A stretch of DNA of 37,407 nucleotides, from positions 1 to 37,407 of the forward strand of contig DXFH01000018.1 in assembly GCA_019114515.1 (NCBI GenBank). Direction: 5' to 3'. Below, piece by piece: positions 1 to 37,407 of this stretch (positions are counted from its first letter, which is position 1; each line of letters begins with the position of its first letter). Both the position numbers and the translations under genes were made by a program. Under the pieces are notes generated by a model, which ran no database searches, was not told where the DNA came from, and saw nothing but the letters and a program-made list of their open reading frames with translations. Source of the stretch: Candidatus Limosilactobacillus merdigallinarum (lineage in GTDB: Bacteria > Bacillota > Bacilli > Lactobacillales > Lactobacillaceae).

Positions 1-167
1 ATTTGAGATAGCTCTCAAAAATATTGATTAAGCGAATTGACTTCGCAAATGTTATTGCCTCGATCAAACGATCAAGGACCCTACACATTTGATTCGTCGA
101 AACTTTGTTCAGTTTTCAAAGGTCTACCGTGTCGCTAAAGCATTAATTGATATCCCTTAGCGACAAC
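1..167 (-). other. rRNA operon leader (5' of 16S rRNA, minus strand)
   Basis: On the minus strand this stretch contains CCTTTGAAAACTGAAC (about 108-124), the boxA-like antitermination motif typical of Firmicutes rRNA leaders. It follows two consensus promoters and is rich in short hairpins. The 16S gene itself is not in the window and should begin just left of position 1. An inverted repeat (GTCGCTAA/TTTAGCGAC, 131-163) sits at the start of the transcript. The call rests on the boxA-like motif and the promoters, not on rRNA sequence. Confidence 0.7.
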
Positions 168-174
168 ATAATAA

Positions 175-203
175 ATGATATCAGGTTTAAAATGATAAGT
201 CAA
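175..203 (-). promoter_or_regulatory. rRNA operon promoter P2
   Basis: The minus strand reads TTGACT, a 17-bp spacer, then TATCAT. This is the promoter proximal to the rRNA leader, with predicted start near 168. Confidence 0.75.
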
Positions 204-283
204 GGATTAATTTATCATTTTTTGTTTTGATATCTGTTGACCAGCTGTTAGCTAAAAGCTCATCGCTGTGACAACGGTTATAA

Positions 284-312
284 ACTATACAGAATATCGG
301 CACCTATGTCAA
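284..312 (-). promoter_or_regulatory. rRNA operon promoter P1
   Basis: The minus strand reads TTGACA, a 17-bp spacer, then TATAGT, a near-perfect sigma-A promoter about 109 bp upstream of P2. Tandem promoters are usual for rRNA operons in this group. Confidence 0.8.
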
Positions 313-473
313 CACCATATCCAGACTTTTTTCATTTTTTCTTGAAATTGAACAGCAACCCGCTCTGATTAATAAATGTACCAAAAATCATGAATAAAGG
401 GTTTGCCATAAAATACAATGTTCGGATACTACTGACCATACTTTGTGAAATTTTGTCAGTGAGCATAAAAGAA

Positions 474-501
474 AAACCATGCGTCATCTAACGCATGGTT
501 T
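474..501 (-). terminator. Rho-independent terminator of the membrane protein gene
   Basis: A stem of about 11 bp (arms 474-484 and 491-501, loop of 6) is followed on the minus strand by TTTTCTTTT. It lies about 35 bp downstream of the 534-1511 gene and also shields it from the rRNA operon. Confidence 0.85.
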
Positions 502-533
502 ATTAGCTGTCTTAAAATGCGATTTTTAGCAGA

Positions 534-1511
534 CTACTTTTCAGCGTCCTTATCCTTCTTCTTGGAATCCTTCTTCGCTTCGTCATCTGCTTCGCCAGTT
601 AATTGGTCAACTGGTTTTAATGTATCAGCAAACACCTGCTTCAAATCACGTTTGCCTGCAGTCCGGTGGTAGAACAAAGCCGTAGCAGCAGAAACAACGG
701 GTACATATGCAAGGTCACCAATAAAGGCTAACAAAAAGCCAGCCCAAATGCAGAAGTTAGTAGCAGTATAAATGCCATAGTAGCCTAAGCCGCCAAAGAT
801 AACGTCCCACACCAATAGAGGCAATACGATTACTACAATGTCCATGAGCAATAAGTGGCGCTTTAAGCCACCCATAAAGCGGCGACTAGCAGTCAACGCA
901 TGACGCATGGACTGACCTAAGAATTGCTTGCGAGTATCTTTGTACAGGAAAAGTGACTGGGAGTATTCCAACCCCTTCCAAACCATAACTACCTGGTTAG
1001 CAACCTGGCAGATAATGTAGATAACCCGATTACGCGCAAAAATGTCAGCCACGATGGTTAATGGCAATGACCATAAGAACATAAACAAGGCCATGTACAA
1101 AACAGCCCGTAGAACTTGATTCTTGTTCATGTGCTTAAACTGGTGCCAAATACTGCTTGCGGTGACTTTTTGACTGTCATCACGGAAACGGTCTAAGTAA
1201 GTGAAGTTGAATGCTGTTCCCATAAATGAATACCAGAAACCGTTCAAGATCATCAACACGATAACCACCAGGATCTCCAATACAGCCATTAAGATAGCAG
1301 CTGGAGAGGCCATGCCGTACATTACCATCATCACATTCATCATCATTGAACTGCTTAGCATCATTAAGAAGTAAGCCAGTAATACGCCAATTGCGCAGAA
1401 TAATAAAGTAAAGCCGGCGATTGGCCAAACTGCTCGGTTGTAATCATCCTTCAGCGTGGCGCGTAGTTCATTAATAAAGCTCTCAAAAGAGAACGTCTTA
1501 TTCTTATTCAT
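534..1511 (-). CDS. Multi-pass membrane protein of unknown function
   Basis: 325 residues with about five or six hydrophobic spans (roughly residues 30-60, 75-105, 135-165, 220-245 and 250-280). The N-terminus is short and polar. The C-terminal tail of about 30 residues is strongly charged and ends in alternating Lys and Asp, so it is probably cytoplasmic. I recognise no catalytic motif and no well-characterised family. The start ATG at 1511 has GAGGAG about 7 bp upstream. The gene is monocistronic: it has its own terminator on the left and a divergent gene (bile salt hydrolase) on the right. It is certainly coding, since the frame is long and open with typical membrane-protein composition, but no function can be assigned. 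Confidence 0.8.
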   Translation of the reverse strand: MNKNKTFSFESFINELRATLKDDYNRAVWPIAGFTLLFCAIGVLLAYFLMMLSSSMMMNVMMVMYGMASPAAILMAVLEILVVIVLMILNGFWYSFMGTAFNFTYLDRFRDDSQKVTASSIWHQFKHMNKNQVLRAVLYMALFMFLWSLPLTIVADIFARNRVIYIICQVANQVVMVWKGLEYSQSLFLYKDTRKQFLGQSMRHALTASRRFMGGLKRHLLLMDIVVIVLPLLVWDVIFGGLGYYGIYTATNFCIWAGFLLAFIGDLAYVPVVSAATALFYHRTAGKRDLKQVFADTLKPVDQLTGEADDEAKKDSKKKDKDAEK

Positions 1512-1644
1512 CTAATCGCTCCTCTTAGCTAGAATAAAGTCAATGACCATCTTATCACACCTATAATGAATGACCACAATGTTAACAAAAAAGTCATAGT
1601 TTACTTCTCTTAGGTCTAATTCTTAAAAGAACCATAAAAAACAC

Positions 1645-1672
1645 TTTTAATCTGTCTATTTACTCCTATAAT
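1645..1672 (+). promoter_or_regulatory. Candidate promoter of bile salt hydrolase
   Basis: TTTTAA (1645-1650), a 16-bp spacer and a perfect TATAAT (1667-1672). The start would be about 35 bp before the bsh start codon. The -35 box is weak. Confidence 0.5.
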
Positions 1673-1715
1673 CAAGACAGTATGACCTACATTGAAGACG
1701 GAAAGGATCTTTAGA

Positions 1716-2690
1716 ATGTGTACTGCATTAACTTATAATCCCAAGGACCACTACTTTGGCCGCAACTTGGATTTGGAAATTTCTTACGGTCAGCAAATCG
1801 TCGTCACGCCACGGAATTATAACTTTAAATTCCGGAAAGTAAACGACTTAAACAGCCACTATGCAATGATTGGCGTTGCTACCGTGATGGACGGATACCC
1901 CCTATACTTTGACGCCACTAACGAAAAGGGCATCAGCATGGCCGGGCTCAATTATCCTGACAATGCTTACTTCCCCGAATTTACTGACGGCAAAGATAAC
2001 GTTACCCCATTCGAATTTATTCCATGGATTTTAGGGCAATGTGAAACAGTCGCTGATGCACGCCAGTTACTTAACAAGATCAACCTGGTAAATATCGACT
2101 TCTCAGCTCAATTGCCGCTATCACCTTTACACTGGCTGTTAGCCGATAAGAAAGAAGCTATCGTGATCGAAAGTGACAAGGATGGTCTCCACGTTTACGA
2201 TAACCCAGTAGGTGTCTTAACCAATAACCCGACCTTTGATAAGCAACTCTTCAACTTAAACAACTATCGCAGCTTAGCCAGTGCCACCCAAGCTGATACT
2301 TTCGGTAAAGGAATGCCGTTAACGGATTATAGTCGTGGCCTAGGCACCCGCAATCTGCCTGGCGGCATGGATTCGGAAAGCCGCTTTGTGCGGGCAGCCT
2401 TCAACAAAGCTAACGCGGTGTGTGAAGATAACGAGGAATCTGCCATTACGCAACTGTTCCACATCATGCATTCCGTTGAACAGCAAAATGGCCTGGATGA
2501 AGTTGCTCCCGGCAAATTCGAATTCACCATTTACACAGTCGGCTATAACCAAGACAAAGGTCTGCTTTACTACACCACCTATCAAAATAACCAAATCAAT
2601 CGAGTAGACATGAATAAGTGTGACTTAGATGCTGACAGCCTGACGACTTACCCATTCATCGATAAGCAGGCATTCAACGCCATTAACTAA
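1716..2690 (+). CDS. bsh: Choloylglycine hydrolase (bile salt hydrolase / penicillin V acylase family)
   Basis: An Ntn-hydrolase of 324 residues, the usual length of lactobacillar bile salt hydrolases, cleaving the amide bond of glycine- or taurine-conjugated bile acids in the cytoplasm. The start is ATG 1716 rather than the upstream in-frame TTG at 1692, because the family needs the nucleophile Cys at position 2, exposed by Met removal; a GGAAAGGA site precedes it. Visible active-site residues are Cys2, Arg16, Asp19, Asn79 and Asn171 (in LTNNP), and an Arg near 223 in the SRFVR segment. The central SYGQQ/TPRNY and PLSPLHW stretches closely resemble lactobacillar Bsh. The gene stands alone with its own promoter and a convergent terminator. 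Bile salt hydrolase versus penicillin V acylase specificity cannot be settled by eye; the overall resemblance favours bile salts. Confidence 0.9.
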   Translation: MCTALTYNPKDHYFGRNLDLEISYGQQIVVTPRNYNFKFRKVNDLNSHYAMIGVATVMDGYPLYFDATNEKGISMAGLNYPDNAYFPEFTDGKDNVTPFEFIPWILGQCETVADARQLLNKINLVNIDFSAQLPLSPLHWLLADKKEAIVIESDKDGLHVYDNPVGVLTNNPTFDKQLFNLNNYRSLASATQADTFGKGMPLTDYSRGLGTRNLPGGMDSESRFVRAAFNKANAVCEDNEESAITQLFHIMHSVEQQNGLDEVAPGKFEFTIYTVGYNQDKGLLYYTTYQNNQINRVDMNKCDLDADSLTTYPFIDKQAFNAIN

Positions 2691-2726
2691 TCTTCATCAA
2701 CTACTTTTACCAATCCAGTAACAAAT

Positions 2727-2772
2727 AAAGGCTGCTAGTGCTTGCACGATCACAAGCATTAGCAGCCTTTTT
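2727..2772. terminator. Bidirectional terminator between bsh and cls
   Basis: A long inverted repeat (AAAGGCTGCTA... / ...TAGCAGCCTTT, stem about 19 bp with minor mismatches) followed by a T run on the plus strand and a U-rich stretch on the minus strand. It serves two convergent genes. Confidence 0.85.
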
Positions 2773-2783
2773 GTATCGATTAA

Positions 2784-4271
2784 TTACAGAATTGGTGACA
2801 GTAAACGAGAGAAGTATTGTTTAAACTTATGCCAATTGGTCTGAGCAGCAAAGTATTCCGGTGTCACTTCTGTTGACTGTTTCAAATCCTCTTCAAACGA
2901 TTCTCGCAGTTCCTTGGCTAAGCCATGATGGTAAGTAAAGGCATTCACTTCGAAATTCAAGCTAAAACTGCGGTAATCCATGTTTGCTGAACCAACGGAC
3001 GCAATCTTATCATCCGTCACCATCGTCTTGGCATGAATAAAGCCATTGTCATACTTATAAACACGGACTCCTTGTTTAGCTAGGAACTTTGCGTAGTATT
3101 CACTAGCACGGTAAACGAAGGGGTGGTCAGGCATTGATGGAAACATCACCCGCACATCAACCCCACTCTTAGCCGCAATCACTAACGCTTCCAACACTGG
3201 CGGTTCCGGAATAAGGTAAGGAGATTGGATGTACAAGTAATGACGTGCCTCCCCAATCAATTGTTGATAACCGCGGCGAATCGCAAATTCACTATTATCC
3301 GGTCCAGACGAAACAATCTGCATGGCCACTTCGTCAGGATTGTCACTGGCAGTATGTAATTTAAATTTACGGAATTCTTCTTCAGGTGTGTATAGCGGTA
3401 AGTCGGAACGACGGCAGCTCGTATTCCAATCCATAATGAAGCGTACTTCCATCATTAATGCCGCCTGACCGTCAACGCGGAGGTGCGTATCGCGCCAGTA
3501 GCCAAACTTTGGCGACAAACCTAGATATTGATCACCAATGTTGAAACCACCAATATAGCCAATTTGGTGGTCAATGACAACAATCTTGCGGTGCAAGTGG
3601 TAATTCAAACGCGGCGTCATGAACCAATGAGCAGGGGCCGATACAAACGGCTGGGCCTCACCACCTAGTTCGCGGAGGTGGTCAAAAAACTGTGGCCGGG
3701 TACCACGGGACCCACTCGCATCATAAAGGACACGCACCTTAACGCCTCTTTCAGCAGCTCTTTCCAAAGCGGCTAGCACCCGCTTGCCTAAGTTATCGGA
3801 ATAAAAAGTGTAGTATTCGAGGCTAATCACCGTTTTAGCAGCATCAATATCTTTAATCAACTGGTCAAATTTCTCTTTACCATCGACAAACAAGCGGACA
3901 TGGTTGTCAAATGTCAGTGCCGCTTCACTGTTGTCCAGCAATGATGTCGCGAGCATTCTCTCCATCATGTGTCGTGATGATTCAGGAAGCAACTTGTGCT
4001 TCTTTAGCAACCGTGCTTGCTTTTTTAAGAACTTGTCCCTGACCACTTGTGCTTCATGCTGCATTGTAAAGATATCATCGTGTGACAATTGGCGTCCCAC
4101 AATCAGATATGCAACAAAACCGATGTATGGAAAGACAGTTAATACTAGTAGCCAAGCCCAAGTTGAAGCAATATCACGACGGCTGCGAAAAACCGTCCAG
4201 ATAGCGAAACCATCGTTAATTAACCAGAGAACTTCAATGATGCGCCGAACTACATCCCAAGTTAAAGCCAT
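2784..4271 (-). CDS. cls: Cardiolipin synthase (phospholipase D family)
   Basis: 495 residues. Two N-terminal membrane spans (about residues 8-28 and 38-58) are followed by two phospholipase D repeats. Each repeat has an HKD motif: HRKIVVID with a downstream GGFN, and HAKTMVTDD with GSANMD. The enzyme condenses two phosphatidylglycerols to cardiolipin plus glycerol at the membrane. Length and layout match bacterial ClsA-type synthases. A GTG at 4280 is in frame, but AGGAG lies directly against it and is correctly spaced (8 bp) for ATG 4271, so I take 4271. The gene is monocistronic, converging with bsh on a shared terminator. Confidence 0.93.
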   Translation of the reverse strand: MALTWDVVRRIIEVLWLINDGFAIWTVFRSRRDIASTWAWLLVLTVFPYIGFVAYLIVGRQLSHDDIFTMQHEAQVVRDKFLKKQARLLKKHKLLPESSRHMMERMLATSLLDNSEAALTFDNHVRLFVDGKEKFDQLIKDIDAAKTVISLEYYTFYSDNLGKRVLAALERAAERGVKVRVLYDASGSRGTRPQFFDHLRELGGEAQPFVSAPAHWFMTPRLNYHLHRKIVVIDHQIGYIGGFNIGDQYLGLSPKFGYWRDTHLRVDGQAALMMEVRFIMDWNTSCRRSDLPLYTPEEEFRKFKLHTASDNPDEVAMQIVSSGPDNSEFAIRRGYQQLIGEARHYLYIQSPYLIPEPPVLEALVIAAKSGVDVRVMFPSMPDHPFVYRASEYYAKFLAKQGVRVYKYDNGFIHAKTMVTDDKIASVGSANMDYRSFSLNFEVNAFTYHHGLAKELRESFEEDLKQSTEVTPEYFAAQTNWHKFKQYFSRLLSPIL

Positions 4272-4455
4272 TTTCTCCACTCCTATCTAGAGGGCAATTC
4301 TATCATAGATTAGGAAAGGGCCGGTAAAGCTCAATAAGGTAAACGCTCAATAAAGGTGACCACAATAGTTAAAATAACTTTTGTTGTTTAATATTTAAAT
4401 TGGCCATCAGTCCTGTTTTCGGCTGTTTTCATTTATATTCTGCACTCTTCATAAT

Positions 4456-4674
4456 TTGACAATATTGAATAAATTATTAGATAGATTATACATATTAGGC
4501 TTAGAAATTATTTATATTAACTTGAAAATATTATTTATAACACTAAATGTGATTGCCTCAGAATTAATGGTAGCGCTTGCAATTACGTGTTCGATATGCT
4601 ACTTTAAAAGTACACTCATAATGTAAATTTCACCTAACTAATAAATGGTCGGCAAATGCCGGCCTTTTATTTTT
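4456..4674 (+). ncRNA. Possible small RNA in the AT-rich gap before psiE
   Basis: The 450-bp gap between cls and psiE has no good gene. It does contain a possible promoter (TTGACA 4456-4461, 16 bp, weak TAGATA 4478-4483) and, about 160 bp on, a convincing plus-strand intrinsic terminator with no coding gene before it. An ATG-led frame of 19 codons (4567-4626) lies inside but has no Shine-Dalgarno site. A terminator with no upstream gene suggests a small RNA of about 180 nt, or simply a block to transcription entering psiE. The -10 box is poor. Confidence 0.3.
4647..4674 (+). terminator. Intrinsic terminator upstream of psiE
   Basis: A 7-bp GC-rich stem (GGTCGGC / GCCGGCC, loop AAAT) followed by TTTTATTTTT on the plus strand. 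No gene precedes it on this strand. Confidence 0.75.
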
Positions 4675-4728
4675 GTGTTGCAAACGTTATGACCGATGTA
4701 TCATTATGAAGATAAGGAGGAATCGGAA

Positions 4729-5145
4729 GTGAAATCATTTAAAAGCTGGCCGCAAAAAATAAGCAAAGTTCTGCAAGCCATCAGCATCATCGCACTCGCC
4801 ATCTTGGGATTTGCAATTACGGCATTCCTGGTAGAAGAATTAATTGCCATCGTTCAATTAGCTGCCAAAACATACATTGCTGATGTTTACAAGACTGCTT
4901 TACAAGAAATCATTACCTTCTTCTTGTTCTTTGAATTTCTAGCAATGGTTGCATCCGCTCTTAGTCATCATGGTCATCTAACGGTCGACTTCTTAATCAG
5001 CCTGGGAATCACGGCCCTTTTACGGGGACTGATTGCCTTTCATGGTGAACCGTTGGAAAACCTGCTCACGGCCTTAGCCATCCTCGTCCTCATCGTTGGC
5101 GATATCATTCTTCATCGCTTCTTAGATGAAGACTCTCATCCATAA
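4729..5145 (+). CDS. psiE: PsiE-like membrane protein (phosphate-starvation-inducible family)
   Basis: 138 residues with four hydrophobic segments (about residues 15-38, 55-80, 85-105 and 112-130). It matches the PsiE family of small inner-membrane proteins, known from phosphate starvation in Escherichia coli but of unknown biochemical role. I place the start at GTG 4729, because AAGGAGG ends 8 bp before it. The in-frame ATG at 4696 would put that Shine-Dalgarno site inside the gene. The gene ends about 100 bp before gpmA, which has its own promoter. No Pho-type operator is evident. Family assignment is by overall look rather than a diagnostic motif. Confidence 0.75.
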   Translation: MKSFKSWPQKISKVLQAISIIALAILGFAITAFLVEELIAIVQLAAKTYIADVYKTALQEIITFFLFFEFLAMVASALSHHGHLTVDFLISLGITALLRGLIAFHGEPLENLLTALAILVLIVGDIILHRFLDEDSHP

Positions 5146-5160
5146 ATTAACGGTCATCTA

Positions 5161-5189
5161 TTGGCATTACTAGGATTCTGGTTTAAAAT
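5161..5189 (+). promoter_or_regulatory. gpmA promoter
   Basis: TTGGCA, a 17-bp spacer and TAAAAT, about 58 bp upstream of the gpmA start codon. Confidence 0.6.
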
Positions 5190-5247
5190 AATTGCGTATT
5201 GTTGTGAAAATCATAACTAATTTATCAAGAAAGAGGTTAGTTGAAGA

Positions 5248-5943
5248 ATGGCAAAATTAGTACTAATTCGCCACGGTCAAAGTGAATGGAACCTTTCCAA
5301 CCAATTCACTGGCTGGGTTGATGTTGACTTAAGTGAAAAGGGTGTTGAACAAGCTAAGGCCGCTGGCCGTGCTCTGAAGGAACACGGGATCGAATTCGAT
5401 TACGCCTACACTTCAGTTCTGAAGCGTGCCATCAAGACCCTGCACATTGCTTTGGAAGAATGTGACCAGCTTTGGATTCCTGAATTCAAGACTTGGCGTT
5501 TAAACGAACGTCACTACGGTGCTCTGCAAGGCCTGAACAAGAAGAAGACCGCTGAAAAGTACGGTGACGAACAAGTTCACATTTGGCGTCGTTCTTACGA
5601 TGTTCTGCCTCCACTGCTGAAGGCTACTGATGAAGGTTCTGCTGCTAAGGACCGTCGTTACGCTAACCTGGACCCACGTACCATTCCTGGTGGGGAAAAC
5701 TTAAAGGTTACCCTGGAACGGGTTATTCCTTTGTGGCAAGACCAAATTGCACCAAAGCTGCTTGATGGCAAGAACATTGTGATCGCAGCCCACGGTAACT
5801 CACTGCGTGCCCTTTCTAAGTACATTGAAAACATCTCTGATGAAGACATCATGAACCTGGAAATGGCTACTGGTCAGCCGGTTGTTTACGACTTTGATGA
5901 TAAGCTTAACGTTTTGAGCAAGGAAAAGTACGACATCGACTAA
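5248..5943 (+). CDS. gpmA: 2,3-bisphosphoglycerate-dependent phosphoglycerate mutase
   Basis: 231 residues, full length for the cofactor-dependent family. It interconverts 3- and 2-phosphoglycerate in glycolysis. The phosphohistidine motif RHG is at residues 8-10 (His9), the second catalytic His is in AAHGNS at 182, and the conserved Glu is in LNERHYG at 87. Codon use is more biased than in its neighbours (repeated AAG, GAA, CTG, GGT), as expected for a highly expressed glycolytic gene. A GAGG site precedes ATG 5248. It has its own promoter and terminator and is monocistronic. Confidence 0.97.
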
Positions 5944-5961
5944 TCCAATCTCATAATTAAG

Positions 5962-5994
5962 AAAAAGGGATCGCTAAATGGCGGTCCCTTTTGT
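5962..5994 (+). terminator. gpmA terminator
   Basis: Stem GGGATCGC / GCGGTCCC (one G-U pair) with a 5-nt loop, flanked by A and T runs, about 20 bp after the gpmA stop. Confidence 0.85.
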
Positions 5995-6033
5995 AGTATC
6001 ATAAAGGCATAATATGCTGGAAAGGAGCTTATT

Positions 6034-6603
6034 ATGACCGAACTAGATAAACTACAGGCGCACAAACGCTTTGTCTTTAATGATCCTGAAATCGTCAAAA
6101 TCAAGCGTCACGCCGCTCATCTGGCTCAAGAATACAGCCAGATTTCAGAAGAAGAACCTGAAAAACAAGAAGAGATGGCGCGACAAATTTTAGGCGACGC
6201 TGGTGAAGACCTCAACATCCATCATGGCTTTAACTTCGATAACGGTAAGAACATTCACGTTGGCGACCATTTCGTGGCTGACTATAACGTGACGATTGAA
6301 GATGTCGCGGAAGTAACGATTGGCAACAACGTTTATGTCGGCCCTAACGTTGGTATTTTTACAATGAACATGCTGGGCACGGCCGGTGCACGACGCCGTC
6401 ACGAGGCACGCGTCAAGCCCGTTACTATTGGTAATGACGTATGGATCGGTGGCAATGCGACCATCCGTCCCGGAGTAAAAATTGGCGACAATTCAATCAT
6501 TGCTGCTGGTGCTATCGTGGTCCATGATGTACCTGCCAACACTATGGTGGCTGGTGTACCCGCCGAAGTGGTACAACCACTCTCCAAAGGTAATCTAAAC
6601 TAA
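6034..6603 (+). CDS. Maltose/galactoside O-acetyltransferase-like protein, catalytic His replaced
   Basis: 189 residues. An N-terminal helical maltose-acetyltransferase domain (about 5-60) is followed by left-handed beta-helix hexapeptide repeats (about 70-185, for example VTIGNDVWIGGNATIRPGV). The family transfers acetyl from acetyl-CoA to a sugar hydroxyl in the cytoplasm. In LacA and Maa the acceptor loop reads YTxxHPxxPExR, with His as general base. Here the aligned segment is FTMNMLGTAGARRR (109-122), with Met113 at the His position and no HP. The fold and the coenzyme A side look intact (GNDVWIGG, GAIVVHDVP, AGVPAEVV). The gene may have a different acceptor or be inactive as a classical acetyltransferase. 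AAAGGAGC precedes ATG 6034. The gene is monocistronic, between the gpmA terminator and its own. Confidence 0.8.
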   Translation: MTELDKLQAHKRFVFNDPEIVKIKRHAAHLAQEYSQISEEEPEKQEEMARQILGDAGEDLNIHHGFNFDNGKNIHVGDHFVADYNVTIEDVAEVTIGNNVYVGPNVGIFTMNMLGTAGARRRHEARVKPVTIGNDVWIGGNATIRPGVKIGDNSIIAAGAIVVHDVPANTMVAGVPAEVVQPLSKGNLN

Positions 6604-6679
6604 TCCAATAATCTCTATAAATACAACAACGGCCTGCAGCTTAGATCTGTTATATAGATCAATAGTTAACAGCGCGGTA

Positions 6680-6730
6680 CACAAACGGCCTCAAATACTC
6701 GGCAAATCCGAATATTTGAGGCCGTTTGTG
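6680..6730. repeat. 23-bp near-perfect inverted repeat
   Basis: Arms 6680-6702 and 6708-6730 differ at one base, with the 5-nt spacer CAAAT. It lies between the convergent acetyltransferase and fhs genes. No T run follows on either side (minus continues TACCGCGC, plus continues TTAGTGG), so it is not a classical terminator, but its position suggests it blocks or stabilises transcripts from both sides. Confidence 0.75.
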
Positions 6731-6735
6731 TTAGT

Positions 6736-6762
6736 GGGGACGTTCACGCTCCCCGTTTTTTA
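6736..6762 (+). terminator. Intrinsic terminator downstream of the acetyltransferase gene
   Basis: GGGG-A-CG, loop TTCA, CG-CT-CCCC, then GTTTTTTACTTTTT on the plus strand. It sits directly beside the long inverted repeat. Confidence 0.65.
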
Positions 6763-6766
6763 CTTT

Positions 6767-8428
6767 TTAGAATAAACCAGTAATCTTGCCATTTTCATCA
6801 ATCGTCATGTTAACTGCCGCTGGCATCTTGGATAAGCCCGGCATCGTCAACATGTTACCAGCTAGAGCAACGATGAAACCGGCACCGAGTTTCGGCACAA
6901 ATCCCCGAATGTGGAATGTAAAGTCACTAGGTGCACCCAACTGACTTTGATCATCCGTAAATGAGTACTGCGTCTTGGCAATGCAGACAGGCAAGTTCTC
7001 CCAGCCTAATTCTTGGTATTGTGCCAATTGCTTTTGGGCATGCTTGCTAAAGTCTACCTTGCCGGCACCATAAATCTTTTTCGCCACCGTATTTACTTTA
7101 TCTTCAATACTGTCATGAATATCATACAGTTCATGAAATTCACTTGGCTGATTACACAGACGGACAACTTCCTGTGCCAGGTTATGCGTTCCTTCACCGC
7201 CTTTAGCCCAAGCATCAGTAGTGACCACATTGACGCCCCGCTGCCGGCAATTATCTGCAATCATTTGCATTTCCACATCAGTATCGGCATCAAAGTGATT
7301 AATTGCCACAACCAATGGCAGACCATAGCGCTGCATGTTATCAATGTGACGGTTCAGGTTGGCCATGCCCTTCTTCAACGCAGGCAGGTTTTCTTGAGTT
7401 AAGTCCTTCAAAGAGGCCCCACCGTTATATTTCAGGGCACGCACCGTAGCTACAATTACCACTGCATCAGGACTCTTGCCTAAGACGCGCCGCTTGATGT
7501 CTAAGAATTTCTCAGCCCCCAGGTCGGCGCCAAAGCCCGCTTCCGTCACCGTGTAGTCGGCCAAATTCATTGCCGTCTGAGTTGCTAACACTGAGTTGCA
7601 TCCATGAGCAATGTTAGCAAATGGTCCCCCATGAATGATCGTCGGCGTGTGATCCAGCGTTTGGACTAAGTTTGGCTTCAAAGCATCCTTCAACAAGATG
7701 GTGATTGCATCCGCAAAGCCGAGTTCTTTAACCGTTACCGGTTGTTTGTCATAAGTATAGCCAACCACAATTTGGCCAACCCGCTTCTTTAAGTCCATTA
7801 AATCTGTAGACAAACACAAGATCGCCATTAACTCTGACGCAGCCGTGATATCAAAGCCGGTTTGCCGTGGCACCCCTTGCATCAAACCACCAAGTCCGGT
7901 GACCACATTCCGCAGTGCCCGGTCGTTAACGTCTTCAACCCGTTTCCAAATGATGCGTCGTGGATCCAAGCCCAGCTTATTTTCCCGCATCACATAATTA
8001 TCAATCAGGGCCGCCAATGTATTATTGGCACTAGTCAACGCATGGAGGTCACCCGTAAAGTGCAGGTTGATATCTTCCATTGGTACTACCTGACTGTAGC
8101 CCCCACCAGTTGCACCGCCTTTAATGCCAAAGACAGGGCCCATTGAAGGTTCCCGCATTGCAATGATTGTCTGATGGCCTAATTGGTTCATCGCATCGCC
8201 TAAGCCAACCAGAACCGTCGACTTACCTTCACCTGCTGGCGTCGGGTTGATGGAAGTCACCAGCACTAATTTATGTTTCTTGCCAGCCGCTGCTTTTATT
8301 GGCAAGTTAATCTTCGCTTTGTAATGGCCGTATTGTTCAATCTGGTCATCTGACAAGCCTGCCTTCGCTGCTATCTCACTAATGGGATGCATCTGTGCCT
8401 GATCGGCAATTTCAATATCTGTCATCAT
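6767..8428 (-). CDS. fhs: Formate-tetrahydrofolate ligase
   Basis: 553 residues, the normal length. It makes 10-formyl-THF from formate, THF and ATP, feeding purine and fMet-tRNA synthesis. The P-loop-like [10 protein letters not shown] is at 62-71. Other family blocks are the [20 protein letters not shown] segment and [13 protein letters not shown], and the C-terminus carries the [10 protein letters not shown] segment. AAAGGAGG lies 9 bp upstream of the first of two adjacent ATG codons. The gene is monocistronic. Upstream, its leader region holds the structured element read from the opposite strand; a minus-strand -10-like TATAAA at 8489-8494 may be its promoter. Confidence 0.97.
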
Positions 8429-8518
8429 AGGTGGGATCCTCCTTTAAGTAATTCTGACTGACGTTGCTTAAAAGCTATGCAATTTCTTTTATACTGTTGC
8501 AAAAACAAAGTTATTCAA

Positions 8519-8660
8519 AACTTGCGAAAGCTCGGCGGTCTGAGCAGTGAAATTCAACTTAGCGAGCATTCGCTTAGTCGAAGCCTCAGTTTGAAGAATG
8601 GCATAGCTAGGCTTCAAATGATGGCCACTGCGATCCAGACCGCAACGAGCAAAGCAAGTT
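8519..8660 (+). ncRNA. Structured intergenic element, copy 1
   Basis: The closing helix is built in steps: AACTTGC (8519-8525) with GCAAGTT (8654-8660), GCTCG (8530-8534) with CGAGC (8646-8650), and GCGGTCTG (8535-8542) with CAGACCGC (8636-8643), separated by small A-rich bulges. Inside are a hairpin CTTAGCGA-GCAT-TCGCTTAG (8558-8577) and a second hairpin with GAAGCC (8580-8585) against GGCTTC (8610-8615). A competing pairing, TTTGAAG against CTTCAAA, shares the latter arm. Positions 8535-8650 match the minus strand 15809-15694 without gaps at 99 of 116 positions. A possible plus-strand -10 box (TATACT 8490-8495) precedes it, with a poor -35. The rest of the 320-bp gap between fhs and the AI-2E gene holds only promoters and a terminator. 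Function unknown. An Rfam search, including the orphan Lactobacillales motifs, would show whether it is named. Confidence 0.7.
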
Positions 8661-8713
8661 CTGCATTAATTAAGTCTTTCTTTGCATGTTTCAGCTTGAT
8701 TTAACTTTAACCA

Positions 8714-8740
8714 ATAAAAAAGGAGCTGTAAAGCATCCCC
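8714..8740 (-). terminator. Terminator of the AI-2E-type gene
   Basis: On the minus strand GGATGCT / AGCTCC (one bulge) with loop TTAC, followed by TTTTTTATT, just after the stop at 8749. Confidence 0.7.
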
Positions 8741-8748
8741 TCGATTAA

Positions 8749-9792
8749 CTATTGTTTTTTCCAACGATAACGATGTTGTCCGCGACCAACCGGTTTAACC
8801 CCAGCAATATCTAATAGGAAGGTAAAGATCGGCACACCGACGATCAATCCCCATGTTCCGAAGAAGTGTTCACTGACCAGCAATACCACAAAGGTAAAGA
8901 AGATTGGCAATTCAGTACGACTAGACATAAACTTCGGATTTAACACATAGGCTTCCAAAGCGTGGATACACATAATCATCACGATAATGTATATAACGTA
9001 GCGGATACCACCAACGGAATAGCCCACCATACTAAGCGGGATTAAAGAAATAATTACCCCCGCCACTGGCACCATGCTTAACAGGAATACCATCAAACCT
9101 AAAGCAAAAATCTGTGGCATCCGCATAAAGAACAGGCAAATCATGGTTAAACAAGTATTGCAAATAGCAATAAAGAACTGTGCTTCCAGTACCACACCAA
9201 AAGTGTTGACAAACTTTTGACCAAAGTAATAAATGTCTTCAAACATCCAGCCTAAGTAGGTCGATGTCAAGAAACTTTTAGAAAATTCGTTCATTCGGTC
9301 AAGTTCAATGGTGTAGAAGAAGGACAAAATCAGCGACATCGCAACGGCAAATGTTAATGTTCCAATGCTAGTAACCGCATCGACCACTAGCTGTACCCCA
9401 TGCTTAGCTTGGCCAAACAACGAATCCGTCGAAATATAACGATTGATATAACGCATTAGCCAATTCATATCGTTACTCTGGTAAAACTTTATTAATGAAT
9501 TAACCATCTTCACGATTTCTTTGACCAGGAGCGGGATATAATCAGTAATCACAAAGTATAATCCCACGACAATTAGCAGGTAAACAACCGATACAATCAG
9601 CCACGTCGGCATTTTGGGCACCTTTTTCTGTACCCAGCGGATCAGGTGCACCACGATATAGGTAAAAACAAAGGTAATCAAGATGATGTTCATCATCCCG
9701 CGGGCATAATAAAGAACGGCAATGATCATCAGTAATACCACAAAACGATGAAGGTGGACGTTACTGACGAACCGGTTCCATGCTTCCTGCAT
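8749..9792 (-). CDS. AI-2E family (UPF0118/PerM-like) membrane transporter
   Basis: 347 residues with the AI-2E/PerM pattern: two or three N-terminal spans (about residues 18-50 and 60-85), a long amphipathic middle region (90-150), then a cluster of spans (150-175 and 205-320) ending in a short basic tail. Members are proposed to export small molecules, or in some lineages to exchange sodium and protons. The substrate here is unknown. I start at ATG 9792 rather than the adjacent TTG 9795, since AGAGA is 8 bp upstream of the ATG. An extended -10 (TGGTAGAAT on the minus strand, near 9830) may be the promoter. The gene is monocistronic, divergent from the cfa pseudogene. Confidence 0.88.
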   Translation of the reverse strand: MQEAWNRFVSNVHLHRFVVLLMIIAVLYYARGMMNIILITFVFTYIVVHLIRWVQKKVPKMPTWLIVSVVYLLIVVGLYFVITDYIPLLVKEIVKMVNSLIKFYQSNDMNWLMRYINRYISTDSLFGQAKHGVQLVVDAVTSIGTLTFAVAMSLILSFFYTIELDRMNEFSKSFLTSTYLGWMFEDIYYFGQKFVNTFGVVLEAQFFIAICNTCLTMICLFFMRMPQIFALGLMVFLLSMVPVAGVIISLIPLSMVGYSVGGIRYVIYIIVMIMCIHALEAYVLNPKFMSSRTELPIFFTFVVLLVSEHFFGTWGLIVGVPIFTFLLDIAGVKPVGRGQHRYRWKKQ

Positions 9793-9952
9793 CAAAATCG
9801 TCTCTTTTCTCTCGTTTGTTTCATCACATTATTCTACCAGAATTTCTCCAAAATAAGGTAGCAGGACGTGGACAAATCTCAATAAGCATTCATTTTCTTT
9901 AGGTTTTCATGGTGTATAATTGTTTTTTCTATTAGCAGAAAGAGGGACAGAC

Positions 9953-11133
9953 ATGTTAGAAAAAACATTTTATAAAACATTGCTCAGCCATTCATTCAGT
10001 ATCCCCGTCAAGATTGTGTTCTAGGATGGCAGCTCTGTCTCTTATGGCGAAGGCGAACCAGAAGTAACGGTTACCTTTAAGGAAAAATTCCAGTAAAGGA
10101 CGTTACGCGCAACGCTTCAATTGCGTTAGGCGAAGCTTACATGGACCACAAGATTGAAATTGACGGTTCGATTCAAAAGCTGATCGAATCCGCCTATAAA
10201 AATGCTGGCTCCTTCATGCGTAATTCCAAACTGCGCAAATTTATGCCTAAGCAAAGCCACACCGAGAATCAAAGTGAAGATGACGTTCAAAGGCACTACG
10301 ACATTGGTAATGACTTTTACCGTCTGTGGCTTGATGACACGCTAACCTACTCTTGTGCCTACTTCACTGGCGGCAACCAAACTGATCTGACGGCTGCTCA
10401 GATGGCTAAAGTGCACCATATCTTAAAGAAGCTGAACCCACAGCCTGGCAAGACCTTGTTAGATATTGGCTATGGCTGGGGCACACTTATGCTGACGGCA
10501 GCCAAGGAGTACCATCTGAAAGTCACTGGGGTTACTTTGAGTGAAGAGCAATACCGCTTCGTCACTAAGAAAATCCAGGATGAAGGTCTAAGCAACGTTG
10601 CCGAAGTTAAGCTGATCGACTACCGGGAATTAGGTAACCGCAAGTGGGACTACATTACCTCTGTGGGCATGTTTGAACACGTTGGTAAAGAAAACATGGG
10701 AATCTACTTCCGCGATGTGGCCAGCTACATGAAGGATGACGGTGTCGCCTTGATTCACGGGATTACCCGTCAACAAGGTGGGGCCTACAATGGCTGGATC
10801 AATAAGTACATCTTCCCTGGTGGCTACATTCCTGGCTTAGCAGAAATGGTTGGTCATATTGAAGAAAACCACCTGCAAATTGCTGACATAGAAATGCTTC
10901 GTCGCCACTACCAGCGGACTCTGGAAATCTGGGATCAGAACTTCAATGCCCACCGTGATACGATCGAAGGCATGATGGGTGACCGCTTCACCAGAATGTG
11001 GGACCTGTACCTGCAGGCATGTGCCGCTTCCTTGGAATCTGACAATATTGATACCATTCATTACCTGATTACCAAGGGTGATTCTGGTAAGAACTTACCA
11101 ATGACTAGTGATTACATGATGAATGAAAAGTAA
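9953..11133 (+). pseudogene. cfa: Cyclopropane-fatty-acyl-phospholipid synthase, disrupted by nonsense and frameshift
   Basis: From ATG 9953 (AGAGGGA upstream, TATAAT 9915-9920) the frame reads MLEKTFYKTLLSHSF, a normal lactobacillar Cfa start. It meets TAG at 10022-10024 (codon 24), where the family has Trp (IVF-W-DGS). The same frame then runs to a 5-A tract at 10083-10087. One more A would restore the family sequence ([18 protein letters not shown]) and join it to the long intact frame that continues to 11133. Repaired, the product would be 393 residues, the usual length. The rest is intact, including the SAM motif DIGYGWG and the methyltransferase core. Translation from the internal ATG 10141 would give 330 residues lacking the N-terminal substrate-binding part, and no good Shine-Dalgarno site precedes it. 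The enzyme cyclopropanates membrane lipids for acid and ethanol tolerance and is probably lost here. The frameshift could be a sequencing error; the amber codon is less likely to be. Confidence 0.88.
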
Positions 11134-11167
11134 AATACTATCGCTTTAAGTATTTAAACTGAAAAAG

Positions 11168-11199
11168 CGTTGCTGTTTGGTATTAGCCAAGCAACAACG
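11168..11199. terminator. Bidirectional terminator after cfa
   Basis: A 13-bp stem with one mismatch (arms 11168-11180 and 11187-11199, 6-nt loop), followed on the plus strand by ATTTATTTTTATT. It lies between the convergent cfa pseudogene and the hydrolase gene. Confidence 0.8.
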
Positions 11200-11207
11200 A
11201 TTTATTT

Positions 11208-11753
11208 TTATTCCATAACGCGCCTAACTTCTTTTGAAACCAATGGGAATGGTGTATAGCCATCGGAACTTAAGAAGTGACCGCCATCAGGTTGGACAAT
11301 CAATTTGGCTCCCAGCTGATTAGCCACGGCAACGGCATACTGGTAAGGCGCGATCGGGTCATTTTGAGCAGTAATGACGGTTGCCTTACCCAGTTTATTT
11401 TTAATAGCCGCATAATCTACCTGTTCTGCCATAAACTGATCTAGCTGCGGATACGTCGGCAATGGTTGCGCAAATGCACCAACAAGTACCAGGTTCACCC
11501 GGTCCAACGGCTGCCGTGCGGCATAGCGTAATGCCGTTACACATCCCAAGCTATGGGCCACTACGGTTACCTCTCCATCATGGGGAAGCTGGTCATCAAC
11601 CGCCCCATCCCAAGCCGCTTGTTGTGGCCTAAACGGATCCGGGAGAAAGATACGGTCTAATTCAATCTCCGGCTTCAAAGCCTGTTCTAACCAGGGAAAC
11701 CAGTCATCATCCCGCGTAGACGTGCCATGAATCAAATATGCTTTTTCACTCAT
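11208..11753 (-). CDS. RBBP9/YdeN-type small serine hydrolase (alpha/beta fold)
   Basis: 181 residues, the size of the RBBP9/YdeN family. The start LIHGTSTRDDDWFPWL is the family's oxyanion-loop region. The nucleophile elbow is AHSLGC (Ser near 68), the acid is in QNDPIAP and the catalytic His is in GGHF near 159. Substrate unknown; members are generic cytoplasmic esterases. AAGGAG lies 8 bp before ATG 11753. It is monocistronic or the last gene after azlCD, from which it is separated by a terminator. Confidence 0.88.
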   Translation of the reverse strand: MSEKAYLIHGTSTRDDDWFPWLEQALKPEIELDRIFLPDPFRPQQAAWDGAVDDQLPHDGEVTVVAHSLGCVTALRYAARQPLDRVNLVLVGAFAQPLPTYPQLDQFMAEQVDYAAIKNKLGKATVITAQNDPIAPYQYAVAVANQLGAKLIVQPDGGHFLSSDGYTPFPLVSKEVRRVME

Positions 11754-11775
11754 AATATTGACTCCTTAATTAAAA

Positions 11776-11797
11776 AGCCGACGGAAAAACCATCGGC
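11776..11797 (-). terminator. azlCD terminator
   Basis: On the minus strand GCCGATGG, loop TTTTT, CCGTCGGC, then TTTTTAATT, directly after azlD. Confidence 0.85.
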
Positions 11798-11807
11798 AGA
11801 TCTCAGT

Positions 11808-12212
11808 TTAAATAAACGATAATAGCCACACTACCAGCAGGCCAACAACGACAGAAAAAGCCATTGAACGGGTAAAGTAAGCTACCAGCATCACAAAAAC
11901 GGCTGCAATCAAATAAGTAACATGGCCATATACCAGCACATTTCCCAGCCAACTAACATGCTCAGTAATGAGACGGTACTTGGAATCGACAAAAATTCCC
12001 TTGACCACCAGCGCCGTAAATAAAGCAACCGGCACATACTTCATCCATTCATCAAACCATTCCGGAATCTTCCGGTTAGTAAAGAAATGCAGCGGGAAGT
12101 AACGGGGAATAAAAGCCGCCAGTGCCGCAATCAAAATAACAATTAAATGGTAAACCAAATTGTGGTGACTAGGAACCATGGATGCCACCGTTAAATTGTT
12201 AAACATCATCAT
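11808..12212 (-). CDS. azlD: AzlD-type branched-chain amino acid exporter subunit
   Basis: 134 residues with four predicted spans (about 18-38, 60-75, 85-105 and 110-132). The AzlD hallmark is visible in the FIPRYFPLHFF stretch. AzlD is the small partner of AzlC; together they export branched-chain amino acids or analogues such as 4-azaleucine. The start ATG overlaps the azlC stop as ATGA (4-bp overlap), implying translational coupling. The next two codons are also ATG, so the exact start may vary by a few residues. Confidence 0.92.
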   Translation of the reverse strand: MMMFNNLTVASMVPSHHNLVYHLIVILIAALAAFIPRYFPLHFFTNRKIPEWFDEWMKYVPVALFTALVVKGIFVDSKYRLITEHVSWLGNVLVYGHVTYLIAAVFVMLVAYFTRSMAFSVVVGLLVVWLLSFI

Positions 12213-13102
12213 GATCGATCACCACGCTCGTCTTTATTGTCGTCAACGTCATCGGCCTTATCGGTATTTTCATCAGCCTCTTCAGCTTCTTCCTCCAGCT
12301 GTTTTTCCACTTCGACATCTTCTTTAGTCGTTCGGGTAGTTCGTGGCCGGAAAAGTTTACCAAGAATCCAGGCATCATCTGGATTGGCATGATGCTTCCG
12401 AACCTCGAATTCAATCCAAAATCCTAACAAAGACATGAGCAGAGTAGAAACAATAATTCCAATTGTGCTGCGGGTGATCAACAAGCAGAACAACGAGACA
12501 AAGACTGACAATATACAAATAAACAGACTAAGGCGCCGCTGTATCTGCATCACGATCATGTATAAGAATAGCGCCGTTAACGCAAAGTCCACGATATTTA
12601 AATCAATACTGATCGTGTTACCAATCAGACCACCGATCATGTTACCACCGGCCCACGAAATCAGTGAGTAGTGTTCCACCATCAAGGCATCACGGGTAGT
12701 CCAGTGCTTATCAGTAACAAACTTTAAATAGTTAACAGCGTAGTTTTCATCATTCATTGAAAACGAAAAAAGAAAAATCATTGCTGGAGATTCATTGCTT
12801 AAGTACTTCGAAAGACTGGATCCCAGTAATGCATAACGTAATTCTAGGAAAAAAAGCGTAATAAAGATCGTCGAAATTGGCGCATCAATCACCAATAATG
12901 ACGCGAGAATAAATTGCGCTCCTCCTGAAAAGACAACGATCGACACCAGTAATGTAAGCAGAAAATTCATTCCTGCCGCATGCAGCAAGATACCACAAGC
13001 AATACCGATCGGGAGGTAGCTTAAACACAGGGGCATTGCAATTCCCAGGTTCTCAAGCCACCGGGCCTTTTCCGGATTGATTTGGTGTGCTTTTTCTTGC
13101 AA
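12209..13102 (-). CDS. azlC: AzlC-type branched-chain amino acid exporter, with long acidic C-terminal tail
   Basis: The core is the AzlC permease (IAMPLCLSYLPIGIACG at the first span, then FSGGAQF), with about six or seven spans up to residue 230. It is followed by about 65 residues that are not membrane and are very rich in Glu and Asp (EEEAEEADEN, then DDVDDN). This tail is not part of the usual AzlC and is probably a cytoplasmic extension. ATG 13117 lacks a Shine-Dalgarno site. TTG 13102, five codons in, has GGAGGAG 6 bp upstream, so I prefer TTG (297 residues); the longer form would be 302. It is first in the azlCD operon, with a TTGACT-18-TATGAT promoter at 13165-13194. Confidence 0.88.
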   Translation of the reverse strand: MQEKAHQINPEKARWLENLGIAMPLCLSYLPIGIACGILLHAAGMNFLLTLLVSIVVFSGGAQFILASLLVIDAPISTIFITLFFLELRYALLGSSLSKYLSNESPAMIFLFSFSMNDENYAVNYLKFVTDKHWTTRDALMVEHYSLISWAGGNMIGGLIGNTISIDLNIVDFALTALFLYMIVMQIQRRLSLFICILSVFVSLFCLLITRSTIGIIVSTLLMSLLGFWIEFEVRKHHANPDDAWILGKLFRPRTTRTTKEDVEVEKQLEEEAEEADENTDKADDVDDNKDERGDRS

Positions 13103-13164
13103 CGGATTCTCCTCCATTATGCTCGATTTACTATCATTCAGCTATAATGCCTACCTTTAAGTGT

Positions 13165-13194
13165 ATCATATTAATTTCTAGCAGAAATAGTCAA
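13165..13194 (-). promoter_or_regulatory. azlCD promoter
   Basis: The minus strand reads TTGACT, an 18-bp spacer, TATGAT. The -35 box abuts the dacA stop codon, and no terminator is visible between dacA and azlC. Confidence 0.6.
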
Positions 13195-14415
13195 TTAGAA
13201 TTTTGTGAGTCTATCCCATAATCCTAAAATACCAGACCGGATAACGCGGCTCTGGGCATATGCTTTGATCTGCATTGGGTGTCCATCAATCGTCATAACA
13301 GTTGGATAAGTCAGGTAGCCAACCGGTTTCTTAGTGCCAACGGGAGCCTTCAATGACGTTATATCTTTACCCTGACCATCTTCCAACAATGGGGTAACCG
13401 TTCGCTTAGCAGGCAGCCAATACTTAGTCGATTGTTTGGCCTGTACCACTACGTTTGCCTGCCGTCCCTTGTTAACCACCATCACTTGTTGAGGACGCTG
13501 CTCTTTTAATTGCCATTCATTAGCCACATACTGGTACAGCTGCTTAGTGCTGGCAAAACGATCGGCCGCATGCATCACCACCGTCACAATTGGCCGGCCT
13601 TCATAATAGCCCAAACTGATAAAACACTGCCCCGCTTTATCGGAAGTTCCCGTCTTCAATCCCGCAATCTTTACCTGGCGCGGTGCATCTTTTTGGCCCG
13701 GGAGCATTGTGTTCAACGTCGGGTATTTCTTACCATCGACGCTGACACTGGTCTGCTTAGCATATTGCAAAACCAAAGGATCATTCTTTTGCAAGTAGCG
13801 CCCCATCTTTGCCACATCAGTCGCCGTCATGGAATTTTCGGCGTCATTGCTGGCATTTTTCAGTTTAAACTGCCCCATATCACCATTTTCCAAGCCAACA
13901 GGGTTATAGAAACGATATTTTTTCATTCCCATCTGAGCGGCCATCTTATTCATTTTCTGAACAAATTCCTGACTAGAATCACCATTGGCCCTTGCCAATA
14001 CAACGGTCGCTGCATCCGCTGACTTTATCACTGACATCTGCATTAGCTGCCGAACAGTGTAAGACTGACCATCTCTTAACGGAATATTGGACAAGTCTTT
14101 GTTCTCAGACATCTTGGCCTCAGCTTTGGTTACCTTCACTTTTTGGCCCAGTTTAAGTTTGCCCTGGTTAACTTCTTGTTCAATGATTGCTAACGTTACC
14201 AGTTTACTCATGGATGCAATTGGCAATTGCTGTTGGGCATTTTTCTGATACAAGATTTGACCATTCTGTGCGTCAACTGCAATGGCTGCTCTTACGTTTA
14301 CTTCCGGCGCATCTGCCGCCTTAACGTTGAGCGTGCCGATCGGTGCACTGATCGTCGCAAACAGGATGGTGATCAATAATACTAAAGCCAGCCACAACCG
14401 TTTAATTGGCTTCAT
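13195..14415 (-). CDS. dacA: D-alanyl-D-alanine carboxypeptidase (PBP5/DacA family)
   Basis: 406 residues. The N-terminal signal peptide spans about residues 1-33 (KR, hydrophobic core, cleavage near VKAADA). The penicillin-binding motifs are SMSK (68-71), SAD (132-134, where most relatives have SxN) and KTG (254-256). A beta-rich domain follows (about 290-385) and then an amphipathic C-terminal helix for membrane attachment. The enzyme removes the terminal D-Ala from peptidoglycan pentapeptides outside the cell. AGGAGG lies 9 bp before ATG 14415. The start overlaps the end of the histidine kinase gene by 14 bp, so kinase and dacA are translationally coupled, suggesting wall-stress signalling linked to a wall enzyme. 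Confidence 0.93.
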   Translation of the reverse strand: MKPIKRLWLALVLLITILFATISAPIGTLNVKAADAPEVNVRAAIAVDAQNGQILYQKNAQQQLPIASMSKLVTLAIIEQEVNQGKLKLGQKVKVTKAEAKMSENKDLSNIPLRDGQSYTVRQLMQMSVIKSADAATVVLARANGDSSQEFVQKMNKMAAQMGMKKYRFYNPVGLENGDMGQFKLKNASNDAENSMTATDVAKMGRYLQKNDPLVLQYAKQTSVSVDGKKYPTLNTMLPGQKDAPRQVKIAGLKTGTSDKAGQCFISLGYYEGRPIVTVVMHAADRFASTKQLYQYVANEWQLKEQRPQQVMVVNKGRQANVVVQAKQSTKYWLPAKRTVTPLLEDGQGKDITSLKAPVGTKKPVGYLTYPTVMTIDGHPMQIKAYAQSRVIRSGILGLWDRLTKF

Positions 14416-15565
14416 TTTTATTTACCTCCTCGGATTCTTTCGGCTGTCTGATTGGCAGGGTCACAATAAATGACGTCTCATCTGGATTTGACGTTACTTC
14501 TACCGTACCGTGGTGCAGGTCAACCACACTTTTGACAATTGCTAGACCTAAGCCCGTCCCGCCAGTTGCTTTGGAACGTGAAGCCTCAACTCGGTAGAAC
14601 CGCTCAAACAAGTGTGACAATGACTGTTCCGGAATTGGTTCACCATCATTAGCAACCTTAATCTGCACTTTTCCTTGGTGTTCCACCGCATCAATATGGA
14701 TATAGCTGGCACCCATACCGTACTTAATTCCGTTAGCAACCAGGTTACTGAAGACCCGTCCTAATTTTTCTGGATCTGCTTCAATCATTAAAGGTGTTGG
14801 CCGTGTACTGCTGGTCACCTCAATCCCCTTATTATGGCCTTCCAATTCAAAACTGGCACTCACTTGCTCCAACAGTTGGTTCAAATCCAACTGCATCATA
14901 TTAACTGGAGCTCCATGCTGTTGCACTTTAGTATATTCAAAGAGGTCCTCAACCAAATTCTTCATCTGTTTGGCCTTCTCATAGGCAATGTGGCTGTATT
15001 TCAGAATGTCTCCTTCTGAATGATACTGCTTGTCTTCAATCAGCCGCAGGTAGCCAATAATTGATGTTAATGGTGTCCGCAAATCATGCGAAACATTAGT
15101 AATCAATTCATCCTTAGATTTTTCAATTTGGCGTTCATCATCCATCGAACGTACCGCACTATCAACCAAGGCGTTAACACTGGTCACCACGTGCTGGGTA
15201 CGGCCCTTTAACCGGAATGGAATGCGGTGATCCAGGTGGCCTTGTGCAATGTAGTGCAGTTCTTTAATAATATGGTTCATCTGGTATTGGTGGTAACGCC
15301 GAACAAGACGCCACCACACCACTAGCACATCAATCACCGCAAACAATCCCATGACGATTCGCTGATAAGACCAAATCTGCGCATGGAAAGGCCCAAAGTG
15401 CAGTGACTGCTTAATCATAAAAATACCGCTGGCTACTCCCGGGTTGGTCTGGATAACGTTTTGAATCAGCACGATTAATGCCAAGTTAATTAAAATCAAC
15501 AGGATAATCGTGACAATTCCCTCGAATACCAGCGAGCTTTTTTCTCTTGTCGTTAATTTGAGCAT
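14402..15565 (-). CDS. Sensor histidine kinase (VanS-like), coupled to dacA
   Basis: 387 residues. Two spans (about 12-36 and 68-87) bracket a short extracellular loop. A HAMP-like linker follows (88-145), then a HisKA domain with the phospho-acceptor in NVSHDLRTPL (His near 164). The ATPase domain shows an N box (NLVANGIKYG), G1 (ANDGEPIP), an F box (LFERFYRVE) and G2 (GGTGLGLAI). All catalytic boxes are present. Its likely partner is the response regulator at 16199-16888, upstream on the same strand. Unusually, about 630 bp with terminators and an ncRNA-like element separates them. An extended -10 (TGGTATAAT on the minus strand, box at 15597-15602) can give the kinase its own promoter. Confidence 0.93.
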   Translation of the reverse strand: MLKLTTREKSSLVFEGIVTIILLILINLALIVLIQNVIQTNPGVASGIFMIKQSLHFGPFHAQIWSYQRIVMGLFAVIDVLVVWWRLVRRYHQYQMNHIIKELHYIAQGHLDHRIPFRLKGRTQHVVTSVNALVDSAVRSMDDERQIEKSKDELITNVSHDLRTPLTSIIGYLRLIEDKQYHSEGDILKYSHIAYEKAKQMKNLVEDLFEYTKVQQHGAPVNMMQLDLNQLLEQVSASFELEGHNKGIEVTSSTRPTPLMIEADPEKLGRVFSNLVANGIKYGMGASYIHIDAVEHQGKVQIKVANDGEPIPEQSLSHLFERFYRVEASRSKATGGTGLGLAIVKSVVDLHHGTVEVTSNPDETSFIVTLPIRQPKESEEVNKNEAN

Positions 15566-15596
15566 ATTCTCCCCCGTGCCGTTAAAATCAATTCCG

Positions 15597-15605
15597 ATTA
15601 TACCA
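15597..15605 (-). promoter_or_regulatory. Candidate extended -10 promoter of the histidine kinase
   Basis: The minus strand reads TGGTATAAT, a TGn-extended consensus -10 box. The expected -35 position lies inside the terminator hairpin and matches poorly. Confidence 0.45.
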
Positions 15606-15606
15606 T

Positions 15607-15646
15607 CAAAAAAACATGGTCTAGGGATTGCTCCCTAAACCATGTT
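15607..15646 (-). terminator. Intrinsic terminator of the ncRNA region
   Basis: On the minus strand AACATGGT, internal loop, AGGGA, loop GCAA, TCCCT, internal loop, ACCATGTT, then an uninterrupted T run at 15608-15614. It ends transcripts from the structured region just before the kinase promoter. Confidence 0.85.
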
Positions 15647-15693
15647 GGATTCTTAATTATTTTCTGATATTTACGCCAACCTGTCCCGCTCCC

Positions 15694-15814
15694 GCTCATT
15701 GCGGTCTATATCGTAGGGGCCATCATTTGAAGCCCGTCTACACCGGTCTTCAAACTGAGGCTTCAACTAAGCGAATGCTCGCTAAGTCGAATTTCCCTAC
15801 TGAGACCGCTGAGC
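15694..15814 (-). repeat. Structured intergenic element, copy 2
   Basis: The minus-strand 116-nt core aligns without gaps to the plus-strand copy at 8535-8650, with 17 differences by hand count. The closing helix pairs GCTCA (15814-15810, followed by GCGGTCT) with AGACCGC-AA-TGAGC. The G-C pair of copy 1 has become A-U here, a compensatory change. Wobble pairs (GAAGCCT/GGGCTTC, and G-U in the first hairpin) are valid only in this orientation, which sets the sense strand. Confidence 0.75.
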
Positions 15815-15850
15815 GTTCACGAGTTTTAAACAATGATCAGCTTGTGCACT

Positions 15851-15908
15851 GGAGCTCAGTGGTGAAATTATCGTTAGCGCTGTGCAAACAACGCTTACGA
15901 TAAGACCA
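15851..15908 (+). repeat. Degenerate third copy of the element core hairpin
   Basis: The plus strand carries GTGAAATT, then a hairpin of the type TTAGCG...CGCTTA (15869-15902, 11 bp with one T-T mismatch), flanked by a CTCAGTG-like 5' part. It resembles copy 1 around 8541-8585 but has a longer loop and no convincing outer helix. It faces copy 2 in inverted orientation. Confidence 0.4.
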
Positions 15909-16026
15909 AGCTCGGAGGGAGTGGGAAAGAAGTCGCTTGTGACTTCGTCTTCCCACCCCCGCGAGGATGGCTAGGTATTCTGGGCATTGATTTATCAACG
16001 TCCGGAATCCATCCAGCTACCGCGTT

Positions 16027-16054
16027 AGTATATAAATAACTTTAAAATAGTAAA
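16027..16054 (-). promoter_or_regulatory. Candidate promoter of the ncRNA
   Basis: The minus strand reads TTTACT, a 16-bp spacer, TATACT. It lies directly after the response regulator terminator and directly before the structured region. Confidence 0.5.
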
Positions 16055-16079
16055 GAGACTAGGTTAAATCCCAGTCTCT
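16054..16079 (-). terminator. Terminator after the response regulator gene
   Basis: Stem AGAGACT / AGTCTCT (16054-16060 and 16073-16079), extended by GG/CC pairs, followed on the minus strand by TTACTATTTT. The 120 bp between this and the regulator stop holds nothing I recognise. Confidence 0.65.
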
Positions 16080-16198
16080 CAAAGTTGTGTACACCACGAT
16101 CCAGCTCCAGGAACAGCACAAGCAGATATGTATAAATTTAACAAAATAATCTAACTAAGTAACGAGCAGCACACGTTTTTAATCAACAATGCTAGTCA

Positions 16199-16888
16199 CT
16201 AGTGAGCCTCTACCTTGTAGCCGACGCCCCAAACGGTTTCAATAACCTTTTCGCCACCGGTAGCGGCTTCGATCTTATCACGCAGGTGGCTTACGTGGAC
16301 CATCACCGTCTTAGCAGAAACAACGGATTCCTGTTGCCATACCCGTTCAAAAATATCGTCAGCCGAGAATACCCGGTTCGGGTGTGAAGCCAGCAGGTAC
16401 AGGATTCCAAATTCCAGGGCGGTAAGTTGAATCGTGTCACCATTGATGGTCTTTACTTCATGACTGTCTTTATTGATCTGCAGCGGTCCGACATTCAAAA
16501 TATCCGGCTGGTCATTAGTAACCTGACCAGAACTTCGCCGTAGCAATGACCGTACCCGTGCCATCACTTCAAGCGGGTTAAACGGCTTTGTGACATAATC
16601 ATCGGCACCTGTAATCAAGCCTTGAATCTTGTCCATATCGGCTGTCTTAGCCGACAGAACCAGGATAGGAATAGATGAGTCCTTGCGAATCTGCTTAATA
16701 ACTTCGATGCCGTCCATCTCTGGCATCATGATATCCAAAATAATTAAGCCGATATCAGGCGTGGTATTTAACTTAGTTAGGGCTTCCTTGCCGTTGTATG
16801 CTGCTACTGGTTCATAGCCTTCGTTACGAACGTAGATTTCCAACAGTTGGACGATTTCTTTGTCATCGTCGACAACTAAAATTTTCAT
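16199..16888 (-). CDS. OmpR-family response regulator (VanR-like)
   Basis: 229 residues. The receiver domain (1-120) has the acidic pocket DDD at 7-9, phospho-acceptor Asp52 in LDIMMP, Ser79 and Lys101 in TKPF. A winged-helix DNA-binding domain follows (about 130-227, with LTALEFGILYLLASHPN, then VMVHVSHLRDKIE and WGVGYK). It probably controls wall genes together with the kinase at 14402-15565. GGGAGG is 7 bp before ATG 16888. A TATAAT -10 box at 16923-16928 (minus) is about 30 bp upstream; the -35 is poor. It is terminated separately from the kinase. Confidence 0.94.
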   Translation of the reverse strand: MKILVVDDDKEIVQLLEIYVRNEGYEPVAAYNGKEALTKLNTTPDIGLIILDIMMPEMDGIEVIKQIRKDSSIPILVLSAKTADMDKIQGLITGADDYVTKPFNPLEVMARVRSLLRRSSGQVTNDQPDILNVGPLQINKDSHEVKTINGDTIQLTALEFGILYLLASHPNRVFSADDIFERVWQQESVVSAKTVMVHVSHLRDKIEAATGGEKVIETVWGVGYKVEAH

Positions 16889-16922
16889 GCCTATTCCTCC
16901 CTATGCCAAAAACACTGCTTTA

Positions 16923-16952
16923 ATTATACGCTTACACGGGCTGAAGTTCGAA
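16923..16952 (-). promoter_or_regulatory. Candidate promoter of the response regulator
   Basis: Minus-strand TATAAT at 16923-16928. The best -35 is TTCGAA with an 18-bp spacer, a weak match, so activation may be needed. Confidence 0.45.
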
Positions 16953-17002
16953 TGTTAAACGATGAATTGGATTTTTCTTAAAAGAATTATCATTAAAAAT
17001 AC

Positions 17003-17040
17003 AAAAAGGCCACTGTCAGCACTTAATTTGCCGCCAGTGG
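17003..17040 (-). terminator. guaB terminator
   Basis: On the minus strand CCACTG...CAGTGG with further inner pairing, followed by CCTTTTTGTATTTTT. Confidence 0.75.
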
Positions 17041-17063
17041 TCTGTAGCTTAGAATCTTAATGT

Positions 17064-18227
<1,164 letters not shown>

Positions 18228-18284
18228 TTAATGATTGCGTCTAGCTTACTAGCTATTCAAAAAGTGGTCAAGCATTCAAATAAA

Positions 18285-19100
18285 TTATTTTCGACTCTGT
18301 TGACGTTGACGCTCCCGTTGCTCACGTTGACGAGCACGACGAGAATCACCAAAGACATTGTTAACAATGTGGAAGTGTGCCCGCAGCCAGAGGTCAATGG
18401 CAAAGACGACGACGGCCATGACCAAGTAAGACCACTTAGATGGCTGTGGGTTGATAGAGTTCGGCAATAAGCTGACGAACATGTAGATCCCAATCCATGC
18501 CAAGAAGGTCAAAGTGATCATGATAATCCGGAAAATCCAGCTCCGGTTCTTGTATTCACCAGTTTCGGGGTCCTTGTAAGGCTGCATCAAAGTAGAAATG
18601 TAACCAAAGAGCAGACCACCAGTAACGGCAACAATGATTAAGGCGGTCAAACCAGAACTACCATAGTGGTACTTTGGACTTACCGAGCCAGGGTTCATGA
18701 CGGCTAACAAACCAAACATGAAGGCAAAGATGGCAAAGAACATTAAACCATTATCCAAGGCCAGCAAGTAGTAAGGACTGTTGTTAGCAGCAGCGATCTT
18801 ATTTCTGTCTGGGTGGCCCAGTTTATAAACATAAGCGGTTGGCGTACCGAATAATTGCTTAGCCGTTTGGCCCTTCTTTTGCCCTTCCTTTAATTGCTGG
18901 ATCGTATCATCGAGCACTTCTTGCTTAGTGTCGTCATGCATACCATGAGCAATCAGCTGCTTGTTTAATTGGTAAATGAAATCTTCATTCTTACGCGTCA
19001 ATCCATGACTGTTCAGTGTATTCTGCTGTTCAGTCTTTACTTTTTGCGCATACTGCTTCTGCCGTTGACCAGCGGCAGCATTTCGTTGATTATCACTCAA
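18285..19100 (-). CDS. DUF1129 family membrane protein
   Basis: 271 residues. The polar N-terminal part (1-100) contains a predicted helical DUF1129 domain (EDFIYQLNKQLIAHG, then LLDDTIQQL-like and AKQLFGTP). Four hydrophobic segments follow (about 110-135, 150-172, 190-215 and 225-245), then a tail extremely rich in Arg and Gln (RRARQREQRERQRQQSRK). Biochemical role unknown. The start is TTG 19100 with AGAGG 9 bp upstream. It lies between guaB and ychF, 27 bp from the latter, so it is probably co-transcribed with the ychF group. Confidence 0.85.
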   Translation of the reverse strand: MSDNQRNAAAGQRQKQYAQKVKTEQQNTLNSHGLTRKNEDFIYQLNKQLIAHGMHDDTKQEVLDDTIQQLKEGQKKGQTAKQLFGTPTAYVYKLGHPDRNKIAAANNSPYYLLALDNGLMFFAIFAFMFGLLAVMNPGSVSPKYHYGSSGLTALIIVAVTGGLLFGYISTLMQPYKDPETGEYKNRSWIFRIIMITLTFLAWIGIYMFVSLLPNSINPQPSKWSYLVMAVVVFAIDLWLRAHFHIVNNVFGDSRRARQREQRERQRQQSRK

Positions 19101-19127
19101 TGTGTTATTCCTCTCTTCTCTTTGCCA

Positions 19128-20225
19128 TTAGACGTTGAACCGGAATTCAACAATGTCCCCGTCCTGCATTACGTAATCTTTACCTTCCAGACGCAGCTTA
19201 CCGGCTTCCTTAACCTTAGCAGCCGAACCCAGTTTATCCAGATCATCAAAGCTCATTACTTCGGCGCGAATAAAGCCTCGTTCAAAGTCGGAGTGGATGA
19301 TCCCGGCAGCTTGTGGGGCCTTCGTGCCCTTCTTAAAGGTCCAGGCACGGGTTTCTGGACCACCAGCGGTGAAGAAGGTTTCCAGGCCCAGCAGCTTGTA
19401 GGCAGCCCGAATCAACCGGTTCAATCCTGGTTCCTTGACGCCTTCCATTTCCAGGAAGTCAGCTTTATCAGCATCGTCCATTTCCGCAATCTGCTCTTCG
19501 GCAGCAGCAGCAACGCCGATAACTTCGCCTTCACCAGCGACGTGCTTCTTGATTTCGTCCATGTACTTGTTGCCATCAGGGTTAGCCATATCGTCTTCAC
19601 TAATGTTGGCGACGTAAAGAACTGGCTTGGTCGTCAGCAGGAATAATCCCTTTACAATCGGCTTTTCGTCGTCAGTAAAGTCAATCGTCCGTGCACTCTT
19701 GCCGGCTTCCAGGACTGGCTTAATCTTGTTCAGTACTGCTAATTCGGCTAAGGCTTCCTTGCTGCGTCCCTTAGCAGCCCGTTGCACCTTACCTAACCGA
19801 TTATTAACTGATTCCAGGTCAGCCATAATCAGTTCTAGGTTAATCGTGTCAATGTCTTCGATTGGGTCAACCTTACCGGTGACACTGGTGATGTCGTCAT
19901 CATCAAATGCCCGGACAACGTGGACAATTGCATCCGTTTGCCGAATGTTTTCCAAGAACTTGTTACCTAAACCTTCACCCTTGCTGGCACCCTTAACAAT
20001 TCCGGCGATGTCGGTAAATTCAAAGGTCGTCGGCACAATCTTCTTAGCGGGGATAATGTCATTGATTCGTTCCAGACGCGGATCTGGAACTTCAACCATC
20101 CCGACGTTCGGGTCAATCGTTGCAAATGGGTAGTTGGCCATTTCAGCCCCTGCCTTAGTGATTGCGTTAAATAAGGTTGACTTACCGACGTTTGGCAAGC
20201 CGACGATTCCTGCTGTTAATGCCAT
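19128..20225 (-). CDS. ychF: Redox-regulated ATPase YchF (Obg-like GTPase superfamily)
   Basis: 365 residues, full length. G1 is GLPNVGKST (9-17) and the DIAG switch is present (residues 69-72). The base-recognition motif is NISEDD (the usual NKxD is replaced, which gives YchF its ATP preference), and a C-terminal TGS domain ends in GDIVEFRFNV. It is a ribosome-associated ATPase linked to stress responses. It lies 18 bp after DUF951, within the run parA-parB-DUF951-ychF on one strand. AAAGGA sits about 13 bp before the ATG, slightly far. Confidence 0.97.
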   Translation of the reverse strand: MALTAGIVGLPNVGKSTLFNAITKAGAEMANYPFATIDPNVGMVEVPDPRLERINDIIPAKKIVPTTFEFTDIAGIVKGASKGEGLGNKFLENIRQTDAIVHVVRAFDDDDITSVTGKVDPIEDIDTINLELIMADLESVNNRLGKVQRAAKGRSKEALAELAVLNKIKPVLEAGKSARTIDFTDDEKPIVKGLFLLTTKPVLYVANISEDDMANPDGNKYMDEIKKHVAGEGEVIGVAAAAEEQIAEMDDADKADFLEMEGVKEPGLNRLIRAAYKLLGLETFFTAGGPETRAWTFKKGTKAPQAAGIIHSDFERGFIRAEVMSFDDLDKLGSAAKVKEAGKLRLEGKDYVMQDGDIVEFRFNV

Positions 20226-20244
20226 TAATCTTCACATTTCCTTT

Positions 20245-20451
20245 CTATCGCTGATTATTATCAGCTTTTTCCAATACTTTTTTGACACGTTTATTGAAGT
20301 TATAGCGGCTCATCATCACGATATGACCACAGCCGGTGCACTGGATTTTAATATCTGCACCAACGCGAATAATCTGCCAGCGGTTGGTACCGCAAGGGTG
20401 GGGTTTCTTCATCTGCACAATGTCATTCAGTGCGTAATATGCATTTTCCAT
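20245..20451 (-). CDS. DUF951 small zinc-ribbon-like protein
   Basis: 68 residues. Cys20 of PCGTNRW and Cys38/Cys41 of CTGCGH, with nearby His residues, suggest a metal-binding fold. The pattern YALNDIVQMKKPHPCG is typical of DUF951, a conserved Firmicutes family of unknown role found beside parB and ychF. It starts 14 bp after the parB stop with GGAGG 6 bp upstream, so it is in the same operon. Confidence 0.92.
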   Translation of the reverse strand: MENAYYALNDIVQMKKPHPCGTNRWQIIRVGADIKIQCTGCGHIVMMSRYNFNKRVKKVLEKADNNQR

Positions 20452-20465
20452 TGGACAGCCTCCTC

Positions 20466-21353
20466 TTAATCAAATGAAATACCTAAGAGTTCCAAAATCC
20501 GGTTCAAATCATCCGTCGAAGTGTACGGGATTTCAATCTTACCGCGATCCTTCTTTGCTGATGGTGAGACGGCCACCTTCGTGCCAAAGCGGCTTTGCAG
20601 TTGGTTTTCTGCTTCCCGCAAATATGGTGACTTGCGCTGCTTACGGGGCTTTGCCTTATGCTTGCCCTGCTGGTTTTGCTGGCCAACCAGTTCTTCCAGC
20701 TGCCGCACTGTTAGGTTTTGACTCACTGCTCGTTGTGCTAAAGCTGCCAATGCCTGCTTGTCTTTTAATCCCAGCAGTGTCCGGGCCTGCCCCATCGATA
20801 GCTTCTTGGACTGAAGCAGGTCCTTAACTGACTGCGGAAGACCCAGTAACCGCAAGTAGTTTGCGATGTAGGGACGACTCTTGCCCAGCCGGGTAGCAAC
20901 CTGTGCCTGCGTCAATGATAGCTTATCCATCAATGTTTGATAGGCCTGTGCCTCTTCAAGCGGGGTGAGGTCTTCTCGCTGAAGGTTCTCCAACACGGCC
21001 ACCTCCATCATCTGCTCATCATCAAAGTAGCGGACAATCGCCGGGATCGTATCTTTATGAGCGAGTTTTGAGGCTCTGAAACGGCGCTCACCAGCAATGA
21101 TCTCATAACGTTCAATGCTCTTATCCGGCTGACGAACCATGATGGGTTGGAACACGCCCGACTTTTCGATCGACTTAGCCAGTTCTTTTAGTGCATCTTG
21201 ATCAAAAACTCGTCGTGGCTGATAAGGATTCGGACGAATCAGCTTCAGGCTTAATTCCTGAACGGTCTCATCAGCATTTGGTTCCTCCACATCATTTTCT
21301 GCAAATAATGCTTCAATGCCGCGGCCTAAGCCCATTTTTTTATTCTTTGCCAT
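20466..21353 (-). CDS. parB: Chromosome partitioning protein ParB (Spo0J)
   Basis: 295 residues. The N-terminal ParB/CTPase domain has the GERRFR box at 88-93 and ENLQREDLTPLEEA. A helix-turn-helix follows (LTQAQVATRLGKSRPYIANYLRLL, about 140-163), then a C-terminal dimerisation domain after a basic linker (KHKAKPRKQRK). It binds parS and spreads as a CTP-dependent clamp, loading SMC and working with ParA. The start overlaps parA by 14 bp and has only a weak Shine-Dalgarno site, so it is probably translated by coupling. Confidence 0.97.
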   Translation of the reverse strand: MAKNKKMGLGRGIEALFAENDVEEPNADETVQELSLKLIRPNPYQPRRVFDQDALKELAKSIEKSGVFQPIMVRQPDKSIERYEIIAGERRFRASKLAHKDTIPAIVRYFDDEQMMEVAVLENLQREDLTPLEEAQAYQTLMDKLSLTQAQVATRLGKSRPYIANYLRLLGLPQSVKDLLQSKKLSMGQARTLLGLKDKQALAALAQRAVSQNLTVRQLEELVGQQNQQGKHKAKPRKQRKSPYLREAENQLQSRFGTKVAVSPSAKKDRGKIEIPYTSTDDLNRILELLGISFD

Positions 21354-22110
21354 GTGCTGCCAACACTTCCTTTGCTAACTGCTGGTATTCGTGTGCACCC
21401 GTCGACCGTGGATCGTAGTCAACGATTGCCAAACCATGACTTGGCGCTTCTGATAAACGTACGTTACGAGGAATCACGGTCTTATAAACCTTAGAGCCAA
21501 AGAACTTCTGCACTTCCGCGTTAACTTCCTGACCGAGGTTCGTACGCCGATCAAACATCGTTAGTAGCACGCCTTCAATCTTCAGGTTGCGGTTAAAGTG
21601 CTTACGGACCAGTTGGATGGTGTTCATCAACTGACTTAATCCTTCTAGGGCATAGTATTCACTCTGTACTGGAATGAGAATTGAATCAGCTGCCGTAAAG
21701 GCGTTGATCGTCAACAGGCCCAGTGAAGGCGGACAGTCAATCAAAATAAAATCATACTTGTCCTTCACATCACCAAAGGCATCTTTCAGGCGAGTTTCCC
21801 GCGCCATTAAAGAAGTCAGTTCCACTTCCGCACCCGAAAGTGCAATCGTAGTAGGGGCAATATCCAAGCCCTTGTGACTGCTAGGCTGGATAACATCAGC
21901 CAGGAGTACATCGTTAATCAAAACGTCATAAACGCTCTCTTTAATCTGTTTCTTATCAATCCCCAAGCCGCTTGTTGCGTTGCCCTGCGGATCTAAATCA
22001 ATTAGCAATGTCTTTTGACCGGCATCAGCCAGAAAGGCGCCTAAATTAACACTCGTCGTTGTTTTACCAACGCCGCCCTTCTGGTTTGCCAGCGCAATTA
22101 CAGATCCCAT
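21340..22110 (-). CDS. parA: Chromosome partitioning ATPase ParA (Soj)
   Basis: 256 residues with deviant Walker A KGGVGKTT (11-18), Walker A' LLIDLDPQGN (35-44) and Walker B ILIDCPPSLG. It is an ATPase that binds DNA non-specifically as a dimer, is stimulated by ParB, and also influences DnaA in Bacillus. GGAG lies before ATG 22110, 15 bp after noc. Confidence 0.97.
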   Translation of the reverse strand: MGSVIALANQKGGVGKTTTSVNLGAFLADAGQKTLLIDLDPQGNATSGLGIDKKQIKESVYDVLINDVLLADVIQPSSHKGLDIAPTTIALSGAEVELTSLMARETRLKDAFGDVKDKYDFILIDCPPSLGLLTINAFTAADSILIPVQSEYYALEGLSQLMNTIQLVRKHFNRNLKIEGVLLTMFDRRTNLGQEVNAEVQKFFGSKVYKTVIPRNVRLSEAPSHGLAIVDYDPRSTGAHEYQQLAKEVLAAHGKE

Positions 22111-22125
22111 ATCGTCAGCTCCTTC

Positions 22126-23118
22126 CTATTTATGCTTCCGCTTGTTTTTTGCCGGAGCCTTTGCAATCTTAATTGTGATCTTATAGCTATTCTTCAAAGT
22201 AGTCTCGGTCATATCGGCATCCAGGCCACCTTCATTGATCATCTTGACAGAATCCTTGAGCGTATTAATGGCAATCCGCGGATCACTAACGTTGATTACT
22301 TCATGAGCCTGATTTGTTGAGTGAGCAGTCTTTTTAATGGTGGTCTTCTTATGATTTGCCGATTTATGGTGAACTGGTTGTTCTTTGGGTTGTGGAGCAG
22401 GTGACTGTGGCGTGTTTGCGGCCTGACTTGCCAACCGTGCCGTCTCTTTCTTGGCTTCTACTTCCGCAGGCACTGGTTTGCCCAGATAACGGGCCACTTC
22501 ATCCTCAGTCTGGCGAACCGTCCATTTTTCATTAACGACCCGCATCAACATTTTGCGCTGCCCATCGGCGTCTAAAGGCAGCAGTGCCCGACCGTGCCGC
22601 TCACTAATCAGGCCGTCCAAAATAGCGTTTTGTACCGGCTTGATCAGTTTTAATAACCGTAACTTGTTAGCCACCGCTGACTGACTAATCCCCATACCCT
22701 TTGCCAGGTTTGCCTGGGTCATATGGTTCAAGTCCATCAAGCGACGGTATGCTTGGGCCTCTTCCACGGAACTTAATTCTGCCCGTTGCAAATTTTCGAT
22801 CAGTGCTAGGGAAGCCGTCTCATGGTCATTCATCTTTTCCACGATGGCCGGCGCCTTTTCCCAGTTCAGTAATTTCATCGCCCGGAAACGACGCTCACCA
22901 GCGATAATTTCATACTTAGCTGGTTCATATTCCCGTAAGATGATCGGCTGCAATAAGCCATGTTCCTGGATGGTCTGAGCTAATTCTTGGATTCCCTGCT
23001 TATCAAACACCTGCCGTGGCTGGTAACGGTTAGGCTCAATTTGATCTAAGGGGATCTCAACCACTTGATTTTTCGCTGGTTCAGCTTTTTTGCTAAAGCC
23101 GAAAATTGAAAATGCCAT
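22126..23118 (-). CDS. noc: Nucleoid occlusion protein Noc (ParB paralogue)
   Basis: 330 residues. It begins with MAFSIFGFSKK, the amphipathic membrane-targeting helix characteristic of Noc. The ParB-like domain has GERRFR at 74-79 and ENLQRAELSSVEEA. Next are a helix-turn-helix (MTQANLAKGMGISQSAVANKL split over about 130-150), a Pro/Gln/Lys-rich linker and a C-terminal dimerisation domain. Noc binds its own sites and keeps the division septum off the nucleoid. GGGAGG directly abuts the first ATG (23124) and is 6 bp from the second (23118), so I start at 23118. Gene order rsmG-noc-parA-parB matches Bacillus. Confidence 0.95.
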   Translation of the reverse strand: MAFSIFGFSKKAEPAKNQVVEIPLDQIEPNRYQPRQVFDKQGIQELAQTIQEHGLLQPIILREYEPAKYEIIAGERRFRAMKLLNWEKAPAIVEKMNDHETASLALIENLQRAELSSVEEAQAYRRLMDLNHMTQANLAKGMGISQSAVANKLRLLKLIKPVQNAILDGLISERHGRALLPLDADGQRKMLMRVVNEKWTVRQTEDEVARYLGKPVPAEVEAKKETARLASQAANTPQSPAPQPKEQPVHHKSANHKKTTIKKTAHSTNQAHEVINVSDPRIAINTLKDSVKMINEGGLDADMTETTLKNSYKITIKIAKAPAKNKRKHK

Positions 23119-23130
23119 ACTCATCCTCCC

Positions 23131-23862
23131 TTAATGCAGCGGCTTTTTAGCTGGCGTCCCAGCTCGCCGTGGATATTGTGATGGAGTATCTTTAACCTTA
23201 TCAATTAATATCAGGTTGCGTTGTTCAGCAACTGGCTGAGTTGGCAACTCTAAGGTCACCGTCTTTTGGTAGTGCCCACCCAGCTTATTAATCGCTGCTT
23301 CTGCATCCTGCAATTCATCTTCCGCTGCGGCTGCTTTGTAAGCTAAAAATACGCCGCCCACTTTTACCGTTGACAAACAGTATTCCGCAAGCACGCTCAT
23401 TCTGGCGACCGCTCTCCCTGTCGCTACATCGAATTGCTGCCGATATTGACTACCATGCTTGCTGAAATCTTCCGCGCGTGCATGTACTAAGTCCACGTTG
23501 TTTAAATTCAAATTACTGATCAAGTCGCGTAAGAAATTCAAGCGCTTATTTAAGGAATCAACAATTGTAATTTTTAATTGGGGAAAAGCTAATTTCAATG
23601 GTAATGAGGGAAAGCCGGCACCGGCACCAATATCCACTAAGCTCAGTTTTTCGGTCTTCAATGGTGCGTAAGCAAACGCCCCCGTTAGTGAATCATAAAA
23701 ATGCTTTAGGTAGACGTCTCTTTTTTCGGTAATCCGGGTCAGATTCACCTGCTTATTAGCCGCAATCAACTGCTGATAATACTGCTGAAACTGATCCATC
23801 TGCTTGTCTGTGAGGTTAATCCCCTGTTTAGCTAATGCTTGTTTAAATTCTTCTGGAGTCAT
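23131..23862 (-). CDS. rsmG: 16S rRNA (guanine-527-N7)-methyltransferase RsmG (GidB)
   Basis: 243 residues, normal for the family. The SAM-binding motif is VDIGAGAGFPSLPLKLAFP, with DSLNKRLNFL after it and the family hallmark ATGRAVARMSVLAEYC. It methylates N7 of G527 in 16S rRNA; loss of function gives low-level streptomycin resistance in other bacteria. ATG 23862 (AAGGA 7 bp upstream) is preferred over the in-frame GTG 23886, which lies in the palindromic region. The stop is 12 bp before noc. Confidence 0.96.
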   Translation of the reverse strand: MTPEEFKQALAKQGINLTDKQMDQFQQYYQQLIAANKQVNLTRITEKRDVYLKHFYDSLTGAFAYAPLKTEKLSLVDIGAGAGFPSLPLKLAFPQLKITIVDSLNKRLNFLRDLISNLNLNNVDLVHARAEDFSKHGSQYRQQFDVATGRAVARMSVLAEYCLSTVKVGGVFLAYKAAAAEDELQDAEAAINKLGGHYQKTVTLELPTQPVAEQRNLILIDKVKDTPSQYPRRAGTPAKKPLH

Positions 23863-23876
23863 CCTACCGTCCTTCC

Positions 23877-23900
23877 CGTGAAACACATAATTGTTTCACG
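23877..23900. promoter_or_regulatory. Everted parS-like half-sites upstream of rsmG
   Basis: CGTGAAACA (23877-23885) and TGTTTCACG (23892-23900) are separated by 6 bp. Canonical parS is TGTTTCAC joined to GTGAAACA, so the half-sites here are perfect but in outward order. Read as single sites, the minus-strand TGTTTCACGGGAAGGA matches parS at 13 of 16 positions. It lies directly upstream of the rsmG-noc-parA-parB operon and could be a degenerate ParB or Noc target, or just a hairpin in the rsmG leader. Confidence 0.45.
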
Positions 23901-23920
23901 TCACCCTTTTACTTTAACCT

Positions 23921-23952
23921 AAAAAAGCCCCCGTTTCAACCAAACGGGAGCC
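23921..23952 (-). terminator. Terminator of the PTS gene
   Basis: On the minus strand GCTCCCGTTT, loop GGTTG, AAACGGGGGC, then TTTTTT. It separates the PTS gene from the rsmG operon. Confidence 0.9.
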
Positions 23953-23984
23953 TAAGATCAGTTAATTTCTTTACTTCATTTTGC

Positions 23985-25340
23985 TTAATTTGTCTGTGAT
24001 GATCCACTAGTTGCTTGACTAGTCACATCATCATCATGACGGTAAGCAAAGAATATTAGGACAAAGCCAAGTACAAAGGAAATTAAGGCATTGGTTAAGA
24101 TTGGCAAAAAGGCCGTATGGGTCTGATTCAACATTGTTGGTAAGCCAAAAATTCCAGAACCCATCGCATACTTTCTAATTCCCCACCAACCAGCAAGGGC
24201 ACCAACAACCGCACTTGCTAATGCCGTTAACCGGAAAAGACGCTTACGCGGTAGCAATAATCCATACAAAGCTGGCTGAATGACACCAAAGATAGCAGTA
24301 ACACAAGCAGGATAAGCATCATCACGCAATGATGGATCCTTAGTTCTGAATGCAATAGCTAGTGAAGCTCCGGCAACAACTAAAACGTTGAAGATAGAAA
24401 CAGCTAATGTAAGGTCACCACTGCCATTAAAAATATTGATGACAACTACAGAAATAACAATTCCAAAAAGGCCGTATAAAGTGACATACATCCATAATGC
24501 ACCAATTACCGCTCCGGCAACAATCGGATTGAAGTTGTAGAACCATTGAATGCACCAGCTAAATCCATCCGCGAGTGCGTTTGATGCCGGACCAACTGCT
24601 AACAAACCAATTGGCATCGCAATAACTAAGGAAACTAATCCCGGCAAGAAATTTCTGACGACCTTTGGTGATTTAGGCTGTACCCACTTAAAAATCGGTG
24701 CCATTAAAGCGACGATTAAAATAACGGGCAGGAAACTGGAAACGTAACGTGACCGACTCATGATGCCCCAGAAGTTTAATGCTTTACCCGTAATGGTCGG
24801 GTAAACCAGTGCAGCACCAACTAAACCACCATAGAATTGCGGAATGCCTAACCGCTTAGCAGTAGTGCAGCCTAAGAATACAGGCAGGAAATAGAAGACT
24901 GCATCACTGACAGCATACAAACTGAGGTACAGGCCGCTCTTAGAACTCATCAGATGAGTCTGTAATGCTAAGATCAGTAGACCCTTCATGATCCCACAAA
25001 CAGTAATGATACCTAATACCGGGATGATAACGTCCCCAATAAAACGGGTGACAAAGTCGACCGGTCCTTGACGTTTCTTCTTCCCCTCATCATTAAAATC
25101 AAGGGTTTTAATTAATGCTTGATAGTTCTTTTGCACATCACCACTTAGTAATAATTGAACTTCGTGATCGTTCACTTTAGCCAGTTTAATGTTCTTTAAT
25201 TGATTCAACATGTCAACATTAACTGATTTTGGCGATGAGACTTGGACGCGTAAACGCGTGCTACAGTTGGCGACTACTTTGATGTTATTTTTACCGCCCA
25301 TTAATTTAATGATGGTCGGCATGATTGATGCATTATCCAT
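23985..25340 (-). CDS. PTS sugar transporter EIIBC, glucose/beta-glucoside superfamily, atypical EIIC
   Basis: 451 residues. The EIIB domain (about 1-80) has the phospho-Cys26 in NCSTRLR. The EIIC domain (about 95-445) has eight to ten spans. There is no EIIA domain. Two normally conserved EIIC motifs are changed: the GxHW-type segment after ALW reads YGLFGIV (near 289-295, His replaced by Phe), and the GITEPxIYG motif reads GVIQPALYG (352-360, Glu replaced by Gln355). These residues are known to contact the sugar in this superfamily. The start is ATG 25340, where AAGGAG is 8 bp upstream; an in-frame start 13 codons earlier is rejected. It is divergent from gusA, sharing an operator-rich region, so a glucuronide or related substrate is plausible but unproven. 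Confidence 0.9.
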   Translation of the reverse strand: MDNASIMPTIIKLMGGKNNIKVVANCSTRLRVQVSSPKSVNVDMLNQLKNIKLAKVNDHEVQLLLSGDVQKNYQALIKTLDFNDEGKKKRQGPVDFVTRFIGDVIIPVLGIITVCGIMKGLLILALQTHLMSSKSGLYLSLYAVSDAVFYFLPVFLGCTTAKRLGIPQFYGGLVGAALVYPTITGKALNFWGIMSRSRYVSSFLPVILIVALMAPIFKWVQPKSPKVVRNFLPGLVSLVIAMPIGLLAVGPASNALADGFSWCIQWFYNFNPIVAGAVIGALWMYVTLYGLFGIVISVVVINIFNGSGDLTLAVSIFNVLVVAGASLAIAFRTKDPSLRDDAYPACVTAIFGVIQPALYGLLLPRKRLFRLTALASAVVGALAGWWGIRKYAMGSGIFGLPTMLNQTHTAFLPILTNALISFVLGFVLIFFAYRHDDDVTSQATSGSSQTN

Positions 25341-25403
25341 TGTCACGATCTCCTTAATAAGCAATTTTTGGTTAATCAATTTCCCAGTGGCTTATTGCCG
25401 TTG

Positions 25404-25432
25404 ATCGTATCATTGCCTGTAACCGGTTTCAA
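25404..25432 (-). promoter_or_regulatory. PTS gene promoter
   Basis: The minus strand reads TTGAAA, a 17-bp spacer, TACGAT. The -35 box overlaps the operator at 25418-25431. Confidence 0.6.
25418..25431. promoter_or_regulatory. LacI/CcpA-type operator (cre-like)
   Basis: TGTAACCGGTTTCA fits the cre consensus with central CG. It overlaps the PTS -35, so binding would repress. It may serve CcpA, or the LacI-family regulator encoded at 27490-28491. Confidence 0.6.
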
Positions 25433-25446
25433 ACATCACCAAAGAG

Positions 25447-25615
25447 TTTAGCAGGCCGCTTTTAGCACCATACTAACGATAAAATTTTTTCTTTTAGCAC
25501 TTGTTTAGCACCATCATTTTTGAGTGGTTTTTAACGGTAGTTTGCTAAACTTATTTAGCAAAAATATTTTCTATTCCTACAAACTCTGCTACTACAGTCT
25601 GCTAAACCTGCTAAA
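25447..25615. repeat. Cluster of eight TTTAGCA/TGCTAAA motifs (operator array)
   Basis: Exact 7-mers occur at 25447, 25461, 25493, 25504 and 25554 (TTTAGCA) and at 25543, 25600 and 25609 (TGCTAAA). They come in pairs with start-to-start distances of 14, 11, 11 and 9 bp. The array fills the gap between the divergent PTS and gusA promoters and ends 5 bp before the gusA -35. Paired direct and inverted 7-mers suggest a second transcription factor; the regulator is not identifiable from the window. Confidence 0.7.
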
Positions 25616-25620
25616 TGGCT

Positions 25621-25649
25621 TTGACTATGTAACCGCTTTTTACTATATT
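25621..25649 (+). promoter_or_regulatory. gusA promoter with internal operator-like site
   Basis: TTGACT, a 17-bp spacer, TATATT. The spacer holds TGTAACCGCTTT (25629-25640), sharing TGTAACCG and TTT with the operator at 25418, so both divergent promoters carry the same type of site. Confidence 0.7.
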
Positions 25650-25715
25650 AACGGTGTAATCACTTTCCCAGCATGCTTAACAAACCATCCGTTTTCTTTA
25701 AGGAGTGAATTAAAC

Positions 25716-27464
25716 ATGTTATTTCCCCAACTAAATTCAACCCGTACTTTGACTGACCTCAATGGCATGTGGCAGTTTCAAGCTGACGAACCCGCAATTG
25801 ATTTAAACCAACCCTTACCGCATCCGGAATGGGTCGCTGTCCCCGGTTCCTTCAATGCCCAACTGTTAGGCCCGCAATATACTGATAAAGTTGGTTATTT
25901 CTGGTACGAAACCCACTTCCAACTACCAAGTGAACAATTGCAAAGACGCAATGTGTTACGGTTTGGTGCTGTGACCCACGCTGCTGAAGTTTACTTAAAC
26001 GGGCACTTAGTAATGAAGCATAAGGGTGGCTTCACACCATTCGAAGCGCAAATTGATCAGTTTCTGCAAGAAGGCAGCAATGACCTAAAAGTTAAGGTTT
26101 CTAACATTCTTGATAACACGACCCTTCCTAGCGCTGATTATCACGGTGACGGTAAAGAAACCTACCGCTTTGACTTCTACAACTATTCTGGTATCCAACG
26201 GTCAGTCGTTATTTATTCAACGACCACATCTTATATCGATAGTATTACGATTCCTTACCAAACCGACTTGGTCCATACAAGTGTTAAGCCCGTGGTCAAA
26301 GTTAATGGCGACTTTAATCACGCTGAGTTAACTGTATTTGATCAAGATATGAACGTAATTGACCAGCAGAATGGTCTGGATGCGCAACTCAACATTGATC
26401 AAACGCACCTATGGCAACCCGGCCACTCTTACCTTTATCATCTGCAAGTTAAGCTCTTCGATGATAACAATGAGTTGCTGGACATTTATACAAAGGAATT
26501 CGGTGTCCGCACGATTAAAATTGAAAATAACCAGTTTTTGATCAACAAAAAGCCGTTCTACTTTAAGGGGTTTGGCAAACATATGGATTTCTTCGCGTCT
26601 GGTCGGGGGATGAACCTCCCACTAATGAACTGGGATAATCATATTTTGCAATCGATCGGTGCTAATTCTTTCCGGACTTCACACTATCCTAATGACGAAA
26701 TCACTATGCAACAGGCTGATCGCAATGGACAAGTAGTCATTGACGAAACCGCAGCCGTTGGTCTCTTTATTGGCTTTAACGCCAACGTTGAGGTCTTAAA
26801 GAATGATCAGACGACTTGGAATACACTAGACACAACGGCTGCCCATCAGTTAGCCATCAAGGAACTAATTGAGCGTGACGCAGACCACCCTTCCGTTGTG
26901 ATGTGGTCCATTGCTAACGAACCAGCGGGTGGTCAACCTGGAGCTCGCGAATACTTTGCCCCACTGGTAAAACTGACCAAGCAGCTTGACTGGCAAAAGC
27001 GGCCCGTTACCTTTACCAACATGATGCGTGATGATTATCAGGATGATGACATTGCCGACTTATTCGATGTTGTCTGCCTCAATCGGTACTATGGCTGGTA
27101 TACAAGCCATGGTGACTTAAAGGCTGCCGAGAAAGAGCTGCGCGATAACATTATGCATTGGCACGAAAAGCTGCCAGACAAACCGTTTATTTTCACTGAA
27201 TTTGGTGCGGACACTGTTCCTGGCCTGCATAGTTTGGAGCGCTCTCCTTATTCTGAGGAGTACCAAGTCGACCTTTACAAGACTTACTTCAAGGTATTTG
27301 ATGAGTTTTCATATATTATTGGTGAACAACTATGGGCCTACGCTGACTTCCACACTCAGGACAATATGATTCGGGTCGATGGCAACTTAAAGGGCGTCTT
27401 CACTCGCGATCGGCGGCCAAAGGCTATTGTCTCTTTGTTAAAGCAGCGCTGGCTTAAAAAGTAG
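25716..27464 (+). CDS. gusA: Beta-glucuronidase (GH2)
   Basis: 582 residues, close to the Escherichia coli enzyme (603). The GH2 sugar-binding and immunoglobulin-like domains occupy about 1-275, and the TIM barrel the rest. The acid/base Glu is in WSIANEP, and the nucleophile Glu is in FTEFGADT. The glucuronate-specific Asn-x-Lys motif is in DGNLKGVFTRDR, and NRYYGWY and GEQLWAYADF match the family. It hydrolyses beta-D-glucuronides to free glucuronate and aglycone in the cytoplasm (no signal peptide). The start is ATG 25716 with AAGGAG upstream; the frame runs open further upstream through the promoter and operator array, which I exclude. The lacI-type gene follows after 25 bp in the same operon. 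Confidence 0.95.
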   Translation: MLFPQLNSTRTLTDLNGMWQFQADEPAIDLNQPLPHPEWVAVPGSFNAQLLGPQYTDKVGYFWYETHFQLPSEQLQRRNVLRFGAVTHAAEVYLNGHLVMKHKGGFTPFEAQIDQFLQEGSNDLKVKVSNILDNTTLPSADYHGDGKETYRFDFYNYSGIQRSVVIYSTTTSYIDSITIPYQTDLVHTSVKPVVKVNGDFNHAELTVFDQDMNVIDQQNGLDAQLNIDQTHLWQPGHSYLYHLQVKLFDDNNELLDIYTKEFGVRTIKIENNQFLINKKPFYFKGFGKHMDFFASGRGMNLPLMNWDNHILQSIGANSFRTSHYPNDEITMQQADRNGQVVIDETAAVGLFIGFNANVEVLKNDQTTWNTLDTTAAHQLAIKELIERDADHPSVVMWSIANEPAGGQPGAREYFAPLVKLTKQLDWQKRPVTFTNMMRDDYQDDDIADLFDVVCLNRYYGWYTSHGDLKAAEKELRDNIMHWHEKLPDKPFIFTEFGADTVPGLHSLERSPYSEEYQVDLYKTYFKVFDEFSYIIGEQLWAYADFHTQDNMIRVDGNLKGVFTRDRRPKAIVSLLKQRWLKK

Positions 27465-27489
27465 GATTGAAAACTGAGGAGGAATTACA

Positions 27490-28491
27490 ATGACTGTTAC
27501 TATTAAGGATATCGCCAAAATCACTGGTTTCTCCTCAGCAACCGTTTCAATCGTTTTAAACAATAAACCATTTCGTATTGCTCCAGCGACAAGAAAAAAG
27601 ATACTGGAAACGGCTAAGGAATTGGGATACATCAAGCCGCAAGTCAGAGCATCATTAAGTCAATCACCCGCAACCAACATCGGACTACTCATCCCCAAAA
27701 TTAACAGCACTTTTAATGATTTAATTGCTACTGGTGTCGAACAAGCCTGTCATGAACAAGGATGGGGCTTAATTGTTGAATCCACCAATAATAATTCTCG
27801 TTTGCAGAAGTCTTACCTATATGGCTTGCAGTCGGGGATGGTAAGTGGGGTTATCATTACCGGTCATTTTGATAATTTAGTCCAGGCTGGCCTGGATCAG
27901 GTCAAGCAACAAGGACTCCCCTGTTTAACGGTTGGTAGTCAACCAATCCAAAATAACGCGGTCATTTTTGATAACAAACAAGGTGGCTACCTAGCTACCA
28001 AATATTTATTATCAATGGGACATCGTAAAATCGCCTGCTTAACTGGCAATCCGCACCTGCAAGTGGTTAAAGATCGCCTGGCTGGTTACAAAAAAGCGCT
28101 GCAAGAATTTGGCGTTACGTACGACCCAAGCCTTATTTTCGAATCTGACTTTTCATATCGAACTACTTATCCAATAGTGCCCACCCTGCCACTGGATAAA
28201 TTCACGGCACTCTTCGCTTTAAGTGACCTAATGGCATTTGCCTGCTATAACTACTGGCGTTCACAAGGCATTCACATACCTGATGACATCTCATTAGTCG
28301 GTTATGATGCAACCAATGCAGGTTTCTTGACCACACCACCGTTATCTTCAGTTGATCAGCGTGCTAAACAAGCGGGATACACTGCTGGTAAAATTTTGAT
28401 TGAGCAAAGCATTAATAGCCAACCATTGAATAAGCCCGTCACAATCGCGTCCCACTTAGAAATCAGGCAATCCGTTCGCGTCATCAAATAG
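27490..28491 (+). CDS. LacI-family transcriptional regulator
   Basis: 333 residues. The N-terminal helix-turn-helix (TIKDIAKITGFSSATVSIVLN, split over 4-24) and the hinge helix region (ILETAKELGYI) are typical. A periplasmic-binding-protein-like effector domain follows (about 60-330) with NIGLLIPKI and HRKIACLTG. AGGAGG lies 8 bp before ATG 27490. It is the second gene of the gusA operon, so it is probably the local regulator, acting at the two TGTAACCG sites. The effector is unknown but is probably a glucuronide or glucuronate derivative. Confidence 0.93.
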   Translation: MTVTIKDIAKITGFSSATVSIVLNNKPFRIAPATRKKILETAKELGYIKPQVRASLSQSPATNIGLLIPKINSTFNDLIATGVEQACHEQGWGLIVESTNNNSRLQKSYLYGLQSGMVSGVIITGHFDNLVQAGLDQVKQQGLPCLTVGSQPIQNNAVIFDNKQGGYLATKYLLSMGHRKIACLTGNPHLQVVKDRLAGYKKALQEFGVTYDPSLIFESDFSYRTTYPIVPTLPLDKFTALFALSDLMAFACYNYWRSQGIHIPDDISLVGYDATNAGFLTTPPLSSVDQRAKQAGYTAGKILIEQSINSQPLNKPVTIASHLEIRQSVRVIK

Positions 28492-28505
28492 CGTCAGCCA
28501 AAACG

Positions 28506-28552
28506 AAAAGCATCTCAGCACTCGTAATTGATGAGTACTGAGATGCTTTTTA
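28506..28552. terminator. Bidirectional terminator between the lacI-type gene and the nucleoside hydrolase gene
   Basis: AAAAGCATCTCAGCACTC / GAGTACTGAGATGCTTTT, a stem of about 17 bp with one G-U pair and a 9-nt loop, flanked by A and T runs. Confidence 0.9.
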
Positions 28553-28563
28553 AGTTAATTTCT

Positions 28564-29484
28564 TTACTTCATTTTGCTTACTTGGTCAACGAACCATTTG
28601 TTGAAGAAGTCGGCATCGATATCGACACAAACTTCAGCGTTGGTCTTGCCATCGTGGTAAGCACCACGAATGTCGCCGACCATGCAGCCAATAGCTGGGC
28701 CATCAGTCTGAATGTCGATCCACATCTCCTTAGTGGTAAATGCTTCTGGGTGGAGTAGGTAGAAGATAGTGTTAACGTCGTGCATTGGACGACCATTGGC
28801 ACCACCGGACATGTCGTTGTAGTGGCTGATCAGGCCATACAGCATCTTACCAGTTTCATTCATGTCCTTCAGCTTGTTCAAGCTTTCGTTAGTCAGCAGA
28901 GCCTTCAGGGTAACATCCAGGCCAACCGTAACGATCGGAACACCAAACTTGTACATAATTTCAGCAGCGTGCGGGTCAGTGAAGACGTTAAATTCAGCTG
29001 CAGAAGTCATGTTACCACCGGAAATAGAACCGCCCATGGCTACGATCTTAGAAATGTGTGACTTAACTTCTGGGTATTCCTTGAACAGCAAAGCAATGTT
29101 GGTGTAGGAACCAGTTGGTACTAAGACTACTGAATCTTCTGCCATGATAGCATCATGTAATGCTTCAACGGCATTCTTATTAATCGGCTTGCCATAATCG
29201 GTGCCAAAGTCGTATCCTTCCATCCCTGATTCACCGTGAATCCGGGCAGCATCTTCAAAGTGCTTGATTAATGGTGAGTGTGCACCTTCAGCAACTGGAA
29301 TTTCATTATCCTTGCCAAAGAAGTGAACGATCTTCAAAACATTGGCAGTGGTCTTATCAACCGTAACATTACCAGCAACGGCAGTGATCAGCTTAACATC
29401 CAATTCTGGACTGTTAATTGCCATTGTCATTGCAGCTGCGTCATCAATACCAGGATCAGTATCCATAATAATCTTCGTAGTCAT
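28564..29484 (-). CDS. Nucleoside hydrolase (IunH/Rih family)
   Basis: 306 residues. The calcium-binding signature is DTDPGIDDAAAM (8-19), with VPTGSYTNIALLF and MGGSISGGNMTSAAEFN matching the family, and the catalytic-site His in MHDVNTIFYLL. It splits ribonucleosides to base and ribose in the cytoplasm. Base preference (pyrimidine, purine or broad) cannot be read safely from the sequence. GGGGGAAAA precedes ATG 29484. It lies downstream of the NupC-type transporter on the same strand, separated by 88 bp with a hairpin and a cre-like site, forming a nucleoside salvage unit. Confidence 0.93.
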   Translation of the reverse strand: MTTKIIMDTDPGIDDAAAMTMAINSPELDVKLITAVAGNVTVDKTTANVLKIVHFFGKDNEIPVAEGAHSPLIKHFEDAARIHGESGMEGYDFGTDYGKPINKNAVEALHDAIMAEDSVVLVPTGSYTNIALLFKEYPEVKSHISKIVAMGGSISGGNMTSAAEFNVFTDPHAAEIMYKFGVPIVTVGLDVTLKALLTNESLNKLKDMNETGKMLYGLISHYNDMSGGANGRPMHDVNTIFYLLHPEAFTTKEMWIDIQTDGPAIGCMVGDIRGAYHDGKTNAEVCVDIDADFFNKWFVDQVSKMK

Positions 29485-29499
29485 AGCTTTTCCCCCTTC

Positions 29500-29513
29500 T
29501 GAAAACGCTTTAC
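29500..29513. promoter_or_regulatory. cre-like site upstream of the nucleoside hydrolase gene
   Basis: TGAAAACGCTTTAC resembles the CcpA cre consensus except for the last two bases. It lies about 15 bp before the hydrolase start codon. Confidence 0.45.
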
Positions 29514-29524
29514 TTGTTTTTTGA

Positions 29525-29561
29525 AGAAAAAGTAGGGCACAACAACTGCCGTTCCCTACTT
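29525..29561 (-). terminator. Hairpin terminator between transporter and nucleoside hydrolase genes
   Basis: On the minus strand AAGTAGGG...CCCTACTT (8 bp, 16-nt loop), then TTTCTTC. It may attenuate readthrough into the hydrolase gene. Confidence 0.6.
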
Positions 29562-29572
29562 CTTACATTATA

Positions 29573-30772
29573 TTACCAAACGAACAGGCCGACCATTGCA
29601 GCAGACAGCAGAGATACCAAGATACCAGAAAGGATCAGGTAAATGATGTTGTGAGCAATGTAGTCGTTGGTCTCGTTGTCAACTAAGCCCTTGAAGACCC
29701 CGATGATCATACCAAGAGTACCGAAGTTGGCAAATGAGGTAACGAATGTGGTCATAACAGCTTGGAAGTGTGGGCTGAAGGTGTGAATCTTGCTGCTCAT
29801 GTTACCCATAACAACAAATTCGTTAGTAACCAGCTTCATACCCATGTTTTGTGAAAGAATCCATACATCGTGTGGGTTCAGACCCATTAACCATGCGAAT
29901 GGGTACATGATGACACCCAGGATGCTTTCTAGTGACAGTGGCTTCCAGAAGAGGCCTAAGATATTGTCGATCAGGGCTGCCAAAGCAACGAAGGCAACAA
30001 CGTTAGCGATAACAATCAGGATCAGACGACCGGCACCCAAGATAGAGTCACCCAGGAAACTGAAGAATGGTTCACGCTTGCCGCCTTCTTTAGAAACACC
30101 GATGATAACATCTTCTTCTGGAGTAACCTTAACTGGGTTCAACAGACTGGTAGTGATCAGTGAGTTGATGATGTTAATCGGAATAGCAGTCAGAATAAAT
30201 TGACCAGGCATCATTTCAACATAGGAACCAACCATGGCAGCAGTGATACATGACATACTCATCATGGCCAGAGTCAAGTTACGAGCCTTTGACATCTGCT
30301 TCAATTGACGTTCGGAAACGGCCAGAACTTCAGTGTTTCCTAAGAACATCATTTCAACAGCAAAGAATGATTCGAACTTTGGTTGACCAGTAATGAATGA
30401 CAGACCACGGCCGATCCACTTGATGACCCATGGCAAGAAGCCGATGTATGTCAAGATATCGAACAGTGGAACAACCATCAGGATTGGCATCAATGCAGAA
30501 CAAATGAAGTTTAAGTTCTTAGTATTGTACCAACCACCTAATGCAAAGACACTACCTTTGGCAGAAGCATCAACCAACCATACGAAACCATTGGCTGCAG
30601 CTTCAACACCAGAACGACCGGCTTTAGAACCAGTCAGGAACCAAGCAATCAGCAGGTTCAGGACAACCATAATAGCAACTGCTTTCCAGTTGATTGCCTT
30701 CTTGTCCTTGGAAAGTAGGAAACAAATCCCCAAGAATACTACTAATCCAAGGATGTTAACAAGTAAATACAT
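29573..30772 (-). CDS. NupC/CNT-family concentrative nucleoside transporter
   Basis: 399 residues with about nine or ten spans. Family signatures are visible: FICSALMPILMVVPLFDILTY split over about 90-110, the GQPKFESFFAVEMMFLGNTE substrate region, MPGQF, and NMGMKLVTNEFVVMGNMS followed by SFANFGTLGMIIG. It imports nucleosides by proton or sodium symport and pairs functionally with the hydrolase gene downstream. The start is ATG 30772 with AGGAAGGG upstream. A promoter at 30890-30919 and a cre-like site downstream of its -10 suggest carbon catabolite repression. Confidence 0.93.
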   Translation of the reverse strand: MYLLVNILGLVVFLGICFLLSKDKKAINWKAVAIMVVLNLLIAWFLTGSKAGRSGVEAAANGFVWLVDASAKGSVFALGGWYNTKNLNFICSALMPILMVVPLFDILTYIGFLPWVIKWIGRGLSFITGQPKFESFFAVEMMFLGNTEVLAVSERQLKQMSKARNLTLAMMSMSCITAAMVGSYVEMMPGQFILTAIPINIINSLITTSLLNPVKVTPEEDVIIGVSKEGGKREPFFSFLGDSILGAGRLILIVIANVVAFVALAALIDNILGLFWKPLSLESILGVIMYPFAWLMGLNPHDVWILSQNMGMKLVTNEFVVMGNMSSKIHTFSPHFQAVMTTFVTSFANFGTLGMIIGVFKGLVDNETNDYIAHNIIYLILSGILVSLLSAAMVGLFVW

Positions 30773-30817
30773 CCCTAAACACCCTTCCTAAAAAACTAGA
30801 AATGAGAAATAATTGCT

Positions 30818-30836
30818 AGTTAGCTTAATGCTAACT
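30818..30836. promoter_or_regulatory. Palindrome in the transporter leader
   Basis: AGTTAGC, spacer TTAAT, GCTAACT. A perfect 7-bp inverted repeat in the 5' untranslated region, possibly an operator or a hairpin. Confidence 0.4.
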
Positions 30837-30859
30837 TACACTTCTAAATATATCGAAAA

Positions 30860-30873
30860 TGGAAGCGCTTGTA
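30860..30873. promoter_or_regulatory. cre-like site in the transporter leader
   Basis: TGGAAGCGCTTGTA, CG-centred and near the CcpA consensus, lies just downstream of the predicted transcription start, where CcpA would act as a roadblock. Confidence 0.6.
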
Positions 30874-30889
30874 AAGCGTTTTATCAAAG

Positions 30890-30919
30890 ATTATATAAGA
30901 AACATTAAAGTTTGGTAAA
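30890..30919 (-). promoter_or_regulatory. Transporter gene promoter
   Basis: The minus strand reads TTTACC, an 18-bp spacer, a perfect TATAAT. Confidence 0.65.
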
Positions 30920-31156
30920 ACAGCCTAGAAATTTTATACCATACCCGGTTTTGTTTGTAAATACCGTAATAATAAAATGTGATATATCAGATTATTTAAA
31001 CAAAATCCGAACTATCAAACCGTTTTACCGTCTTAAAAATCACAAAATTCACGGGAGCTTTACGCAGTCACTGTCCATTAAGTAAAGGTGTTTTGGTAAC
31101 CATCAGCATAGTGACTAGCGGTTACCTAAATTAATGAACAAGGATTTTCACAAGAT
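30920..31156. other. AT-rich gap between transporter promoter and permease gene
   Basis: No gene seen. The only structure is GGTAACC (31095-31101) against GGTTACC (31120-31126), a 7-bp stem with an 18-nt loop. It lies downstream of the permease stop but is not followed by a T run, so termination there is uncertain. Confidence 0.5.
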
Positions 31157-32515
31157 TTAATTTTGCTTTTTCGTCTTACTAGTGAAGCCATAGCTGACAA
31201 ACAAAGCAATGATAAAAATCACGGAAACTACTAATGAGATCAGCGTTGACGGAATAAAAATCAAGATCACCAAAATGGCCGCAAAGAAAATGATCGTTGC
31301 CCAATCGGTAACTGGGTAACCTGGCAGCGTAAATTCTGGCACCCCTTCTGGATGCTTGCGCCGGTAACGCAAGTGACAAGCCGCAATGAAGATCCACACA
31401 AAGATGAAGTTAATCGTGGAGACTCCTGAAATCACCTCAAAGATCCCTGCAGGCATCAAATAATTTAAGATCACTACGACTAATAAGATAAGGGAAGAAA
31501 ATTGCAACGCTGCATTCGGCACCGCTTTGTTGCTCAATTTACGGAAGCGAGCCGGTGCATGGTGTTCCTGGGCCAATGAATATAGGGAACGGCTAGTCGA
31601 AAAGATGGCACTGTTAGTCGCTGACATTGCCGCAGTTAACACCACAAAGTTTAAAATCCCTGCTGCGCCAGTTATGCCGATGCCTGCAAAGACTTGTACA
31701 AACGGGCTGGAACTGGTTTGGATCTTTGTCCATGGATAAATGGACATGATTGAAAGCATTGAACCAACATAAAAAAGACCAATTCTGACTGGCAAAGTAT
31801 TAATTGCCTTTGGGATGTCCTTTCGCGGATTTTTGGTTTCACCGGCCGTTAAACCAACCATTTCGATACCAACAAAAGCAAAGGCGACCATTTGAAAGGA
31901 TAATAGGAAACCTAAGAAGCCCTTAGGAAAGAAACCACCATAATTAACTAAGTTGGCTAAACTGGCATGACCCGTTGCAGTTGGCACGCCAAAGATCACC
32001 ATAATGATCCCGACAACAATCAACGCCACAATCGCAAAAATCTTAATCAGTGAGAAAGCTGTTTCCAGTTCCCCAAAAAGACCGACGTTAACCATGTTAA
32101 TCAGCATCAACAAGACAATGATGGTTAACGGCCCTACCCATTGCGGCAAGCTTGGAAACCAGTAGCGCAAATAGATCCCGGTTGCCGTTAAATCAGCCAT
32201 CGCCAAGGTTAGCCAGCACGACCAGTACATCCACCCGGCAATGAAGCCCATCCGGTCACCCAGATACTCTTGAATGGAGTCGATAAAGGAATGCTTGCTA
32301 AGGTCAGCCAACAGAAGCTCACCAAGGGCACGCATCATAAAGAAGCAAAAGATACCGACAATTAAGTAAGTCAAAATAATCGACGGCCCTGCCGCTTTGA
32401 TGGCTGAACCAGATCCTAAAAACAACCCGGTCCCAATTGCCCCACCAATCGCAATCATTGTGATGTGTCGACTCTTTAAAGAGCGTGATAGTTTTTGTTC
32501 GTCTTGTTGATCCAT
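31157..32515 (-). CDS. Amino acid permease, APC superfamily (AAT/CycA-like), glycine T-box controlled
   Basis: 452 residues with twelve predicted spans. The N-terminal AAT signature is RHITMIAIGGAIGTGLFLGSG split over about 15-35, followed by SGVSTINFIFVW late in the chain. It imports an amino acid by proton symport. It resembles D-Ala/D-Ser/Gly permeases, and its T-box leader reads a glycine codon, so glycine or a small neutral amino acid is the likely substrate (inference). The start is ATG 32515 with AAGGAG upstream; the longer in-frame start at 32581 lies in the leader terminator and is rejected. Confidence 0.92.
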   Translation of the reverse strand: MDQQDEQKLSRSLKSRHITMIAIGGAIGTGLFLGSGSAIKAAGPSIILTYLIVGIFCFFMMRALGELLLADLSKHSFIDSIQEYLGDRMGFIAGWMYWSCWLTLAMADLTATGIYLRYWFPSLPQWVGPLTIIVLLMLINMVNVGLFGELETAFSLIKIFAIVALIVVGIIMVIFGVPTATGHASLANLVNYGGFFPKGFLGFLLSFQMVAFAFVGIEMVGLTAGETKNPRKDIPKAINTLPVRIGLFYVGSMLSIMSIYPWTKIQTSSSPFVQVFAGIGITGAAGILNFVVLTAAMSATNSAIFSTSRSLYSLAQEHHAPARFRKLSNKAVPNAALQFSSLILLVVVILNYLMPAGIFEVISGVSTINFIFVWIFIAACHLRYRRKHPEGVPEFTLPGYPVTDWATIIFFAAILVILIFIPSTLISLVVSVIFIIALFVSYGFTSKTKKQN

Positions 32516-32540
32516 CTTTATGCTCCTTTCATGCTGAAAA

Positions 32541-32720
32541 CAAAAAAACGTCCCTGGTAAACTTACCAGGGACGTTTGCACGCGGTTCCACCCTTATTGC
32601 GGACGATCATCATCCACCACTTTACGGTCATTAAGGGAACCGCCCCATTTCTCTCTTCATGCCATTCACCGCCACCAAGTTCCAGCAAATCTTGGTTTCT
32701 CTGTTGACCGCTTTAAATTG
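32541..32720 (-). promoter_or_regulatory. T-box riboswitch, glycine specifier, for the permease gene
   Basis: On the minus strand the T-box AGGGTGGAACCGCG is at 32581-32594. The intrinsic terminator CGTCCCTGGTAA / TTACCAGGGACG with a T run is at 32541-32574. The stem I apex has CAGAGAAA...GCTGGAA, as in the trpS leader. The specifier follows GAAT and reads GGC (32661-32663, Gly). In the tyrS and trpS leaders of this window the same GAAT precedes TAC and TGG, fixing the register. The variable T-box base is A (TGGA), complementary to the U73 discriminator of tRNA-Gly. Confidence 0.88.
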
Positions 32721-32726
32721 CTAATT

Positions 32727-32754
32727 AGTATACTCTCTCCCGCTGTTTTGTCAA
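32727..32754 (-). promoter_or_regulatory. Permease T-box promoter
   Basis: The minus strand reads TTGACA, a 16-bp spacer, TATACT. It is divergent from the tyrS promoter about 30 bp away. Confidence 0.75.
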
Positions 32755-32784
32755 TCGTTAAGCATGATCTTTTTAATTGCCAGC

Positions 32785-32814
32785 TTGACTTCAATTCTGA
32801 ATTGCGTTTAAATA
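32785..32814 (+). promoter_or_regulatory. tyrS T-box promoter
   Basis: TTGACT, an 18-bp spacer, TAAATA. Confidence 0.55.
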
Positions 32815-32821
32815 CGGATAA

Positions 32822-33031
32822 CTACCAGGAGAGGTCGAGTAAGTGGGCGTTCCCCGTTTCAGAAAGCTAGCGGCAGCTGTAAGCTAGTACAGAGCACACA
32901 CCGAATTACGCCTTAGTCACCCTGGACACTTATTTGAACAATACTTAATGAGGTACAAGTAACGTACAAAAATGGGTGGTACCACGGATAAATTCGTCCC
33001 AGGACTGAGCGATCGGTCCTGGGATTTTTTT
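32822..33031 (+). promoter_or_regulatory. T-box riboswitch, tyrosine specifier, for tyrS
   Basis: The AGTA motif is near 32839. The specifier TAC (Tyr) is at 32907-32909 after GAAT, and the T-box ATGGGTGGTACCACGG at 32972-32987. The terminator TCCCAGGAC / GTCCTGGGA with a T run is at 32997-33030. The variable base is T (TGGT), complementary to A73 of tRNA-Tyr. Confidence 0.95.
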
Positions 33032-33060
33032 ACGTTACCGCAACGAACGGAGGAAGTTAT

Positions 33061-34311
33061 ATGGATATTATCGAAGATTTGAAATGGCGCGGCGCCATTA
33101 ATCAATGTACTGACTTAGATGACTTAACCAAATTGCTAAGTGAAAGGAAAATCGCCTTGTACTGTGGGACTGACCCTACCGGTGACTCCTTGCACATCGG
33201 TCACTTAATTCCATTTATGTTGTTGAAACGATTCCAGTTAGCTGGTCACCACCCATACATCATCATTGGCGGTGGTACCGGGTTCATCGGTGACCCATCT
33301 GGCCGTAAGACGGAGCGGCAGTTGCTGTCACCAGAGCAGCTGGACCACAACAAGCAGGCATTGACCAAGCAAATGACCCGTCTGTTTGGCACTAAAGATT
33401 TCCATATCGTTGATAACTACGAATGGCTAAGCAAAATTGACCTACTGACCTTCTTGAGAGACTACGGAAAGTTATTCAGTGTAAACACCATGCTGTCAAG
33501 AGAAGCCGTCGCCAGCCGGTTGAAGAACGGGATCTCCTTCACTGAGTTCTCCTACCAAATCCTGCAATCCATTGACTTCCTTCACCTGTACGATGAAGAT
33601 AATGTGCAACTGCAAGTCGGTGGGGCTGACCAATGGGGTAACTTAGTCGATGGGGTCAACCTGATTCACGATAAGCACCCCGAAGCTAAGGCATTTGGTC
33701 TGACTATTCCATTGATGGTTAAGGCTGATGGAACCAAGTTTGGTAAGACTGCCGGCGGCGCCATCTGGTTAGACCCAGAAAAGACGACACCGTTTGAATT
33801 CTACCAATTCTGGTTGAACCAAGACGACCGTGACGTGGTCAAATACCTGAAGTACTTCACCTTCTTAAGTCATGAAGAAATCGATGACTTAGCAGAAAAG
33901 GTCAAGACCCAGCCATGGAAACGGGAAGCACAACGACGCTTAGCCGAAGAAGTTACCAAGTTTGTCCACGGTGAAGATGAAATGAAGAAAGCTGAACGCA
34001 TTTCGCAAATTCTCTTCAAGGGCAACATCCAAGATTTGGCAACCGATGAAGTCGAATTGGCCTTCCATGGTACCCCTTCAATTAGCATCAGCAGCGAACC
34101 GGTTGACTTAGTTCGCCTGCTGACTGACAACGGCGTGGAACCATCACGGCGGCAAGCGCGTGAAGATATCAAGAACGGTGCCATCCGCATTAACGGCAAA
34201 AAGATTACTGACATCGAGGCCACCATTGATCCCGCTGACAACTTTGACGGTAAGTTTGTCGTTATTAAAAAGGGTAAGAAGCACTTCACTTTAGCTAAGG
34301 TTAATAAGTAG
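33061..34311 (+). CDS. tyrS: Tyrosyl-tRNA synthetase
   Basis: 416 residues, class I. The HIGH motif is HIGH at 45-48, the KMSKS-equivalent is KFGKT at 226-230 (the TyrS form), and a C-terminal S4 RNA-binding domain lies at about 350-416 (SRRQAREDIKNGAIRING split across it). It charges tRNA-Tyr. GGAGG precedes ATG 33061 and the gene is under the Tyr T-box. No terminator separates it clearly from the trpS leader, which has its own promoter starting 3 bp after the stop. Confidence 0.98.
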   Translation: MDIIEDLKWRGAINQCTDLDDLTKLLSERKIALYCGTDPTGDSLHIGHLIPFMLLKRFQLAGHHPYIIIGGGTGFIGDPSGRKTERQLLSPEQLDHNKQALTKQMTRLFGTKDFHIVDNYEWLSKIDLLTFLRDYGKLFSVNTMLSREAVASRLKNGISFTEFSYQILQSIDFLHLYDEDNVQLQVGGADQWGNLVDGVNLIHDKHPEAKAFGLTIPLMVKADGTKFGKTAGGAIWLDPEKTTPFEFYQFWLNQDDRDVVKYLKYFTFLSHEEIDDLAEKVKTQPWKREAQRRLAEEVTKFVHGEDEMKKAERISQILFKGNIQDLATDEVELAFHGTPSISISSEPVDLVRLLTDNGVEPSRRQAREDIKNGAIRINGKKITDIEATIDPADNFDGKFVVIKKGKKHFTLAKVNK

Positions 34312-34313
34312 GC

Positions 34314-34341
34314 TTGTTTTTAACGCCAGCTAGTTTATAAT
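34314..34341 (+). promoter_or_regulatory. trpS T-box promoter
   Basis: TTGTTT, a 16-bp spacer, a perfect TATAAT. Confidence 0.6.
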
Positions 34342-34347
34342 TAAAAG

Positions 34348-34540
34348 CAATTAATCACTGGTAAAGTAGTAGTGACACCAACTAACAGAGAAAGTCCTGA
34401 CCCGCTGAAAGGGACCCCGGTTAAGCGAATTGGAAGCCAGTTTTCAACTGAATAATTCAATGAGTGACGGGCATGACTCGTAAGATAGGTGGCACCACGG
34501 TAATTCGTCCTATTCCAATTGCGGAATAGGGCGTTTTTCT
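34348..34540 (+). promoter_or_regulatory. T-box riboswitch, tryptophan specifier, for trpS
   Basis: The specifier TGG (Trp) is at 34431-34433 after GAAT, and the T-box ATAGGTGGCACCACGG at 34485-34500. The terminator GTCCTATTCC / GGAATAGGGC with TTTTT is at 34507-34538. The variable base is C (TGGC), complementary to G73 of tRNA-Trp. Confidence 0.95.
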
Positions 34541-34571
34541 TTACCGTTTTTACACGAAAGGATTGATTTAA

Positions 34572-35597
34572 ATGACAGAAAAAACAGTTATTTTAACCGG
34601 TGACCGGCCAACCGGTAAGCTTCATATTGGCCACTATGTTGGTTCCCTGCGTGAACGGGTAAAGATGCAAAACAGCGGCAAGTATGATCCATACATCATG
34701 ATCGCCGACCAGCAAGCATTAACCGACAACGCCCGTGACCCCGAAAAGATTCGCCGCAGCTTGATCGAAGTGGCGTTAGACTACCTGGCAGTTGGCCTGG
34801 ACCCAGAAAAGTCAACGATTTACGTTCAATCACAAATTCCCGCTTTATCGGAATTAAACATGTATTACTTAAACCTGGTTACTGTGTCACGGTTGGAACG
34901 CAACCCTACTGTTAAATCGGAAATTCAGCAAAAGCACTTTGACCGTTCCATCCCTGCCGGTTTCTTAACTTATCCGGTTAGTCAAGCCTGTGACATTACC
35001 GCCTTTAAGGCTAAATTGGTACCAGTTGGTGATGACCAGGAGCCTATGCTGGAACAAGCACGCGAAATCGTCCGTTCCTTCAACTCAATCTATGGCCCCG
35101 TATTAGTTGAACCAGAAGGCGTCTTCCCGCCAAAGGGTCAAGGACGGATTCCTGGGCTCGACGGCAACGCTAAGATGAGTAAGTCATTAGGTAACGCCAT
35201 CTACTTGTCAGACGACAAAGACACCTTGCGTAAGAAGGTCATGTCCATGTACACTGACCCGCAGCACATCCACGTTGACGACCCTGGCCACATTGAAGGC
35301 AACGTCGTTTTTACCTACCTAGACATCTTCGCCAAAGATAAAGATACGGTGCAGGAAATGAAAGATCATTACCGTGCCGGTGGTTTAGGTGACGTCAAGA
35401 TCAAGCGTTACCTCTTTGATGTCTTGAACGAAGAGCTTTCCCCAATCCGTCAGCGGCGTGAAGAATTCGCTAAGGATATCCCTGCCGTTTACGACATGCT
35501 GCAAAAGGGTTCTGAGAAGGCCAATAAAGTTGCTGCCCAAACCCTGCATGAAGTTAAGGAAGCAATGGGTCTGAACTACTTTGAACAACAGCACTAA
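34572..35597 (+). CDS. trpS: Tryptophanyl-tRNA synthetase
   Basis: 341 residues, class I. HIGH is at 18-21 ([10 protein letters not shown]), KMSKS at 201-205, and the [19 protein letters not shown] segment matches bacterial TrpRS. It charges tRNA-Trp. AAAGGATT precedes ATG 34572. It is monocistronic under the Trp T-box with its own terminator. Confidence 0.98.
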
Positions 35598-35675
35598 ACA
35601 AATGCTGTGATGACTGCTACAGCGGATTTAAAATAATTGCCACTGCAACCAGCTAAATACGATCAAAAAAGAACA

Positions 35676-35722
35676 CAAAAAACGCGTCTGTCCTCTGGAG
35701 AATAAGGACAGGCACGTTTTAA
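35676..35722 (+). terminator. trpS terminator
   Basis: A 15-bp stem with one mismatch (arms 35679-35693 and 35706-35720), flanked by A and T runs. The following 100 bp to the GH43 stop hold nothing recognisable. Confidence 0.85.
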
Positions 35723-35822
35723 ATTGGAAAATAAACTAGCAATACTAAGGAATCATTTCCTACCTAACATTTAATATTTGCGGATTATCTAGGTGTATTT
35801 GTGATATTTGCTAAAGGAGAAG

Positions 35823-37162
35823 CTAATGGTCAGCGTGGTAACTAAAGTTAGTGAACCGCGCTTGTGTGTGGTTTCGCCGGTGCATATCAATGGCATCCAT
35901 CCCAATGAAGTCACCAGTGAAGCCACCTGACAGGAAGGAAACATCCAAAGTACCCAGGTGCTGTTCGCCATCACCATCATCAACCCAGAAGTCGGCTTTG
36001 GTGTCGTCAATCTTAATGCGGAAGTGATAGTGACCCTTGCCGTTAGTCTTGACGGAAGCGACCCGCTTGAATTCTTGCGCAACTTCTTCTTGCAGAACAA
36101 CCACTGGTTGATTATCTTCATCAACGGTAGCCATTAACAAGATGTAGTTGGACAAGTCAAGATACATGGTCATCCCTGCCAACTGCAGGTAAGTAGTTGA
36201 CGTGTATTCCATGTCAACACTAGCGGTAACGCCGAAGTCATATTGACGAGTAGCAACCAAGTGCTGGTCGAAAGCTGATTGCGGTGATTGACCAGCTTTA
36301 ATCGTCAAACCATTGACATCGGCATGGAACCAAATAGGATCAGCAAACTGACGGTAAGTGTTCCAGTAACGTGGATCGACACCAAATTGCAAATCATCAG
36401 TGAAGCCATGGTGAACTGGTTTTGCCGGCGTACCACCCTTTGGTGCAGGTACTTTCAATGCTGGAGACTTGCTTCCAGAGCGCAGACGGATCCAGCCATC
36501 ATCAGTCCATTCAACCGGTTCAATCGCTGTTTCACGACCCAGAATCGGATTGTTGCCTGGCAATGGACGGGTACACAGGTGAGCAATGTACCATTCATGC
36601 TCCGCCGTTTCAATCAGACTTGAATGACCAGATTGCTGTAATGGCAGTTCGGGGTGACCCTTTGAAGTGATCAATGGGGTGCCAGGATCAACTTCATATG
36701 GACCCCAAATTTCCTTTGAACGAGCAACCGTTTCCTGGTGGTTAATGCCCGTGCCACCTTCAGCAGTGAACAGGTAGTAGTAATCACCATGCTTGTAAAT
36801 CTGCGGTGCTTCCGTCTTCGCTGGTACAGTACCGTCAAACAGCTTCTTTGGTTCACCAATCAAGTCGAATGATCCGGGGTCGATCTGTTGCATAACGATC
36901 CCACATGACTTGTTGTGGGTTTCCATCCGGTAATCCCAGATTTCGTTTAAGAAGTAAGCCTTGCCATCATCGTCAAAGAAAATTGATGGGTCAAAACCGG
37001 AACTGTCTACATAAACGGGCTTAGACCATGGGCCGTGGATATCCTTAGCAGTAACGATGTAGTTATCAACGTCCTTGTAAGGTACCCGCGTCTGGTTAAC
37101 GTTCGTGTAAACAATGTAGTAAGTACCATCATGGTAAGTTGCGTATGGGCCCCAGATTGAAC
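35823..37162 (-). pseudogene. GH43 family glycosidase (beta-xylosidase/arabinofuranosidase-like), 5' end removed by IS insertion
   Basis: About 446 residues remain. The frame begins mid-domain at SSIWGPYATYHDGTYYIVYTN, which in full GH43 enzymes follows roughly 85-90 residues of N-terminus. That lost part carries the NPDPS motif with the general-base Asp. The remaining part keeps the pKa-modulating Asp (GFDPSIFFDDDG) and the acid Glu (KTEAPQIYK), and a complete C-terminal beta-sandwich domain. The apparent TTG start at 37172 and first codons come from the IS end, so they are not native. Without the base Asp the protein should be inactive. The gene was probably for plant-derived xylo- or arabino-oligosaccharides. 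Confidence 0.88.
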
Positions 37163-37407
37163 TGAAGTGCAATACAAAAGTTGGACAAAATTAAATAGTT
37201 AAGCTGCTAAGGCATGATTCCGATATTCAATTGGAGTCATGCCTTTAGTCTTTAAAGAGATTCGTTCATGGTTGAAATAGTACACGTATTGAGTAGCTAT
37301 TTGCTTGAATTCTGCCAAGTTCTTACATGGTGGTAAACCGTTAAGCAGTTCAGTTTTAAAAAGATGGAAAAAACTTTCTACGGGGGCATTATCCAAACAG
37401 TTGCCTT
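37163..37407 (-). mobile_element. IS3-family insertion sequence, partial, terminal part
   Basis: The sequence from about 37163 (TGAAGTGCAATAC, a TG-starting terminus) to the window edge contains the end of an IS3-type transposase and the terminal non-coding tract. It interrupts the GH43 gene. The exact terminus could also be TGAACTG at 37158; the other end and any target duplication are outside the window. Confidence 0.8.
37199..37407 (-). CDS. IS3-family transposase OrfB, C-terminal part (partial)
   Basis: The frame is open to the window edge. It reads GNCLDNAPVESFFHLFKTEL, the DDE-domain segment holding the catalytic Glu (in VESFF), then YVYYFNHERISLKTKGMTPIEYRN, the standard C-terminus of the IS150-like subgroup. 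Start and upstream DD residues lie beyond 37407. No internal damage is seen in the visible part. Confidence 0.92.
   Translation of the reverse strand, partial: GNCLDNAPVESFFHLFKTELLNGLPPCKNLAEFKQIATQYVYYFNHERISLKTKGMTPIEYRNHALAA

Follow-up and report, generated by a model that had tools for sequence, protein, structure and literature searches.

The window analyzed here, the whole 37,407-nucleotide contig DXFH01000018.1 of the 1.56-Mb draft genome of Candidatus Limosilactobacillus merdigallinarum (G000, hereafter the source genome), carries two similar structured stretches between genes, and the question is what kind of sequence they are. The preliminary description of this DNA had allowed either a conserved RNA or a REP/MITE-like repeat. 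Of these, the repeat is now better supported and the RNA less so: the element is probably a non-autonomous, mobile palindromic DNA of the REP/MITE-like kind. The evidence speaks more for a mobile palindrome of DNA than for an RNA gene, an RNA role being the main rival, because sites are empty in a relative, the spread is patchy, copies form ordered two-type pairs, and G-U pairs are few.

Copies and parts in the window

A gapless alignment of positions 8535-8650 (+) with 15809-15694 (-) gave 99 identical positions out of 116, reproducing the coordinates and count first described, and within the loci examined blastn matched the first window copy to the second at E 6e-37. The element extends past this 116-nucleotide core, to about 8515-8664 for copy 1. 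Copy 1 (8519-8665) folds at -67.0 kcal/mol (z -7.9) and copy 2 (15680-15830) at -71.1 kcal/mol (z -7.7), and in each case 0 of 200 dinucleotide shuffles were as low. The outer helix AACTTGC/GCAAGTT that had been proposed for copy 1 is present in its predicted fold. The opposite strand of copy 1 folds equally well (-66.1, z -7.3), and copy 1 also folds beyond its shuffles with DNA parameters. Copy 1 is solitary; besides it, the window has one pair, with an insert in its second member. The parts are listed below, where R1 is a covariance model built from 13 copies.

8515-8664, + strand: single copy, type I, with an outer stem followed by a three-way junction with two hairpins (Y shape); R1 158 bits, fold, and covariation in 54 copies.
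15680-15829, - strand: type I member of an inverted pair, with a decayed 3' outer arm; R1 158.2 bits, fold at -71.1 kcal/mol.
15835-16127, + strand: type II partner of 15680-15829, the 5' ends facing each other with few bases between; from sequence, ends placed by eye from the outer stem.
15913-16077, + strand: insert, a hairpin-rich module within the second hairpin of the type II member; limits placed by eye, module recurs in the genome.
15613-15646, - strand: intrinsic terminator adjoining the pair; from a terminator scan, also present in the relative G023, which lacks the pair.

Folded as DNA, the window pair (15670-16115) reached a z of -8.3. Type II copies resembling 15835-16127 were found elsewhere in the source genome (L086 4949-5103 and L092 4848-5001), and the insert was found again in L091 4764-5066. 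The module and its neighborhood (15825-16060) gave 15 matches in the source genome, some of them partial. This hairpin-rich module (GGGAGTGGGAAAGAAGTC..) is found within type II copies and, as solitary pieces of ~50 bp, on other contigs of the source genome. The genes on either side of the window pair, at 14402-15565 (-) and 16199-16888 (-), encode a sensor kinase and response regulator pair that is split by the inserted elements; their best NCBIfam names are VanS/VanR-like, with scores below the cut-offs.

Spread, fold, and base pairing

Coding sequence was rejected, as 0 of 24 copies in the source genome lie inside an ORF of at least 100 aa. Blastn of 8519-8665 gave 18 matches in the source genome, 14 of which cover at least 89 of the 147 positions, and, in a mixed set of relatives, no match in any of the other 55 genomes. 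The genome-wide covariance-model count that had been proposed as a check yielded, with R1, 31 matches in the source genome at E ≤ 1 and 22 at E ≤ 0.01. R1 placed the element in 5 of 50 genomes of the genus, a patchy distribution, with 42 matches in G058, 59 in G069, 4 in G019, and 2 in G070 at E ≤ 1. A pattern scan added Lacticaseibacillus brantae, Levilactobacillus zymae, Levilactobacillus acidifarinae, Lactiplantibacillus nangangensis, and Lactiplantibacillus daoliensis as carriers, and the copies in their loci were confirmed by covariance model. The order-wide and class-wide scans were limited to scoring 8 or 10 candidates in each genome, which makes their absences soft; a broader covariance model (54 copies) found matches in 24 genomes among the 345 sampled from the order, of which 21 belong to the same family (Lactobacillaceae) and 3 to a second one, and in the class-wide sample the source genome itself was the 1 match among 299 genomes. 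That second family gave weak matches (9 of 18 genomes at E ≤ 0.01). One genome, G349, held at least 107 model matches, with 150 of 460 first-look candidates scored.

On contig C1 of G349 (loci L272-L291), the 77 element sites are unevenly distributed, with 11 in 0.73-1.70 Mb, which is 40% of the contig (binomial p 1e-6). In this genome, GC skew switches sign at about 1.03 Mb and once more at about 2.2 Mb, and the sites, from the 150 of 460 candidates scored, seem depleted around the replication terminus.

The pattern GAAGCCTCAGTTTGNAGACC occurred in 0 stretches among the genome contigs searched, where records near the source genome may be absent. On plasmids, blastn found no match for the window copy or for a copy from the second family, and the large unit matched neither plasmids nor phages; overall, three of four plasmid queries and the sole phage query had no match. 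A truncated copy, cut by an ISL3 element, lies beside lacD on Loigolactobacillus backii plasmids. The comparison with Rfam that had been suggested, Lactobacillales families included, gave 0 matches in the window above gathering score and, at 8450-8750, only unrelated weak matches with E of 1.1 or more. At nine other loci, Rfam matched only three T-box leaders, which lie on the opposite strand within ~130 bp of the 3' end of a copy (L101 10058-10265, L127 6749-6960, and L136 853-1065). A literature search, with most subscription journals outside its coverage, found no description of the family.

In the unit of ~150 bp, outer and inner stems lead to a three-way junction that bears two hairpins. 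In an alignment of 54 copies from several genera, which was fitted to the model and is thus biased towards the tested structure, pairing is seen in 96.5% of 2088 cells; column shuffles leave 71.6% paired, and sliding the partners leaves no more than 48.3%. Both sides change in 35 of 41 pairs (counts uncorrected for relatedness), and the covariation score is 0.570, compared with 0.153 for shuffled and at most 0.073 for slid columns. The fold is real. Well-conserved letters in the alignment include GTGAAATT and CGTTCCAG. The preliminary description had called the stretch noncoding, structured, and repeated, and had named a lack of further copies or of covariation as grounds for giving this up; the ORF comparison, the copies in this and other genomes, and the covarying pairs all uphold it.

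A conformational switch, proposed on the basis of two mutually exclusive pairings in copy 1, was rejected. The alternative pairing GAAGCC/GGCTTC is present in that copy and poorly kept across the 54 copies, in which only 62.2% of 320 cells pair and three of the six pairs fail in 34 to 43 copies. One short version of the element (L093 4093-4161) has the outer stem only, both inner hairpins being gone as if the core had been deleted.

The kind of pair that replaces another bears on whether the helices belong to RNA or DNA. Counted over the first 128 of 144 alignment rows, departures from the modal pair comprised 753 two-sided standard cells, a number inflated by inherited subfamily differences, versus 69 one-sided G-U and 45 one-sided A-C cells. 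In another set, with one fixed pair excluded, G-U accounted for 30 and A-C for 23 of 2034 cells. As a control, 19 tRNAs from the loci examined had G-U in 32 of 411 pairs; this control brackets only formed pairs, so A-C pairs cannot appear in it. Since G-U is scarce relative to the tRNAs, the helices look like DNA palindromes. The earlier claim that wobble pairs fix the sense strand stands only weakly: the opposite strand folds as well, and G-U exceeds A-C by only 69:45 and 30:23.

A structured RNA with a cellular role, either a small RNA or a cis-acting UTR element, could have been spread by duplication and kept by RNA selection. It would explain the very strong covariation and the junction and loop letters conserved over several genera, and a fixed G-U pair (columns 125-175) occurs in 44 of 54 copies. 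In G069 alone, one-sided G-U outnumbers A-C 27 to 7, an excess that leans towards RNA on the strand first proposed. The scarcity of G-U pairs (30 of 2034 cells) and the equally good fold of the other strand speak against such an RNA, as does the fact that no constant downstream gene was seen by eye.

Pairs, insertion sites, and gene context

Neighboring copies are ordered and inverted, and they are of two types. The pair analysis used 130 placed copies, 144 model matches minus 14 weak rows. Neighbors within 800 bp were inward (-,+) in 28 of 35 cases, outward (+,-) in none, and on the same strand in 7; in G349 the numbers were 28, 0, and 2. Together the two sets contain 56 pairs with their 5' ends inward and 0 outward. 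Partners resemble each other less than re-paired copies do (over the first 135 of 144 alignment rows): identity was 0.739 vs 0.784 in 14 pairs of G069 (fraction ≤ 0.003) and 0.637 vs 0.693 in 13 pairs of G058 (fraction ≤ 0.004).

Ten G349 pairs share one architecture, found in both genomic orientations: terminal inverted repeat, hairpin A reversed, central stem, hairpin B forward, and terminal inverted repeat. The outer stems form terminal inverted repeats in the source genome as well as in these ten units. By eye, single G349 copies resemble units minus one half, and no consistent target-site duplication was seen at G349 units. In Lacticaseibacillus brantae, three tandem copies with a 168-bp period (L146 1743-2231) precede a copy that is inverted and of the other type (2320-2480).

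Sites without the element were sought in G023, the closest relative compared, which is the best match to the formate-tetrahydrofolate ligase region (78%) and in which R1 found no match. Within 430 kb of G023, both flanks were present for 9 of 24 copies, and all nine testable sites were empty, measuring 2-107 bp in G023 vs 188-533 bp in the source genome. Loss in G023 instead of gain in the source genome may be an alternative to insertion. At the second window site, the pair lies between the response-regulator stop codon and the intrinsic terminator common to G023. For these site counts and the context counts in the source genome, three weak matches were added back, and one of 23 to 24 copies had no neighbor. 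Twelve copies have their 3' side towards a stop and their 5' side towards a start, 3 have the reverse (p 0.035), and 8 are arranged otherwise; the 3' side is nearer to a gene in 17 of 23 copies. As a check for remnants of a stem-loop target at the ends, the flanks of 10/11 source-genome copies were compared with their own partners and with mismatched flanks; own partners scored better for the adjacent stem (3.10 vs 1.83, 0 of 300) but not for duplex energy (214 of 300), and the same two comparisons gave 16 of 300 and 57 of 300 for G349 flanks.

The empty sites in G023 and the orientation of the copies weigh further against the RNA. Because the 3' end tends to face the neighbor's stop codon (12 vs 3), most copies would be antisense to that gene. 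We consider a structured RNA with a cellular role unlikely.

The same positions could instead have been selected for a service to the host, as a bidirectional terminator or a 3' stabilizer of mRNA. Such a role would fit the nearness of the 3' side to genes, its facing of stop codons in the informative copies, and the strong hairpin on both strands. However, ordinary terminators already adjoin several copies (found by scan at the second window site and by eye at others), no terminator-like site was listed by the scan at copy 1, and G023 does without the element at nine of nine sites. A host-serving terminator or stabilizer thus appears somewhat less likely still than the RNA.

Proposed movement and relation to known repeats

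Two candidates for an enzyme that would move the element were rejected. Insertion sequences of the ISL3 family are present in G349 (10 copies) and G070 (24 copies), and the G349 ISL3 and the large unit have ends with similar beginnings (by eye; 2/7 ISL3 copies compared), as would be expected if the element were a derivative of them. In G058 and G069, both rich in copies, and in G293, however, PF01610 (ISL3) was without a match, and G000 has no more than a 64-aa fragment; ISL3 was rejected as a general mobilizer on account of its absence from some copy-rich genomes. The ISL3 element on the Loigolactobacillus backii plasmids, moreover, cuts a copy and does not carry it, and an ISL3 derivative seems improbable. 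A REPIN-type element moved by an IS200/IS605-like Y1 (RAYT) transposase, suggested by inverted pairs, intergenic position, and two-type dimers resembling the REP dimers described in PMC3733652, is the least credible of the alternatives and very improbable, as PF01797 (Y1) had 0 matches in G000, G058, and G070 (1 in G069 and 4 in G019) and was found in 31 of 50 genomes of the genus, at least 28 of which lack the element. An autonomous element between widely spaced inward copies was also rejected: six ORFs found there (MFS, aldo/keto reductase, sulfatase, fumarase, and two without a family) include no transposase. The pairs examined likewise carry no transposase gene.

For the preferred mobile palindrome, we envisage the Y-shaped hairpin of ~150 bp, with its outer and inner stems and its three-way junction with two hairpins, as the basic unit, and the two types, often joined head to head, as the left and right halves of a larger element. 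A transposase supplied in trans would recognize the folded single strand or a cruciform and would insert the element beside gene ends and terminators. The arms may stay complementary because selection acts on the DNA fold or because one arm is copied from the other in replication, single copies would be halves remaining after deletion, and transcription into a folded 3' RNA would be a side effect. A more specific version, which we put forward tentatively and regard as possible rather than probable, is that of a selfish element, present across Lactobacillaceae and beyond, which would travel folded, either single-stranded or as a cruciform. In this picture, a central hairpin and two different three-way-junction hairpins would make up a trefoil, an enzyme other than Y1 or ISL3 would recognize it, and a DNA-level process would keep the palindrome arms complementary. 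If true, the element would represent transposition with structured ends of a new kind.

Several observations count against a mobile element. Its structure is conserved across genera, beyond what a neutral relic needs. The searches for a mobilizer and for a clear target-site duplication found neither, G069 has its 27:7 G-U bias, and the blastn queries without a match (three of four against plasmids, one against phages) point the same way.

If the mobile-repeat reading is right, many lactobacilli, fermentation and gut species included, have in common a family of large palindromes laid out strictly as inverted pairs of two types. With at least 107 matches in one genome, it would be a countable system for the upkeep of palindrome arms, for repeats at gene ends, and for movement without an own transposase. 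There is also a lesson for annotation: covariation alone should not be taken to mean an RNA gene, since here strong covariation occurs with very few G-U pairs.

Known repeats share parts of this picture. REPs and REPINs, according to PMC3733652, are dispersed, palindromic, mostly downstream of genes, and often inverted dimers, frequently heterodimers; the same text describes CGTC-tagged palindrome families without a dedicated transposase, and "Lactobacillus" and "Firmicutes" do not occur in it. The lactobacillus element likewise forms inverted dimers, whereas REPs are simple hairpins of 20-40 bp (PMC3733652) and the unit here is a three-way junction of ~150 bp. REPINs with a RAYT differ in their Y1 transposase, which is absent in G000, G058, and G070, and the element was not filed as a REPIN because that transposase test failed. 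BOX, RUP, and SPRITE of Streptococcus pneumoniae are small and noncoding, cluster between genes, and insert into one another (PMC10969869); the nested module is a likeness to them, and Rfam, through which sequence and fold were compared, gave no match.

Judged by description, the closest known kind is the REP/MITE repeats, and the enterococcal EFAR elements especially. EFAR elements are modular, mostly ~170 bp long, and L-shaped; they insert into stem-loops, and remnants of the target stem stay at their ends. EFAR is probably the Efa-1 family, for which PMC2267715 gives 163 bp, 65 copies, an intergenic position, two adjacent stem-loops, and a fold predicted on both strands. The element was not filed as EFAR, its likeness to it being one of description only. 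EFAR is enterococcal, whereas the lactobacillus family is found in Lactobacillaceae, with weak relatives in a second family, and ordered two-type pairs are established for the lactobacillus element. Size and the two stem-loops are alike (PMC2267715), the element here having ~150 bp and two hairpins on a three-way junction, and with MITEs it shares terminal inverted repeats and a lack of coding capacity.
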